Source: an uncultured Elusimicrobiales bacterium
Lineage (GTDB): Bacteria; Elusimicrobiota; Elusimicrobia; Elusimicrobiales; Elusimicrobiaceae
Length of the DNA: 64,000 nucleotides
Direction: 5' to 3'
Assembly (NCBI GenBank): GCA_944326765.1
Contig: CALVFE010000001.1
Span: forward strand, 1 to 64,000
Part shown: positions 1 through 64,000 of the stretch, in pieces
Numbering within the stretch: the stretch's first letter is position 1
Layout of the letters: the number at the start of each line of letters is the position of its first letter
Translations under genes and position numbers: made by a program
Notes under the pieces: model-generated
What the model was told of the DNA's origin: nothing
Databases searched by the model: none
What the model saw: only the letters and a program-made list of their open reading frames with translations

Positions 1-2
1 AA

Positions 3-77
3 TGGTGGGCAGTACAGGATTTGAACCTGTGACCTTCCGCGTGTGAGGCGGACGCGCTACCACTGCGCCAACTGCCC
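3..77 (-). tRNA. tRNA-Val (anticodon CAC), CCA end encoded
   Basis: The reverse complement folds as a full cloverleaf. The acceptor stem is GGGCAGT/ACTGCCC, the D stem GCGC/GCGC, the anticodon stem TCCGC/GCGGA with loop CTCACAC, and the T stem ACAGG/CCTGT with loop TTCAAAT. Loop positions 34-36 read CAC, which pairs with GUG valine codons. The 3' ACCA is present in the DNA (positions 3-6). It is divergent from the gene that starts at 202. Confidence 0.97.
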
Positions 78-174
78 GAAAGAGTATGTATTTATTATAT
101 CAATTTACTTTCCTGTTTGAAAAGTTTTTGTTCCCTTACCGCCACAAAACTTGTGTGCGTACCTTAAAAACCTA

Positions 175-183
175 TGCTATACT
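175..183 (+). promoter_or_regulatory. Extended -10 promoter of the muropeptide-recycling operon
   Basis: TGCTATACT is an extended -10 (TG-n-TATACT). No good -35 is visible, as is usual for this class. Transcription would start near 190, just before the SD AGAGAGG (191-197) and the ATG at 202. This excludes the longer reading frame from 151. Confidence 0.6.
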
Positions 184-201
184 AAATACAAGAGAGGTCT
201 T

Positions 202-1218
202 ATGTTTACAAAAAATTCATTGGAAAAATTCGCTCCTATTAATACCGTGTGTCTAATGATTTTGGCGGCAACGGCCGCCACCTGGGTTCTTGTTTATACA
301 AAAACAATGCTCATGCCCTTTGTGATTGCCCTTTTTATTTCTATGGTGGCCAGTACGCTGGCCGGTTGGCTGAAACAAAAATGGAAAGTCCCCTATGGGT
401 TAGGATTAATCTTAAGCTTTTTGGCCTTTTTAGCTATTATTACCCTGTCCGTACTGTTCATTTCCGGTTCGATTGAAAGTTTTGTAGCCGGCGCCGATAT
501 CTACAGTGAACGCCTCAACGACACCCTGGACTGGCTGCTGATGCACTCACAAAGATACGGAGTAAATATGAATGCGCAATTTGTGGCAGACACCGTAGCC
601 AAACTCCCCGTATTTAATATGCTTAAAAGCGTAGGAAGCACGCTCGTTTCTATTTTAACCAACCTGATGCTGATTACGCTGTTTGTCATCTTTATTTTTA
701 TGGGAAAAGCCTCAGCCGATAAACCCTCTTTGGTAGGAAACATCCAAAAACAAATTTCGTTTTATCTGCTGATTAAAATTTTCGTATCCCTCTTAGCCGC
801 CGGATTTACATGGGTAGTATTAACCGCCATCAAAGCGGAACTGGCTTCCATGTTGGCCGTATTGACGTTTGTATTGAATTTCATTCCCAATATCGGGCCG
901 TTTATTTCCACCGTTTTGCCCATGCCGGTACTGTTTTTACAATATGGGTTGGACTGGCATATTCTGCTGGCTCTTATTTTGTTGACCGCCATTCATTTCG
1001 TAATCGGTAATATCTTGGAAACGAAATGGCTCGGCAAAGGAATGGATCTTGACCCCATTGTCGTAATCGCCTGCTTGATTTTTTGGGCACTGGTTTGGGG
1101 CTTAATGGGGGCTCTTCTCGCCGTTCCGATGACCGCGATCATCAAAATAGCCCTCGAACGCAATGAAACCACCAAGCCGCTGGCGGATTTGCTGGGCGGA
1201 AAATATTCGTTTAAATAA
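202..1218 (+). CDS. AI-2E family membrane protein (putative transporter/permease)
   Basis: A 338-residue polytopic membrane protein of the AI-2E transporter (UPF0118/PerM) family. Two hydrophobic segments lie near the N terminus, a soluble stretch follows at about residues 95-150, and several membrane helices fill the C-terminal half. That half includes a LNFIPNIGPFIS stretch typical of the family. Members export autoinducer-2 or act as ion antiporters; the substrate cannot be read from sequence. ATG 202 is preferred over 151 because of the SD AGAGAGG and the promoter between them. The stop is directly followed by the ampG ATG, so this is the first gene of the recycling operon. A role in that pathway is only inferred from position. 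Confidence 0.85.
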   Translation: MFTKNSLEKFAPINTVCLMILAATAATWVLVYTKTMLMPFVIALFISMVASTLAGWLKQKWKVPYGLGLILSFLAFLAIITLSVLFISGSIESFVAGADIYSERLNDTLDWLLMHSQRYGVNMNAQFVADTVAKLPVFNMLKSVGSTLVSILTNLMLITLFVIFIFMGKASADKPSLVGNIQKQISFYLLIKIFVSLLAAGFTWVVLTAIKAELASMLAVLTFVLNFIPNIGPFISTVLPMPVLFLQYGLDWHILLALILLTAIHFVIGNILETKWLGKGMDLDPIVVIACLIFWALVWGLMGALLAVPMTAIIKIALERNETTKPLADLLGGKYSFK

Positions 1219-2562
1219 ATGAACAAAAATCCATGGTTGTATATTCCCACGCTGTATTTGGCCGAAGGATTTCCGTACATTATCATTAATACGGTTTCCA
1301 CCGTTTTATATGCCGATTTAGGGTTTTCAAACGACAAGATCGCTTTCTGGACGGGTTGGCTGTACTTGCCGTGGATTTTAAAAATGTTCTGGAGTCCGCT
1401 GGTGGATTCCCGCTCCACCAAACGCCGCTGGCTGTTGGGAGCGCAAGGGGCGCTGGCCGGGCTTTTTCTGTTACTAGCAGGATTGACGGCCGTGGAAGCG
1501 TTCCGATTTTCCGTACAAAACGGCAGCCTAAGTTTTTTTTCACTGTCTCTTTTTGGATTTTTGGCCGGGGCGTTTGCCTCGGCGACGCTGGATATTGCTA
1601 CTGATGGATACTACCTCTTGGCCTTAACCCCGGTGGAACAATCCAAATTCGTCGGAATCCGAACGATTTTTTATCGGCTGGCGATGATTCTGGGCAGCGG
1701 TATCTTGGTGGCGGCGGTAGGCATGCTGGCAAATCCGAAACCGGGCGTGTCGCTGGACTGGGTAAAATGGCCGTATAATTGGGCGCTGATGTTTTTATTT
1801 TTGACAGTATTATTTGCCGCCGCAGTAATATGGCACCAGTATATTTTGCCGAAACCGGCGGAAGACAAACCGGCCTCTTTCACGCAGGGTACGGCATGGG
1901 GAGAAGCTTTTAAAACTTATTTTACCCAAAAAAACATATTGTATATTTTGGCATTCATTTTGCCGTATCGGTTGGGAGACGCTTTCTTGGAGAAAATCGT
2001 TCCGTTGTTTTTGCTTAAACCCCAAACGGAAGGAGCCCTGGAATTAAGCGTACAAACATACGGGTTGATTAAAGGAACCCTGGGATTAGGCGCCGTTATT
2101 GTAGGAAACTTGGCCGGAGGCTGGCTGTTAGGAAAATATGGATTTAAAAAATGCATCTGGCCGTTTGCGGTCATTCTGATTTTGCCGAATTTCTTTTACG
2201 CGTATATGTCTTATATGCGGCCGCCCGTCTGGATTGTAACCGTATTAATTACTTTGGAACATTTTGGCAACGGACTGGCTTTGATGGCTTTTTCTGTATT
2301 TATGATGTATATTTCACAGGGAGCCTATAAAACATCACATTATGCCATTTCTACCGGCATTATGGCGCTGGGAATGATGGCGCCGTCTATGGCAGCCGGC
2401 TGGCTGCAAATGCGGCTGGGATATACAGCCTTCTTTGGGTTGGCCAGCCTTCTTAGCTTAGTTACACTTGCCATCGTACCCCTTTCTTTCAAAATTAAAT
2501 CTATTGAAGAAACCGAAGCCGCCTTCCGCACCCATAAACATTCTTTAGAGGACGCCTCATGA
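1219..2562 (+). CDS. ampG: AmpG-like muropeptide permease (MFS)
   Basis: A 447-residue MFS protein with about 12 hydrophobic segments and the AmpG-type N terminus (YLAEGFPY near residues 12-19, then a charged loop SRSTKRRW). AmpG carries GlcNAc-anhydroMurNAc-peptides from the periplasm into the cytoplasm. The assignment is strengthened by context: murQ, anmK and nagZ follow with overlapping starts, which together form the cytoplasmic pathway for AmpG cargo. It starts immediately after the upstream stop, and its TGA overlaps the murQ ATG (ATGA). Other sugar-importing MFS carriers are possible but less likely. Confidence 0.85.
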   Translation: MNKNPWLYIPTLYLAEGFPYIIINTVSTVLYADLGFSNDKIAFWTGWLYLPWILKMFWSPLVDSRSTKRRWLLGAQGALAGLFLLLAGLTAVEAFRFSVQNGSLSFFSLSLFGFLAGAFASATLDIATDGYYLLALTPVEQSKFVGIRTIFYRLAMILGSGILVAAVGMLANPKPGVSLDWVKWPYNWALMFLFLTVLFAAAVIWHQYILPKPAEDKPASFTQGTAWGEAFKTYFTQKNILYILAFILPYRLGDAFLEKIVPLFLLKPQTEGALELSVQTYGLIKGTLGLGAVIVGNLAGGWLLGKYGFKKCIWPFAVILILPNFFYAYMSYMRPPVWIVTVLITLEHFGNGLALMAFSVFMMYISQGAYKTSHYAISTGIMALGMMAPSMAAGWLQMRLGYTAFFGLASLLSLVTLAIVPLSFKIKSIEETEAAFRTHKHSLEDAS

Positions 2563-3455
2563 AATTAGTGAACTTAAACGCAATAGATACGGAAACCCGC
2601 AATCCGAACACCCTGCATTTAGACCGATTAACTCCGCGGCAAATCGCGCGGCGGATCAACCGGGAAGACTTTAACGCCGCCCGCGCCGTACAAACCGCCA
2701 ACAAAGAGATTGCCGCCGTTATGCTGCAAGCCGCTCAGGCGTATGCCAATCAAAAGAAAATCATTTTTATCGGAGCAGGCACCAGCGGACGGTTAGGCAT
2801 TTTGGAAGCCGTGGAATGCGTGCCTACCTTCGGCACGAAGCCTTCCCGAATCATCGGACTGATTGCCGGCGGTAAAAAAGCGGTCTTTCGTTCCCAAGAA
2901 GGCGCGGAAGACGACGCCAAACAAGGCGCTAAAGAAATTTTCCGCACTGCCAAAAAAGGAGATTTGGTCATCGGGCTGACCGCCAGCGGACGCACCCCCT
3001 ACGTTATGGGCGCCTTGGAACAAGCTCAAAAAACAGGCGCGCATACGGCGCTGATTTCCTGCAATCCGCAGGCGGTTTGTCCAACGGCTGAAATACATAT
3101 TTGCCTGCCTACCGGACCGGAGGCCCTGTGCGGTTCCACACGAATGAAAGCCGGAACAGCCACCAAAATGGCGTTAAATGCCATTACCACCGGCGCTATG
3201 ACGCTGTGCGGGAAAACTTACGGAAATTTAATGATAGACGTCCAACCCACCAACCAAAAACTGGTGGCACGGGCAGTCCGGCTTATCTGTACGGTAGCCG
3301 GAACAGACGAAAAAACGGCAGCCTCTTTGTTGGCGGCCGCCGGAAAAAATGTGAAAACGGCGGTAGTCATGCACCGCAAAAAAGTATCCAAGCAAGAAGC
3401 CGAGAAATTACTTAAAAAACAAAACGGATTTTTAACAAAGGTGATTGATGCGTAA
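2559..3455 (+). CDS. murQ: N-acetylmuramic acid 6-phosphate etherase
   Basis: A 298-residue SIS-domain enzyme that cleaves the lactyl ether of MurNAc-6-phosphate to give GlcNAc-6-phosphate and lactate. The family signature GAGTSGRLGILEAVEC and the following PTFGT are present at about residues 71-92, and a second SIS motif LTASGRTPYV follows. A C-terminal helical part completes the usual length (E. coli MurQ is 298). The ATG overlaps the ampG stop, with SD AGAGGA upstream. It acts after AnmK, which is encoded next. Confidence 0.96.
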   Translation: MKLVNLNAIDTETRNPNTLHLDRLTPRQIARRINREDFNAARAVQTANKEIAAVMLQAAQAYANQKKIIFIGAGTSGRLGILEAVECVPTFGTKPSRIIGLIAGGKKAVFRSQEGAEDDAKQGAKEIFRTAKKGDLVIGLTASGRTPYVMGALEQAQKTGAHTALISCNPQAVCPTAEIHICLPTGPEALCGSTRMKAGTATKMALNAITTGAMTLCGKTYGNLMIDVQPTNQKLVARAVRLICTVAGTDEKTAASLLAAAGKNVKTAVVMHRKKVSKQEAEKLLKKQNGFLTKVIDA

Positions 3456-4536
3456 ATTTGCATTGGGTTTAATGAGCGGCACCAGCGCAGACGGATTAAC
3501 CGTCTGCGCCGTGCGCCTGCACCCATTTCGCGTGCTTCATTTCAAAAATTACTCCTATCCGCGCCCGCTTCAACATAAATTGCTCCATGCTTTTTCCATG
3601 CGGGCGGCAGAACTGTCCGCCCTCCATTTTGAGCTGGGCAAAAGATATGCGAAAACCGTTCAAAAATTTTTAAAAGAATTTCATCTTTCCGTTCAAGATT
3701 TACAGGTAATCGGTTCGCACGGGCAAACCGTGTACCACGGGCCGCACGACCGCATTCCCAATACCCTGCAAATCGGAGAACCTTCTTTTTTAGCCGCCAT
3801 GACCGGAAAACCCGTCGTGTCAGATTTCCGTTCCAAAGATATCGCGCTAGGCGGCGAAGGCGCGCCCCTGATTCCTTTTTTTGACGAATATATTTGGGGG
3901 AAAAAAGAGCCGAAAATCCTTTTAAACATAGGAGGTATTTCCAATTTTTCGGTAGTGGGCAAGGGAATCCAAACTTTTGGATTTGACGCCGGCCCGGGCA
4001 ATACGCTGATCGATTTGGCCTGTGTAGAGCAGCTGCATCGCCCGTTGGACAAAAACGGACAAACCGCTGCCCGCGGTACGCCGAATAAACAGCTCGTTCA
4101 AAAACTGCTGCGGCAAAAGTACTTCTTGCAAAAACCTCCCAAGAGTCTGGATAAAAACGCGTTTGGAGAGAACTATTTAAATCGTTTTTTCCCGATTGAC
4201 TCTTTCAACACCCCTGCAGACCGGTTGGCCACCCTCACCTGGTTCACAGCGGCGGCTATTGCGCAGGCTGTCACCCTTTTTGTTCCGGTTGACTGGCAGA
4301 AAGAGCTGGTCGTTTCGGGCGGAGGCTGCTACAACAAAACGTTATTGGGGTATTTAAAAGAATTACTGCCCGCTTTACGGATTGTCACCTCGCTGGACTA
4401 CGGAATAGATCCGCAAGCCAAAGAAAGCGCCGCCTTTGCCCTGTTCGCGTGGCTGAGCTTGGATAAAAAAATCAATCATTGTGCGCGCGCGACGGGAGCC
4501 GCTTACGACAGCGTATTGGGAAAAATTACCTTATGA
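3448..4536 (+). CDS. anmK: Anhydro-N-acetylmuramic acid kinase
   Basis: A 362-residue AnmK. The protein phosphorylates 1,6-anhydroMurNAc while opening the anhydro ring, giving MurNAc-6-phosphate for MurQ. Visible signatures are GLMSGTSADGL at the N terminus, IGSHGQTVYHGP, LLNIGGISN and GFDAGPGNTLID, all typical of the ASKHA-fold kinase. Length matches the family (about 370). The ATG lies inside the end of murQ (8-base overlap). A TTG three bases upstream is also open but less likely. Confidence 0.96.
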   Translation: MRKFALGLMSGTSADGLTVCAVRLHPFRVLHFKNYSYPRPLQHKLLHAFSMRAAELSALHFELGKRYAKTVQKFLKEFHLSVQDLQVIGSHGQTVYHGPHDRIPNTLQIGEPSFLAAMTGKPVVSDFRSKDIALGGEGAPLIPFFDEYIWGKKEPKILLNIGGISNFSVVGKGIQTFGFDAGPGNTLIDLACVEQLHRPLDKNGQTAARGTPNKQLVQKLLRQKYFLQKPPKSLDKNAFGENYLNRFFPIDSFNTPADRLATLTWFTAAAIAQAVTLFVPVDWQKELVVSGGGCYNKTLLGYLKELLPALRIVTSLDYGIDPQAKESAAFALFAWLSLDKKINHCARATGAAYDSVLGKITL

Positions 4537-5948
4537 ATATCAACCGTTTAGTACACCCGGGGTTTTGGTTTGGGAAGACCCATCAAGAAGACGCGCTCCA
4601 GTTAGCGCGTATGGGCGTGGGCGGTTTTTGTCTTTACGGCGGCACCCGTACGGAAGTGGCGCGGCTGACGCACGCGTTGCGGGCGGCGTCGCCCCATAAA
4701 CGAATTTTGATTTCCGCCGACTATGAAGACGGCCTGGGGCGCTGGCTGCCTGATGCCGAGTTGCTGCCGTCGAATATGGCTTTGGGTGCAGCAAATGACG
4801 AAACTTTGGCGTACGAAAAAGGGCTGATTACCGCTCGACAAGCCAAAAGCCTGGGCGTGGATTGGGTGTTTGCGCCGGTTGCAGATTTAGCCAACCACCC
4901 GGATAATCCCATCGTCAACACTCGTTCTTTTGGAGCGGATCCGGAACAAGTAACCCGCTTAGCCGGTGCTTTTATGGACGGGCTTTCCGAAGGCGGCGTC
5001 TTAAACAGTTTAAAACATTTTCCGGGGCATGGAAACACCGCCACGGACTCCCACCTGGCACTGTCGGTGCTGCTCTCGACCAAACAACATATTTTAACCC
5101 ATGAACTGATCCCGTTTAAAAAGCTGCTTTCCAAAGCGGATTGCGTTATGGTGGGACACTTGCTGGTGCCGGCGTGGGACGAGCAATATCCCGCCTCCAT
5201 GTCTAAAGAAATAATCGGAAATCTGCTGCAAAAAGAAATGTCCTTCCCCGGCTGCATATGCACCGATGCTTTGTGTATGAAAGCGTTGGGTAACGAAAAG
5301 CAAGCCGCGCTCGCGGCTTTTTTGGCGGGCGCACATATTTTGCTCGTACCCGAGAAACCTTTTGAATTGCTTGAGTTTTTAAATCAACAAACGCTTCCGG
5401 CCGATCAAATAACCCATGCCCTGCAAATTCAAAATTTGCTTTGCGCCCGCGCGGACGAAGTTCCCTCTCTGCCCGAGGAAGAGGCTTTTGCCTCTACGGA
5501 TTTTGCAGCCCGTACCGCCTGTAAAGCGCTTACCCTGCTGGGCACGCCTCTTTGGGTAAAACCAGGCGATACGCTGTATTATGTATCGGTGGGGAATGAT
5601 GAACATCTTTCCGAAAACCCCTTCCTACAAACCCTCTGCCAAAAAGGCGTTCGCGTGCGCCCATTTGAAGGAACGGCGGAAAAAGCAGTCGTTTTATGCT
5701 GGAGGCGCTATCAGGCGGCCAAAGGAAAAATCGGATTAGACGAAGCGGAACTTTCATTCGCGCGCGCCGTATTGCAACACAGCAAACAGAATCTGGTAAT
5801 CAGTCTTTCCAATCCTTGGATTACCCAACACCTGCCCTGTAATGGCAAATTATTTACGTTTAGCCCCGCGCCGGTTTTTCAGCAAGCGGCCGCGGAAGTA
5901 TTATTAGGCAACCTGACGCCAAAAGGGAAAATGCCTGTTTTATTATGA
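4533..5948 (+). CDS. nagZ: Beta-N-acetylhexosaminidase, GH3 NagZ type, with extra C-terminal domain
   Basis: A GH3 enzyme that removes GlcNAc from GlcNAc-anhydroMurNAc(-peptide). The NagZ catalytic loop KHFPGHG is at residues 161-167 with DSH at about 172-174, and the likely nucleophile is Asp245 in CTDALCM. At 471 residues it is about 130 longer than E. coli NagZ; the extra C-terminal part resembles the alpha/beta sandwich of two-domain GH3 enzymes. Start ATG 4533 overlaps the anmK stop (ATGA); the frame is open upstream to 4479 but that lies inside anmK. No signal peptide, so it is cytoplasmic. It ends back to back with the next minus-strand gene, with no gap. Confidence 0.93.
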   Translation: MNINRLVHPGFWFGKTHQEDALQLARMGVGGFCLYGGTRTEVARLTHALRAASPHKRILISADYEDGLGRWLPDAELLPSNMALGAANDETLAYEKGLITARQAKSLGVDWVFAPVADLANHPDNPIVNTRSFGADPEQVTRLAGAFMDGLSEGGVLNSLKHFPGHGNTATDSHLALSVLLSTKQHILTHELIPFKKLLSKADCVMVGHLLVPAWDEQYPASMSKEIIGNLLQKEMSFPGCICTDALCMKALGNEKQAALAAFLAGAHILLVPEKPFELLEFLNQQTLPADQITHALQIQNLLCARADEVPSLPEEEAFASTDFAARTACKALTLLGTPLWVKPGDTLYYVSVGNDEHLSENPFLQTLCQKGVRVRPFEGTAEKAVVLCWRRYQAAKGKIGLDEAELSFARAVLQHSKQNLVISLSNPWITQHLPCNGKLFTFSPAPVFQQAAAEVLLGNLTPKGKMPVLL

Positions 5949-6959
5949 TTAAGGAAAAATAAACTGCGCATCAAACCCGCTCATGCGAGCCCATTTTTTG
6001 TCCTTCCACACCAACAAACCGGGACGCGCCTGTTGAAAATGATTCCACCGATGAAATAAGAAATCGCGCGTATTGCGAACAGAAGTCATACTAACGGAAA
6101 AAACTTCTTCTTCCGGCAACGCGTTTGCCAAGGAATAGCGCCAATCGTATGCCGCGGCCAGCGGAGAAACAAAGAGAAAGAAAACCGCTTCGGGATCATA
6201 TTGCCGCCATTGCGCCAACCGACGCCGAATATGAAAACCGCGCACCGCTTCGGCGGCGGGGAGTTCTTGGGAAGACAAAATTAAATTAGAATTGTCTTGT
6301 TTAAAATAACCTTCCTCTTTGACGGAAGGATCTCCTATGCCGGCTATCGCAAACCCATCTTTCACAAAAGAACGGATAAAACTCTTATGGCGGGGCGCGG
6401 CCGTAAATTCGGAAGCGAACCGAATCCCCGTATCGGGCAGATATTCCGCCAAGATAATAATCCGGCGCTGCGGAAACACCTGTTGATATCGCGTTACTAT
6501 TTTTTTAAATGCCGCGGCGGCTTGCACATCTTCCGCCCGACCTCCGCATAAAACGAAACGAACCGATTCCTGTATGCCACGTGCAAAATCAATCGGTACG
6601 TTTGTAAAGACAGAGATCAGTCCAGCCGGCAAATGCGCTTGTCTTTTAAAAAAATCCAACTGTTGTACTCGAAGCGTTTGGTCTTTGAGCAGCAGCCGAT
6701 TGCTCATCACCGCCCAAGCTTCCAAACGTTCTGAAAGAGCCGGCGCCACTGGAGAGATCCGCCCGTTTAACCACAAACGCATTCCTTCCTGCTCTACCGT
6801 CATACGTTGCCGCGCCTGCAACAAGGCCGTTCGGCTGGCCGCCAGCGACGGATTTCCCGGTTTTGCCAATGCTTTTTGGGCGCCTTCCCACGCTTTTTGC
6901 CACGTCTGGGCGGAAAGACAAATCGGCCAAAATAAAAACAAAAATAAAAATTTTCTCAT
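5949..6959 (-). CDS. Secreted protein of unknown function
   Basis: A 336-residue protein with a clear signal peptide (MRKFLFLFLFWPICLSAQ) and no domain I can name with confidence. The mature part starts with a helical region of about 100 residues. An alpha/beta-like part follows, with RRIIILAEYLPDTG near the middle, and the C terminus is rich in aromatic residues. The frame is open upstream to 7019, but that extension crosses the terminator at 7016-7041. ATG 6959 is followed at once by the signal peptide, so I chose it. No SD is visible; a TATATA box at 6966-6971 is so close that the transcript may be leaderless. Confidence 0.75.
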   Translation of the reverse strand: MRKFLFLFLFWPICLSAQTWQKAWEGAQKALAKPGNPSLAASRTALLQARQRMTVEQEGMRLWLNGRISPVAPALSERLEAWAVMSNRLLLKDQTLRVQQLDFFKRQAHLPAGLISVFTNVPIDFARGIQESVRFVLCGGRAEDVQAAAAFKKIVTRYQQVFPQRRIIILAEYLPDTGIRFASEFTAAPRHKSFIRSFVKDGFAIAGIGDPSVKEEGYFKQDNSNLILSSQELPAAEAVRGFHIRRRLAQWRQYDPEAVFFLFVSPLAAAYDWRYSLANALPEEEVFSVSMTSVRNTRDFLFHRWNHFQQARPGLLVWKDKKWARMSGFDAQFIFP

Positions 6960-7015
6960 TCGTTTTATATAGATTAAAAGAGGTTCTGCAAGAAATATTC
7001 TCCTGATTCCTAAGA

Positions 7016-7045
7016 ACAAAAACTCCGTTTGCCGCGGAGTTTTTT
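7016..7045 (-). terminator. Terminator after guaD (stem works on both strands)
   Basis: Stem AACTCCG (7021-7027) / CGGAGTT (7035-7041) with a 7-base loop. On the minus strand it is followed by TTTTTGTTC, which ends the long dnaX-recR-comEC-guaD operon. Confidence 0.8.
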
Positions 7046-7053
7046 GGAAAAAT

Positions 7054-7542
7054 TTAATAAACTATTTTGTCAGATTTTTGTTTCCATTTTTCAAACGGTT
7101 CATTCCTGTTGTCCACCGCGACACAAAAAGTTTTCAGCGAGCGTTTTTCCACCGGAAGCGGAACCTCCCGGTAAATAAATTCATCATCAAAGCCATATTT
7201 GGCCGCCGTAAAGCGGTCAGCCGCGAAAAACAAAGCTTTCGGACGCGCCCAATAAATAGCTCCCAAACACATCGGGCAAGGCTCACAAGAAGAATAAATC
7301 ACGCAATCTTTCAATTCGAATGTGCCTAATTTCTTGCACGCTTTGCGAATGGCATCCACTTCCGCATGACGGGTGGGATCATTGGAGGAAGTAACTTGGT
7401 TACAGCCGCGCGCAATAATTTTTCCATCTTTCACAATGACCGCGCCAAACGGGCCGCCCTTACCGCCGGACATGCCTTTTTCAGCCAGCTTAATAGCTTC
7501 TTGCAAAAATTTTTTATGCTGTTTCAGTTCGTCTTGTTCCAT
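7054..7542 (-). CDS. guaD: Guanine deaminase, cytidine-deaminase-fold
   Basis: A 162-residue zinc deaminase. The CDA motifs are HAEVDAI (His59, catalytic Glu61) and PCPMC (Cys89, Cys92), giving the zinc site. The surrounding sequence (SNDPTRHAEV, CEPCPMCLGAIYWARPKA, GFDDEFIY) closely follows B. subtilis GuaD rather than TadA, and the length matches GuaD. It converts guanine to xanthine for purine salvage. It is the last gene of the operon that includes comEC, which is suggestive because ComEC-type uptake can feed nucleobase salvage; that link is inference. tRNA adenosine deaminase is the main alternative. Confidence 0.88.
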   Translation of the reverse strand: MEQDELKQHKKFLQEAIKLAEKGMSGGKGGPFGAVIVKDGKIIARGCNQVTSSNDPTRHAEVDAIRKACKKLGTFELKDCVIYSSCEPCPMCLGAIYWARPKALFFAADRFTAAKYGFDDEFIYREVPLPVEKRSLKTFCVAVDNRNEPFEKWKQKSDKIVY

Positions 7543-7577
7543 CCTATTTCCCTCCCCCGATTGCTTTCTTATTATAG

Positions 7578-9440
7578 CTAAATTTTTACCTGTACGGTTT
7601 TATTTTTTTGAGAAGCAAAAAAACTTTCCCCTTGCCGCACAAAACGGGCGCCCGCCCCTAGGCACACCGAATGATTTTTCTCTGTCAGACAATACGAAAC
7701 TTCGTCTTTTTCGGTTCCGCTGTATCCCGCATTCGTCCAAAAACGTCCGTTCCGGTTTTGATGCTCTGCCCACTGTACCGTTAAGGTTGTCTTCCCGATC
7801 TGCAGAGTATCCCCCGGCCATACCCCCGTTTCAAACGGGCGAATGACTTCGCCGGTTTTAGACAAACCCGATAAATCATTTTTGCCGGCAACCGCCGTAA
7901 AGGCCAATACGGCGTCCGCCCGGCGCACACCCATTTTATAAAGCGCCGCGGCGATTTGTTCTTCTTTCAGTTCTTCGCCAAATACAAAAACCTGTCCGCT
8001 CGGCATCTGCACCAACGCCGTATGACGGTACCATTCGTTTAATAAATAGACCCGCCCCGGCGAAAAGAAAAGCACCTGCCCTGCCGGCGCGGCCAAAGCC
8101 AGTACCAAACAGGGCCAAAAGAGTTTTCGGGCAAAGGCTTTCTGCGGCAGATGAAGCAACCAAAACAATATGGCATAAAAACCGACGATATACCCCGTCC
8201 TCCACGCCGCCGCCGGCAGGGCAGAAAGCCGAAACGAAGCGAAAAATTCCACCAGCGTTTTAAATCCTTCCAAACATTCCCGTACGGGCAGGAGCAATAA
8301 TCCGCCCGCATGAAGCCACGTCAATATATAATAGCTAAACGTCATTGCCATCAGCAGGGAAGCCCACGGCACTAAAATCATATTAGCCAATAATCCAGTC
8401 AAAGACACTTTATAAAATACATTTGTAAATATCGGCAGCAAAATCAGCTGAGTGGCCAGCGTAGCTAGAAAAATCTGCGCAAAGAAACGCCCCCAAGCCG
8501 GCCATTTGCCGGGAAGTTTATAATTGCTTAAACAAACAATAATGGCCAGCGTGGCCAGAAAGGACATCTGAAATCCCGTTTCAAAGACGGACGCCGGCTG
8601 AAAGCACAAAATCAAAAAACAAGAAACCAACAATCCCTGCAACACGCCGCTGTTGCGCCCCAAAAAATAACCAACACACGCACACACCGACATAAAATAA
8701 GCCCGCACCAGCGGGGCATCTGCCCCAGCCGCCAGCGTATAAACTCCCGCAATAGATACGGCGGCCACCAATGTTATTTTTCGGCTGGCGCCAAAGAACG
8801 AACAGACGGCAATCGTAATCAACGTAACGAACCCCACATTCCCGCCGGAAGCAACCAGCAAATGAATCGCCCCGCTGTCTTGAAACGCCGTATAGAGCTG
8901 TGGAGAAATTTCGCCGCGTTCGCCCAGCAAAACGCCGCCCGCAATGGAGGCCAATTCCGGCGGGAAAGACTCGGCAAACACGCGCAGCATGTCTGCCCGT
9001 ATCCAACGAATCAACCGCAAGGGAAACGGCGCCGGTTCAATTACTTGGGCTTGGGAAACTTTTATTTCGGTAAAAATATGTTTGTAGGATAAATAGCGCC
9101 GCCAGTCAAAATTACCCAGCAAATCAATTCCATAGGGTTGCTGCAAACGGCCTTTTACTTCCAAAACATCTTTCCATTGCGGATTAAAATCGGGGAAACG
9201 GGCATACACATATCCGTCCGCCGGCGCACCGTTGACAGACAGAACCTTTAACGCCACATTGTTGGATTGTTTCTTTTGAACAGGAAACCCCTCCACCCGC
9301 GCCGCAAGGGTAACCTGTTTAAGCGGCAAAGCATGAAAAACGTCCTTGGAAGAAGGAACCGGACGATAAAATAAAACCAACCAAAAAATCAGCGCCGCCA
9401 AACACCACAAAAGCGGCCGCTTATACCAATCGGGGTGCAT
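7578..9440 (-). CDS. comEC: ComEC/Rec2-family DNA-uptake channel with degenerate C-terminal domain
   Basis: A 620-residue membrane protein. Two N-terminal hydrophobic stretches are followed by an OB-like soluble domain (residues ~50-160). The Competence domain then has about 8-10 membrane segments and the signature HLLVASGGNVGFV. A C-terminal part (~470-620) occupies the place of the metallo-beta-lactamase domain but lacks its HxHxDH motif, reading FTAVAGKNDLSGL there. The protein is shorter than typical ComEC (about 750-800). ComEC moves single-stranded DNA across the inner membrane. Start overlaps the recR stop (TAATG). Confidence 0.9.
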   Translation of the reverse strand: MHPDWYKRPLLWCLAALIFWLVLFYRPVPSSKDVFHALPLKQVTLAARVEGFPVQKKQSNNVALKVLSVNGAPADGYVYARFPDFNPQWKDVLEVKGRLQQPYGIDLLGNFDWRRYLSYKHIFTEIKVSQAQVIEPAPFPLRLIRWIRADMLRVFAESFPPELASIAGGVLLGERGEISPQLYTAFQDSGAIHLLVASGGNVGFVTLITIAVCSFFGASRKITLVAAVSIAGVYTLAAGADAPLVRAYFMSVCACVGYFLGRNSGVLQGLLVSCFLILCFQPASVFETGFQMSFLATLAIIVCLSNYKLPGKWPAWGRFFAQIFLATLATQLILLPIFTNVFYKVSLTGLLANMILVPWASLLMAMTFSYYILTWLHAGGLLLLPVRECLEGFKTLVEFFASFRLSALPAAAWRTGYIVGFYAILFWLLHLPQKAFARKLFWPCLVLALAAPAGQVLFFSPGRVYLLNEWYRHTALVQMPSGQVFVFGEELKEEQIAAALYKMGVRRADAVLAFTAVAGKNDLSGLSKTGEVIRPFETGVWPGDTLQIGKTTLTVQWAEHQNRNGRFWTNAGYSGTEKDEVSYCLTEKNHSVCLGAGARFVRQGESFFASQKNKTVQVKI

Positions 9441-10033
9441 TAGAGTTTCGTACGGCCTTTTAACGAGTATCCCAGCGTCATTTCGTCCATATAATCGATA
9501 TCGCCGCCCAACGGAACGCCGTAACCGATGCGCGTAATCTGTTCTACCCGCCCGCGCAAAAGGTCTGCCAGATACAACGCGGTCGTTTCTCCTTCGCTGT
9601 CCGGATCGGTGGCGATAATCACCTCCCGCACAGGAGTTTGGGATTGTTCAAGCCGCGTGAGCAATTCCCGCACCTTTACTTGCTCTGCTCCGCGGCCGTC
9701 TAACGGAGAAATCGCCCCATGTAATACATGATACAGTCCCTTATAAGCGCCTGTTTTTTCCAACGATTCAATATCTTGCGGATCTTCCACCACACAAATA
9801 ACGCCGCGGTCGCGGTCAGGATCGCGGCAAATTTCACACAATCCTTCTTCGCAATAATTAAAACATACCGGACATAATTTTACGTCTTGCTTTACGGCTA
9901 AAAGCGATTGAATAAACTCCTCCGTTTCGCCCTGTGAAGCACGCAAAAAATACATCGCAAACCGCTCCGCCTGCCGCGGGCCGACGCCGGGCAGCCGTTT
10001 CAAAGCGCGGATTAAACGATCTAAACTTTTCAT
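9440..10033 (-). CDS. recR: Recombination mediator RecR
   Basis: A 197-residue RecR. It has the N-terminal helix-hairpin-helix (LKRLPGVGPRQAERFA), the four-cysteine zinc finger C-x2-C-x8-C-x2-C within CPVCFNYCEEGLCEIC, and a TOPRIM domain (VVEDPQDIESLE, ATDPDSEGETTALYL). The C-terminal YGVPLGGDIDYMDEMTL is also typical. It works with RecO/RecF to load RecA at gaps. It lies 3 bases downstream of dnaX, the common dnaX-recR pairing, and shares one base with comEC. Confidence 0.97.
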   Translation of the reverse strand: MKSLDRLIRALKRLPGVGPRQAERFAMYFLRASQGETEEFIQSLLAVKQDVKLCPVCFNYCEEGLCEICRDPDRDRGVICVVEDPQDIESLEKTGAYKGLYHVLHGAISPLDGRGAEQVKVRELLTRLEQSQTPVREVIIATDPDSEGETTALYLADLLRGRVEQITRIGYGVPLGGDIDYMDEMTLGYSLKGRTKL

Positions 10034-10036
10034 AAA

Positions 10037-11929
10037 CTATGCCAGCAATTCCCCGGAGAAAATTTCCAAAATATTTTTTACTTCTTCCGGCGTTTCTTCT
10101 TTAGAGGCCACGACATCTGCTTCAAAATCAGCTTTTATAAACGGTTCTTCGTCGGAAAGGACTGCTTTCGCCGTCTTTTCCGCCGCAACAGCCGCCGTTT
10201 GCAGCGGTTTACCGGCGGGCGTTTGTTTGACCGACTCCGCCGCCCCCAAGGAATCCTTTTTTGTGTCTTCGCGGCGTTGCCCGCCGTCGCTGCTGCCTTC
10301 CAATTTTATTTTAATGACACGGCCGCTGATTTTCAAAGCGGCTTGTTCCATTTCCGGCAATTTGTTTTGGGCGGGAATTTGATAAAATTCCTTGCCCGGG
10401 CCAAAGCATAAAATCCATTGGTCCTGCCCGAACGTTACGGAACAATTCGTCATAATATCATAGACGAACGGACTTTTTGCAAATTGTTTAAGCATTTTAT
10501 CCCAGATCTGGCGGTCCGTTAATCCGTCCGGTTTAACGGCTATTGGCTCTATAACAGCCTGTTCCGCTTCTTCTTCCGGTTCGTCTTCCGCTTCCGCACT
10601 GATAATATCTTCCGGCAAACGGGCAGCGGCAGGCGCAGCAGCCGGGGCGAACCTCTTCGCGGAAGAAACCGACGGCTCCTGTTTGAAAGACTGCGGCATA
10701 TGCTTTGCAGCGGCAGGACGCGGCGTCGGTTTTTGTAACGTCTCCGTCGTACGCGGTGCCGGGGATTCTTTTTCAACAGGCAGCCCTTTTTCCAACGCTT
10801 CCAAACGCCGCACAAAACCGTCTATATCCAGGCAGCTGTCCATGATTGTAAACATTCCCACCTCGGCGCTGACTAACGCGTTATCCGAAAATTTTACCTC
10901 TTCTATAATCTTATTCAGCTTGCGCGACACCTGCGCCAAAAAACCAGTCGAAACCCCCGCTATGGCCGCGGCGGCTCCTTCAAACGGTTCACTTCCTTGC
11001 CCCAAAGAGAAATAAAAGAGGTCGCCCAAGGCGTTCTTTAAATCTTTTAGAAAGGAATTTGCATCAAACCCTTCTTCCCGAAGCGTTTCAAAAATTTGAT
11101 GGAGCTGCGTTCCGTTTTTACAGGTCAACGCTTCTACCGCTTGTTTAATCAACTCGTCGGGGGTAAGCCCCAACAATTCGCTGACCATTTTTTCGTCAAT
11201 GCGGCTGCCGGCATAAGCGATGGCGCGGTCTAATAACGTAAGGGCGTCGCGCATGGCGCCGCCTGCGTTTTTGGCGATAATTTTAGCGGCGGCCGGAGTT
11301 AAATCAATGTTTTCCGCGCCGGCCAAATCTAATAAATGATTGGTAATTTCGTCCACCGTAATGGGGCGGAAACGAAAAGTCTGACAACGGCTGACAATGG
11401 TGGCCGGCACTTTATGTTTCTCGGTCGTAGCCAAAATAAAAACGACATGAGAAGGCGGTTCTTCTATTGTTTTTAACAAAGCGTTAAACGAACTGGCGGA
11501 AAGCATATGCACTTCGTCTAAAATAAAAACTTTAAAACGGTCGCGCGAAGCGGCCAAGGCCACGGTATCAATGATCGCTTCCCGCACTTTTTCTACCTGT
11601 GTGTTGCTGGCGGCGTCCAATTCCAATACGTCCATATCCGCGCTTTGCGCAATTTCCAAACATTGCGGGCATTGACCGCAGGGTTCGGCGGTGGGTTTTT
11701 TGTTTCCGTTCCCCGTGCAGTTAAGCGCTTTGGCTAAGATGCGGGCGGTGGTGGTTTTGCCGCAGCCGCGCGGCCCGTAGAACAAATAGGCGTGTGCAAT
11801 GCGCCCCAGCTTGAGCGCATTTTGCAGCGTTTTAGAAATGTTTTCCTGCCCGACCATATCTTCAAATTTCTGCGGGCGATACTTGTTTGCCAAACTGATG
11901 TATTGGGTATTTTCTTCAAACATTTCCAT
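10037..11929 (-). CDS. dnaX: DNA polymerase III subunits gamma and tau
   Basis: A 630-residue clamp-loader ATPase. Walker A is GPRGCGKTTTARILAKALNC, followed by the zinc module (C-x8-12-C-x2-C-x2-C region), the Walker B box LDEVHMLS and the sensor/Arg-finger region SRCQTFRF. Domain III follows at about 230-370, then a low-complexity Pro/Ala/Glu linker (390-490) and a tau-like C terminus. The ATG at 11929 has SD AGAGG at good distance. Codons 556-558 contain an in-phase A-AAA-AAG heptamer, discussed separately, that could yield a shorter gamma form. Confidence 0.96.
   Translation of the reverse strand: MEMFEENTQYISLANKYRPQKFEDMVGQENISKTLQNALKLGRIAHAYLFYGPRGCGKTTTARILAKALNCTGNGNKKPTAEPCGQCPQCLEIAQSADMDVLELDAASNTQVEKVREAIIDTVALAASRDRFKVFILDEVHMLSASSFNALLKTIEEPPSHVVFILATTEKHKVPATIVSRCQTFRFRPITVDEITNHLLDLAGAENIDLTPAAAKIIAKNAGGAMRDALTLLDRAIAYAGSRIDEKMVSELLGLTPDELIKQAVEALTCKNGTQLHQIFETLREEGFDANSFLKDLKNALGDLFYFSLGQGSEPFEGAAAAIAGVSTGFLAQVSRKLNKIIEEVKFSDNALVSAEVGMFTIMDSCLDIDGFVRRLEALEKGLPVEKESPAPRTTETLQKPTPRPAAAKHMPQSFKQEPSVSSAKRFAPAAAPAAARLPEDIISAEAEDEPEEEAEQAVIEPIAVKPDGLTDRQIWDKMLKQFAKSPFVYDIMTNCSVTFGQDQWILCFGPGKEFYQIPAQNKLPEMEQAALKISGRVIKIKLEGSSDGGQRREDTKKDSLGAAESVKQTPAGKPLQTAAVAAEKTAKAVLSDEEPFIKADFEADVVASKEETPEEVKNILEIFSGELLA
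10256..10262 (-). other. Candidate -1 frameshift (slippery) site in dnaX
   Basis: On the coding strand the heptamer A-AAA-AAG sits in the phase needed for tandem slippage (zero-frame codons ACA AAA AAG, residues 556-558). A shift to -1 adds 15 codons and stops at TAA (10209-10211). A GC-rich stem GGCGGCG / CGCC-C-GCC can form about 11 bases downstream. E. coli dnaX uses the same heptamer. Whether it is used here is not shown. Confidence 0.5.
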
Positions 11930-11932
11930 AAG

Positions 11933-12388
11933 CTAACCTCTGCGTGATTTCTGTGCGCGGCGCACGGCGTGTTTGTAATCTAAACTGATTTTTCCCGGTC
12001 CTAACATTGCGGCCGGCAGCAGCGCCGCGGCCAACAACATTAACAACGCTACATAAATTTTATTTAAATCCGACGCGAAAAAAATAAATCCCATTATTAC
12101 CGTTCCCATCCACGCCGCAAGCGCGGCCGGGCGGGTAAACCAACCTAAAATAAGCAATAACGCCAAAAAAAGTTCCACCACCAAAATCGTCAGCCCCAAC
12201 GGAACCGGAAGCGGCAGCCCAAGGGCGGCGGCATTGTAAAGAAATTCACGGTAAAACAATAAACTCCCAACCGTAATATATAACAACACCAACCCGGTCA
12301 GCAGACGCGTTAAAAAAACGGCCAACGAAAAAACATCTTCGTCTATATTACAGTGTAAATCCAATTTAGCCACAAACCCCTCCGTCAA
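11933..12388 (-). CDS. DoxX-family membrane protein
   Basis: A 151-residue protein with four predicted membrane helices and a DoxX-like C terminus (LGPGKISLDYK). DoxX proteins are small quinone- or thiol-stress-linked membrane proteins; the exact role here cannot be read. Its start overlaps the preceding gene by 4 bases (ATGA) and its stop is 3 bases from the dnaX start, so it is translated as part of the operon. A Cys is present near residue 13 but there is no CxxC. Confidence 0.8.
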   Translation of the reverse strand: MTEGFVAKLDLHCNIDEDVFSLAVFLTRLLTGLVLLYITVGSLLFYREFLYNAAALGLPLPVPLGLTILVVELFLALLLILGWFTRPAALAAWMGTVIMGFIFFASDLNKIYVALLMLLAAALLPAAMLGPGKISLDYKHAVRRAQKSRRG

Positions 12389-13239
12389 AATTCCACTTCG
12401 GCAGACATAGAAAAATAGGTTTTCCGGTTCGCTTCGCGCCGCGGTTCAAACACTTCCACGCCGCCGGAAAGATTCATTTCCCCCAAGTGCAGATGCAGCC
12501 CCGCACTGACCGCCGCCGCCGTATCGCTTAATTCATTATAGCGGTACCGCGCCAAAGAAGCATACGGGGTAAGGATATCCGTACGGTAACTCAGCCGCAC
12601 CGCCGCGGCTTCTTTTACAAAACCCTGCACGACCGCCGTCATAAAAGGGATATTGGCCCAGCTAAAAGTAAGGTAATGCGGCGGCTTGCTACTATATTCT
12701 ATCACTTTATGCCACGTCGCTTTCAAATTCCAATTTCCCACGTCGGCGGCGGCTTGCACCTGGGTGCCGGTTTCTACTTCCCCAAACGAACCGTTTGGCA
12801 AATCATTTCCTTGTTTATCTACATATGTACGGTACCGGGTTTGTTCTATATAGGCCGTTAAAATCGGATTGCGCAGCACCCCCCACCGATAAAACGGCCG
12901 CCAATGGGCGCCCGCCGCATAGCCAACCGCTTGATATCCTACCGCCTGCGGCTGCCAAAACCCTTCCGCCAGCACTTGCCACGAATCGTTTATTTCGTAG
13001 GCGACTTCCAACCCGTAGCGCGAGGTGGAGCCTGCTTCATCTATTTCCTTATCGCTCATGCGATAATAACCATACATGGGCGTAAAAATAAATCCATTAT
13101 CCAAATCCAACCGATAATGCGCCCGCATGGCCGCATAGCCGCGCTCGCCGTTTACCCCAGAAAAACTGAGCTGCCCGTAGCATAACGCACACGGGCAGAT
13201 CAGCAGCATCAAACTGACAAACGCGGTTTTGAGTCGCAT
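12385..13239 (-). CDS. Predicted outer-membrane beta-barrel protein
   Basis: A 284-residue protein with a signal peptide (MRLKTAFVSLMLLICPCALCYGQ). Alternating aromatic and polar strands run through the mature part (for example YRLDLDNGFIFTPMYGYYRM), and it ends in VEF with a terminal Phe, the usual barrel-assembly signal. No named family was recognised. It overlaps the DoxX gene by 4 bases and follows the DHS-like gene by 6 bases, an unusual operon for a surface protein. Confidence 0.75.
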   Translation of the reverse strand: MRLKTAFVSLMLLICPCALCYGQLSFSGVNGERGYAAMRAHYRLDLDNGFIFTPMYGYYRMSDKEIDEAGSTSRYGLEVAYEINDSWQVLAEGFWQPQAVGYQAVGYAAGAHWRPFYRWGVLRNPILTAYIEQTRYRTYVDKQGNDLPNGSFGEVETGTQVQAAADVGNWNLKATWHKVIEYSSKPPHYLTFSWANIPFMTAVVQGFVKEAAAVRLSYRTDILTPYASLARYRYNELSDTAAAVSAGLHLHLGEMNLSGGVEVFEPRREANRKTYFSMSAEVEF

Positions 13240-13245
13240 TGTAAT

Positions 13246-14322
13246 TTATTTTTTGGCTTTCTTCGCTTTCAAAGCCGCCACTTTGGCGTCTTCCTCTTGG
13301 AGGAATTTGACGTAGTTGGCCGCTTTGCGTTTTTTCCACGCGCCTTTGTGATAACCGTAGCCGATAATCAGCGGAATCAGCGTGGTGCATTCGCCGTACA
13401 CCATCTGTTCCAAGGCGGTGGAAACTTTCCCCCAAGAAGAAGCTTCTTTGAGGGTTGAACCGGACAAGGCACCGTCGCGCACGTCGGCAACGGTAATCTG
13501 TACGGCATATTTGTGCATGGGAGCGTCAGCCCCTAAAATTTCAGCCGCAACGACGGTATCCTGCGCGAAGTTTTTCGGCACGCCGCCCGAGAACATCATA
13601 AGCCCGGTTTCTTTGGCTTTGATTTTGATTTTGGTCAGTTCCAAGAAGTCTTTGGCGCTGTCAATAGAAACGTGGGCTTCGGGGTGTTCGGTCTGATGGG
13701 CTACGAAACCGAAACCGGCCGAGCAGTCCGAAAAGGCCGGCACAAAAACCGGTACGCCGTATTTATACGCATTATAAACGATCGAGTCTTTGCCTTTGCC
13801 TTTTTTCTCCAGCCATTTGCCCATTTCCCAAATGAATTCGCGGGAAGAGTAGGGGCGGGGTTCCAAAGCGTTGCAGATTTTATGAACGGTTTCGTCGCAT
13901 TCTTTAAGTTGGTCTTCATCGATATAGGTGTCGTAGATACGGTCAATGTGCAGATCGCGCAGCAAATTATCATCGGCATTGTAGGGCGTGCCGATATAGT
14001 GTTTATAACCTAAAGCTTCAAAGAAGTCTTGGTCAACAATGTTGGCACCGTTTGAAACGATTGCGTCAACCATATTGTTTTGAATCATATCCACCACCAC
14101 TTTTTTAAGCCCGGCGGACACGAGCGACCCCGCGATGCACAAAATGACGGAGCATTTTTTGTCAGACAGCATCATATTGTAGATTTTGCTCGCTCTGGCC
14201 ACTTCGCGGGAAGCGTAGGCCATGCTCCCAAAGGCTTCCACCATGGGAACCACATTGTATTTTTTCAGATCAATGTGTTTGATGGTGTCTTTGAGAAAGT
14301 CTTTTTTGGTAAGTTTTGCCAT
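13246..14322 (-). CDS. Deoxyhypusine-synthase-like enzyme (bacterial polyamine aminobutyl transferase)
   Basis: A 358-residue member of the deoxyhypusine synthase family. The catalytic region EASSWGKV matches the EAVSWGKI of eukaryotic DHS, placing the Schiff-base lysine at Lys299. The NAD-binding and active-site regions (AGSLVSAGLKKVVVDMI, SNGANIVDQDF, SGGVPKNF) are also recognisable. Bacteria have no eIF5A, so the acceptor is probably a small amine. Plant homospermidine synthase evolved from DHS, so homospermidine- or spermidine-type synthesis is the natural guess. The tail is a lysine-rich stretch (AALKAKKAKK). The arginine-to-agmatine-to-putrescine genes lie at 57.2-58.7 kb. SD AGAGGTG precedes the ATG. 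Confidence 0.85.
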   Translation of the reverse strand: MAKLTKKDFLKDTIKHIDLKKYNVVPMVEAFGSMAYASREVARASKIYNMMLSDKKCSVILCIAGSLVSAGLKKVVVDMIQNNMVDAIVSNGANIVDQDFFEALGYKHYIGTPYNADDNLLRDLHIDRIYDTYIDEDQLKECDETVHKICNALEPRPYSSREFIWEMGKWLEKKGKGKDSIVYNAYKYGVPVFVPAFSDCSAGFGFVAHQTEHPEAHVSIDSAKDFLELTKIKIKAKETGLMMFSGGVPKNFAQDTVVAAEILGADAPMHKYAVQITVADVRDGALSGSTLKEASSWGKVSTALEQMVYGECTTLIPLIIGYGYHKGAWKKRKAANYVKFLQEEDAKVAALKAKKAKK

Positions 14323-14365
14323 TTCTTTTACACCTCTGCTGGATTTATTTACTGCTATTTAGTAA

Positions 14366-14371
14366 ATTATA
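14366..14371 (-). promoter_or_regulatory. -10 box of the DHS-like/dnaX/recR/comEC operon
   Basis: TATAAT on the minus strand, 43 bases upstream of the DHS-like start. No convincing -35 is visible. It is the only clear promoter found upstream of the tightly packed genes from 14322 down to 7054. Confidence 0.45.
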
Positions 14372-14420
14372 TTAAATAACGCAGTATTTTCATAGAAAAA
14401 ATTATGCAAAAAAAGTGCGT

Positions 14421-14450
14421 GGAAAAACCTTCTGATAAGAAGTCTTTTCC
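14421..14450 (+). promoter_or_regulatory. Hairpin in the glyA leader
   Basis: GGAAAA / TTTTCC outer stem, a 2x2 internal loop, and an inner stem CTTCT / AGAAG closed by GATA. It ends 22 bases before the glyA ATG, just upstream of the SD GAGGAG, so it could affect translation. No T-run follows, so it is not a terminator. It matches no riboswitch I can name. Confidence 0.4.
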
Positions 14451-14472
14451 AACCGCCTGAGGAGAGCTTTCC

Positions 14473-15717
14473 ATGTATCCGAATTTACAAAAAACCGATC
14501 CGGCCGTTTTTGCGTCTGTAGCCAAAGAACTGGCCCGTCAACGCGAGAAATTAGAATTGATTGCTTCCGAAAATTTTACTTCTTTAGCAGTCATGCAAGC
14601 GCAAGGGTCTGTGCTTACCAACAAATATGCCGAAGGTTATCCGGGCAAACGCTACTACGGCGGCTGCGAATTTGTGGACGAAGTAGAACAGCTCGCCATT
14701 GACCGCGCCAAACAACTTTTCCACGCCGAACACGCCAACGTACAGCCGCACTCGGGCGCACAGGCGAATATGGCGGTGTATTTTGCCCTCCTGCAGCCCG
14801 GCGACACCGTGCTGGGATTAAACCTCTCCCACGGCGGACACCTGACCCATGGCCACCCGATGAATTTTTCCGGCAAACTATATAACATCGTAGCGATGAA
14901 TGTGCGGCCGGACACCGAAGAAATCGATTACGACGAAGCCGCCAAACTCGCGCTGGAACACAAACCCAAACTCATTATGGCGGGCGCTTCCAACTATTCG
15001 CGCGTGTTTGACTGGAAACGACTGCGCGACATCGCCGACTCCTGCGGGGCCTATTTGGCGTGCGACGTAGCACACTACGCCGGGCTCATTGCCGCCGGAG
15101 AATATCCCAATCCTTTCCCGTATGCCGACGTGGTTACCACGACCACGCATAAAACGCTGCGCGGCCCGCGCGGCGGATTAATTTTATGCAAAGAAGCGCT
15201 GGCAAAAGCCATTAATTCCGCCGTGTTCCCCGGCACGCAAGGCGGCCCGTTAATGCACGTCATTGCAGGGAAAGCCGTTTGTTTTGGGGAAGCGTTAAAA
15301 CCCGAATTTAAAGCGTACCAGCATCAAGTCAAATTAAACGCCGCCGAACTGGCTAAACAGCTGATCGCCCGCGGATACCGGCTGGTGGCGGGCGGCACCG
15401 ACAGCCATGTGATGTGCATCGATCTTCGTTCCAAAGGGCTTACCGGCAAAGCCGCCGAAGCGGCCTTGGATAAAGCCGGTATTACCGCCAATAAAAATAC
15501 AATTCCGTTTGATCCAGAAAAGCCGTTTGTTACCAGCGGGCTGCGTTTGGGTACGCCGGCGGTAACCACCCGCGGCATGAAGGAAGCGGATATGGCACAG
15601 GTGGCTTCCTTTATTGATGAAGCCATCTCCCATGCCCAAGACGATATCTTCCTAGCGCAAACGGCAGCAAAGGTAAAAAAATTCTTGGAGGACTTCCCGC
15701 TCTACCCGGAATTATAA
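14473..15717 (+). CDS. glyA: Serine hydroxymethyltransferase
   Basis: A 414-residue PLP enzyme converting serine and tetrahydrofolate to glycine and methylene-THF. Signatures are LIASENFTS near the N terminus, [15 protein letters not shown], the PHSGAQAN box, and the PLP-lysine region [16 protein letters not shown]. The C-terminal [14 protein letters not shown] is also present. Length matches bacterial SHMT. The SD GAGGAG is strong. It stands alone between the divergent DHS-like operon and its own terminator at 15739. Confidence 0.98.
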
Positions 15718-15738
15718 TTAAAAGCATATTTCTTTTTT

Positions 15739-15774
15739 CCGGAGAGCGCACAAAAAGCTCTCCGGTTTTTTTTT
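15739..15774 (+). terminator. Terminator after glyA
   Basis: Perfect 9-bp stem CCGGAGAGC (15739-15747) / GCTCTCCGG (15757-15765), followed by nine T. Confidence 0.9.
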
Positions 15775-15796
15775 ATTTAAAGTCCTATTTTTATTG

Positions 15797-15826
15797 GGAC
15801 CAAGTGATTGTTTCCCGTAGGACCAA
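15797..15826 (+). repeat. Direct repeat GGACCAA upstream of the protease cluster
   Basis: GGACCAA occurs at 15797-15803 and 15820-15826, starts 23 bases apart (about two helical turns), 40-70 bases before the first protease-like gene. Also GTCCTA (15782) and TAGGAC (15818) form an inverted pair. Possible regulator site; weak evidence. Confidence 0.25.
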
Positions 15827-15867
15827 AGACCCTGTTTTTTACTATACAAAAGCGGTAAAGTATTAGT

Positions 15868-16986
15868 ATGAAAAGTTTTCGTTTTCTGTGTTTTTGTTTT
15901 TCCTGGACAGTCGTGTGGCTGAGTATACCTAACGGGCTCTATGCCCAAAAAGGCAGCGCTTTCCGCCAAACGGCACAGGCCGTTTTGGGCAAATCCGCTA
16001 TCGCTGCCGCCGCCCTTCCGCAAGTGCTGCCCAAAATAGAAACGGCTGCCCGAACGGCCATAGGAATAAAGCCGGTTTTCCGCACTCCCAAAGACATTCG
16101 CTTTTCCATAGCCAAATTGCAATCAGCCGCTTTAATTGCGCTCCCGGAGAAAAACCAACCCTCTGCTACCGCTTTCGTTTTTAAAACCCGCTATAATGGA
16201 CGGGAAGAAATATGGGCAGTAACGGCTGGACATATTGCAAAAGGAATGGGAGACCGTTTTAATTTGATTTTTTACGGAAATAACAAAAGAATTGTAGTAC
16301 CCGGACACGCCGTTCAATACGGGCCGAATATGCTTTCCGATATTGCCTTAATTCAACTCCCATCGGATCTGCCGCCGGAAATCATACCGCTTCCCTTGGC
16401 GCAAGCGCCTGCTTGTCCGGGAGAAGCTTTTATTTCCGCCGGCTATTCGGGAAACCGTTTTGTCTATACCGGCGTGCAAAACCTGCAGAAAGATAATATG
16501 CGTTTTTTACGGACCAGTTTTCACGTTTCGACCGGCTCCCGCGCCGGCTTGTGCGGAGCGCCCCTCCTCAATGCCGCAGGAGAGGCCGTGGGTATTCATT
16601 GCGGCAGCGTCTGGAACAAAGAAACGGGATATGCCACCAGCGTCGCCCTGTTGCCTTACTTGCTGCATGCCCAACACGAAGGAACCGCTGAATTACCTAT
16701 CGTAGCCAACGGAAAAATATTGGGAAATATCAAAACGACGGAACATATACACTCCCTGGAAGGATTAGACGAACAAGGAAATGCACTCTCTTTTTATCAA
16801 ACGGAAAACCGGCTGCCCCAATCCACCATTACCTCGTTTTTAAATTTTCCGAAAACCCGATTTTTGCGTTTTTTGGTAGAAGACCGAAAAAATAAACCGC
16901 TCGAATTTGATATGCATCACCTCTTTCGTTATTTAATTTATGATATACAAACAGGAAATTCCTTTGAAAAAACAGTGAATTGGTAA
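15868..16986 (+). CDS. Secreted chymotrypsin-fold protein 1, Cys at nucleophile position
   Basis: A 372-residue protein with signal peptide (cleavage near YA-QKG, residue 26). The trypsin-like domain spans about residues 90-270. His122 is in AVTAGHIAKG, Asp158 in LSDIALIQLP, and the nucleophile motif is GLCGAPLL with Cys229 where serine proteases have Ser. VGIHCGS follows, as in chymotrypsin-fold enzymes. A C-terminal module of about 95 residues (NGKILGNIKTTEHIHSLE onward) is shared with the three downstream genes. Probably a His-Asp-Cys peptidase of the periplasm or exterior; activity is inferred. First of four tandem paralogues. Confidence 0.82.
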   Translation: MKSFRFLCFCFSWTVVWLSIPNGLYAQKGSAFRQTAQAVLGKSAIAAAALPQVLPKIETAARTAIGIKPVFRTPKDIRFSIAKLQSAALIALPEKNQPSATAFVFKTRYNGREEIWAVTAGHIAKGMGDRFNLIFYGNNKRIVVPGHAVQYGPNMLSDIALIQLPSDLPPEIIPLPLAQAPACPGEAFISAGYSGNRFVYTGVQNLQKDNMRFLRTSFHVSTGSRAGLCGAPLLNAAGEAVGIHCGSVWNKETGYATSVALLPYLLHAQHEGTAELPIVANGKILGNIKTTEHIHSLEGLDEQGNALSFYQTENRLPQSTITSFLNFPKTRFLRFLVEDRKNKPLEFDMHHLFRYLIYDIQTGNSFEKTVNW

Positions 16987-16991
16987 AAAAT

Positions 16992-18170
16992 ATGAAAAAA
17001 CTATATATATTGCTTATCCTCGCTTGTTGTGGTATGATGCCGCTGCAAGCGCAGGCACAAAAAAATTTAATAAAAGCCGGCGAAAAATTATCTGCGGCCG
17101 GAGTACGCAACACGGCTGGAATAGCCCCGATTCAAATGGCAGAAATGAGCGCAACGAAAGGCTTGTCGGCGGCCGCGGCATTCAATATATCGCGTCAAAT
17201 CATTGAACAGTCTCAGCTCAAAAAATCTTTCTTGATGACGCCTTCCTTAACCCCTTTTGAGCAATATGCCCCGCGGTTTATTTTCACTATTTCCCCGCAA
17301 GGGATAAAAAATCCTTTCCGCGGAAGCGGTTTTGTCTTTGCCGAACAACATGAAGGAAAAACTGTCTTATGGGGTTTTACGGCCGCCCACATTGCGCGCG
17401 GCATGGGAACGGATGTCAACGTTACTTTCTACCTGCACGGACAAGAATATACTTATCCGGCGCGAGTGGTTTCCATTGGACGCAAATATGGTTTAAACGC
17501 CGCTTTAATCCAGCTGCCGCAAGAAGTTGCCGAAGTCGCCATACCCGTAATTGCGCGCAGCCAGCTTCCAAAACCAGGCGATCAATTGTTTACCTACGGA
17601 TTCAGTGCCGGCATATACAAAAAGACCTTGCGCCGTGTGATTGCCGCCAATGCGGAACGGGTTGTCGCGGATTTCTCCTCGTTTAACCGTCCCAAGCCTG
17701 GCTTTTGCGGCAGTTTGGTATTAGACGCGCAAGGCAAAGCCGTAGGAATTGAAGTGGGAGGTTATTCTCCCAAAAATGACAACCTCCATTGGTATATGCA
17801 ACGCAACCAATTGAAATTTCCCAAAGGAGATTTGTCTTACATCAGCGAAGTCGTTCCCTTCTCCCGAGCTTACGATTTGCTTATGGAATATCGCCAAACA
17901 GGTTCCGCCAGCCGTATGATGTTGTTTGACGGAATCCCGTTAGGGAAACTGGCCGCTGATGAATTTGTCGAAGGCATTACCGTACGGTATGCAGACGGCA
18001 CTTATAAGTATATAGAAAGAAACCCTTTTTTCAGCCTGACGGACTTAGAAAAACTCTTTCCCCTGCGTTATGCAATAGCAGCCGAAGTAGTGATTAATAA
18101 AAACCGTACACAGATGCTGGGGTATTGGGTAGATTTACAGAAGAGAGAAGCCAAGCGGATAGGAGACTAA
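16992..18170 (+). CDS. Secreted chymotrypsin-fold protein 2, altered triad
   Basis: A 392-residue paralogue with signal peptide ending at QAQA-QKN. His133 is in GFTAAHIARGMG. The Asp position is Asn169 (GLNAALIQLP), and the nucleophile motif is GFCGSLVL with Cys239, where Pro of the usual CGxP is also changed. The triad is therefore His-Asn-Cys, so this member may be weakly active or non-catalytic. The C-terminal module is present (LFDGIPLGKLAADEFVEGI). The ATG at 16992 is used rather than the TTG at 16980, which overlaps gene 1; only 5 bases separate them. Confidence 0.8.
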   Translation: MKKLYILLILACCGMMPLQAQAQKNLIKAGEKLSAAGVRNTAGIAPIQMAEMSATKGLSAAAAFNISRQIIEQSQLKKSFLMTPSLTPFEQYAPRFIFTISPQGIKNPFRGSGFVFAEQHEGKTVLWGFTAAHIARGMGTDVNVTFYLHGQEYTYPARVVSIGRKYGLNAALIQLPQEVAEVAIPVIARSQLPKPGDQLFTYGFSAGIYKKTLRRVIAANAERVVADFSSFNRPKPGFCGSLVLDAQGKAVGIEVGGYSPKNDNLHWYMQRNQLKFPKGDLSYISEVVPFSRAYDLLMEYRQTGSASRMMLFDGIPLGKLAADEFVEGITVRYADGTYKYIERNPFFSLTDLEKLFPLRYAIAAEVVINKNRTQMLGYWVDLQKREAKRIGD

Positions 18171-18171
18171 T

Positions 18172-19377
18172 ATGAAAATACAAACAGGGTTAGCAAGCAT
18201 AGGCATGGCTGCTTTGTTGCTGACGGGGATCAACCCGCCTGCTTATGCACAAAAAAATATTCCAAAAGTTTTGCATAAACTGTTATTACAGAAAAAACTT
18301 GTATCACAGCCAAACTTAAAAAAGGATTTACACCTTAACACAAAAGCCTTAGATGCAATAACTTTTTCTAAAATTTCAAATCAAGGAGGCTTCCGTTCTG
18401 TCGCCCCTTTATTTAGACCAAATTTTTCTTTGTTTGCACCGCGCCCGCTGCAACCCCCGCCGGCTCTGATACGCCGCGCAGTTTTTACGCTGCAATATGA
18501 TCCCCAATCGCGCGGAAGCGGCTCCGCCTTTGCCGTTATGATCAACAAAGAGGTTTGGGGGGTTACTGCGCGCCATGTATTAGATGATATTGGGCGCTCT
18601 CCCTTTATGTCCGTAAACGATAAATCCGGCAAACCCGTTTTTTTCCAAATACATTCCGTACGGGAAGGAAACATTCATGGCGCGGATATCGCGATTTTCC
18701 GCATTCCCCCAAAGGCGCGGGCGTTCATTACCCCGCTCAAGCCGGACTACCAACTGCCGCAAGCAAATTCTTTTGTACAGTCCGCCGGTTTTTCGCACGG
18801 GAATTTTGGCTGGTTTTCTCACGTTGGAGTATTATTCGCCAGCAAACACCGCATTCTGGCCCGATATGAAGATTTTCCGATTCTCAGCGGCTATTGCGGC
18901 TCCCCCTTATTAAAAAACGGGAAGGTAATCGGCGTTTTTACGGGCATTTTCCCGGCGGAAACGGCTCAAAAAGCGGACTGGTTTAAATTGTTGTCCAGAG
19001 AATTTAAAACGCCCATTAACTCCTTTAATCACATTGTTCCCATTGATTGGGTACGCATGTTGGTACAGGAAACGCAACATACCAACAGCATCGAAGGAAC
19101 TCCCTTAAAATTTTTAGGAAAAACGTTAGGCCTTTTACATACGGATGAAAATGTACATTCCATTCAGCAACTGCGTAATGGCGTATTAATCAAAACGATT
19201 TATGCCTATCCTTTTATGGATTATAACAACTTGGAGCGTTTTTTAGATATTGCTCCTACAGATATGATCCGTATTACTTTGCATAAAGGAGACCGTTCCT
19301 CTTCCCGCAAAAAAGTTATCCGGTATGATTGGGATATTGCAACGGAAAAAATAGAAAGAAATGAAGAAAAAATTTAA
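18172..19377 (+). CDS. Secreted chymotrypsin-fold protein 3, Cys at nucleophile position
   Basis: A 401-residue paralogue with signal peptide ending YA-QKN. The catalytic-site residues are His135 (WGVTARHVLDD), Asp172 (HGADIAIFRIP) and Cys242 (SGYCGSPLL). It has a longer Pro/Arg-rich linker before the domain (residues ~75-102) and the shared C-terminal module (FLGKTLGLLHTDENVHSI). It starts one base after the stop of gene 2, with SD AGGAGA. The triad is intact if Cys is the nucleophile. Confidence 0.82.
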   Translation: MKIQTGLASIGMAALLLTGINPPAYAQKNIPKVLHKLLLQKKLVSQPNLKKDLHLNTKALDAITFSKISNQGGFRSVAPLFRPNFSLFAPRPLQPPPALIRRAVFTLQYDPQSRGSGSAFAVMINKEVWGVTARHVLDDIGRSPFMSVNDKSGKPVFFQIHSVREGNIHGADIAIFRIPPKARAFITPLKPDYQLPQANSFVQSAGFSHGNFGWFSHVGVLFASKHRILARYEDFPILSGYCGSPLLKNGKVIGVFTGIFPAETAQKADWFKLLSREFKTPINSFNHIVPIDWVRMLVQETQHTNSIEGTPLKFLGKTLGLLHTDENVHSIQQLRNGVLIKTIYAYPFMDYNNLERFLDIAPTDMIRITLHKGDRSSSRKKVIRYDWDIATEKIERNEEKI

Positions 19378-20608
19378 TCTAATAGCAAGCTGCGTACTGC
19401 TTTTGAACATAGGTTTTGCTTCAAATATTTACGGTCAAAAAAACCTGTTGCCGGTGCTTGCGGCAACCGGCCCCAAAACGCTGGAAAAAATTCCTGTGGC
19501 CGTCGCCCCCGCTGTTGGGAAAACGATTCCGGCAATCGTCCAACAAGCGCAAAATGCGGCAAAACCGATGCCGCTTGCGTTACAAAATTCATTATTGCCG
19601 CCGGCACGCTTGGAAAATCTGCCGCAAAAAATTTCCCAACAGATAAACGCGTCTTTGTCCAATACCCAAACCCTGCAGGAAAAGCTAAAACGCAAAAAAA
19701 TAGCGCTTTTTGACGCAAATGCAATAGAAAAAACCGCTTTTTTAACAAACCCTTATTTGCGCGACATCATACCGCTTTCTCCTACCGCTTTCTTTATAGA
19801 GGAAATCTATGAAGGAAAGAAATATATTTGGGGTGTTACTGCAGCACACGCAGCGGACTGTCTCCTTCCAGACATAATGGCACACCTGACCATTTTGGAT
19901 TCATTTCCGTTGGAATTCCCAGTAAAAATAGTCGCTAAAGGAAATACCGGTATGGCGGATATCGCGCTTTTTTCCGTTCCACAAGAAATGGAAGAATTTA
20001 TTCGGCCGATCCCCATTTCTTCTCAAGAGGTGCAAGTAAATGAAAATCTCCGTTCGTATGGTTTCTTCGAGTCAGATTTTCATATTGTACGCAACCGCCG
20101 GGTATTAGCGGCAACGCCCAGCCGAATTATTACTTCTTTTGAATTTGGAAAACACGATCGGGCAGGCGCCTGCGGCGGGCCGTTGATTAATGAAAACAAT
20201 GAGCTTGTGGGAATCCACTGCGGCAGCTCCGAAAAGAAACAGGAAAGTTATGCCGTACCCGTTTCGTTTTTAAAAGATTTAATGGAGGCCGCTCATCACA
20301 ACGGCATCAAGCAAAGGAACCTCGTTGTAAACGGAAAAACGGTAGGGCAAATTAATATCGATGAATATATCTATTCGCTCAACGTAACCCGTTTGGGAAT
20401 AACCCTAAAAACTTTTCTCCCCTGGCATGAAGAATCCAAAATTGATTACGACCATTTGGAAAACGCCATTCCGCTCGATAAAGCAAGCGAGCTTAATATC
20501 ATCATTGTAAAAAAAGGAACCCTACAAACGGCTTTTTACGATAACCCTGACAAAAAAATGATAGTCGTGGATTTAAAAACGGGAAAGACAAAAGAATATG
20601 AATTATAA
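19361..20608 (+). CDS. Secreted chymotrypsin-fold protein 4, Cys at nucleophile position
   Basis: A 415-residue paralogue with signal peptide ending YG-QKN. The catalytic-site residues are His163 (WGVTAAHAAD), Asp200 (GMADIALFSVP) and Cys271 (GACGGPLIN), followed by VGIHCGS. The motif GxCGG is the same as in picornaviral 3C proteases. It carries the longest Ala/Gln/Pro-rich N-terminal linker (residues ~27-120) and the shared C-terminal module (VNGKTVGQINIDEYIYSL). It overlaps gene 3 by 17 bases, and the terminator at 20621 ends the operon. Confidence 0.82.
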   Translation: MKKKFNLIASCVLLLNIGFASNIYGQKNLLPVLAATGPKTLEKIPVAVAPAVGKTIPAIVQQAQNAAKPMPLALQNSLLPPARLENLPQKISQQINASLSNTQTLQEKLKRKKIALFDANAIEKTAFLTNPYLRDIIPLSPTAFFIEEIYEGKKYIWGVTAAHAADCLLPDIMAHLTILDSFPLEFPVKIVAKGNTGMADIALFSVPQEMEEFIRPIPISSQEVQVNENLRSYGFFESDFHIVRNRRVLAATPSRIITSFEFGKHDRAGACGGPLINENNELVGIHCGSSEKKQESYAVPVSFLKDLMEAAHHNGIKQRNLVVNGKTVGQINIDEYIYSLNVTRLGITLKTFLPWHEESKIDYDHLENAIPLDKASELNIIIVKKGTLQTAFYDNPDKKMIVVDLKTGKTKEYEL

Positions 20609-20620
20609 ATAACTGTTAAA

Positions 20621-20648
20621 AACCCGGAATCTTGTTCCGGGTTTTTTA
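20621..20648. terminator. Bidirectional terminator between protease cluster and Sel1 gene
   Basis: Stem AACCCGGAA (20621-20629) / TTCCGGGTT (20635-20643), with T-runs on both strands. It serves the plus-strand protease operon and the convergent minus-strand Sel1-repeat gene. Confidence 0.9.
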
Positions 20649-20650
20649 TT

Positions 20651-21790
20651 TCACGATTGTTTTTCTTCTAATAACATTTTTGCGGAGGCATTGCCGCTGT
20701 CTGCCGCTCGCTGCAGCCATTGTTCTCCGGCGGCTTTATCCACGGGTACGCCAAGCCCTTTCCAATAAATCTGGCCTAACACATACTGCGCCGCGACATG
20801 GTTTTGCTCCGCCGCACGCTGAAAGAATTGAATGGCCAGCGGTACGGATTGCGCAGTGCCTTGTCCCTGCATCAACATAAACCCGGTCATATATTGCCCC
20901 TGCGCCTGCCCCCCGGCCGCTGCGTTGGAAAACCAGGCAAAAGCATCTTCATACTTCGGAGGATTTTGACCATAAGCCAATGTCCCCATCATATATTGCG
21001 CATCGGGATTTTTAGCTTGCGCCGCGGTTGCCAGCAATTCCATGGCTTTGGTTTCATCTTTTTCTACGCCTTCCCCTTTTTGATACAACTGGGACAGCTC
21101 ATAAGCCGCCTGCGGCAGCTTATCGCCCTCCGTCCAAGCACGCGTAAACCACTGAAAAGCCGCGTCATCATGTCGGGCAAACGGATATCCCTGGTGAAAG
21201 GCTTGTCCGGCTTCTAACTGGGCTTGCGAATCCCCCTTTTGGGCGCTGTCCAAAACCGTGATAAACCGCGTAATTTCCTCATATAGCTGAGGATCTTCCA
21301 GTTTGATGTCGTCCACAGATGTTTGCGCCGGCTCATATCCCTGCGCCGCCGCTTGCATATACCAATACAAGGCTTCTCCCCGGCTTACAGGCACGCCGCC
21401 CAGTCCTTGTTCATAAAAACGCCCCCATTCGCTTTGTGCAGCCGCATTTGCGGCATTAGCCGCTACTTGCAAATAAGCCGCCGCTTCTTCCAAATTCTGC
21501 GGCACGACTTTCCCTTCAATATAAAGATGCGCCAATTCCCAAGCGGCCTGCATATTCCCGTCTGCCGCGGCTTTGCGATACCATTCGGCAGCCTGTTGGC
21601 CGTCCGGCGCTTTCAACCCTGTTCCCGCCGCATACATACCCGCCAATTCAAAAGCCGCCTGCATATCTCCGGCGCGAGCCGCCGCCAACTTCTGTTCAAA
21701 TACGCGCTGCTGCGGCGTTTTATAAAAAGCAAACCAATAAATCCCCACCAAAACAGCAATGAATAAGAGTATTTTTAAAACTGTTTTCAT
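20651..21790 (-). CDS. Sel1-like repeat (TPR-type) protein, membrane-anchored or secreted
   Basis: A 379-residue protein with an N-terminal hydrophobic segment (residues ~5-22, LKILLFIAVLVGIYWFAFY), probably an anchor because no clear cleavage site follows. The rest is about eight Sel1-like repeats of roughly 36 residues, with the pattern A-x-x-x-L-G/A-x-x-Y-x-x-G-x-G (for example AAFELAGMYAAGTG and AQYVLGQIYWKGLG). Sel1 repeats form protein-binding solenoids. The partner is unknown. A TATAAT (plus 21838-21843 reversed) upstream could be its own promoter. Confidence 0.85.
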   Translation of the reverse strand: MKTVLKILLFIAVLVGIYWFAFYKTPQQRVFEQKLAAARAGDMQAAFELAGMYAAGTGLKAPDGQQAAEWYRKAAADGNMQAAWELAHLYIEGKVVPQNLEEAAAYLQVAANAANAAAQSEWGRFYEQGLGGVPVSRGEALYWYMQAAAQGYEPAQTSVDDIKLEDPQLYEEITRFITVLDSAQKGDSQAQLEAGQAFHQGYPFARHDDAAFQWFTRAWTEGDKLPQAAYELSQLYQKGEGVEKDETKAMELLATAAQAKNPDAQYMMGTLAYGQNPPKYEDAFAWFSNAAAGGQAQGQYMTGFMLMQGQGTAQSVPLAIQFFQRAAEQNHVAAQYVLGQIYWKGLGVPVDKAAGEQWLQRAADSGNASAKMLLEEKQS

Positions 21791-21810
21791 ACTGCCCCCA
21801 GACCTGTTAA

Positions 21811-21836
21811 AAATAAAAGGGAGGAAAACCTCCCTT
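21811..21836 (-). terminator. Terminator after the prohibitin-like gene
   Basis: On the minus strand the stem AAGGGAGG (21836-21829) / CCTCCCTT (21824-21817) is followed by TTATTTTT. Confidence 0.8.
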
Positions 21837-21871
21837 CTATTATACCTTTACAAATAGACTTTTGACACGCT

Positions 21872-22681
21872 TTATTTCGTCATTACAAAAGGCATTTGAT
21901 CCCCCGCCATATAAGTAGGCATTCGCCCGTCCCATTTATCAATGGCTTTGAGCTGCGCTTCCACTTGGCGCAGTTTGATTAAATTATCGGACACCACTTC
22001 CCGCTGCAGCCGCAGCGATTTGGCCTCCGCTTCCGCCTGCAAAATTTTTTGTTCCGCCTCTTTTTTTACTTTTTCCACCAAGTTGGTGGCGCGTTTGGCT
22101 TCCTGTTCGGCAATTTGTTTTTCTTCCACCGCTTTTAAAAACTGGGGCGAAAACTCAAAATTCGTAATGGCAATATCAGAAACAATGACTTCTTTTTCCT
22201 TCATTTTTTCTTTCAAAATCCGATCCAGCTCTCTCGCCACTTCCACCCGGTTAGAGATCAAGCTGTCCGCCGAGTATTTGGCGATGACCGCCTTCGTCCA
22301 TTCCTCCACCATCGGCTTAAGAACCGTTAAAGTATATTCCGGTCCCAAATTTCGGTAAATGGATTCAATCGTGTCCGGCAGAATACGATGGTTGATCGCC
22401 AAGGTTAAGCCCACCGTCTGTAAATCCTTGGAGAAAGCTTCCGTTTCAAAAGAATCTTTTTTGATGCGAACCGAAAATTTTTCTACCGTATCAATAAACG
22501 GAAGTTTAAAATGCAGCCCTTCCCCATAAGCGCCCACAATTTTACCAAACCGGAGTTTTACCGCCACATTCCCGGCCGACACGGTAAAAAAGGCGCCAAA
22601 AGCCATAAACAATACAACCAATAATACGACGGGTACAGCTATTTTTTTCCAATCCAATTGAATCGGGGTGATATTTCTCAT
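21872..22681 (-). CDS. Prohibitin-type SPFH/Band 7 membrane protein
   Basis: A 269-residue protein with one N-terminal membrane helix (residues ~14-36). The SPFH domain follows (AGNVAVKLRFGKIVG to about 190), then a coiled coil rich in Ala, Glu and Lys (AEQEAKRATNLVEKVKKEAEQ region). This is prohibitin architecture (HflC/HflK relatives). Such proteins form large rings that organise membrane proteases and lipid domains. No protease partner such as FtsH lies next to it. SD AAGGAG precedes the ATG. It lies just downstream of the ATP synthase operon terminator. Confidence 0.9.
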   Translation of the reverse strand: MRNITPIQLDWKKIAVPVVLLVVLFMAFGAFFTVSAGNVAVKLRFGKIVGAYGEGLHFKLPFIDTVEKFSVRIKKDSFETEAFSKDLQTVGLTLAINHRILPDTIESIYRNLGPEYTLTVLKPMVEEWTKAVIAKYSADSLISNRVEVARELDRILKEKMKEKEVIVSDIAITNFEFSPQFLKAVEEKQIAEQEAKRATNLVEKVKKEAEQKILQAEAEAKSLRLQREVVSDNLIKLRQVEAQLKAIDKWDGRMPTYMAGDQMPFVMTK

Positions 22682-22734
22682 CGTTGCTCCTTTTCTCCCT
22701 GACGGGACATATTATATTACAGTGGTTTTGAAGG

Positions 22735-22767
22735 GTTAAAAAAGCCCTGCCTACCCAGCAAGGCTTT
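22735..22767 (-). terminator. Terminator of the ATP synthase operon
   Basis: On the minus strand a 10-bp stem (22767-22758 with 22750-22741, AAAGCCTTGC / GCAGGGCTTT with one wobble pair), followed by a T-rich run. Confidence 0.85.
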
Positions 22768-22782
22768 TGCGAACACATAAAA

Positions 22783-23193
22783 CTACATATGCTTCTTTTT
22801 GACTTTCATACGCGCAATGGCTTGTTTGATTTCCAACTCGGCCAGTTCAAAATCAATATCGGCGTCTTTGCGTGAAAGCGATTCTTTGGCGGCTTTAATT
22901 TTTTGTTTTTCCACTTCCTCATCGATTTCGTCAGCCAGATCCGCTCCTTCCGCAAACACGTTGACCACGTTATTTAACACTTCTACAAACCCGCCCAATA
23001 CGGCGAATTCTTCTTCTTTTCCGTCTTTTTTATAACGCAGCGAACCCATACCCAGCTGCACAATCGTTTTGATATGCCCGGGCAATACGCCCATCTCACC
23101 CAGCAAAGCAGGCAGGACAACCATATCCACTTTCAGGTTGGAGATGAGCTGTTTTTCCGGCGTAATCAGGTTCAGGGTCAATTTTTTAGACAT
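22783..23193 (-). CDS. atpC: F-type ATP synthase epsilon subunit
   Basis: A 136-residue epsilon subunit of the F1 central stalk. The N-terminal beta-sandwich (LNLITPEKQL, LPGHIKTIVQLGMGSL, FAVLGGFVEV) is followed by a C-terminal helical hairpin. It couples rotation and inhibits hydrolysis. Last gene of the atp operon, 3 bases after atpD. Confidence 0.95.
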   Translation of the reverse strand: MSKKLTLNLITPEKQLISNLKVDMVVLPALLGEMGVLPGHIKTIVQLGMGSLRYKKDGKEEEFAVLGGFVEVLNNVVNVFAEGADLADEIDEEVEKQKIKAAKESLSRKDADIDFELAELEIKQAIARMKVKKKHM

Positions 23194-23196
23194 AGC

Positions 23197-25537
<2,341 letters not shown>

Positions 25538-25546
25538 GGGTATTCC

Positions 25547-26485
25547 TTATTTGCTGTTGCGGCCTTCCAAAATGGAAACGTAATCGGCAATGCCCGCTTC
25601 CAACGAATAATCCGGCTCATAGCCCAATTTTTCCTTGGCCAGCGACATATCCGCCTGCGTTTTAAGCTGGAAAAACGGATACGGATTGTCAATATATTCT
25701 GGTTCCAACTTGGTACCCAGCTCCTTATTTAAGCACGCGATAATCGCATTATAATCGCGCGGAATGCCGGTAGCCGCGTTATAGACGCCGGTTTCCTTGC
25801 CGTTATTCAGCGCGCACAGGTTGATTTTGACGATATCTTTTACATATACAAAATCGCGCTGCTGTTCGCCATATTTAAATACCCGCGGCCGTTTTCCGGC
25901 TTTCATTTGGTTATAAAGCTGATAGACCATGCTGGCCATTTTACCTTTATAATACTCCCCCGGCCCATAGACGTTAAAATAACGCAAACCAATAATGGTC
26001 ATATCGTTATTGTTTTCGGTAAACTGACGGGCAACATTATCCATGATGGCTTTCGAAAACCCATACACGTTTTCCGGATGGGTCGGCTGCGTTTCCACGT
26101 TCGGCACAGGGCCGTTGCCGTAGGTCGCGGCGGAAGAAGCATAAATCACTTTTTTGATTTCGTTTTCCGCGGCGAAATTCAGCAGGTTTTTGAACGCTTC
26201 CACATTTTGTTCCATCATCGCTTTTTGATCCATAACGGTGGTATCCGTGATGGCGGCTTCGTGAAAAATGGCGTCAAAATACATATCCGTGGGCATATAT
26301 TGAAACATATCCGCGGTAATGACGTCGCCTTTAAAGCCAATCAAATTTTTGAAATGACCGTTTTTAGAAAAATCATCTAATACGGTTACTTCATGCCCTT
26401 GCGCTTCCAAGGTTTTGGCGATATTGCTGCCGATAAAGCCGGCGCCGCCGGTAACCAGGTATTTCTTTTTCGTTTTAGCGTCCAT
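25547..26485 (-). CDS. hldD: ADP-L-glycero-D-manno-heptose 6-epimerase-like (HldD) enzyme
   Basis: A 312-residue SDR epimerase. It has the NAD(P) motif VTGGAGFIGSNIA (residues 11-23), catalytic Ser in ASSAATYG, and Tyr/Lys in YGFSK. The HldD-type block is RYFNVYGPGEYYKGKMAS, and QRDFVYVKDIV follows. HldD makes the heptose donor for the LPS inner core, in line with kdsC at 51.5 kb. It sits between atpA and atpG, 0 bases from the atpA stop and 9 bases from the atpG start, so it is translated from the atp mRNA. Another NDP-sugar epimerase is a possible alternative. Confidence 0.85.
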   Translation of the reverse strand: MDAKTKKKYLVTGGAGFIGSNIAKTLEAQGHEVTVLDDFSKNGHFKNLIGFKGDVITADMFQYMPTDMYFDAIFHEAAITDTTVMDQKAMMEQNVEAFKNLLNFAAENEIKKVIYASSAATYGNGPVPNVETQPTHPENVYGFSKAIMDNVARQFTENNNDMTIIGLRYFNVYGPGEYYKGKMASMVYQLYNQMKAGKRPRVFKYGEQQRDFVYVKDIVKINLCALNNGKETGVYNAATGIPRDYNAIIACLNKELGTKLEPEYIDNPYPFFQLKTQADMSLAKEKLGYEPDYSLEAGIADYVSILEGRNSK

Positions 26486-28033
<1,548 letters not shown>

Positions 28034-28561
28034 TTAATGAGTCAATTCTTCTTGCAGTTTCGTCAACCGCCCCTGCAAACTGCCGTCTATAAGTTCGCCT
28101 TGGCACCGAATTTTAAGCCCGCCGAGCAGCGAGGCATCGGTCGAAAACGACGCTTTTACTTTTCCCCCATAGCGTTCCGCCAAAGCGGCTTCCGTTCGCG
28201 TTTGTTGTTCACGGCTCAACGCACGGGCAGACACCACTTCCGCACGCACAATGCCCAAACGCGCATCTAACAGTTCCCCCACACGATGGGCAACGGCTTC
28301 TAACAAAGCGTATCGTTTTGCCTCAATCAACAGTTCGATAAACGAGGCCGTTTCCGGCGCGGTCTGCAAAGCCGCCGCCGCCACCTGCTTTTTTTGCTGG
28401 GTCGTTACACGCGGGCTGGTCATATACGCCTGTACGGACGACAAGACCTTCGCTGCGGTCTGCAATTGCTGCGCCCGCAATTCGGCTTGTTCGTTTGTAG
28501 CGCTTAAGTTGTTATAAGCGGCCGCGTAACGCTGCACCGCGATTCTGTCTGAACTGTTCAT
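28034..28561 (-). CDS. atpH: F-type ATP synthase delta subunit
   Basis: A 175-residue OSCP/delta subunit, the cap joining F1 to the peripheral stalk. It has an N-terminal helical bundle (AVQRYAAAYNNLS, FIELLIEAKRYALLEAVAHRV) and the C-terminal family block DASLLGGLKIRCQGELIDGSL. It follows atpF by 3 bases. Confidence 0.94.
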   Translation of the reverse strand: MNSSDRIAVQRYAAAYNNLSATNEQAELRAQQLQTAAKVLSSVQAYMTSPRVTTQQKKQVAAAALQTAPETASFIELLIEAKRYALLEAVAHRVGELLDARLGIVRAEVVSARALSREQQTRTEAALAERYGGKVKASFSTDASLLGGLKIRCQGELIDGSLQGRLTKLQEELTH

Positions 28562-28564
28562 ATA

Positions 28565-29059
28565 TTACTTCGCTTTAATCTCTTCCAACACGCGGTCCAC
28601 TACGCTTTTGGCGGAAGTTTCATTCATCTGTTGCTGCACCACTTTCGAAGCCGCCAATACCGCGGTACGGGCAATTTCATCGCGTACTTCGCAAAGCGCT
28701 TTGTTTTTTTCCGCTTCAATTTGCGCTTTGGCTTGTTCCAATAAGCGTTCGGACTGTTCTCTCGCGGCAGAAATAATTTGTTCTTTCTGCGTTTCTCCTA
28801 TTTTGACGGCTTCCGCCATTCGCCGAGCGGCTTCATCGGAAATTTGAGACAATTTTTCGTCCAGTTCACGCTTAATGGTTTCCGCGGCGCTGCGGGCGTC
28901 CTGCGCCTGTTTTTTGTCGTCGGCAATTTGCTGTTCGCGTTTTTCCAAACCGCCAATAATACGGTTCCACGCAAATTTCTTCAGCAAATACACCAGTAAC
29001 AAAAAGTTACAGACGGTTAACACCAACACGCCGTAGTCCGGCTTTAACAAATCTTCCAT
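28565..29059 (-). CDS. atpF: F-type ATP synthase b subunit
   Basis: A 164-residue peripheral-stalk subunit. One N-terminal membrane helix (YGVLVLTVCNFLLLVYLLKK) is followed by a long charged coiled coil with many Ala, Glu and Lys residues. Only one b gene is seen, so the stalk is probably a homodimer. Confidence 0.94.
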   Translation of the reverse strand: MEDLLKPDYGVLVLTVCNFLLLVYLLKKFAWNRIIGGLEKREQQIADDKKQAQDARSAAETIKRELDEKLSQISDEAARRMAEAVKIGETQKEQIISAAREQSERLLEQAKAQIEAEKNKALCEVRDEIARTAVLAASKVVQQQMNETSAKSVVDRVLEEIKAK

Positions 29060-29079
29060 AATCGTTTCGTCCTAACGGA

Positions 29080-30105
<1,026 letters not shown>

Positions 30106-30119
<14 letters not shown>

Positions 30120-30360
30120 CTTTCTGTTCTGCCTTCTTTAAATTTATGTTTTGTTTCGTCATCTTCCCGGCCGCGCGGATAATTTGATACAACCCCAACG
30201 CAAACCCCGCAGCTGCGCCCGCCAACAAACACCACGGGAACGTTTCCCATCGTTTATCCAGCCAATAACCCACACCCGTACAAAGCGCTTCCGAAACGGC
30301 AAATTCCATGCCCAGTGTGGTAATTTCCCAATGATCCTGTTTGGTAAAAGGGCCTAACAT
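30106..30360 (-). CDS. atpI: AtpZ/AtpI-family small membrane protein
   Basis: An 84-residue protein with two hydrophobic segments, TLGMEFAVSEALCTGVGYWLD and FPWCLLAGAAAGFALGLY, and a charged tail. It is in the first position of the atp operon, where AtpI/AtpZ proteins are found. These help c-ring assembly or Mg2+/Ca2+ supply. It is the first gene after the promoter at 30404. Confidence 0.85.
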
Positions 30361-30379
30361 CTAAAATCCCCCGGTTTAT

Positions 30380-30393
30380 TTACCGAGCGGTAA
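30380..30393. promoter_or_regulatory. Inverted repeat TTACCG-ag-CGGTAA in the atp leader
   Basis: A 14-base inverted repeat, 20 bases upstream of the atpI start and about 10 bases downstream of the atp -10 box. The same arms occur as TTACCG-ta-CGGTAA at 32071 upstream of the GH13 gene. A roadblock-type operator is a reasonable reading. Confidence 0.5.
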
Positions 30394-30403
30394 GTATATG
30401 TAT

Positions 30404-30409
30404 ATTATA
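30404..30409 (-). promoter_or_regulatory. -10 box of the ATP synthase operon
   Basis: Consensus TATAAT on the minus strand in an AT-rich stretch, 44 bases upstream of atpI. No clear -35 is visible. Confidence 0.55.
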
Positions 30410-30499
30410 AAAAACTTTCGCTAAAAAAGCTATTCTTTTTCTGCGAAAAAGGGCTTACTTTTATTGTATTAAATCTGGAGCACGCCGAAAATCTTTTAT

Positions 30500-30534
30500 A
30501 CATAAAAACGCCCCGCCTCAATCAGCGGGGCGTT
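30500..30534 (-). terminator. Terminator after the GH13 gene
   Basis: Perfect 10-bp stem AACGCCCCGC (30507-30516) / GCGGGGCGTT (30525-30534). On the minus strand it runs into TTTTATG. Confidence 0.9.
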
Positions 30535-30549
30535 CTGACAGAAACTTCG

Positions 30550-32013
30550 TTATACCGCGTATGTAAAAATTTTACTTTCATAGGGATTTAAATGCAATTC
30601 ATACCCCTGTGCAAGCGATTGCGGCGTAACGGTTATTTTGGTACCCGTCAGTTCTTCGGTAATTTGACTGCCGGGGCCATACACTCCCTTCATGGATAAT
30701 CTTCCTTTGGCAGGCGCACCGCTATAATTGATTACAATCATTTTTCCGGTATTACGTTGCTTCCACTGCCAGGCCAAGATATTACGGTAGGAATCCTCTC
30801 CCATGGAAAAAGCCGTCACATCACGCATGGACCACTGCCCGCCGTGAAAAGCCGGATCCGACGCAATATGCAACAATTTTTCATAATAACCGGCCACTTC
30901 TCGATTCGTTTCAAAATCATCTTTGATGTATTGAATCGGCATTCGTTCCGGACGGCCTAACAACTGAAACAAATGAAACATACGCGCACCGGGCAGTGTG
31001 GCGATAATGGTACTGGCCGCAAGGGATTTTTCTTTTCCAAACGCTTTTAAGCTTTCTTCTTCATCGTGATTGGCCGTAAAGCGAATGGAACGCATTTGGA
31101 ATAAATGTTCCGCACCCAAGTGGCCTTTGATATTTTCCGGGTTGGAAAAGCGGAGGCGGTCATACAATACCTTATCGTATGTATAATCAAACCCCAGCTC
31201 TTGGATATCCCATTCCAAGCCCCAATATACTTCGGCAATAAAAATAAATTCAGGGTATTTGTCGTGTACGGCCGTTAATGCCTGGTGCCAAAATTCTTCT
31301 TTGGGCAGCTCTCCGCCAATAAATTCCCACCAGGTATCGCGGTGCACTTTGTTGAGCGACAACATCGCCATATCGCAACGTACTCCGTCGCACATTTCGG
31401 CAACATGCAACAGGTTTTTTAGCATAAATGCGCGCGTTTTGGGATTAAAATAATTCAGCTGGGCAGTATCTGTCCATGGAGCAAAATACGGGTCGCGCCC
31501 GTGTGCAATATAGACGCCGTCTGCATTTTTAAAAAACCAGTCTTTATGGACGTGCGGTTCCTGTTTGCCGGTATTAATATATAAATCCGGATCGGAAGTA
31601 ACCGTAGGACTGTCAATGGCGGTATGGTTCCCCACAAAATCCAACAACAAATTGATTCCTAACCCATTTAATTTTTCCCGCAATACCGCCAAAGCCGCGT
31701 TTCCCCCCAAAGCCTCATCTACATTGTACTCATAAACGGCGTAGGGAGAAGCCGTAATATCTTCCGGTTTAAAATCGGATTTAATGGCACGGATTTGAGA
31801 TTGAATTTCCGGATTTGCCCGCGCCGTCTGTTCGGCAACCGGACTCAATTTCCACACCCCCATAAACCAAATAGCATCAAACCCTAACTCTTTGGTCCGC
31901 TGCCAGTACTCGTCAGGCACTTCCGCCAACGTAAGCGCATGACCATACCGCGCTTCCAGGCGTTTTAGCCACGAGCGCGTATTAATCTCCAAAATATGCG
32001 GATTTGTCCTCAT
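30550..32013 (-). CDS. GH13 alpha-amylase-family glycoside hydrolase/transferase
   Basis: A 487-residue (beta/alpha)8 enzyme without signal peptide, so cytoplasmic. Conserved GH13 regions are visible: LLLDFVGNHTA (region I), GVRCDMAML with the nucleophile Asp (II), FIAEVYW with the acid Glu (III) and FTANHDEE (IV). A C-terminal beta domain follows (IVINYSGAPAKGRLSM). The substrate is unknown, probably a storage alpha-glucan or maltodextrin. It has its own promoter with a palindromic operator candidate upstream and a terminator downstream, so it is monocistronic. Confidence 0.92.
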   Translation of the reverse strand: MRTNPHILEINTRSWLKRLEARYGHALTLAEVPDEYWQRTKELGFDAIWFMGVWKLSPVAEQTARANPEIQSQIRAIKSDFKPEDITASPYAVYEYNVDEALGGNAALAVLREKLNGLGINLLLDFVGNHTAIDSPTVTSDPDLYINTGKQEPHVHKDWFFKNADGVYIAHGRDPYFAPWTDTAQLNYFNPKTRAFMLKNLLHVAEMCDGVRCDMAMLSLNKVHRDTWWEFIGGELPKEEFWHQALTAVHDKYPEFIFIAEVYWGLEWDIQELGFDYTYDKVLYDRLRFSNPENIKGHLGAEHLFQMRSIRFTANHDEEESLKAFGKEKSLAASTIIATLPGARMFHLFQLLGRPERMPIQYIKDDFETNREVAGYYEKLLHIASDPAFHGGQWSMRDVTAFSMGEDSYRNILAWQWKQRNTGKMIVINYSGAPAKGRLSMKGVYGPGSQITEELTGTKITVTPQSLAQGYELHLNPYESKIFTYAV

Positions 32014-32033
32014 AATAGATTTCCCCTATCTTT

Positions 32034-32062
32034 TTTATAGCACTTTCGGGAACGCTTGTAAA
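32034..32062 (-). promoter_or_regulatory. Promoter of the GH13 gene (TTTACA-17-TATAAA, extended -10)
   Basis: On the minus strand the -35 TTTACA (32062-32057) and the -10 TATAAA (32039-32034) are 17 bases apart with a TG one base before the -10. This is one of the best promoters in the window. SD AGGGGA precedes the ATG. Confidence 0.8.
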
Positions 32063-32070
32063 CCTTTTTT

Positions 32071-32084
32071 TTACCGTACGGTAA
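32071..32084. promoter_or_regulatory. Perfect palindrome TTACCGTACGGTAA upstream of the GH13 promoter
   Basis: A 14-base perfect palindrome that ends 8 bases upstream of the -35. Its arms are identical to the inverted repeat at 30380-30393. The position suits an activator or an upstream repressor site. Confidence 0.55.
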
Positions 32085-32120
32085 CTTTTTTAGGCGGGCG
32101 GGTTTTTTCTTCTCAAAATG

Positions 32121-32154
32121 AAAAAACTTCCGCCCTCTGGTAAGAGGGCGGAAG
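32121..32154 (-). terminator. Terminator after gyrA
   Basis: Perfect 12-bp stem CTTCCGCCCTCT (32127-32138) / AGAGGGCGGAAG (32143-32154), loop GGTA. On the minus strand it is followed by TTTTTT. Confidence 0.93.
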
Positions 32155-32177
32155 CTAAATCGCAGCGGAAAAACGCT

Positions 32178-34697
32178 CTATTTTGAGGATTCTTCCGGCT
32201 CGTTTTCTTCTTCGTCTTTGACGACCGGAGCAATACGGGCGATTTTGTCGCCGGGTTCCAGCTTGGCCAACGTAACTCCTTGGGCGTTGCGGCTGACGGA
32301 GCGGATATCGGCGCAGCGGACGCGGATCGTCATCCCTTTTTCGGTAACGATCATTAAGTCTTTGCTTTCGTCCACCAGTTTAATGCCGACGACCGAGCCG
32401 TTGCGCGCGCTGGTTTTAATGGTGATCACACCCATTCCCCCGCGGTTTTGGCGTTTGTATTCGCTAAATTCGGTGCGTTTTCCAAAGCCGTTTTCGCAGA
32501 CGGACAGCACATCGGGCTGCGGCTCGTCGTTGGGCGCATGTTCCATACCCACGACTACGTCGCCTTGCGCCAAGTTGATGGCGCGTACGCCTTTGGCCGG
32601 GCGTCCCATGCAGCGCACCTGGTTTTCGTCAAACCGAATGGATTTGCCGTTTTTGGTGGCTACGATGATATCGGATTTGCCGTGCGTCGTTTGTACCCCA
32701 ACGAGCACGTCGCCTTCTTCCAACCCGATCGCAATAATGCCGGTGCGGCGGATATTGGCAAATTCGCTCAGTTCCACGCGTTTAATACTGCCATAGCGGG
32801 TGCACATCGTCAGATAGGTGTTTTCGCAGTGTTTGGGGTTAAATTCCTCAATGGCGACTGCAGAAGTAACTTTCTCTTCGCCCGTCAGCTGCAGCAAGTT
32901 CACGATGGCTTTTCCTTTAGACATACGATTACCTTCGGGAATTTCAAACGCGCGCAGCGCAAATACGCGGCCGCGGTTGGTAAACATCAAAATCGTAGCG
33001 TGCGACGACGTGATGAAGAGATGTTCCATAAAGTCTTCTTCTTTCGTCTTGCTGCCGATGATGCCTTTTCCGCCGCGGTTTTGGCTCTTGTACGTGGAGA
33101 GCGGAATGCGTTTGGCGTAACCGTCGTTGGAAATGGTAATGACGACGTCTTCCTTCTCAATTAAATCTTCCATGGAGAAGTCCGTTACGTCTGAGCCGAT
33201 TTCCGTGCGGCGCGGATCGCCGTAGTCTTTTTTTAGCTCTTGGAGTTCTTCCACGATGATATCCAAAATTTTCTGCGGGTTGCCCAAAATATCCTGCAAG
33301 TCGGCAATTAATTTGAGCAAGTCCTTGCGCTCGTTTTCAATCGCCAAAGCAGACAGCTGGGTCAGCTGGTGCAAGCGCATATCCAAAATGGCCTGCGCCT
33401 GTACTTCCGAAAGCGAAAAGCGCGCCATAAGCGTAAATTTGGCTTCGGTCGGGTCTTTGGCTTTGCGAATAATGGCGACCACTTCGTCCATATTGGCAAT
33501 CGCCACCAATAACCCGTTTAATACGTGTTCGCGTTTCTGGGCTTTGTTTAAATCAAATTTCGTACGGTTGGTAACGATTTCCTGGCGGTGTTTGACATAG
33601 GCCTTCATTACTTCCTTCAACGAAAGCACGCGCGGGCGTCCGTCCACAATCGCCAACATATTGACGGGGAAAGAAGTTTGCAGCTGCGTATGTTTGAACA
33701 AGTGATTGAGTACCACCTGGGCGTTCCCGTCGCGTTTGACTTCGATTACGAGGCGCATTCCGCGGCGGTCCGACTCGTCGCGGATATCGGAAATATCGGT
33801 TACTTTTTTATCGCGCACCAAAGTAACAATGCTTTCAATGAGTGCGGTTTTATTGACCTGATACGGAATAGCCGTTACGATAATGGCTTCGCGTCCGTTT
33901 TTGCGCTGCTCAATTTCCGTGGTGGCCTGCACTTTGACGCTGCCGTGACCCGTTTCAAAATACTCATAAATTCCTTTCGTGCCGCGGATGATCGCACCCG
34001 TCGGGAAATCCGGCCCTTTGATGATTTTCATCATCTCTTTGGTGGAAATATCCGGGTTTTGAATATACGCGATGATTCCGTCGCACACTTCGCCCAGGTT
34101 ATGGGTGGGAATGTTGGTGGCCATACCGACGGCGATACCAGACGAACCGTTTACCAACAAAGCCGGCAGTTTGGCCGGCAAAACGGAAGGTTCCATCAAT
34201 GAACCGTCGTAATTGGGAATCATTTTGACGGTATCTTTATCCAAGTCGCCCAACATTTCTTCGGAAATGCGCTGCAGGCGGCATTCGGTGTAACGCATAG
34301 CGGCGGCGGAGTCGCCGTCAATGGAACCGAAGTTGCCCTGTCCGTCAATCAAGGGTTTGCGCAGGGAGAAATCCTGCACCATGCGCACCAGCGTATCATA
34401 GACGGCGCTGTCGCCGTGTGGATGGTACTTACCCAACACGTCGCCTACTACACGAGCGGATTTTTTGTAGGCTTTGTTGTATTTCAAACCCATTTCATTC
34501 ATGGAATATAACACGCGGCGGTGTACGGGTTTTAGCCCGTCGCGCACGTCGGGCAACGCACGCCCGACGATCACGCTCATCGCGTAGTCGATGTAATACG
34601 AACGCATTTCACCGGCGATGTCGCGCTGTTGGATATTGCCAAACAAGTCCACATTGGCGTTTTGGGCTTGAGGCTGGTTGTTCATTTCTTCACTCAT
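32178..34697 (-). CDS. gyrA: DNA gyrase subunit A
   Basis: An 839-residue gyrase A. The catalytic tyrosine is Tyr136 in AAMRYTE. The quinolone region reads [11 protein letters not shown] with Ser97 and Asp101, equivalent to the sensitive Ser83/Asp87 of E. coli. The C-terminal beta-pinwheel has QNRGGKG in place of the canonical GyrA box QRRGGKG, and a second QNRGGMG copy. It has an acidic tail. SD AGGAGA precedes the ATG. It lies 65 bases downstream of gyrB. Confidence 0.98.
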
Positions 34698-34762
34698 TTA
34701 AAAATATCTCCTGTTACGGATAAATCCTTGTTCCGAACGGGTGTTTTCCCGCCCGAAAAAAA

Positions 34763-37564
<2,802 letters not shown>

Positions 37565-37565
<1 letters not shown>

Positions 37566-38674
37566 CACGCTTTTACCGGCATAATTACATATTTAAAGGT
37601 CGGATCCCCTACCGGTTCCACTAATACCGGCTGAGAAGCGTTGATAAACGAAAAAGAAACTTTCTCCGTCGATATATTCTTTAATACGTCAATAATATAC
37701 TGCGGATTAAAAGCCGTATCAAATACTTCCTGCGTATATTCAATGGGAAGTTCGTCGGTAAATTCCATATTCTGCGAATTGGAGGAAACCGTCAGCGTAT
37801 TATTTTCCAACTTATATTTCACCACGCTTCCAAATTCCCCCGCACACAATGCTGCCCGCCGAGTAGAAGCCAACAATTCTTTGGAAAATACTTCAAACCC
37901 GATATTTTTTTTGGTGGGAATTACTTGGTTGTAATTCGGAAAATTGCCTTCAATCAACCGGGAAATAAAAGTGGTTTCGTTCATCATAAAACTGACTTGG
38001 TTGGAGGACACATTTACTTCAATTTTACTGTCTTTTCCGGGTTTCGCGATGGTAATATAGCGGCATACTTCCGTCAGCACTTTGGTGGGAATAATAATTT
38101 TAAATTCTTTGCTGCCGGGCAACGCTTCGTGAGAAGCAACCGCCAAACGGCCGCCGTCGGTCGCCACAATTTCAAATTTTTCCGCCGTATTATTCCAGAG
38201 CAACCCGTTTAAAATATAGCGGGTTTCCTGGGTGGAAGCGGAAAAAACGGTTTTTTCAATCATTTGCTGCAGCAACAGCGGATCCAATACCACGCTGTTG
38301 GCGTGTTCCACTTCGGGAATAGCCGGATATTCGGATTTCGGAATACCAATCACCCAAAATTTACTTTTCCCTGATTTGATGTGAAATTTATTATTTTCAT
38401 CGCTGTAGAGATTAATTTCTTTATCGTCAGGAAGATTTTTGATAATTTCAGCAAATTCTTTCATCGGAACGGTTAAGCTGCCTTCTTCTACTATTTCGGC
38501 GTTGACGTAATGAACGGTAGCCATTTCCATATCCGTACGAACGAGTTTTAATTTACCGTTTTGAGCTTCTAATAAGAAGTTGTGCAAAATCGGAATGGTG
38601 GTTCGGGACGAAACACCTGCAGAAACAATCTGAATGCCTTCTAAAAGAGTTGCTTTAGTGATATTTATTTTCAT
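37565..38674 (-). CDS. dnaN: DNA polymerase III beta sliding clamp
   Basis: A 369-residue clamp with three repeated clamp domains (N-terminal MKINITKATLLEGIQIVSAG; C-terminal ending YVIMPVKA, the usual end of beta clamps). Recognisable family segments are TDGGRLAVASH and SRLIEGNFPNYNQVIP. It encircles DNA and binds polymerase and repair partners. It is the first gene after oriC on this side. Confidence 0.97.
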
Positions 38675-38865
38675 ATTTTTAATCTCTATATATATAACTT
38701 GTTTATGGTGTGGATACTGTTAATTTTCCTATACATTTCTAAATCTGGTTTTGTGCATAAATTCTTTTTTTTATTCACAGTATGCACTTTTAAAAAAAAG
38801 ATCCTCTGTTTGGTGGGGTTATAAAACGCTTATCCACTGTTTTTTATTTTTTATCCACAGCTTTA
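38675..38865. other. Probable chromosomal origin oriC with DnaA-box cluster
   Basis: The dnaA-dnaN gap is AT-rich and holds several DnaA boxes (consensus TTATNCACA). They are TTATCCACA at 38851-38859 (+), TTATCCACT at 38830-38838 (+), TTATTCACA at 38771-38779 (+), TTATGCACA at 38752-38760 (-) and GTATCCACA at 38709-38717 (-). The first lies inside the last codons of dnaA. T- and A-runs near 38764-38772 and 38791-38798 could aid melting. Gene orientation reverses in this neighbourhood, as expected at an origin. Confidence 0.85.
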
Positions 38866-40217
38866 ATATCCAAAATAATTTGATTGATTTCCGCGGCAAA
38901 AAAAGGATCAGCTTCCACTCTTTCTTTGACGGTGTCGCGTGCATGAACGACGGTGCTGTGATCGCGGTTGAATTCGCGGCCGATTTCCGGCAAAGACAGG
39001 TCGGTTAATTCCGTGGTTAAATACATCGCAACCTGACGCGGCCAGGCAATCGACTGGGTTTTCCGTTTGGAATTAAAATCTTCCATTTTTATATTAAAAT
39101 GTTTGCCTACTATTTTTTTAATGGAATTTACGTTAATAGACAAATCCGTTTCATTGGTTAAAATGTCGGCCAATAATTCTTTTGCAATGGCTATCGTGGG
39201 TACAATCCCGTGCATATTGCAATAAGCTACCAACCGAAACAGAGAACCTTCCAACTCGCGGATATTGGTTTGAATCCCCTCCGCAATAAAAGCCAGTACA
39301 TCGTCGCCGATGTCAAAATTGGTGGAGTCGCGTTTTTGGCGCAGAATGGCGATACGCGTTTCTAAATTCGGACGCTTTACTTCGGCAATAATGCCCGATA
39401 GCAACCGAGAAGAAAGACGTTCGTCCAAATCCAGTTGTTGGGGGGTTCTGTCTGAAGATAACACAATTTGTTTTCGGCTTTCAAATAAAGCGTTAAACGT
39501 GTAAAAAAATTCTACTTCGCTGGCGGATTTTCCGGCCACAAATTGAATATCGTCCATTAAAAAACAATCCAGCGAGCGGTACTTTTTGCGGAAACTTTCC
39601 GAAGATTTATTTTGCAACGCTTCAATATATTCACTGACAAATTCTTCTCCGGACATATATAAAACTTTAGCGTTCGGATTGGTTTTTAAAATTTGGTTTC
39701 CAATCGCATGCAGCAAATGGGTTTTTCCTAATCCGGGGGCGGAATAAATCACCAGCGGATTATTTTCGCGGTTTCCTAATTTATTGACGACGGCTTCAGC
39801 CGCTTTATACGCAAATCGGTTGGAAGGAGATTCGATAAAATTATCAAATGTGTAAGAAGAATTTAACCGCGACGCAAAAGGATTTCTTTTTAAGACGGGT
39901 GTTGCGGCGGCCGGTGCCGGAATCACGTCCTGCGCGGAATTAATGATGGGGGCTGCCGATTGGGCGGCGTATTGATATACGACGTTAATCTCGGCGCCTA
40001 AATGTTTTAAAAAAGCGTCTTTAATAATCGTTTCATAACGTTCGCGTATGGTATTTCCCCAAAATTGGTTGGGAAGGGTAATAGTAAGGAGGCTGTTGTC
40101 GTATGAAAATTTTGCTGGATTGAGCCACATATCATACGGAGCTTTACCTATAATATTTTCAATATCTTTAAATACAGGAACCAATTCCGGGTAAGCTTGT
40201 AAATTTTCCACAATCAC
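38844..40217 (-). CDS. dnaA: Chromosomal replication initiator DnaA
   Basis: A 457-residue AAA+ initiator. N-terminal domain I is followed by a short Ala/Pro linker. Walker A is [16 protein letters not shown] and Walker B is [13 protein letters not shown]. The C-terminal DNA-binding signature is [17 protein letters not shown]. The start at 40217 is GTG; a second GTG at 40211 has a better-spaced SD (GGTGG) and may be the real one, giving 455 residues. The last four codons encode VDKK and overlap a perfect DnaA box. Confidence 0.98.
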
Positions 40218-40241
40218 GCCACCAAAAAAAAGATTACTTAA

Positions 40242-40270
40242 ATATTACCACTTATTGAAAAACAGGTCAA
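40242..40270 (-). promoter_or_regulatory. dnaA promoter (TTGACC-17-TAATAT)
   Basis: On the minus strand the -35 TTGACC (40270-40265) and the -10 TAATAT (40247-40242) are separated by 17 bases, 25 bases upstream of the dnaA GTG. No DnaA box overlaps it, so autoregulation is not evident. Confidence 0.75.
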
Positions 40271-40540
40271 TGGCTGAAAAATTAAAAATAGCTTTAAAAT
40301 GAGCAAAACTGCGTCAATTTCGCTGTTTTTATTTTTAAGCCTCTTTCCTATTACCAACCTGTTAAGGGTTTTAAAATAGATTTTAAGAGCAAAAAAGTTT
40401 TTGTGCGGCCGAATGATCAAAATAGTTACTTTTTTAGCTTGTATAATGCAGGAAGTATATCTATAATAAGGAAGTTTACGAGTGGGTGCAGTATGATGTA
40501 TGATATTAATAGGAAAAATTATTAATAAAAAACGGTAATT
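40271..40540. other. AT-rich divergent intergenic region between dnaA and tpx
   Basis: Together with 40218-40270 this is a 323-base non-coding gap. It contains the dnaA promoter on the left and a tpx promoter candidate on the right. No DnaA box or RNA gene was seen. A 60-codon minus-strand frame at 40238-40420 overlaps the dnaA promoter and looks spurious. Confidence 0.6.
40439..40467 (+). promoter_or_regulatory. Promoter of the oxygen-defence operon (TTGTAT-17-TATAAT)
   Basis: TTGTAT (40439-40444) and TATAAT (40462-40467) with a 17-base spacer. A second TATAAT at 40442-40447 overlaps the -35. The transcript would have a leader of about 65 bases. Confidence 0.6.
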
Positions 40541-41044
40541 ATGAAAAAAATAACGTTTAATGGATTACCGGCGGTGGTAACCGGGCAGATGCTTAAACCG
40601 GGGGATAAAGCGCCGTTTTTTCAACTGATAGGAAATTCGTTAGAGGCAATTACGCCCGAACGATTTGCGGGGAAAATACTGGTTATTTCGTGCGTACCGT
40701 CGTTGGATACGCCGGTGTGTAGTTTGGAAACCCAGCGTTTTAACCAAGAAGCGGATCGGCTGCCGGGCGAGGTGTGGATCTTGACGGTCAGTCGCGATTT
40801 ACCGTTTGCCCAAGCCCGCTGGTGTGCGGCCCATGGAGTAAAGAAGATACAAACCGCCTCGGATTATCGTGATTATGGATTTGCCCGCGATTATGGCGTC
40901 TTGCTGGAAGATTTGGGATTATTGACACGGGCCGTATTTATTATCGACAAACAAGGTATAATAAAATATATCCAGTTTGTTCCCGAAGTAACGCAAGAGC
41001 CGAACTATGAAGAAGTTCTTGCAGAAATAAAAAAGTTATTATAA
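40541..41044 (+). CDS. tpx: Thiol peroxidase (Tpx-type peroxiredoxin)
   Basis: A 167-residue atypical 2-Cys peroxiredoxin. The peroxidatic Cys60 is in SLDTPVC and the resolving Cys95 in SRDLPFAQARWC, the same positions as in E. coli Tpx (61/95). An additional Cys51 is present. It reduces hydrogen peroxide and alkyl peroxides with thioredoxin. It is the first gene of a five-gene oxygen-defence operon. No strong SD is visible before the ATG. Confidence 0.95.
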   Translation: MKKITFNGLPAVVTGQMLKPGDKAPFFQLIGNSLEAITPERFAGKILVISCVPSLDTPVCSLETQRFNQEADRLPGEVWILTVSRDLPFAQARWCAAHGVKKIQTASDYRDYGFARDYGVLLEDLGLLTRAVFIIDKQGIIKYIQFVPEVTQEPNYEEVLAEIKKLL

Positions 41045-41056
41045 GGGGAGAAAAAG

Positions 41057-41443
41057 ATGACGAAATTAAATGAAATTTATAAATGTTCCGTTTGCGGAAA
41101 TATGGTGGAGATGGTACACGCGGGCGCGGGGGAACTTGTGTGCTGCGGGCAGCCGATGAAATTGCAAAATCCAGGTACTACCGACGGAGCGACCGAAAAA
41201 CATGTACCGGTAATTGAAAAAATTGAGGGGGGATATCGGGTAAAAGTCGGCAGTGCGGCGCATCCGATGTTGGAGGCGCATTATATTGAATGGATTGAAC
41301 TGATTTGTGAAAAATGCGGCAAGGTGCAGCGCAAATACTTAAAACCCGGTGAAGCGCCGGAAGCGGAATTTGAAACGCCGTCGGATAAAGTATTGGCGCG
41401 CGAGTATTGCAATTTGCACGGGCTGTGGGAAAAAGAAAATTAA
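41057..41443 (+). CDS. dfx: Desulfoferrodoxin (superoxide reductase, two iron centres)
   Basis: A 128-residue protein. The N-terminal desulforedoxin domain has Cys10, Cys13, Cys29 and Cys30 (center I). The catalytic center II has the EKHVP loop with Glu43, Lys44 and His45, His65 (HPM), His71 (HYIEW), and the pair Cys114/His117 (YCNLHGLW). It reduces superoxide to hydrogen peroxide without making oxygen, using rubredoxin, which is encoded downstream. SD AAGGGGAG precedes the ATG. Confidence 0.97.
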
Positions 41444-41448
41444 TTTTA

Positions 41449-41472
41449 CGCGCCCTTCTGTTGAAGGGCGCG
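41449..41472 (+). other. Intercistronic hairpin between dfx and fprA
   Basis: Perfect 10-bp stem CGCGCCCTTC / GAAGGGCGCG with loop TGTT and no following T-run. It is probably an mRNA-stability or processing element rather than a terminator, since fprA starts 26 bases later with an SD (AGGAGA). Confidence 0.6.
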
Positions 41473-41497
41473 AGTTCACTTTAGGAGAAAGCAACTT

Positions 41498-42694
41498 ATG
41501 ATGGAAGCGGTAAAGATTTCAGATCATGTATATTGGGTGGGTGCGATTGATTGGAATATTCGGGATTTTCACGGGTATTCCACCAAACGCGGTACGACGT
41601 ATAACGCGTACTTGGTAATGGGGGAAAAACCCACGCTGGTGGATACGGTCAAAAAAGAATTTTACGGCGAGATGATGGAACGTATCCAAAGCGTGATTGA
41701 TCCGAAAAAAATCAAAATTATTATTTCCAACCATTCGGAAATGGATCACTCCGGCGCGTTGCCGCAAGCCGTCAATTATATCCAGCCCGACGAAGTGTAT
41801 GTATCGGATATGGGATTTAAAGATATTACGGCGCAGTTCCACTGTGATCTGAAATTAAAAACCGTAAAGACCGGCGACCGGATTGACGTCGGCGGGGACA
41901 CCATCTCGTTTGTAGAAGCGCGTATGCTGCACTGGCCGGACAGTATGTTTTCGTATTTGGAAAAAGAAAACATTTTGTTTACCAACGACGTATTTGGTAT
42001 GCATTATGCCACCAGCAAATTGTTTGACGACGAAAACGAAGAACGCCTGTGGCTCTACGAAGCGGAAAAGTATTATGCCAATATCGTGTTGCCTTATTCG
42101 GATATTGTCTTGCGCTTTTTGGGGCAGGTGCAAAAAATGGGGCTTTCTCCGCGGATGATCGCGCCGGATCACGGTTTTATTTGGCGCAAAGATCCGTCTA
42201 AAATTGTCAATTTGTATGCCAAATGGGCGACGCAAGCGCCCAAAAATAAAGCGCTGGTCGTTTATGATACGATGTGGGGCAGTACGGAAAAAATGGCCAA
42301 TTATATTACCGACGGACTGCGGGCGGGGGGAACGGAAGTCAAACAGCTTTCTATGCATTCCAACCATCGCAGCGACGTAGCGACGGAACTCTTGGACGCC
42401 GGCGCGCTGCTGATTGGTTCGCCGGTACTCAACAATCAGATTTTCCCGGCGATGGCGGACGTACTTTGCTATTTAAAAGGCTTGCGTAAAAGGGGACTCA
42501 TCGGCGCGGCGTTTGGGTCGTACGGGTGGAACGGGTCTCCGATAGACGAACTTACAAAAACGTTAGAAAGTATGGGCGCGGAAGTGGTTGCCCCGGCGGT
42601 CAAATCGCCGTTTGTTCCCGACGAGAAAGTAAAACAAGCTTGCTGGGATTTAGGGATTGCAGTCAGCCAAAAACTGGCGGAAAAAGTAAAATAG
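41498..42694 (+). CDS. fprA: Flavodiiron protein (FprA-type oxygen/NO reductase)
   Basis: A 398-residue class A flavodiiron protein. The N-terminal beta-lactamase-like domain has the diiron motif HSEMDH (His79, Glu81, Asp83, His84) and later ligands in the TNDVFGMH and APDHGF regions. The C-terminal flavodoxin domain binds FMN (VVYDTMWGSTEKMA). It reduces oxygen to water, or NO to N2O, with rubredoxin as usual donor. ATG at 41498 or the second ATG at 41501 are both possible. Confidence 0.96.
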   Translation: MMEAVKISDHVYWVGAIDWNIRDFHGYSTKRGTTYNAYLVMGEKPTLVDTVKKEFYGEMMERIQSVIDPKKIKIIISNHSEMDHSGALPQAVNYIQPDEVYVSDMGFKDITAQFHCDLKLKTVKTGDRIDVGGDTISFVEARMLHWPDSMFSYLEKENILFTNDVFGMHYATSKLFDDENEERLWLYEAEKYYANIVLPYSDIVLRFLGQVQKMGLSPRMIAPDHGFIWRKDPSKIVNLYAKWATQAPKNKALVVYDTMWGSTEKMANYITDGLRAGGTEVKQLSMHSNHRSDVATELLDAGALLIGSPVLNNQIFPAMADVLCYLKGLRKRGLIGAAFGSYGWNGSPIDELTKTLESMGAEVVAPAVKSPFVPDEKVKQACWDLGIAVSQKLAEKVK

Positions 42695-42704
42695 GAGCGG
42701 GGGT

Positions 42705-43217
42705 ATGTCAGTACAAGACATCAACGAAGGGCTTCATTACGTTACCTATGGGCTGTATATTGTTTCTACCGCCGACGGAGAAAAGAAAAACGGGTTAATC
42801 GTCAATACCGTTTTTCAGGTAACGGCCGATCCCGCGCGGATTGCCATTTCCGTCAATAAAAACAGCCTGACGCACGAAATGATTTTAAAAAGCCGCGTCT
42901 TTGCCGCGATGCCTTTGGAACAAGAAACCCCGCTGACGTTTATCGGTATTTTTGGTTTTAGGACGGGACGTACGTTTGATAAATTTGCGAACGTTCCTTT
43001 TAAGACGGGATTTTTAGGCTGTCCCGTCGTTACCGAGCATACGCTTTCATATATGGAAGCGGAAGTATGCCAAACCCTAGACGTGGGAACGCATACGTTG
43101 TTTATCGGACAGGTAAAAGATGCCGGGGTCATAAAACCTCACGGCACGGCGTTGACGTATGATTATTATCACAATGTCATCAAAGGCAAAACGCCGGCGG
43201 GTGCGACGCATCGTTAA
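42705..43217 (+). CDS. Flavin-reductase-domain protein, probable electron donor to rubredoxin/FprA
   Basis: A 170-residue FMN-binding flavin reductase-like (split-barrel) protein with NGLIVNTVFQVTADPARIAISVNKNSLTHE, shown in part as NGLIVNTVFQVTADP. It resembles the N-terminal half of the high-molecular-weight rubredoxin (Hrb) of Moorella thermoacetica, which passes electrons from NADH to FprA. Here the rubredoxin half is a separate gene 32 bases downstream. NADH-rubredoxin reductase is therefore the inferred role. Confidence 0.85.
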   Translation: MSVQDINEGLHYVTYGLYIVSTADGEKKNGLIVNTVFQVTADPARIAISVNKNSLTHEMILKSRVFAAMPLEQETPLTFIGIFGFRTGRTFDKFANVPFKTGFLGCPVVTEHTLSYMEAEVCQTLDVGTHTLFIGQVKDAGVIKPHGTALTYDYYHNVIKGKTPAGATHR

Positions 43218-43249
43218 TTTAGTGTAAAAATAAAAAGGAGAAAAATCGT

Positions 43250-43411
43250 ATGGTAAAATATGTTTGCGAAATTTGTGGTTATACCTATGATCCGGCAGTA
43301 GGCGATCCGGAACACGGCGTGCCGGCCGGAACCAAGTGGGAAGATGTGAAAGAGGACTGGGTCTGCCCGGTTTGCGGGGTAGGGAAGGATCAGTTTAAAC
43401 CGGAAAATTAA
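43250..43411 (+). CDS. Rubredoxin
   Basis: A 53-residue rubredoxin with the two iron-binding knuckles CEICGY (residues 6-11) and CPVCGV, plus the typical [16 protein letters not shown] and W residues. One Fe(Cys)4 centre carries single electrons, most probably from the flavin reductase to desulfoferrodoxin and FprA. SD AAGGAG lies 8 bases upstream of the ATG. Last gene of the operon, followed by two terminators. Confidence 0.96.
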
Positions 43412-43431
43412 AATTTAGGCCGGTTTTATAA

Positions 43432-43460
43432 AAAATGCTTAAATTTTAAGCATTTTTTAT
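43432..43460 (+). terminator. First terminator after rubredoxin
   Basis: Inverted repeat AAAATGCTTAAA (43432-43443) / TTTAAGCATTTT (43445-43456) with trailing T. Confidence 0.7.
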
Positions 43461-43470
43461 AACTATACAA

Positions 43471-43498
43471 AAGGGCTTCGTTTGGAAGCCCTTTTTAT
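43471..43498 (+). terminator. Second terminator after rubredoxin
   Basis: Perfect 9-bp stem AAGGGCTTC (43471-43479) / GAAGCCCTT (43485-43493), followed by TTTATT. Confidence 0.85.
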
Positions 43499-43543
43499 TG
43501 CGGAAAGCGGATCATAGTTAGAAAACGGAACAGCACAGAAACT

Positions 43544-43552
43544 TGGTATAAT
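43544..43552 (+). promoter_or_regulatory. Extended -10 promoter of the glycosyltransferase gene
   Basis: TGGTATAAT. Its last bases overlap an ATG at 43551, so that ATG cannot be transcribed; the transcript would start at about 43559, next to the ATG at 43560. Confidence 0.65.
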
Positions 43553-43559
43553 GGAACAG

Positions 43560-44675
43560 ATGAAGATTTTATATGTGATAACTTCAACTGAAATGGGCGG
43601 CGCGGAAAAGGCGCTTAGTACATTGGTGTCTTTTATGGCGCGGGAGCATAGCGTTCGTGTACTTTCTTTAAAGCCGTTAGGAGCGCTTGCCGTGGATTTG
43701 ACGCAGGCTGGTGCCGAAGTTACAACAATAAATATGAAAGGATATTTTCAGCGGGGTATCATTTCCAAGATAGCCGCCGAGATAAAAGCTTTTCAACCGG
43801 ATCTTATTCATGCTATGCTATACCGCGCTATCGAATATACGCGAATGGCGTGTGCCGGCCGAAAACGAATTTTAGTAACCACTCCCCATTTTGATTTATC
43901 GAAAAAAGGGTTATTATTGCGTTGGTTAGACAGATTGTTAAAAGATTTGGATACCCTTACAGTAGCTGAATCGTTCTCTACGGCGCGTTATTTGGTAGAA
44001 AAGCAAAAATACAAACGAGAGAAGGTATATTTGCTTCCTAACGGCGCCGATCCGCTGCGTTTTTTTCCAGATCGTTCGCTGCGGCAACAAATGCGAGAGC
44101 AAAAAGGTTTTACGGAGGAACATCTGGTATTTGTGAGTGTGGCGCGGTTAGCGGCCGTTAAAGATCCCATGACGCTTTTGCAAGCGTTTCGTAATGTATT
44201 ACGGAAGAATCCTTGTGTACGTTTAGTGTATGTGGGGGAAGGATCGGAAAGGAAAAAATTAGAATCCTATATAACGCAAAACCGGTTGGACAAATTTGTC
44301 TTATTAGCGGGGGAACAAACCGATATTAATGCTTGGCTGAATATGGCCGATGTGTTTGTATTATCCTCGCGGGAAGAATCGCTGCCCTTGGCTTTATTAG
44401 AGGCTTTGCGGGTCGGGCTTCCCTGTATTGTCAGCCAAGCGGGGGATATGCCTTTGTGGGTGGAGCACGGCAAGAACGGGTTTGTATTTTATCCACAGGA
44501 TATTACACTGCTGAGCTGCTTTTTGGCGGAAATGGTAAACGACAGGGATCATCGCCTGGAAATGGGGCGATATTCAGTGGAAATTTCACGCCGAATCACA
44601 GATACTTCTCAACAATATCAACATCTTTATCAACAGCTTATAGAGGGTGGTTTTCACGTGAAAACTTCTCATTAG
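43560..44675 (+). CDS. Glycosyltransferase family 4
   Basis: A 371-residue GT-B glycosyltransferase beginning MKILYVITSTEMGGAEKAL, with the acceptor-site glycine motif. The nucleotide-sugar half has VFVSVARLAAVKDP and the EX7E motif EESLPLALLE. The substrate is unknown; LPS or capsule assembly is the usual role. The start at 43560 is chosen because the upstream ATG lies in the promoter. The mRNA seems leaderless. The 3' end contains the first parS-like site. Confidence 0.88.
   Translation: MKILYVITSTEMGGAEKALSTLVSFMAREHSVRVLSLKPLGALAVDLTQAGAEVTTINMKGYFQRGIISKIAAEIKAFQPDLIHAMLYRAIEYTRMACAGRKRILVTTPHFDLSKKGLLLRWLDRLLKDLDTLTVAESFSTARYLVEKQKYKREKVYLLPNGADPLRFFPDRSLRQQMREQKGFTEEHLVFVSVARLAAVKDPMTLLQAFRNVLRKNPCVRLVYVGEGSERKKLESYITQNRLDKFVLLAGEQTDINAWLNMADVFVLSSREESLPLALLEALRVGLPCIVSQAGDMPLWVEHGKNGFVFYPQDITLLSCFLAEMVNDRDHRLEMGRYSVEISRRITDTSQQYQHLYQQLIEGGFHVKTSH
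44650..44665. promoter_or_regulatory. parS-like centromere site 1
   Basis: Palindrome GTTTTCACGTGAAAAC. It contains the TTTCACGTGAAA core of the bacterial parS consensus. It lies inside the end of the glycosyltransferase gene, about 1.1 kb upstream of parA. Confidence 0.88.
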
Positions 44676-44683
44676 GAGCCTAT

Positions 44684-45652
44684 ATGGAACAACGTCTTTT
44701 TTTGGCCGCTTGCGTGATGTATGGTTTTACCTTATTGACACGTTATCTAAAAAAGAAGCAAAAACTCAATACTTCCAGATCTTTTGCCTATTGGCATAGT
44801 TCTTTTTTGTTTATTATTTTATTATGTGCGGCGTATTTGTTGTTGTTTGTTATGAGCGGAGGAACCGGAGAGCCGATTGGAACCGGTAAAATTATTGTAA
44901 GTATTGTGGTGGCGGCCGCCTGCGCCGTATATGGATATTTTCATGGATTCAAATCTGATGAGAAAAAGAAAGAACGCTTGATGAAAGCCGATTTGGAATG
45001 GAGCAATACCGTTTATTTTGCGGGGTTTGTGGCGTCTTTTGTGATGTTCTTTTTTATTCAGGCTTTTAAAATTCCTTCTGCTTCTATGCATAATACTTTG
45101 TTGGAGGGAGATCATCTTTTTGTAAACAAAGCGGTATATGGATTTCGGATTCCTTTAACGGATATTCGTTTTGGTCAGTTTGAAGAAATCAAACCGGGGG
45201 ATATTGTTATTTTCCGTTTCCCGGCGAAAGATCGCCAACAGCAGAATTGCGGGGGCAGCCAATATGGAAAAGATTTTGTAAAACGGGTTATTGCCATGCC
45301 GGGCGATACCGTACAGGTCATAAATGGGCGTCCGTGGGTAAATGGAAAAGAACTGCCGCAGCAGCCTTATGAATTATATGAAGATATAGAGCGCATTCCC
45401 TATTTTGAAGACGAAGATAAAGAAACGTATCAAAAGGTATGGGAAAACCATCAACTGGATAATTATTTGGGTATGTATTTAAGGGATTCTTTTGGACCTG
45501 TAACGGTTCCGGAAAACGCCTATTTTGTGATGGGGGACAATCGGGACAATTCTTGTGATTCTCGTTTTTGGGGGCCTGTTCCGCGGGAAAATATCAAGGG
45601 AAAAGCTTGGTTTATTCATTGGCCGCCTAGCCGAATGGGGCGGATTAACTGA
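44684..45652 (+). CDS. lepB: Signal peptidase I
   Basis: A 322-residue membrane peptidase. The catalytic Ser134 is in PSASMHNTL and Lys200 in GKDFVKRVIAMPGD. Box E (GDNRDNSCDSRFWGPVP) is intact. The N-terminal part has three to four hydrophobic segments, longer than in E. coli. It cuts signal peptides of the many secreted proteins in this window. The frame is open upstream to 44333 but overlaps the glycosyltransferase; ATG 44684 has SD AGGAG. It is flanked by the two parS-like sites. Confidence 0.96.
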   Translation: MEQRLFLAACVMYGFTLLTRYLKKKQKLNTSRSFAYWHSSFLFIILLCAAYLLLFVMSGGTGEPIGTGKIIVSIVVAAACAVYGYFHGFKSDEKKKERLMKADLEWSNTVYFAGFVASFVMFFFIQAFKIPSASMHNTLLEGDHLFVNKAVYGFRIPLTDIRFGQFEEIKPGDIVIFRFPAKDRQQQNCGGSQYGKDFVKRVIAMPGDTVQVINGRPWVNGKELPQQPYELYEDIERIPYFEDEDKETYQKVWENHQLDNYLGMYLRDSFGPVTVPENAYFVMGDNRDNSCDSRFWGPVPRENIKGKAWFIHWPPSRMGRIN

Positions 45653-45654
45653 TT

Positions 45655-45670
45655 GTTTTCACGTGAAAAC
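45655..45670. promoter_or_regulatory. parS-like centromere site 2
   Basis: GTTTTCACGTGAAAAC, identical to site 1 and 1005 bases from it, 67 bases upstream of the parA start. Confidence 0.9.
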
Positions 45671-45736
45671 TGATGATGGATATTGCTTTTCCTGTTTATT
45701 TAATGTTTAATATAAGTATCTGTTTAGGGAGGATTT

Positions 45737-46570
45737 ATGGGAGAAATTGTTGTCGTTGCCAACCAGAAGGGCGGGGTGGGAAAAACTACTACTTCGATCA
45801 ATCTGGCATACGCTTTGTCCTGTTTAAATCAGCAGGTATTATTGGTAGATTTTGATCCGCAAGGGAATGCAGGCTCCGGGTTGGGCGTTACTGTACAAGA
45901 CGGCGAAAAATCCGTCTATCATCTGCTTACCAAAACGGCTTCTTTTGAACAAGTTGTGCGCCAAACTTCCAGCGAAATGTTGGATGTGCTTCCGGCTTGT
46001 AAAGACTTGGCTGGCGCAGAGGTAGAGTTAGTAAATGTACGCGGCCGGGAAAATATGCTCAAAGATTCTTTGGCTCCCTTTCGAGAAATGTACGATTATA
46101 TTATTATTGATTGTCCTCCTTCGCTGGGCTTGCTGACGCTTAATGCCATGATGGCGGCAGACAGTGTTATTACGCCGGTACAATGCGAATACTATGCGAT
46201 GGAAGGGTTAGCTCATTTTATGAGCACTGTTTCTAAAATTAAGCAATTTCTACATCCTAAACTAAAGATGGACGGAGGGGTGTTGACGATGTATGACGCC
46301 CGTATGAATTTATCCAAGCAAGTGTTTGCGGAAGTAAGCCGGTTCTTTGGGGATCAAGTCTATAAAACGCCCATTCCGCGCAATATCCGCCTGGCGGAGG
46401 CGCCTAGTTTTGGACAGTCTATTTTTGATTATGACCCGGCTTGCCGCGGGGCGAATGCCTATATTCAGCTGGCTGTTGAATTTTTAGCCCGCCGCGGCGC
46501 AGATGCAAACCAATATAAAGATTTTAAAATGACGGGTGAAATGCCCTTGAATTATGATTTTGGAGGATAA
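45737..46570 (+). CDS. parA: Chromosome partitioning ATPase ParA/Soj
   Basis: A 277-residue ParA. It has the deviant Walker A KGGVGKTTTSINLAYAL with the signature Lys, then VDFDPQGNAGSGL and the Walker B box IIDCPPSLGLLTLNAM. The absence of an N-terminal HTH marks the chromosomal Soj type. With ParB it moves origins apart. SD GGGAGG is strong. Confidence 0.97.
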   Translation: MGEIVVVANQKGGVGKTTTSINLAYALSCLNQQVLLVDFDPQGNAGSGLGVTVQDGEKSVYHLLTKTASFEQVVRQTSSEMLDVLPACKDLAGAEVELVNVRGRENMLKDSLAPFREMYDYIIIDCPPSLGLLTLNAMMAADSVITPVQCEYYAMEGLAHFMSTVSKIKQFLHPKLKMDGGVLTMYDARMNLSKQVFAEVSRFFGDQVYKTPIPRNIRLAEAPSFGQSIFDYDPACRGANAYIQLAVEFLARRGADANQYKDFKMTGEMPLNYDFGG

Positions 46571-46572
46571 AG

Positions 46573-47472
46573 ATGTCCAGACAGGCATTAGGTAAAGGTT
46601 TAGACGCTTTAATTAAACAAACGCAAGAAGTGATGCAAATGCCGGCTGCCGAAGCGCAGCAGCTCCAAACGCCCGGTGTGAGTGTAACTCGGATTGCGGT
46701 AAATAAAATCGTACCCAACCGCTTTCAGCCCCGGCGGGTGTTTGATGAAGAAAAACTGCAGGAATTAGCCCAGTCTATTAAAGAGCACGGGTTGACTCAG
46801 CCGATTGTGGTCGTCTATGATGCGGGGCTGGATAAATATGAAATTGTGGTGGGCGAACGCCGTTTCCGTGCCACGCAGCTGGCCGGAATGACGGAGATTG
46901 ACGCCATTGTTCACAAACACTTGGGCGATCAGGAAATGTGCGCGTTGGCGTTAATTGAAAATATCCAACGGGAGGATTTAAATCCGATAGAAACGGCTTT
47001 GGGGTATCGCAATTTAATGAGCAAATTCTATATTACCCAAACAGATTTAGCTTCTTATTGCGGGAAATCCAAAGCGGCCATTTCCAATGCGCTGCGTTTA
47101 TTGGACTTAGAACCGGAAATCCAACAGGCATTGCAGGACGGTACGCTTTCGGAAGGACACGGCCGCGCGCTGTTGATGGTAACGGACAGAGTGAAGAGGG
47201 ACTCTTTGTTTAAGAAAATGCACAAAAGCAAAATGTCTGTCCGCCAAGCGGAAGACGCCGCCCGTGCATTGATGTTCCCCGCTAAAAAAGCCGATAAAGC
47301 CGGAAAACCGGTGGAAGTAGCTTCCTTTGAAAATGACTTACAAAACGCATTAGGAACCAAAGTGGAAGTCAAATGCGGCAAAAATATGAAAAAAGGCACC
47401 TTGGTAATCCACTATCATTCATTAGATGAATTGGATAATATCGCCAGTCGCTTAAAAAACAAAATGCTATAA
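46573..47472 (+). CDS. parB: Chromosome partitioning protein ParB/Spo0J
   Basis: A 299-residue ParB. The CTPase domain has VPNRFQPRRVFDEEKLQELAQSI (cited in part as PNRFQPRRVF) and GERRFRATQLAG. The HTH region (ASYCGKSKAAISNALRLL) recognises parS. The C-terminal dimer domain is short and basic. It begins 2 bases after the parA stop. Two parS sites lie nearby. Confidence 0.97.
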   Translation: MSRQALGKGLDALIKQTQEVMQMPAAEAQQLQTPGVSVTRIAVNKIVPNRFQPRRVFDEEKLQELAQSIKEHGLTQPIVVVYDAGLDKYEIVVGERRFRATQLAGMTEIDAIVHKHLGDQEMCALALIENIQREDLNPIETALGYRNLMSKFYITQTDLASYCGKSKAAISNALRLLDLEPEIQQALQDGTLSEGHGRALLMVTDRVKRDSLFKKMHKSKMSVRQAEDAARALMFPAKKADKAGKPVEVASFENDLQNALGTKVEVKCGKNMKKGTLVIHYHSLDELDNIASRLKNKML

Positions 47473-47488
47473 GTTATCTCTTTGGGAT

Positions 47489-47517
47489 GCTCCCTGCCAA
47501 AAGCAGGGAGCTTTTTT
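47489..47517 (+). terminator. Terminator after parB
   Basis: Perfect 9-bp stem GCTCCCTGC (47489-47497) / GCAGGGAGC (47503-47511), followed by six T. Confidence 0.92.
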
Positions 47518-47844
47518 ATACTGCTGATCCTGCCGCCGAAAACGCTTAATCTGGGGTGGCGCAGCTGGCTAATATCTTGCGTGGGAAAAGGCCTGTATTG
47601 ATAAAAATCATTAAAAAATAAGGATAATTTATAATTTTGTGCTTGGTTTTTATCGGCAAAAAGCACCATAGAATGTCTGTAAGTGCAGAAAGCGGCCTGT
47701 GTTCATAGGAAACGAGAGGAAGCGGTGTTTGTTTGCACAGGGAGTTTCCCCGCTTAACGTGTGGGTTGAAAAAGGGGATTTTGCCAAAAGAGGAAATACG
47801 GCATAACGGATTAGAGAAAGAGGCAGGCAATAAAAAGCGAATAA
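47518..47844. other. Non-coding stretch between convergent parB and DegT genes
   Basis: About 330 bases with no supported gene. Minus-strand frames here (for example 47546-47935) run through terminators and lack family features. A loose repeat, GGCCTGTATTGATA and GGCCTGTGTTCATA, is present. I could not fold it into any RNA class I know; it may be a decayed gene. Confidence 0.5.
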
Positions 47845-47873
47845 AAAACGCCGGGTTTTTAACCCGGCGTTTT
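47845..47873 (-). terminator. Terminator after the DegT aminotransferase gene
   Basis: Perfect 13-bp stem AAAACGCCGGGTT (47845-47857) / AACCCGGCGTTTT (47861-47873), loop TTT, with a T-run on the minus strand. Confidence 0.88.
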
Positions 47874-47889
47874 AGCAAAAAGCCACGAA

Positions 47890-49029
47890 TCAGACGGTGG
47901 CGTCCTGTTCGTAAAATTCCCGGATCGTTTCGCAAACGCGTTGGATTTGTTCTTCGGTAATTTCCGGGAACATCGGAATGGAAAGGACTTCCTGGGCGGC
48001 TTTTTCGGCTTCGGGATAATCTTCGGCCTTAAAGCCGCGGTCTTTATACGCCGGTTGCTTATAGAGAGGAACCGGATAATAAACCGCCGATCCGATGCCG
48101 CGTTCTTTTAAGAAAGCCTGCAATTCGTCGCGTTTTTCGGCGCGGATTGTATAGACGTAATAAGACTGCGCATATCCGGCAGGGGGGGTAGGCGGCAGTA
48201 CCACAGGTACGCCGGCGAGTCCTTCTTCATAAAGGGCTGCCGCTTTGCGGCGTTTTTCTGTCCATTCTTCCAAGTGAGGCAGTTTTACGCGTAAAATAGC
48301 GGCCTGAATTTCGTCCATACGCAACGTAGATCCTTCCAGATCATATTCATAGGCTTTTCCCAACGCGCGTCCGCTGTGGCGCAGGGAGCGGCAGCGGTTG
48401 GCGATTTCGTCGTCGTTCGTGGTAATACAGCCGGCGTCGCCGCAGGCGCCTAAATTTTTACTGGGATAAAAGCTGAAGCAGCCAGCGTCGCCGATTCCGC
48501 CCACCATTACGCCGTCGGCCATCGCGAGGTGCGCTTGCGCGCAGTCTTCAATTACTTTCAGGCCGTGTTCGTTGGCCAGGTGCATAATGGCGTCCATATT
48601 GGCGGGATATCCATATAGGTGTACGGGCAAGATGGCTTTTGTTTTTTTGGTGATTTTGCGTTCCACGTCGCGGACATCTATATTGTAAGTACGCGGATCA
48701 ATATCGGCAAATACAAATTTAGCGCCCGTCAGCGATACGGACGAGGTGGTTGCGATGAAAGTAAAAGGCGTGGTAATGACCTCATCTCCTTTTCCGATTC
48801 CGGCCGCGGCCAACGCAATTTGAATGGCGCTGGCGCCGGAGGAACAGGTAATGCAGTGTTTGACGCCGATCAAAGCGGCAAATTCTTCTTCAAATTTTTC
48901 CGTTTGCGGCCCCAGCAGCCAATGCATGGAATTTAACGCTTCCAGCGCCGCGGCATTGATTTCGGATTTTAAACTGTCGTGTTGTTCTTTTAGGTTAAAC
49001 AGCGGGATAGGTTTTATTTCATCACTCAT
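47890..49029 (-). CDS. DegT/DnrJ/EryC1 sugar aminotransferase
   Basis: A 379-residue PLP aminotransferase of nucleotide sugars. The PLP lysine is in [15 protein letters not shown], with [20 protein letters not shown] and EDCAQAHLA upstream. It puts an amino group on a keto-sugar for surface polysaccharide. No sugar-nucleotide oxidase or dehydratase lies beside it, so the substrate is unknown. The start ATG at 49029 is well separated from the upstream mgtC-like gene. Confidence 0.92.
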
Positions 49030-49049
49030 AGTAAGAAGAACTCCTCTTT

Positions 49050-49679
49050 TTATTTAAACAGACTGTTAACTTCGGGCATTTCCAATAATTCTTTAGTAAT
49101 GTTTTGGAAATCATGTCCAGTAAAGGTCGCCACTAAACTGACATGGAACCGGTTGTCTTGTTTGGAAACTTCGCTTTTTAGGATTGTAACGTTTTGCGCT
49201 TCAATTTGTTTGATGATTTTGTTGACGACGTTCCAACTGGGGTCACACGTAACGTAAAAAGTATCGTAATGCTTTACGAATTCCACCATTCTTAACGTTT
49301 TACGGACGGCCAACTGCACCAATAAAATGCCGGCCGCGCACAGGGAAGCCCAAAAGTATTGTCCAAACCCGACGGCCATACCAATAGCCGCCACCAGCCA
49401 TACGCCGGCGGCGGTCGTCAGTCCGGAAATTTTATTTCCGTCGCGCAGAATAGAACCGGCGCCTATAAAACCGACGCCCGTAACAATTTGCGCGGCGATA
49501 CGGCCGGGGTCTCCTCCCTGCGTGCTCATATACTCGGAGAGTACGGTAAACAGCATCGCTCCCAAGCAGATCAAGCAGTTTGTGGCAAAACCGGCCGGTT
49601 TATCGTGGTATTGGCGTTCCAGTCCGAGCGCTCCGCCCAGCACCAATGCCAGAAAAATTTTAATGAAAATATCGTCCAT
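49050..49679 (-). CDS. MgtC/SapB-family membrane protein
   Basis: A 209-residue protein with four to five membrane helices and the MgtC signature ([35 protein letters not shown]). The C-terminal cytoplasmic ACT-like domain is present (residues ~135-209). MgtC proteins are linked to Mg2+ and F-ATPase regulation and to survival in hosts. ATG 49679 is chosen over an upstream TTG inside the neighbouring gene. It is 4 bases from that gene's stop, so it is probably translationally coupled. Confidence 0.9.
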
Positions 49680-49683
49680 ATCT

Positions 49684-50736
49684 TTATAATACAATAGAGA
49701 GCAAGATAAAGTAAACCACCATTAATAAGAGCCCCACCGGCAAGGCCGCCCGCGCCCATTCGCGGCTTTTGATCCCCAATTTGGAAGCGCAAATAATGTT
49801 CGGAATATTACCCGGAATTAATAAACCGCCGGCTAAAATCAGCGAAGCCAGCAAAAATACCAGAGATTCCTTCGGCAGAGAAGGCATAATTTCGATACTG
49901 GCTAAAGTGGCGTTATCCAAGACGGCAGAAAGAGAGTTAATCCAATACAGAGCGTATTTGGATAAATGGGTAATGGTGCGGGCAGCCAGCGGTTTGAGGC
50001 CTTCTCCCAGCAGAATAAGCGCCGCCACAAACAGGTACACTTTTCCGGCGCGGATCGCAATTTGCGCGTAAGTTTCAGAGGAAGAGGTTTCTTCCGGTTT
50101 TTGGGTAAGCGGGCGATTTGCCAGCCGTGCCGCCAGTATGCCAAACAAGATCAGCGCCGGAGCAATCCATATGCCCATCAAGCGCAGCAGGAAGAAAAAG
50201 TCTGCCTGATACGGATCTGCTTTTAGTTTGGCAATAACAATGGTGGAAAGCGGTTCGCCGATAGGCGTTAAAATTGCGCCAAACCCGATAGCGAAACACG
50301 CATAGACCGCCAGCTGTGTTTTTTGAGAAGGAGTTAGATCGAGCAATTTGATAATTTCCGCCGTAATTAATGCGGCGATGATTGCGGTAAGCAAGCTGGA
50401 GAAGAGCCCAATGAAAAATACGGTTAAAAAGAGCAAAATTCCGGGGCCGGTTTTTGTTTCTATGAAATGAACGGCATGGGATATCCAATGTCCAAAACGT
50501 TTAAACAAAACGCCCAATACCAACACGGCGGCGGTAATGGCTATAGGCTCTTTGAGCGCCTCCGCCAGCAAGTGTCCGCTCCAGGCTTGTGATATGCTAA
50601 CGGCGCAGACTCCGCAAATCAGCAGAAAAATTTCCAATTCTTCTTCTACTTTGTGTACCAAGAAAGGCAGCGTCAGCGCGGCCAGTACGATCAGTGAAAG
50701 GAACGTCATCACCACGACGGAAATAGGTTGTTCCAT
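49684..50736 (-). CDS. Putative cation transporter (DUF1646-like, ion-transporter superfamily)
   Basis: A 350-residue protein with about ten hydrophobic segments. Inverted-repeat features include GLFSSLLTAIIAA in the first half and SAVLDNATLASIEI with PGNIPNIICASKLGI in the second, as in the arsenite/Na+-H+ (NhaD/ArsB) superfamily. The best match from memory is the DUF1646 group of predicted cation transporters. The ion is unknown. A TTG six bases upstream also extends the frame; no SD is visible for either. A TATAAT box (plus 50784-50789 reversed) overlaps the upstream terminator's tail. Confidence 0.65.
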   Translation of the reverse strand: MEQPISVVVMTFLSLIVLAALTLPFLVHKVEEELEIFLLICGVCAVSISQAWSGHLLAEALKEPIAITAAVLVLGVLFKRFGHWISHAVHFIETKTGPGILLFLTVFFIGLFSSLLTAIIAALITAEIIKLLDLTPSQKTQLAVYACFAIGFGAILTPIGEPLSTIVIAKLKADPYQADFFFLLRLMGIWIAPALILFGILAARLANRPLTQKPEETSSSETYAQIAIRAGKVYLFVAALILLGEGLKPLAARTITHLSKYALYWINSLSAVLDNATLASIEIMPSLPKESLVFLLASLILAGGLLIPGNIPNIICASKLGIKSREWARAALPVGLLLMVVYFILLSIVL

Positions 50737-50784
50737 AGTCAAATTAAATCGTTTTTTGCTGTTTTTTCCAATGGATTTTTTGGA

Positions 50785-50823
50785 TTATATAAAAACCCAC
50801 CGCCCTCTTAAGGCGGCGGGTTT
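50785..50823 (-). terminator. Terminator after the 51 kb barrel gene
   Basis: Stem AAACCCACCGCC (50793-50804) / GGCGGCGGGTTT (50812-50823) with one wobble pair. On the minus strand a T-run follows that also holds the -10 box of the cation transporter gene. Confidence 0.85.
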
Positions 50824-50840
50824 TTGTATGAAACGGCTGC

Positions 50841-51476
50841 TTAGAAGCGGGTGCCGAATTTCAGCATAACGGTTAGATAGTGATAATGCCCTTTTCCAAA
50901 CGTATCATGAAATTCGTCATTGGTATCGAGGTAGTAGTAGCGGCCTTCTACCCCAAAAATAACGGTTTCATCAATATCAAATTCCAACCCCAGCCCCAGC
51001 ATGGTAGCCAGGTCGGTGCTGTCGGTAGTTAGGTGGGAACCGTCTTCATTTTTCTGGCGGGCAAAGATATGTCCCACCCCAATTCCTACGGGAATATACA
51101 GGCGGGTAGATTCCGCCGGAAAGAAGTTAATGCGTCCGGTTACGAGGCCGGTTGCAATGCCGGTGCGGAAATAGGCTTTTTGTCCGTCGGTGATGAAGTT
51201 GTCGCCATCGCCGGGCTGGGCATAGTTTCCATCGACTCCCAAAGCAAATACCGGGGTAATGTTGCGCACAAAACCCAGGCCGGCCGTCCAACCGGTTCCG
51301 CCCAGATCCACTTCCTGTCCGTTATGGCTCCAGCTGTCCTGCGGAAGGATCATGCCTCCGTAAAATTCAATACGGGTTGTGTTTTTGCGCAGACCATATT
51401 CCTGCAGACCATAATATTCTTGTGCGGCGGCAGGAATAGAAAAGCACAAGGCACACAGTAAAAGTAATTTTTTCAT
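50841..51476 (-). CDS. Outer-membrane beta-barrel protein
   Basis: A 211-residue protein with signal peptide MKKLLLLCALCFSIPAAAQ. Predicted strands alternate in pattern, and it ends HYLTVMLKFGTRF with terminal Phe. The segment RLYIPVGIGVGHIF and the end VFGVEGRYYYL region resemble the two barrels at 55.7 and 56.5 kb, so these are probably one OmpW/OmpA-barrel-like family. Function unknown; perhaps a small porin or structural barrel. SD AAGGAG precedes the ATG. Confidence 0.82.
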   Translation of the reverse strand: MKKLLLLCALCFSIPAAAQEYYGLQEYGLRKNTTRIEFYGGMILPQDSWSHNGQEVDLGGTGWTAGLGFVRNITPVFALGVDGNYAQPGDGDNFITDGQKAYFRTGIATGLVTGRINFFPAESTRLYIPVGIGVGHIFARQKNEDGSHLTTDSTDLATMLGLGLEFDIDETVIFGVEGRYYYLDTNDEFHDTFGKGHYHYLTVMLKFGTRF

Positions 51477-51508
51477 AAAGCTCCTTATTGGGATAAAGAA
51501 TAAGTATA

Positions 51509-51525
51509 TTGTAAAAATTTTACAA
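51509..51525. promoter_or_regulatory. Inverted repeat TTGTAAAA-a-TTTTACAA
   Basis: A 17-base near-palindrome upstream of the 51 kb barrel gene, overlapping the kdsC stop codon. On the minus strand a -35-like TTGTAA lies within it. Possible operator. Confidence 0.35.
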
Positions 51526-52116
51526 CCCTTTTACAATACGAAGTTTGTTTTTGGGATTTTGAAAAGCGCCGGAAACATTGTCTTGAACCACCTGGTCCCA
51601 CATACCGCGGGCGCAGAGGATTTGCTCGGCGATGTCGCGCACGGCGGCATGCCCGCCGCCGCGGGGGGAAATATACAAGGCGAGTTTTTTGGCTTCGGGT
51701 ACGCTGTTGGCTACCGCCAGCGGCAGTCCTACGCGGGAAAGCAGCCCCAAGTCGATTAAATCATCTCCGATAAAAGCGGTTTCTTCCGGCAAGATTCCAT
51801 ATTCTTTTTGTAAAAAGTCCAGCGCATGATGTTTGACGGAAGTATTGTAAAACAAATAATTCATACCCAACTCTTTGGCCCAAAATTCCAAGGTGGGGCT
51901 GGCTCCTTTAGAAACGATTCCCGTCTGTATGCCGCAGTAAGCCAGAAACAAAAGGCCCATACCGTCGAGCGATTCAAAATTTTTGACTTCCCGCGCAATT
52001 CCTTTTTCATCGGTAAAAAAACTGAGGGTGCCGTCGGTCATTACGCCGTCCACATCCGTTAAGAGAAGTTTGATTCGCCGCGCTTTCTGGATAAAAAGAG
52101 GAGATGGTTCTGTCAT
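51520..52116 (-). CDS. kdsC: 3-deoxy-D-manno-octulosonate 8-phosphate phosphatase
   Basis: A 198-residue HAD phosphatase without cap domain. Motif I is DVDGVMTDG (Asp21, Asp23), and the Lys/Asp part is seen in FIGDDLIDL (Asp118, Asp119). The C-terminal SPRGGGHAAVRDIAEQIL is a KdsC hallmark. It makes free Kdo for lipid A core, so the cell makes LPS. No kdsA or kdsB neighbours; they must be elsewhere. Confidence 0.92.
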   Translation of the reverse strand: MTEPSPLFIQKARRIKLLLTDVDGVMTDGTLSFFTDEKGIAREVKNFESLDGMGLLFLAYCGIQTGIVSKGASPTLEFWAKELGMNYLFYNTSVKHHALDFLQKEYGILPEETAFIGDDLIDLGLLSRVGLPLAVANSVPEAKKLALYISPRGGGHAAVRDIAEQILCARGMWDQVVQDNVSGAFQNPKNKLRIVKGL

Positions 52117-52158
52117 AGTTTCTTTATTATACCTTTATTTTTAGCGGGTTAAAAATTA

Positions 52159-52170
52159 TATAATTATAAT
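52159..52170 (+). promoter_or_regulatory. -10 box abutting the CsgG-like lipoprotein ATG
   Basis: TATAAT at 52159-52164, repeated at 52165-52170, directly before ATG 52171. No SD is present, so the transcript is probably leaderless. Confidence 0.5.
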
Positions 52171-52857
52171 ATGAAGAAATTTATCTCTTTGCTATTGGTA
52201 TGTGTCTGGGCGGTATGGGGCTGTACGCCAAAAACCGTAATTAGCAAAACGTATAATTTTGATCAGATGAACCGCATCGGGGTAATGGGGTTTAGCAACA
52301 CTTGGCCTGCGATGCAGGGGGTGGAAAATCTTTTTGCCAAGTATCTGATTAATGCCGGATTTAAAGTGGTAGAACGTGCCCAGCTGGAAAGCATACTGAA
52401 AGAACATAATATCTCGGTTTCGGGGTATTTGTCGCCGGAAACGACGCGCGAGATCGGTAAAATTTTAGGGGTAGATGTGTTGCTGATCGGCGAAGTAAGT
52501 TCTTATACGCCGGCGCGTACGGAGTTGACGATGACGGCCACTCGCCGCACGGAGGCTCGCCCCGTCTATACGCAAGACGTGATGAAACTGCCGGACGGCA
52601 CCTACGTCGGTTACACGCGCAACGTGGGTACGCAGTACTCTCATTCCACCGATGTTCGTCCTACCGAATATACCATTAACGCCCGGGTCGGAATTATTGC
52701 GAAGTTGGTAGATGTAGAAACCGCGGAAATTATTTGGATCGGTTCCGATGAAGATTCCGCTTCCAGCGCCTTAGACGCGGCCGATTATATTGCCCGGGGA
52801 TTGGTAAAGAGTTTTACCAAAGAATTGACGAAGCTCCAGGAACAAACACAAAAATGA
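52171..52857 (+). CDS. CsgG/curli-assembly-like lipoprotein
   Basis: A 228-residue protein with a lipoprotein-type signal (MKKFISLLLVCVWAVWGC, Cys18 at the lipobox). The CsgG-type core is RIGVMGFSNTW, VVERAQLESILKEHNIS and LGVDVLLIGEVSSY. CsgG forms a secretion pore in curli systems, but many homologues are stand-alone lipoproteins. No curli subunits are nearby, so the function is unclear. It overlaps the next small gene by 4 bases. Confidence 0.85.
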   Translation: MKKFISLLLVCVWAVWGCTPKTVISKTYNFDQMNRIGVMGFSNTWPAMQGVENLFAKYLINAGFKVVERAQLESILKEHNISVSGYLSPETTREIGKILGVDVLLIGEVSSYTPARTELTMTATRRTEARPVYTQDVMKLPDGTYVGYTRNVGTQYSHSTDVRPTEYTINARVGIIAKLVDVETAEIIWIGSDEDSASSALDAADYIARGLVKSFTKELTKLQEQTQK

Positions 52858-53105
52858 TCGACACAAGCCCGTCTTTTGCGCAGCAGTCCCTTGCGGTATT
52901 GTTCAAGGCGTTTTTTATGCTGGCAAAGACGCTGTTTGTTTTATTGGCGTTGTCGGTGGGTGCGCTGGTGGCGGGGCAAAGTTCGGTGGCGCCGGTCAGC
53001 CTGCGGCTGTTGACGGCTTATGGAATGGAGTATGCCGTCGCCACATTCAAACCCTACCGGCATTTCTTTCCGGAACCTTATTTAATCGATTTAGAAAATA
53101 AATGA
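52854..53105 (+). CDS. Small membrane protein of unknown function
   Basis: An 83-residue protein with one long hydrophobic stretch (LFKAFFMLAKTLFVLLALSVGALVAG, residues ~16-41, cited in part) and a short polar C terminus. No family recognised. It is translationally coupled to the CsgG-like gene (ATGA) and lies 10 bases before serS. Confidence 0.65.
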   Translation: MIDTSPSFAQQSLAVLFKAFFMLAKTLFVLLALSVGALVAGQSSVAPVSLRLLTAYGMEYAVATFKPYRHFFPEPYLIDLENK

Positions 53106-53115
53106 AGAGGTTGTT

Positions 53116-54405
53116 ATGCTAGACATCAAATATATCGTTGCAAATCCCGAAGAAGTCAAAAAACGCTTATCCTTGCGCAAACCGGAACTGGCGGCGCAAA
53201 TAGACGGCGTGTTGGAAAAATATACGGCTTACAAAACCGTGCTGGCCCGTGTAGAAGAATTACGCGCCAAACGCAACGAGATGTCTAAATCGATCGGCAA
53301 AATCAAAAAAGAACAGGGCGACGACGCCGCCAAAGAAGCTATGGCGCAAGTCGGCAAGCTCAAAGAAGAAATGGCCGTCAAAGAAGCGGAGCTGGAACCG
53401 CTTAAAAAAGAAATTAACGATTTGTTGTTAAGCATTCCCAATATGCCCAACGAGCATATTCCGGTAGGCGTGTCCGACGCGGACAACCCGGAGTATCTGC
53501 CTTGCACGATTGCACTGCCCAAATTTGATTTTAAACCGCTTGACCATCAGGCCGTCGGCGAAAAATTGGGCATTTTGGATTTTGAAGCCGCAGCCGCGTT
53601 GTCCGGCAGCCGATTTGCCTTGTTTAAAGGCGACGGCGCCCGCTTGGAACGAGCGATTATTTCGTTTATGCTTGATATGCACGCCAAGAAAGGATATACC
53701 GAAGTATTGCCTCCCGTTATTGTCAATGAAGAGATTCTGGTGGGTACCGGTCAGTTGCCGAAATTCCGTGAAGATATGTACGAACTGAAGGGAGAACCGA
53801 AACAATTTTTGATTTCCACCGCGGAAATCCCGCTGACCAATTTAAACCGTATCCGCGTCATTCCCGAAGCGGAACTGCCCATTAAACTGACGGCCTATTC
53901 GCCGTGTTTCCGCAAAGAATCGGGCACATACGGCAAAGATACGCGCGGCCTGATTCGCAACCACCAATTTGATAAAGTGGAACTGGTCATGCTTTCCAAA
54001 CCGGAACATTCGTATCAGATGTTGGAGATTATGGTATCCGACGCGCAAGAAATTTTAAAAGAGCTGGGGATTCCGTATCATGTGGTAGAATTGTGCAGCG
54101 GCGATATCGGATTTTCTTCCGCGAAAACGTATGACATTGAAGTTTGGATGCCGAGCGAAAACCGTTTCCGCGAAATTTCTTCCTGCTCCAACTGCCTGGA
54201 CTTCCAGGCGCGCCGCATGGGGCTTCGCTACAAAAACGCGCAGGGCAAACTGGAATATGTGCATACCTTAAACGGCAGCGGTTTGGCCGTAGGGCGCACC
54301 TTTGCCGCCATCTTGGAAAATTTCCAACAAGCCGATGGGTCGGTGGTAATTCCTCCTGCGTTGCGGCCGTATTTTGGCAAAGATAAAATTGAGGCCAAAA
54401 AATAA
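53116..54405 (+). CDS. serS: Seryl-tRNA synthetase
   Basis: A 429-residue class II synthetase. The N-terminal tRNA-binding coiled coil (RAKRNEMSKSIGKIKKE to about 110) is followed by motif 2 (CFRKESGTYGKDTRGLIRNHQF) and motif 3 (LNGSGLAVGRTFAAILENFQ, shown in part). Motif FLISTAEIPLTN is also typical. It charges tRNA-Ser and tRNA-Sec if present. SD AAGAGG precedes the ATG. Confidence 0.98.
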   Translation: MLDIKYIVANPEEVKKRLSLRKPELAAQIDGVLEKYTAYKTVLARVEELRAKRNEMSKSIGKIKKEQGDDAAKEAMAQVGKLKEEMAVKEAELEPLKKEINDLLLSIPNMPNEHIPVGVSDADNPEYLPCTIALPKFDFKPLDHQAVGEKLGILDFEAAAALSGSRFALFKGDGARLERAIISFMLDMHAKKGYTEVLPPVIVNEEILVGTGQLPKFREDMYELKGEPKQFLISTAEIPLTNLNRIRVIPEAELPIKLTAYSPCFRKESGTYGKDTRGLIRNHQFDKVELVMLSKPEHSYQMLEIMVSDAQEILKELGIPYHVVELCSGDIGFSSAKTYDIEVWMPSENRFREISSCSNCLDFQARRMGLRYKNAQGKLEYVHTLNGSGLAVGRTFAAILENFQQADGSVVIPPALRPYFGKDKIEAKK

Positions 54406-55604
54406 TGAAACGCTGGTTTTGTTTAATGGCGGCTGCGGGGCTGTTGGTGCTGTCTGCCGCCGCGCCTGCGTCTGCCGAATTGACTCTCCCGCCCGATGTG
54501 ATGCAATATGCTACCGAAGGCATCAACGGAGTGTACAGTTTGGATTTTGATACGGCTCAAAAAAACATAGAAAAAGTGTTTCAGGAATATCCCGACCATC
54601 CCTTTGCCCATTTTGGCAATGCGATGATTGCCTGGAGCCGATACGAATATGAATATGAAATAAGCGATGATCGCCAGCGTGAAGTTTTTGAACAAATTTT
54701 AGACAGCTCCATCGAGGGAATTAAACGCTGGATTAAACAATATCCCGATGACGCAAACGGGTATATGGGAATCGGCGCTTTATACGGTTTGCGCGCGATG
54801 TTCAGTATGCGCAACCGCAGTTGGATTACGGCTTATTTCTCCGGTAGAAAGGCCATCAATAATTTAGAAACTTCCTTGGAAATAGATCCCACCTATTATG
54901 ATGCGTATTTTGGCTTGGGCATTTACCAATACTATGCCGGGACATTGCCTTCGGTCATCAAAATTTTGGCAAAAATCGTAGCCATTAAAGGGAATTCCGA
55001 TGAAGGTGTAGCGCAATTAAATCTGGCGCGCAAGAAAGCGCATTTTACGTCGGACAGTGCCAAACTTATCTTGATAGAAGTTCAAAACACCCGCACCGGC
55101 AAGTATTATGCGCCGCAAAAATCGTTGGAATATATCCGCCAGCTGCGGGCCAAATATCCCAAAAATCCGCTGATGCATTACGTGGAAATTATTTGCTTAT
55201 ATGAAACGGCTCATTACGATGAGGTTTCCCAACAGGCGGAAGCGTTTTTGCAATTAATCGGGAAAGACCCTTTTTATAAGGATCTCTATATTTCCCGCGC
55301 CTATAGCGCGTTGGGCACGGTACAAATGCAAAAAGGCAATTTTGAAAAAGCCCGCCAGCTTTTTGAACAGGGACATCAAGCCATTCAAAACCAAGACCCC
55401 AGCCGCTGGGGCGTGTGGAATGAATTGCGCTTAGGGCAAGTGTATGATGTATTGGGCGAGCGGGAGAAAGCCAAAAAGCAATACCGCTATGTGTTGTCTT
55501 TTAAAGACAAATGGGGCTTTGATGACTTGGCTAAAAAATGGATGCAAACCCCATACGAGGTTCCGGCCAGCAAAGACGTGGGGCCCTTGCCTCCTACGAT
55601 ATAG
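54405..55604 (+). CDS. Secreted TPR-repeat protein
   Basis: A 399-residue protein with signal peptide (MKRWFCLMAAAGLLVLSAAAPASA). TPR-like helical pairs run through it, such as GIYQYYAGTLPSVIKILAKI, AYSALGTVQMQKGNFEKARQLFEQG and RLGQVYDVLGEREKAKKQYRYVL. It is a scaffold or partner-binding protein of the periplasm. The ATG shares one base with the serS stop (TAATG). Confidence 0.85.
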   Translation: MKRWFCLMAAAGLLVLSAAAPASAELTLPPDVMQYATEGINGVYSLDFDTAQKNIEKVFQEYPDHPFAHFGNAMIAWSRYEYEYEISDDRQREVFEQILDSSIEGIKRWIKQYPDDANGYMGIGALYGLRAMFSMRNRSWITAYFSGRKAINNLETSLEIDPTYYDAYFGLGIYQYYAGTLPSVIKILAKIVAIKGNSDEGVAQLNLARKKAHFTSDSAKLILIEVQNTRTGKYYAPQKSLEYIRQLRAKYPKNPLMHYVEIICLYETAHYDEVSQQAEAFLQLIGKDPFYKDLYISRAYSALGTVQMQKGNFEKARQLFEQGHQAIQNQDPSRWGVWNELRLGQVYDVLGEREKAKKQYRYVLSFKDKWGFDDLAKKWMQTPYEVPASKDVGPLPPTI

Positions 55605-55627
55605 TTTTTAGTTCAATTTTCTCTTTT

Positions 55628-55657
55628 AAACCTATGCAAAACAGCATAGGTTTTTTT
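55628..55657 (+). terminator. Terminator after the TPR gene
   Basis: Perfect 10-bp stem AAACCTATGC (55628-55637) / GCATAGGTTT (55644-55653), followed by T. Confidence 0.9.
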
Positions 55658-55667
55658 CTTTTAAAAT

Positions 55668-55676
55668 TGGTATTAT
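55668..55676 (+). promoter_or_regulatory. Extended -10 of the first 55-57 kb barrel gene
   Basis: TGGTATTAT within AAAATTGGTATTATATAG. The second barrel gene has the same block, AAAATTGGTATGATGTAG. Confidence 0.65.
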
Positions 55677-55703
55677 ATAGAAAATTCAAAAAAGGAGAAC
55701 TTA

Positions 55704-56420
55704 ATGAAAAAACTAACTCTGTTAGCTGTATTCTTAAGTGTGTTGTGCTCTTGGCCGACGGCTGTGTCTGCCCAGGGGATTGAAAAAGGCGACCAAATGG
55801 TTTTCGTTTTCTTGGGCGGGGCTGCCCCGTTGCAGGATTCCGGTGTGAATTCTGAAGCTATTACCGGGGATCCCGTAGGCAATTCTGTGTTGGACTGGGG
55901 TGATGGCGCGGCCTCTTATGGCGTTCAATATATGTATGCCATTACGCCGAACTTTGCTATCGGTGCTGAATACAACGGCAATAATTTTGGCGAAGCCGAA
56001 TATGAAAGAGAATACTTCTTTAACACCAACAATTGGGGAGAAGACGAAGTGGACAGCAAAATGAACGTACAGAATTTTATGGTGGCCGGCCGCTATACGT
56101 TCAATCCGCAAGCCAATACCCGCTTCTATATTCCGTTGGGCTTGGGTATTGCTTCCTCTAAAGCTACCTTTGATTACAGCTATGCCGAAATGATCGGCGG
56201 TGTTTTGGATCGGGACAGCTCTTCCGCCAGCAAAACCAGCACTTCCTTTGCCTACTATTTGGGTTTAGGTGTGGAAGGCACGTTTAATGAAAACTGGGTT
56301 TGGGGAGTGGAAGGCCGCTACCAAGCCTTTACGTTTGATTACGGCAAATTCTCTAACGAATACGGCAAAGAAGATCTGAGCTATTTTGCGCTGCTTTTCA
56401 AATTGGGTTACCGCTTCTAA
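55704..56420 (+). CDS. Outer-membrane beta-barrel protein (paralogue A)
   Basis: A 238-residue protein with signal peptide (MKKLTLLAVFLSVLCSWPTAVSAQ) and mature start GIEKGDQMVFVFLGGAA. Predicted beta strands repeat, and the C terminus is LSYFALLFKLGYRF with terminal Phe. It shares the opening GIEKGDQ, the segment RFYIPLGLGIA and the LFKLGYRF end with the next gene, so the two arose by duplication. SD AAGGAG. Probable small porin. Confidence 0.85.
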   Translation: MKKLTLLAVFLSVLCSWPTAVSAQGIEKGDQMVFVFLGGAAPLQDSGVNSEAITGDPVGNSVLDWGDGAASYGVQYMYAITPNFAIGAEYNGNNFGEAEYEREYFFNTNNWGEDEVDSKMNVQNFMVAGRYTFNPQANTRFYIPLGLGIASSKATFDYSYAEMIGGVLDRDSSSASKTSTSFAYYLGLGVEGTFNENWVWGVEGRYQAFTFDYGKFSNEYGKEDLSYFALLFKLGYRF

Positions 56421-56440
56421 TCAATCGTTATTCAGATATA

Positions 56441-56470
56441 AAACCCCGCGTTCAAAGCGCGGGGTTTTTT
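56441..56470 (+). terminator. Terminator between the two barrel genes
   Basis: Perfect 10-bp stem AAACCCCGCG (56441-56450) / CGCGGGGTTT (56458-56467) plus T. Confidence 0.9.
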
Positions 56471-56479
56471 GCTTAAAAT

Positions 56480-56488
56480 TGGTATGAT
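56480..56488 (+). promoter_or_regulatory. Extended -10 of the second barrel gene
   Basis: TGGTATGAT, 30 bases before the ATG, with the same surrounding sequence as the promoter at 55668. Confidence 0.6.
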
Positions 56489-56517
56489 GTAGATATTTAG
56501 AATTCCCAGGAGGCAGC

Positions 56518-57186
56518 ATGAAGAAGATGATCCTTTTTGCAGTATTGGTTGGAATGATGATCAGTTTTTCTTTGCCCGCATCGGCGCGCGGTATTGAAAA
56601 AGGCGATCAAACGGCTTCCATTTTTTTCGGCGGCGCCGTTTCGGTAAGCGGCGCGGAAATAGATTTTGAAGCTCCTTGGGGAACGGCTTCTTCGGTAAGC
56701 ATCTTGGAAGGAGCCGTTTCGTACGGGGCGCAATATCTGTATGCGCTCAATCCTTATATCGCCGTAGGGGCGGAATTTAACGCCAACAATTTTGAATCCA
56801 CGACGGATACCGTCTGGGGCTACGGGTACGAAGAAAGCCTTACGAGCAAAATGGACGTATATAGCTTGTTTGTGGCGGGGCGTTTAACGACTAATCCGTC
56901 GCACGTCATTCGTTTTTACATTCCGTTTGGGTTAGGGGTTGCTGCCGCCAAAAGCAGTATGACGGCAAATATCCCGGACATCGTTGCCAGCGGCAGCGAA
57001 ACGGATTATCCCTTCATTTATTACGCCGGGTTAGGGGTGGAAGGAAACATGGGGGAAAATTGGATTTTCGGTCTTGAAATGCGCCATAGTAAATTTTCCA
57101 TGGACACGAGCAAACTGGTAAAAGACGGAGGAGACGAAGATTTTTCCTTTCTTTCTTTTCTGTTCAAATTGTCGTATCGTTTTTAG
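56518..57186 (+). CDS. Outer-membrane beta-barrel protein (paralogue B)
   Basis: A 222-residue paralogue of the upstream barrel. It has signal peptide MKKMILFAVLVGMMISFSLPASAR, mature start GIEKGDQTASIFFGGAV, the segment RFYIPFGLGVAA and the end FLSFLFKLSYRF. SD CCAGGAGG is strong. Each copy keeps its own promoter and terminator, so the two can be expressed independently. Confidence 0.85.
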   Translation: MKKMILFAVLVGMMISFSLPASARGIEKGDQTASIFFGGAVSVSGAEIDFEAPWGTASSVSILEGAVSYGAQYLYALNPYIAVGAEFNANNFESTTDTVWGYGYEESLTSKMDVYSLFVAGRLTTNPSHVIRFYIPFGLGVAAAKSSMTANIPDIVASGSETDYPFIYYAGLGVEGNMGENWIFGLEMRHSKFSMDTSKLVKDGGDEDFSFLSFLFKLSYRF

Positions 57187-57204
57187 CCGCAACCGGCAAA
57201 AAAG

Positions 57205-57234
57205 AAACCCCCGTTCAAAAGAACGGGGGTTTTT
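57205..57234. terminator. Bidirectional terminator between barrel B and agmatinase
   Basis: Perfect 12-bp stem AAACCCCCGTTC (57205-57216) / GAACGGGGGTTT (57221-57232), loop AAAA, T-runs on both strands. Confidence 0.93.
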
Positions 57235-57245
57235 ATTGACGAAAT

Positions 57246-58130
57246 TTATTTTTTCTTTTGGTCATTCAAAGCTAAATAGCCCATTAAACGATAAATTAAC
57301 TTGGCTACGTTAAATTCCGTAATGGTATCGGCTTTTCGCTGGCAGGCTTCTACTACGTCTACCGCGACGATTTTTTTATGTTTGATGACTTCGCGGAACA
57401 GATCCAGCGCTTCATACCACATAAATCCGCCGGGCTGAGGGGTTCCCGTCGCTGGAATAACGGAAGGATCAAAACCGTCCACGTCAATGGTAATATAGAC
57501 GGTATCCGTCAGCTTTTTAAGCACCTGCGGGATCAGTTTTTTGATGTCGCGGTTTTCGTGCATTAAAAAAGTGGTCACTTTGCCGGCGTTGCAGTATTGC
57601 TTTTCTTCGCTGGCCACGCTGCGGATTCCCACCTGTACGACCGGTACCTGACGGGAAGCCGGATATAAAGCGCACGCGTGGCTTTTGGGCGTACCTTCAA
57701 AGGTTTCGCGCAAATCGGCGTGGGCGTCAAAATGCAAGATGCTTAAATTCTTGTATTTTTCAATATAAGGCTGCGCCAATGCCTGGGTTACCGTATGTTC
57801 TCCGCCGATATAGAACGGAATGGCTTTGTATTGCATTAAGTCGCGTACGGTTTTATCTATATGTTTAAAAACGGTGTTCGTAGAACCTTTGCAGTTGACG
57901 GCCGGCTGGGTGTTGATGCCCAGCTCCCACGTTTCGGTTTTGGTTTCTTCGTCCCAAAGTTCAATCTGGGTGGAGGCTTCTATTACGGCCGCCGGGCCTT
58001 TGGCGGTACCATGCCCGTAGCAGACCGTTTTTTCAAACGGTACGGGCACGACCACGAATTTAGAAAGGGGCAGAGAGCTGTATTTGCTCTCTAGCCCCAT
58101 AAACTTATCGGTTTGTACGTTATCGCTCAC
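57246..58130 (-). CDS. speB: Agmatinase (arginase/ureohydrolase family)
   Basis: A 294-residue Mn2+ ureohydrolase. Metal ligands are seen in IGGEHTVTQ, HFDAHADLRETFEG and ITIDVDGFDPSVIPATG. It follows the arginine decarboxylase gene by 13 bases, so agmatine to putrescine and urea is the likely reaction. The start is chosen as GTG 58130 (MSDNV). The frame is open to 58232, but that lies inside the upstream gene; ATG 58100 is a second choice. Confidence 0.88.
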   Translation of the reverse strand: MSDNVQTDKFMGLESKYSSLPLSKFVVVPVPFEKTVCYGHGTAKGPAAVIEASTQIELWDEETKTETWELGINTQPAVNCKGSTNTVFKHIDKTVRDLMQYKAIPFYIGGEHTVTQALAQPYIEKYKNLSILHFDAHADLRETFEGTPKSHACALYPASRQVPVVQVGIRSVASEEKQYCNAGKVTTFLMHENRDIKKLIPQVLKKLTDTVYITIDVDGFDPSVIPATGTPQPGGFMWYEALDLFREVIKHKKIVAVDVVEACQRKADTITEFNVAKLIYRLMGYLALNDQKKK

Positions 58131-58143
58131 AATGTTACCGGAG

Positions 58144-58698
58144 TTATTTGACAAACACGGCCGCCGCAATGACGGTGGTCCAGAGCCCTTCCACGCAGAT
58201 GGCGGACTGGGTAATGTTGGTAGTGCGGACAATTTTACCGCTCATTTTCCAGATTTCTTCTTTCTGGTCCCAAGTGGTATTATTGTCAAATTCGATGCCC
58301 AGCGTAGTGGAGAGCATCAAAGCTGCCAAGTCTTCCGCATAATCGCCGGCTTGTTTGTCGGTTTCGCCGAAGCTGTGGTGTTCGGAAATGTATCCGTGCG
58401 TTTTCTTTCCTTCTTTCGGGATCGCCAGACCCACGGAAGCGGAAATCAAGCGGCGGTATTCGTTGCTGGTGTTTCTGCTGATGACGCAATGCAGAATTTG
58501 GCCCGGGCACAAATCTTTAAGCCCTTTAGATATGGGCACCGTTTTGCAGCCGGGAGGGAAGATGCTGGACACAGGCACCAAGTTAAAGCTGGCGATCTTG
58601 GCATCTCTTAATGCTTCTTCAAAGCTGGCCAGTTTTTCTTTGTGTCTGCCGATTCCTTTAGTAAGGAATATCTCTTTGGGTACAAACGCTTCGTACAT
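58144..58698 (-). CDS. pdaD: Pyruvoyl-dependent arginine decarboxylase
   Basis: A 184-residue proenzyme of the PvlArgDC family. The self-cleavage site is the serine pair Ser44-Ser45 in VPVSSIFPPGC; cleavage makes the pyruvoyl group. Other family blocks are LTKGIGRHKEKLASFEEALRDA (N terminus, partly cited) and EHHSFGET. It converts arginine to agmatine. The family is frequent in archaea and some bacteria. It is first of a two-gene operon with agmatinase. Confidence 0.92.
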   Translation of the reverse strand: MYEAFVPKEIFLTKGIGRHKEKLASFEEALRDAKIASFNLVPVSSIFPPGCKTVPISKGLKDLCPGQILHCVISRNTSNEYRRLISASVGLAIPKEGKKTHGYISEHHSFGETDKQAGDYAEDLAALMLSTTLGIEFDNNTTWDQKEEIWKMSGKIVRTTNITQSAICVEGLWTTVIAAAVFVK

Positions 58699-58743
58699 TT
58701 TTATTTTTCCACTAATTCCTTGATGTGAATTAATATAATATAA

Positions 58744-58752
58744 ATTATAACA
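58744..58752 (-). promoter_or_regulatory. Extended -10 of the arginine decarboxylase/agmatinase pair
   Basis: On the minus strand TGTTATAAT, 45 bases upstream of the decarboxylase ATG. An AAGGAAT SD-like run lies further downstream. Confidence 0.55.
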
Positions 58753-58810
58753 AATAACAAAAGGAAAGAATCCTTTTCGTTACCGTTATAATCCGAGTAC
58801 CTTTTACCGG

Positions 58811-58840
58811 TTGCCCTCTCGGGCGCAAAACCGATACAAT
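58811..58840 (+). promoter_or_regulatory. Promoter of the M3 peptidase operon (TTGCCC-18-TACAAT)
   Basis: -35 TTGCCC (58811-58816) and -10 TACAAT (58835-58840) with an 18-base spacer. The ATG at 58860 has no SD. Another TATAAT lies at 58787-58792. Confidence 0.5.
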
Positions 58841-58859
58841 AAGAGTGTAATATATTCCT

Positions 58860-60904
<2,045 letters not shown>

Positions 60905-60908
<4 letters not shown>

Positions 60909-61753
60909 GCGTAGTTATTGGAATTGATGTGGGGGGATCTACCACCAAAATCGTGGGATATACCCATACCGGCAAGTTGGTTTCCATGCTGAAAGTGGAG
61001 GCGGCCGATCCGCTGACGTCGGCCTATGGCGCGCTCGGAAAATTTATCAACGAAAACGGGCTTGCCCTCAAAGACGTATGCCAAATTATTTTGACAGGGG
61101 TGGGCTCATCGCTGTTTAAAAAAGATATTTATGGGATCGCTACTTCCCGGGTAGATGAGTTTAAAGCGATCGGATTGGGGGGGCTGGCTTTGTCGGGCAA
61201 AAAAGAAGGATTAATCGTCAGTATGGGAACAGGCACCGCTTTTGTCCGCGCCGGCAAAGACGGCATTTGCCATATTGGCGGATCAGGCGTAGGAGGCGGA
61301 ACGGTGCTGGGGCTGTGCAGCAAATTGTGCGGTGCCACCTCTTTTAAAACCGTAGTGGAAATGGCGCAAGACGGGCAATTAGGAACGGTGGATTTAAATA
61401 TCAGCGACATCAGCAAAGGCGTTATTTCCACGCTGACTCCCGACACGACCGCTTCCAATTTTGGAAAAATGGAAGACAGCGTTACCCCGGCGGATTTAAC
61501 GGTCGGCGTTTTAAATATGGTGTTTCAAACCATCGGCATGATGGCGGTTTTCGCCTGTCGCAACGATGCGGTAAAAGACGTTATTTTAACCGGTACGCTG
61601 ACGCTTGTACCGTTTGCCAAACACGTTTTTGAAGCGTTGCACAAAATGCACGGCGTGAATTTTATTATTCCCCAAAACGCCATTTATGCTACCGCTACGG
61701 GGGCGGCTTTGTCTTATTTGTATCAGAACGGCGAAAACCATGCAGACCAATAA
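60905..61753 (+). CDS. coaW: Type II pantothenate kinase
   Basis: A 282-residue ASKHA kinase. It has the phosphate-1 motif IGIDVGGSTTKIVGY, the eukaryotic/Staphylococcus-type blocks TGVGSS and VSMGTGTAFV, and GGSGVGGGTVLGL. It phosphorylates pantothenate in the first step of CoA synthesis. Type II enzymes are unusual in Gram-negative bacteria and are known to resist CoA feedback in S. aureus. It overlaps the peptidase gene by 4 bases and the next gene by 14. Confidence 0.9.
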
Positions 61754-62558
61754 AAGCGCATATAAAAAATCTAGTTTCGCTCCGGCGTTTTTTTTCTTAT
61801 CAGAACGCCGCCGCGAAGCGTTGGCCAATTACTATGAATTTTGCCGGTTGATGGACGATATCGCAGACGAGCCGGACGTCCCCAGTCCCGCGCAGAAATT
61901 GGATTTTTGGGAAGCGGAAATTCATCGGATTTATACAGCCGCCCCACAAACGGATTTAGGGCGCCGGCTGCAAGCCGACATTCGTTCTTTTAATATGCCT
62001 TCGGATCGGTTTTTGTTGTTAATAGAAGCCATGCGGGCGGATTTGCAAAACCGTGTCTATCCCCGGCAGGAGGCTTTGGATTGGTATATCTATCGGGTGG
62101 CGGCTATTGTGGGTTTGGCCACGCTGGATATGCTGGGACTGCAAGGGAAAGAGGCCGATGCGTTGGCTTGGTTTGAAGGAGCTGCCGTACAGCTGACCAA
62201 CATCATTCGGGACGTGTCGGAAGACGCCCGCATGGGGCGGGTGTATATTCCGGAAGATTTGCTTGTGCGCTTTGGTCTTTCCCGCCGGGACGTACTGGAA
62301 AACCGCAATCCGCGGGTGTTGGCAAAGGCGTTGGCGGAAATGGCGGCGCGGGCGGAAGAAGCTTATCAAAAAGCTTTTAAGCAAATGGCGCTTTTTCCCC
62401 GTCTTAAAATGATTCCCTGTCGGGTAATGGGGTATGTATATTTAAAAAATCTTGCTAAAATAAAAAAAATGGGATTTATGTGTACCCACCCTATAAAATT
62501 AACCAAAAGTGAAAAACTAAACAGCATTGCGTATGCGTTATTTAAAACTTTTTTCTAA
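61740..62558 (+). CDS. Squalene/phytoene synthase family protein
   Basis: A 272-residue trans-isoprenyl diphosphate synthase of the head-to-head type. The first Asp-rich motif is DDIADE and the second is RDVSEDARMGRVYIPED, which fits the family signature. It joins two prenyl diphosphates (farnesyl or geranylgeranyl) to squalene- or phytoene-type products. No cyclase or desaturase lies here, so the end product is unknown. ATG 61740 is inside the kinase end; upstream sequence to 61686 is only kinase in another frame. Confidence 0.9.
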   Translation: MQTNKSAYKKSSFAPAFFFLSERRREALANYYEFCRLMDDIADEPDVPSPAQKLDFWEAEIHRIYTAAPQTDLGRRLQADIRSFNMPSDRFLLLIEAMRADLQNRVYPRQEALDWYIYRVAAIVGLATLDMLGLQGKEADALAWFEGAAVQLTNIIRDVSEDARMGRVYIPEDLLVRFGLSRRDVLENRNPRVLAKALAEMAARAEEAYQKAFKQMALFPRLKMIPCRVMGYVYLKNLAKIKKMGFMCTHPIKLTKSEKLNSIAYALFKTFF

Positions 62559-63885
62559 GAGTCTTGTTGTTATGCTGGCAGGTTGTTTGTTTTCCGGCGG
62601 AGCTTTTGCCGCCGGAACGCAGAAAAATCTTGCGGCCTGTTTAGAACGCGGGAAAAAAGAATTTTCCGCCAAAGACTATTTGCAGGCGCAAGATACTTTT
62701 ACCCAGTGCTTGAAACTCGATCCCAACAACACCGAAGCGCAGCTCTCTTTGGCTGGCGTATTATTAACGCAAGATGATTTAGACGGTGCAGAAAAATACT
62801 TTACTGCAGCGATTCGTTCCATGAAGCGCAATTCGCCTTATTTGTCCTATACTTATTCCATGCTGGGGGATATTGCCTTAAAAAAGCAACAGAACGACGA
62901 GGCGCTGCAGATGTACTCTAAGTCGTTAGATTATAACGCGGCGAATGTAAATTCGCTGGTTGGAAAAGGGGTGATTGTGGAATATCAGGGCGATAAACAG
63001 GGGGCGGCGGAATATTATCGTTCCGCGCTGGCGGTGGAACCGCTCAATTTAATTGCCCGCAAACGGCTGATTAATTTGGAACCGGATTATTTGACCGACG
63101 TGGAAATGCTGACCGCTTTAAAACAACGTTATGCCGTTGCGCCCGATGCTTCAGAGCTAACCGAAGAAAACCGCGCTTTGTTCCAAAAAATCCATCAGGC
63201 GGAACAGCGGCGCGGCGTGGACTATTTGAAAAACAAATACCTTAAAGTTCCTTCGGAATATGTCGTAACGTTAAATAAAGATACCAGTTTCGCCCGCGAA
63301 ATGCTTACCTTAGACGGTTACAAAGCCTTGGAAAAAAATATTGGTCAAGATGCCATTGCCGTGTTTCAAAAGGTCGGCGTTCCCATTAAAGACGTTTTTG
63401 ATCTGCGGGATATGAAAGGGGAGAAACTTTTTACTTTGGAAAGTACGCTTACGGACAGCGGCTATTATGCTTATACCGAAGCGCTTCAAGGGCGTAAAGC
63501 GTTCTTGCTTCCCAATGAGGCGGTTCCGCCCACACAGGCTTTTTTAGAAAAAGTGGCTGCCCGGGTGGAAGAACTTAAAAAAGCGGGTTATATTGAAATT
63601 ACCCGTTCGGAATATAAGATGATTCAAAACCAAACCAGGTGTTCAGATGAAACCCTGCGTACCAAACTGGGAATTTATGTGTTGCCGATAACCAAAAATG
63701 AGGTGCGGTATTTTGTATTGGCGCGTCAGACGGCCGACCCGAAAAAAGGCGTTCCGTATTATTATCTGATGGCGGCGCATGCCAAGCGTAATCCGAAAAT
63801 AAAAGTGCCTTCCAACTCGTTGGTGGAAAGTTATTCTTTCTATGGCTATACGGTATGTTTAGACGACGGCAATTTGCTGGAATAG
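62533..63885 (+). CDS. Secreted TPR-repeat protein
   Basis: A 450-residue protein with a signal-type N terminus (MRYLKLFSKSLVVMLAGCLFSGGAFA). At least three TPR units (about residues 40-190, e.g. KKQQNDEALQMYSKSLDYNAANVNSLVGKG region) are followed by a C-terminal domain I do not recognise. The signal could be a lipoprotein type with LAGC; both are plausible. It overlaps the previous gene by 26 bases, so it closes the operon. Confidence 0.82.
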   Translation: MRYLKLFSKSLVVMLAGCLFSGGAFAAGTQKNLAACLERGKKEFSAKDYLQAQDTFTQCLKLDPNNTEAQLSLAGVLLTQDDLDGAEKYFTAAIRSMKRNSPYLSYTYSMLGDIALKKQQNDEALQMYSKSLDYNAANVNSLVGKGVIVEYQGDKQGAAEYYRSALAVEPLNLIARKRLINLEPDYLTDVEMLTALKQRYAVAPDASELTEENRALFQKIHQAEQRRGVDYLKNKYLKVPSEYVVTLNKDTSFAREMLTLDGYKALEKNIGQDAIAVFQKVGVPIKDVFDLRDMKGEKLFTLESTLTDSGYYAYTEALQGRKAFLLPNEAVPPTQAFLEKVAARVEELKKAGYIEITRSEYKMIQNQTRCSDETLRTKLGIYVLPITKNEVRYFVLARQTADPKKGVPYYYLMAAHAKRNPKIKVPSNSLVESYSFYGYTVCLDDGNLLE

Positions 63886-63920
63886 CGGGTTTATTTTGTA
63901 AAGAGGGATTGATCATACAA

Positions 63921-63949
63921 AAAAGGCGGGGCGTTTTCCCCGCCTTTTT
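63921..63949 (+). terminator. Terminator after the last TPR gene
   Basis: Perfect 11-bp stem AAAAGGCGGGG (63921-63931) / CCCCGCCTTTT (63938-63948), plus T. Confidence 0.92.
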
Positions 63950-64000
63950 ACTGGCTGTTTCAAAATCAAACCAAAACTCGGGTAAAAACCGAGGAAGCGG

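What the first reader, a model, noticed from the sequence alone, without database searches (positions are those of the whole stretch)
15868..20608. Four tandem secreted chymotrypsin-fold proteins that use Cys in place of the serine nucleophile
Seen: four adjacent paralogues, each with a signal peptide, a trypsin-like domain and the motif G-x-C-G at the nucleophile position (Cys229, Cys239, Cys242, Cys271). His is conserved in all four. Asp is conserved in 1, 3 and 4 and is Asn in 2. His-to-Asp spacing is 36-37 residues and Asp-to-Cys 70-71 in all copies. Known: Cys-nucleophile clan PA enzymes are mainly viral 3C/3CL proteases; I know of no well-characterised bacterial set. Inferred: a family of bacterial His-Asp-Cys peptidases, perhaps host- or envelope-directed.
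Basis: partly seen in the sequence, partly recalled or inferred. Interest (0 to 1): 0.85.

Follow-up and report, generated by a model that had tools for sequence, protein, structure and literature searches.

The report
Bacterial secreted 3C-like cysteine proteases
A gut bacterium of the phylum Elusimicrobiota carries four neighbouring genes for exported proteins with the trypsin fold but a cysteine where trypsin has its serine, an arrangement otherwise reported only from RNA viruses; more than a hundred relatives keep that cysteine, so it is probably a real, fast-diversifying family of bacterial cysteine proteases.

Summary
In detail: four full-length, co-directional, nearly overlapping ORFs, each with a signal peptide and a PA-clan (trypsin-like) domain with G-x-C-G at the nucleophile. 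The Cys is not drift. Of 111 distinct relatives from Elusimicrobiota, 103 keep it (92 His-Asp-Cys). On a domain tree, Ser-type HtrA-like homologues form one separate clade. Every loss of the Cys falls in the orthogroup of copy 2, the His-Asn-Cys copy, which still evolves under purifying selection and looks like a pseudo- or attenuated protease. AlphaFold2 models match DegS/HtrA (Z about 21). Profile alignment puts the Cys on the catalytic Ser of V8/Spl proteases. 66 of 103 Cys members, including copies 1 and 4, also carry the S1-pocket His213 + Ser/Thr216 of Glu/Gln-specific proteases (V8, viral 3C); copy 3 has Phe and copy 2 Glu there. The array sits between glyA and a Sel1 gene, is empty in several sister genomes and diverges far faster than its flanks. 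Best reading: exported His-Asp-Cys endopeptidases, two probably Glu/Gln-specific, plus one probable pseudoprotease. Activity, cleavage specificity and targets are untested. Related His-Asp-Cys domains also lie inside giant exported proteins of a sister genus.

The parts
15868..16986 (+). Copy 1: exported PA-clan protein, triad H122-D158-C229, S1 residues Ser190/His213/Ser216 (chymotrypsin numbering)
16552..16554 (+). Codon of nucleophile Cys229 in G-L-C-G (copy 1)
16597..16599 (+). Codon of S1-pocket His244 (His213 equivalent), copy 1
16980..18170 (+). Copy 2: His-Asn-Cys paralogue, probable pseudoprotease or attenuated protease (likely start ATG 16992)
17706..17708 (+). Codon of Cys in G-F-C-G (copy 2; Cys243 from TTG, Cys239 from ATG)
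18172..19377 (+). Copy 3: exported PA-clan protein, triad H135-D172-C242 (the only Cys of the protein), Phe at the S1 position 213
18895..18897 (+). Codon of nucleophile Cys242 in G-Y-C-G (copy 3)
19361..20608 (+). Copy 4: exported PA-clan protein, triad H163-D200-C271, S1 His213/Ser216
20171..20173 (+). Codon of nucleophile Cys271 in G-A-C-G (copy 4)
20216..20218 (+). Codon of S1-pocket His286 (His213 equivalent), copy 4
14473..15717 (+). glyA (serine hydroxymethyltransferase), conserved left border of the array
20651..21790 (-). Sel1-repeat protein, conserved right border of the array

Best explanation
The four genes are an operon-like tandem array of exported chymotrypsin-fold proteins. Copies 1, 3 and 4 are most likely cysteine endopeptidases: His deprotonates Cys, Asp orients His, the backbone NH groups of G-x-C-G form the oxyanion hole, and cleavage runs through an acyl-thioester, as in viral 3C proteases (inferred). 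Copies 1 and 4 probably cut after Glu or Gln, using the His213/Ser216 S1 site (inferred from homology). Copy 3 (Phe213) should have another preference. Copy 2 (Asn for Asp, Glu at 213) is probably a pseudoprotease or weak enzyme kept for binding or regulation. Shown by computation: fold, residue conservation, signal peptides by inspection, selection, synteny. Inferred: catalysis, specificity, and an extracellular target pool (host, diet or rival proteins) that changes fast enough to drive turnover.
For: 103 of 111 distinct family proteins have Cys at the nucleophile and 92 have the full His-Asp-Cys. Among 102 rows with both His and Cys, His122, Gly227, Cys229, Gly230 and Gly246 are 100% conserved. 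From 95 residues before the His to the C-terminus, the nucleophile is the only Cys in 51 of 103, while 7 of the 8 members that lost it have no Cys at all: a free catalytic thiol, not a disulfide. Tree of 128 domains with the nucleophile column masked: Cys/Ser states need 2 changes, one separating all Ser-type HtrA-like rows and one in a dead copy. AlphaFold2 model of copy 1: pLDDT 80.8, pTM 0.76; DegS Z 21.5, rmsd 3.1 over 182 residues. Copy 2: pLDDT 77.2; Z 21.5, rmsd 2.9 over 178 residues to Deg9. HMM alignment puts Cys on the catalytic position of glutamyl endopeptidase and SplB, and His on their GIH motif. His213 with Ser/Thr216 in 66 of 103 Cys members; Ser-type HtrA-like rows mostly have Asn/Ala and Ile. 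PMC5508998 states that His213 is the structural element common to Glu- and Gln-specific proteases. dN/dS about 0.12-0.27 wherever dS could be computed, 0.095 for a dead pair.
Against: No activity data. The distance between His, Asp and Cys in the models was not measured, because coordinates are not released; the fold match and the alignment imply it. Ser190, which some GEPases also use, is present in copy 1 but not copy 4. PMC5508998 reports a His213 mutant that kept its Glu preference but lost catalysis, so His213 marks the class without proving P1 preference. The C-terminal domain of about 100 residues has no assigned function.
Confidence: 0.78

Rival explanations
1. The proteins are exported non-proteolytic PA-fold binding proteins, and the conserved Cys serves another thiol role (redox, metal, lipid or covalent attachment).
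For: One orthogroup (that of copy 2) is retained under purifying selection without a triad, so the scaffold has a non-catalytic use at least there. No activity data exist.
Against: Outside the copy-2 orthogroup, His, Asp, Cys and the oxyanion-hole glycines are co-conserved although paralogues share only about 25% identity; a pure binding scaffold would not need all of these.
Confidence: 0.12
2. The Cys marks decayed serine proteases.
For: Cys and Ser differ by one base; dead copies exist in the family.
Against: No Ser-type member lies among the close relatives; Cys is the common state of the whole family and decay runs from Cys to Ala/His/Gln/Met/Asn/Tyr/Ser, only in the copy-2 lineage. Reading frames stay open and dN/dS is low.
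Confidence: 0.02
3. The family was acquired from an RNA virus 3C protease rather than arising from a bacterial Ser protease.
For: Same nucleophile and S1 His as 3C; picornaviral 3C proteases appear at E 0.001-0.003 in the profile search, and Foldseek finds viral proteases including potyviral NIa.
Against: Bacterial enzymes score better: glutamyl endopeptidases and SplB by sequence, DegS/HtrA by fold. PF00548 Peptidase_C3 is below its cut-off. The Ser/Cys split can be placed inside Elusimicrobiota. No match in phage or plasmid records or in viral contigs.
Confidence: 0.06
4. The proteins act in the periplasm as HtrA-like quality-control or envelope-maturation proteases and are not secreted outward.
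For: Fold closest to DegS/HtrA; a signal peptide alone gives periplasmic export.
Against: Presence/absence polymorphism, empty sites and low identity between orthologues (about 40-61%, flanks such as GlyA and AtpD 93-98%) are unlike housekeeping HtrA. The own genome already has HtrA-type Ser proteases.
Confidence: 0.25

Closest known systems
Viral 3C / 3C-like cysteine proteases (MEROPS clan PA, families C3, C4, C30, C37)
   Same: Double-barrel chymotrypsin fold, His-Asp/Glu-Cys order, G-x-C-G, S1 His equivalent to His213
   Different: Bacterial, exported with a signal peptide, about 100-residue C-terminal domain, top similarity to bacterial proteases; PF00548 below cut-off. Clan PA Cys families are described as representing positive-strand RNA viruses only (PMC6524800).
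V8 / glutamyl endopeptidase and Spl proteases (S1B)
   Same: Best sequence matches in the active-site barrel; nucleophile-to-His213 spacing and the GIH motif align
   Different: Ser nucleophile there, Cys here; the family has a long N-terminal extension and an extra C-terminal domain
HtrA/DegS/DegP (S1C)
   Same: Closest solved fold for copies 1 and 2, Z about 21; Ser-type homologues in the same genome
   Different: Ser nucleophile; Asn/Ala at 213; a PDZ domain was not established here; the family is a variable accessory array
MarP (Rv3671c) periplasmic protease
   Same: Foldseek top hit and weak NCBIfam hit to copy 1
   Different: Ser nucleophile, membrane-anchored (from general knowledge); the NCBIfam score is far below its cut-off (19.7 against 250 bits)

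Membership tests
MEROPS clan PA (chymotrypsin fold) | Double beta-barrel protease fold | tested here: met
   AlphaFold2 models match DegS/HtrA at Z about 21
MEROPS clan PA (chymotrypsin fold) | His, Asp, nucleophile in that order with G-x-[S/C]-G | tested here: met
   92 of 111 family members; copies 1, 3 and 4 of the window
MEROPS clan PA (chymotrypsin fold) | Peptidase activity | not testable with these tools
   needs biochemistry
Picornain 3C family (C3, PF00548) | Cys nucleophile with G-x-C-G and S1 His | tested here: met
   copies 1 and 4 and 66 of 103 Cys members with His213 + Ser/Thr216
Picornain 3C family (C3, PF00548) | Score above the family's gathering cut-off | tested here: not met
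   15.9 and 13.5 bits against a cut-off of 22
Picornain 3C family (C3, PF00548) | Encoded in a viral polyprotein | tested here: not met
   chromosomal array between glyA and a Sel1 gene; no phage, plasmid or viral-contig match
S1B glutamyl endopeptidase (V8-like) | Ser nucleophile | tested here: not met
   Cys aligns on the Ser of SplB
S1B glutamyl endopeptidase (V8-like) | S1 site with His213 (and Ser216) | tested here: met
   copies 1 and 4 only; copy 2 has Glu/Gly, copy 3 Phe/Ile
S1C HtrA | Ser nucleophile | tested here: not met
   Cys; Ser-type HtrA-like rows form a separate clade
S1C HtrA | C-terminal PDZ domain | tested here: inconclusive
   some structural alignments run into the DegS PDZ region; no Pfam PDZ hit

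The most novel reading that the evidence does not exclude
Elusimicrobiota evolved, independently of RNA viruses, a whole radiation of 3C-like cysteine proteases (Cys nucleophile plus S1 His). In the sister genus the same domains are embedded several at a time in giant exported proteins (3,968 and 5,734 codons), which may be self-processing bacterial polyproteins.
Probability: 0.2. Interest if true: 0.92.

Novelty: new variant of a known kind. Interest (0 to 1): 0.74.

Why it matters
Cysteine nucleophiles in the chymotrypsin fold are treated as a hallmark of positive-strand RNA viruses (PMC6524800). A large, diversified bacterial family would give a second, cellular case of the Ser-to-Cys switch and of the 3C-type S1 site. 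That would let the switch be studied in bacteria, with active, respecified and dead paralogues side by side. It could supply new sequence-specific proteases, and it means 3C-like motifs in metagenomes cannot be taken as viral. It also points to an unexplored exported protease arsenal in little-known gut bacteria.

Tried and rejected
Disulfide or structural role for the Cys: rejected, often the only Cys of the chain. Serine-protease decay: rejected. Autoprocessing site: an L-Q-S-A stretch at residues 84-87 of copy 1 looked like a 3C-type site but is L-D-H-A/S in distant orthologues, so not conserved. Phage or plasmid carriage: no tblastn matches, no confirmed viral contig. Tandem repeats in the array: none. 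Promoter and terminator scan: no more sites than in shuffles. NCBIfam gave only sub-threshold hits. Full-text searches turned up no report of bacterial PA-clan Cys peptidases; the library is partial, so this is weak negative evidence. The single GTDB scan used one short pattern and found only Elusimicrobiota; other phyla are not excluded.

Full report
WHAT IS THERE. The window lies in an Elusimicrobiota genome: the relatives named in public records are Elusimicrobiales/Elusimicrobia MAGs. The genome record holds 1.49 Mb in 75 contigs. Between glyA (14473-15717, +) and a Sel1-repeat gene (20651-21790, -) lie four + strand ORFs that abut or overlap by a few bases, so they probably form one operon. 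Each starts with a signal peptide by inspection, with Q-K right after the likely cleavage site. Then come about 45-110 residues of mostly low confidence in the models, a PA-clan protease domain, and a C-terminal domain of about 100 residues.

IS THE CYS REAL. A profile of the family found matches at E < 1e-20 in 41 of the 66 same-genus genomes of the phylum-wide search (my count from the table). I pulled 40 regions and extracted 111 distinct full or nearly full proteins. Triads: His-Asp-Cys 92, His-Asn-Cys 10, eight others, and one copy truncated before the His. Cys is present in 103. Across 102 members with His and Cys, the glycines of the oxyanion hole and S1 strand are invariant too, although paralogues share only about 25% identity. 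In 51 of the 103 the nucleophile is the only Cys of the region from 95 residues before the His to the end. Seven of the eight members that lost the nucleophile have no Cys at all. A maximum-likelihood tree of 128 domains, made with the nucleophile column masked, puts the Ser-type HtrA-like sequences in one clade (support 87). Only two Cys/Ser changes are needed, one of them in a dead copy.

COPY 2 IS DIFFERENT. All eight nucleophile losses (Ala, His, Tyr, Gln, Met, Ser, Asn twice) fall in the orthogroup of copy 2, whose other nine members are His-Asn-Cys. Five of the eight sit alone at another locus (for example L075, L066). The frames are open. dN/dS for copy 2 is similar to the other copies (0.12-0.27 where dS could be computed), and for the dead pair L074/L075 it is 0.095. 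Many dS values are close to saturation, so these ratios are rough. The lineage therefore looks like a maintained pseudoprotease with intermediate forms; the window's copy may still have some activity.

FOLD AND SPECIFICITY. Copy 1: mean pLDDT 80.8; best solved matches DegS, Z 21.5, rmsd 3.1 over 182 residues. Copy 2: pLDDT 77.2, Deg9 Z 21.5, rmsd 2.9 over 178 residues. By sequence the active-site barrel is nearest to SplB and glutamyl endopeptidases, with picornaviral 3C next. These alignments set the family Cys on the catalytic Ser position and, 14-15 residues on, the family His on the GIH motif. This residue is His213 in chymotrypsin numbering, described as the common element of Glu- and Gln-specific PA proteases (PMC5508998). 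His213 with Ser/Thr216 occurs in 66 of 103 Cys members. Copies 1 and 4 have it, copy 3 has Phe213/Ile216, copy 2 Glu213/Gly216, and these choices largely follow orthogroups. The Ser-type HtrA-like rows mostly have Asn or Ala. So both the nucleophile and the S1 signature resemble viral 3C, while overall similarity points to bacterial serine proteases; convergence is the simpler reading.

LOCUS DYNAMICS. The glyA-Sel1 interval holds the same four orthologues in seven genomes counting the window, three or fewer of them in others, and different paralogues in others. In the same-genus genomes G047 and G001, which have no family match, glyA and the Sel1 gene are only 175 and 86 bases apart (253 in G057): an empty site. 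In the genomes that share the four orthogroups, GlyA and AtpD are 93-98% identical to the window, but the protease orthologues only about 40-61%. A second kind of locus holds arrays of two to five (for example L081, L085).

WIDER FAMILY. In the sister genus g12 the domains sit inside very long ORFs: 3,968 codons with four domains, three of them His-Asp-Cys (L147), 5,734 codons with five His-Asp-Cys domains (L149), and 1,371 codons with one at the C-terminal end (L148). L151 has one Cys-type and one Ser-type domain in one protein, and G297 in another family of the phylum has a Cys-type domain in a 3,451-codon ORF. L147 and L148 have signal peptides by inspection. Pfam finds little else in them. 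G118, a single contig of 1,643,562 bases, is probably Elusimicrobium minutum by size (from memory, not verified).

HOW IT PROBABLY WORKS. Shown: sequence, conservation, fold prediction, selection, synteny. Inferred: export through the Sec pathway, removal or rearrangement of the disordered N-terminal segment, Cys-His-Asp catalysis, Glu/Gln P1 preference for copies 1 and 4, another preference for copy 3, a regulatory or decoy role for copy 2. The fast turnover fits targets outside the cell (gut proteins of host, diet or competitors), but periplasmic work is not excluded.

CLOSEST KNOWN AND NOVELTY. The 2019 comparison of the PA clan lists nine cysteine families as representing positive-strand RNA viruses, and serine families elsewhere (PMC6524800). 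This family belongs to clan PA by fold and triad order, but fails the tests for picornain C3 (score and origin) and for S1B/S1C (nucleophile). I rate it a new variant of a known kind. Limits: no biochemistry; no coordinates to measure the triad; phyla beyond Elusimicrobiota were covered only by one short-pattern scan and by the phage and plasmid collections; the literature library is partial.

Noticed in passing
L147 756-12659 (+), L148 2662-6774 (+), L149 1489-18690 (-): Giant ORFs (3,968, 1,371 and 5,734 codons) in the sister genus g12 carry one to five PA-clan domains, mostly His-Asp-Cys; almost nothing else in them is recognised by Pfam.
   Followed up: partly
L151 2-3322 (+): One protein with a Cys-type PA domain followed by a Ser-type PA domain (His213 present in the Ser-type one), a possible clue to the Ser/Cys switch.
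   Followed up: no
G000 contig C12, L012 1150-2421 (-): A fifth, solitary His-Asp-Cys relative in the window's own genome, away from the array, with Tyr at position 213.
   Followed up: partly
L062, L066, L071, L074, L075: A separate locus in other genomes holds triad-less members of the copy-2 lineage, kept intact; dN/dS is 0.095 for the pair L074/L075.
   Followed up: partly
window 34763-40217: gyrB, dnaN and dnaA genes with a GC-skew minimum at about 38 kb: the probable replication origin lies in this window.
   Followed up: no
L084 5417-7708 (-): A 763-residue ORF that contains family sequence at two places in the frame, apparently a fusion of two protease copies.
   Followed up: no
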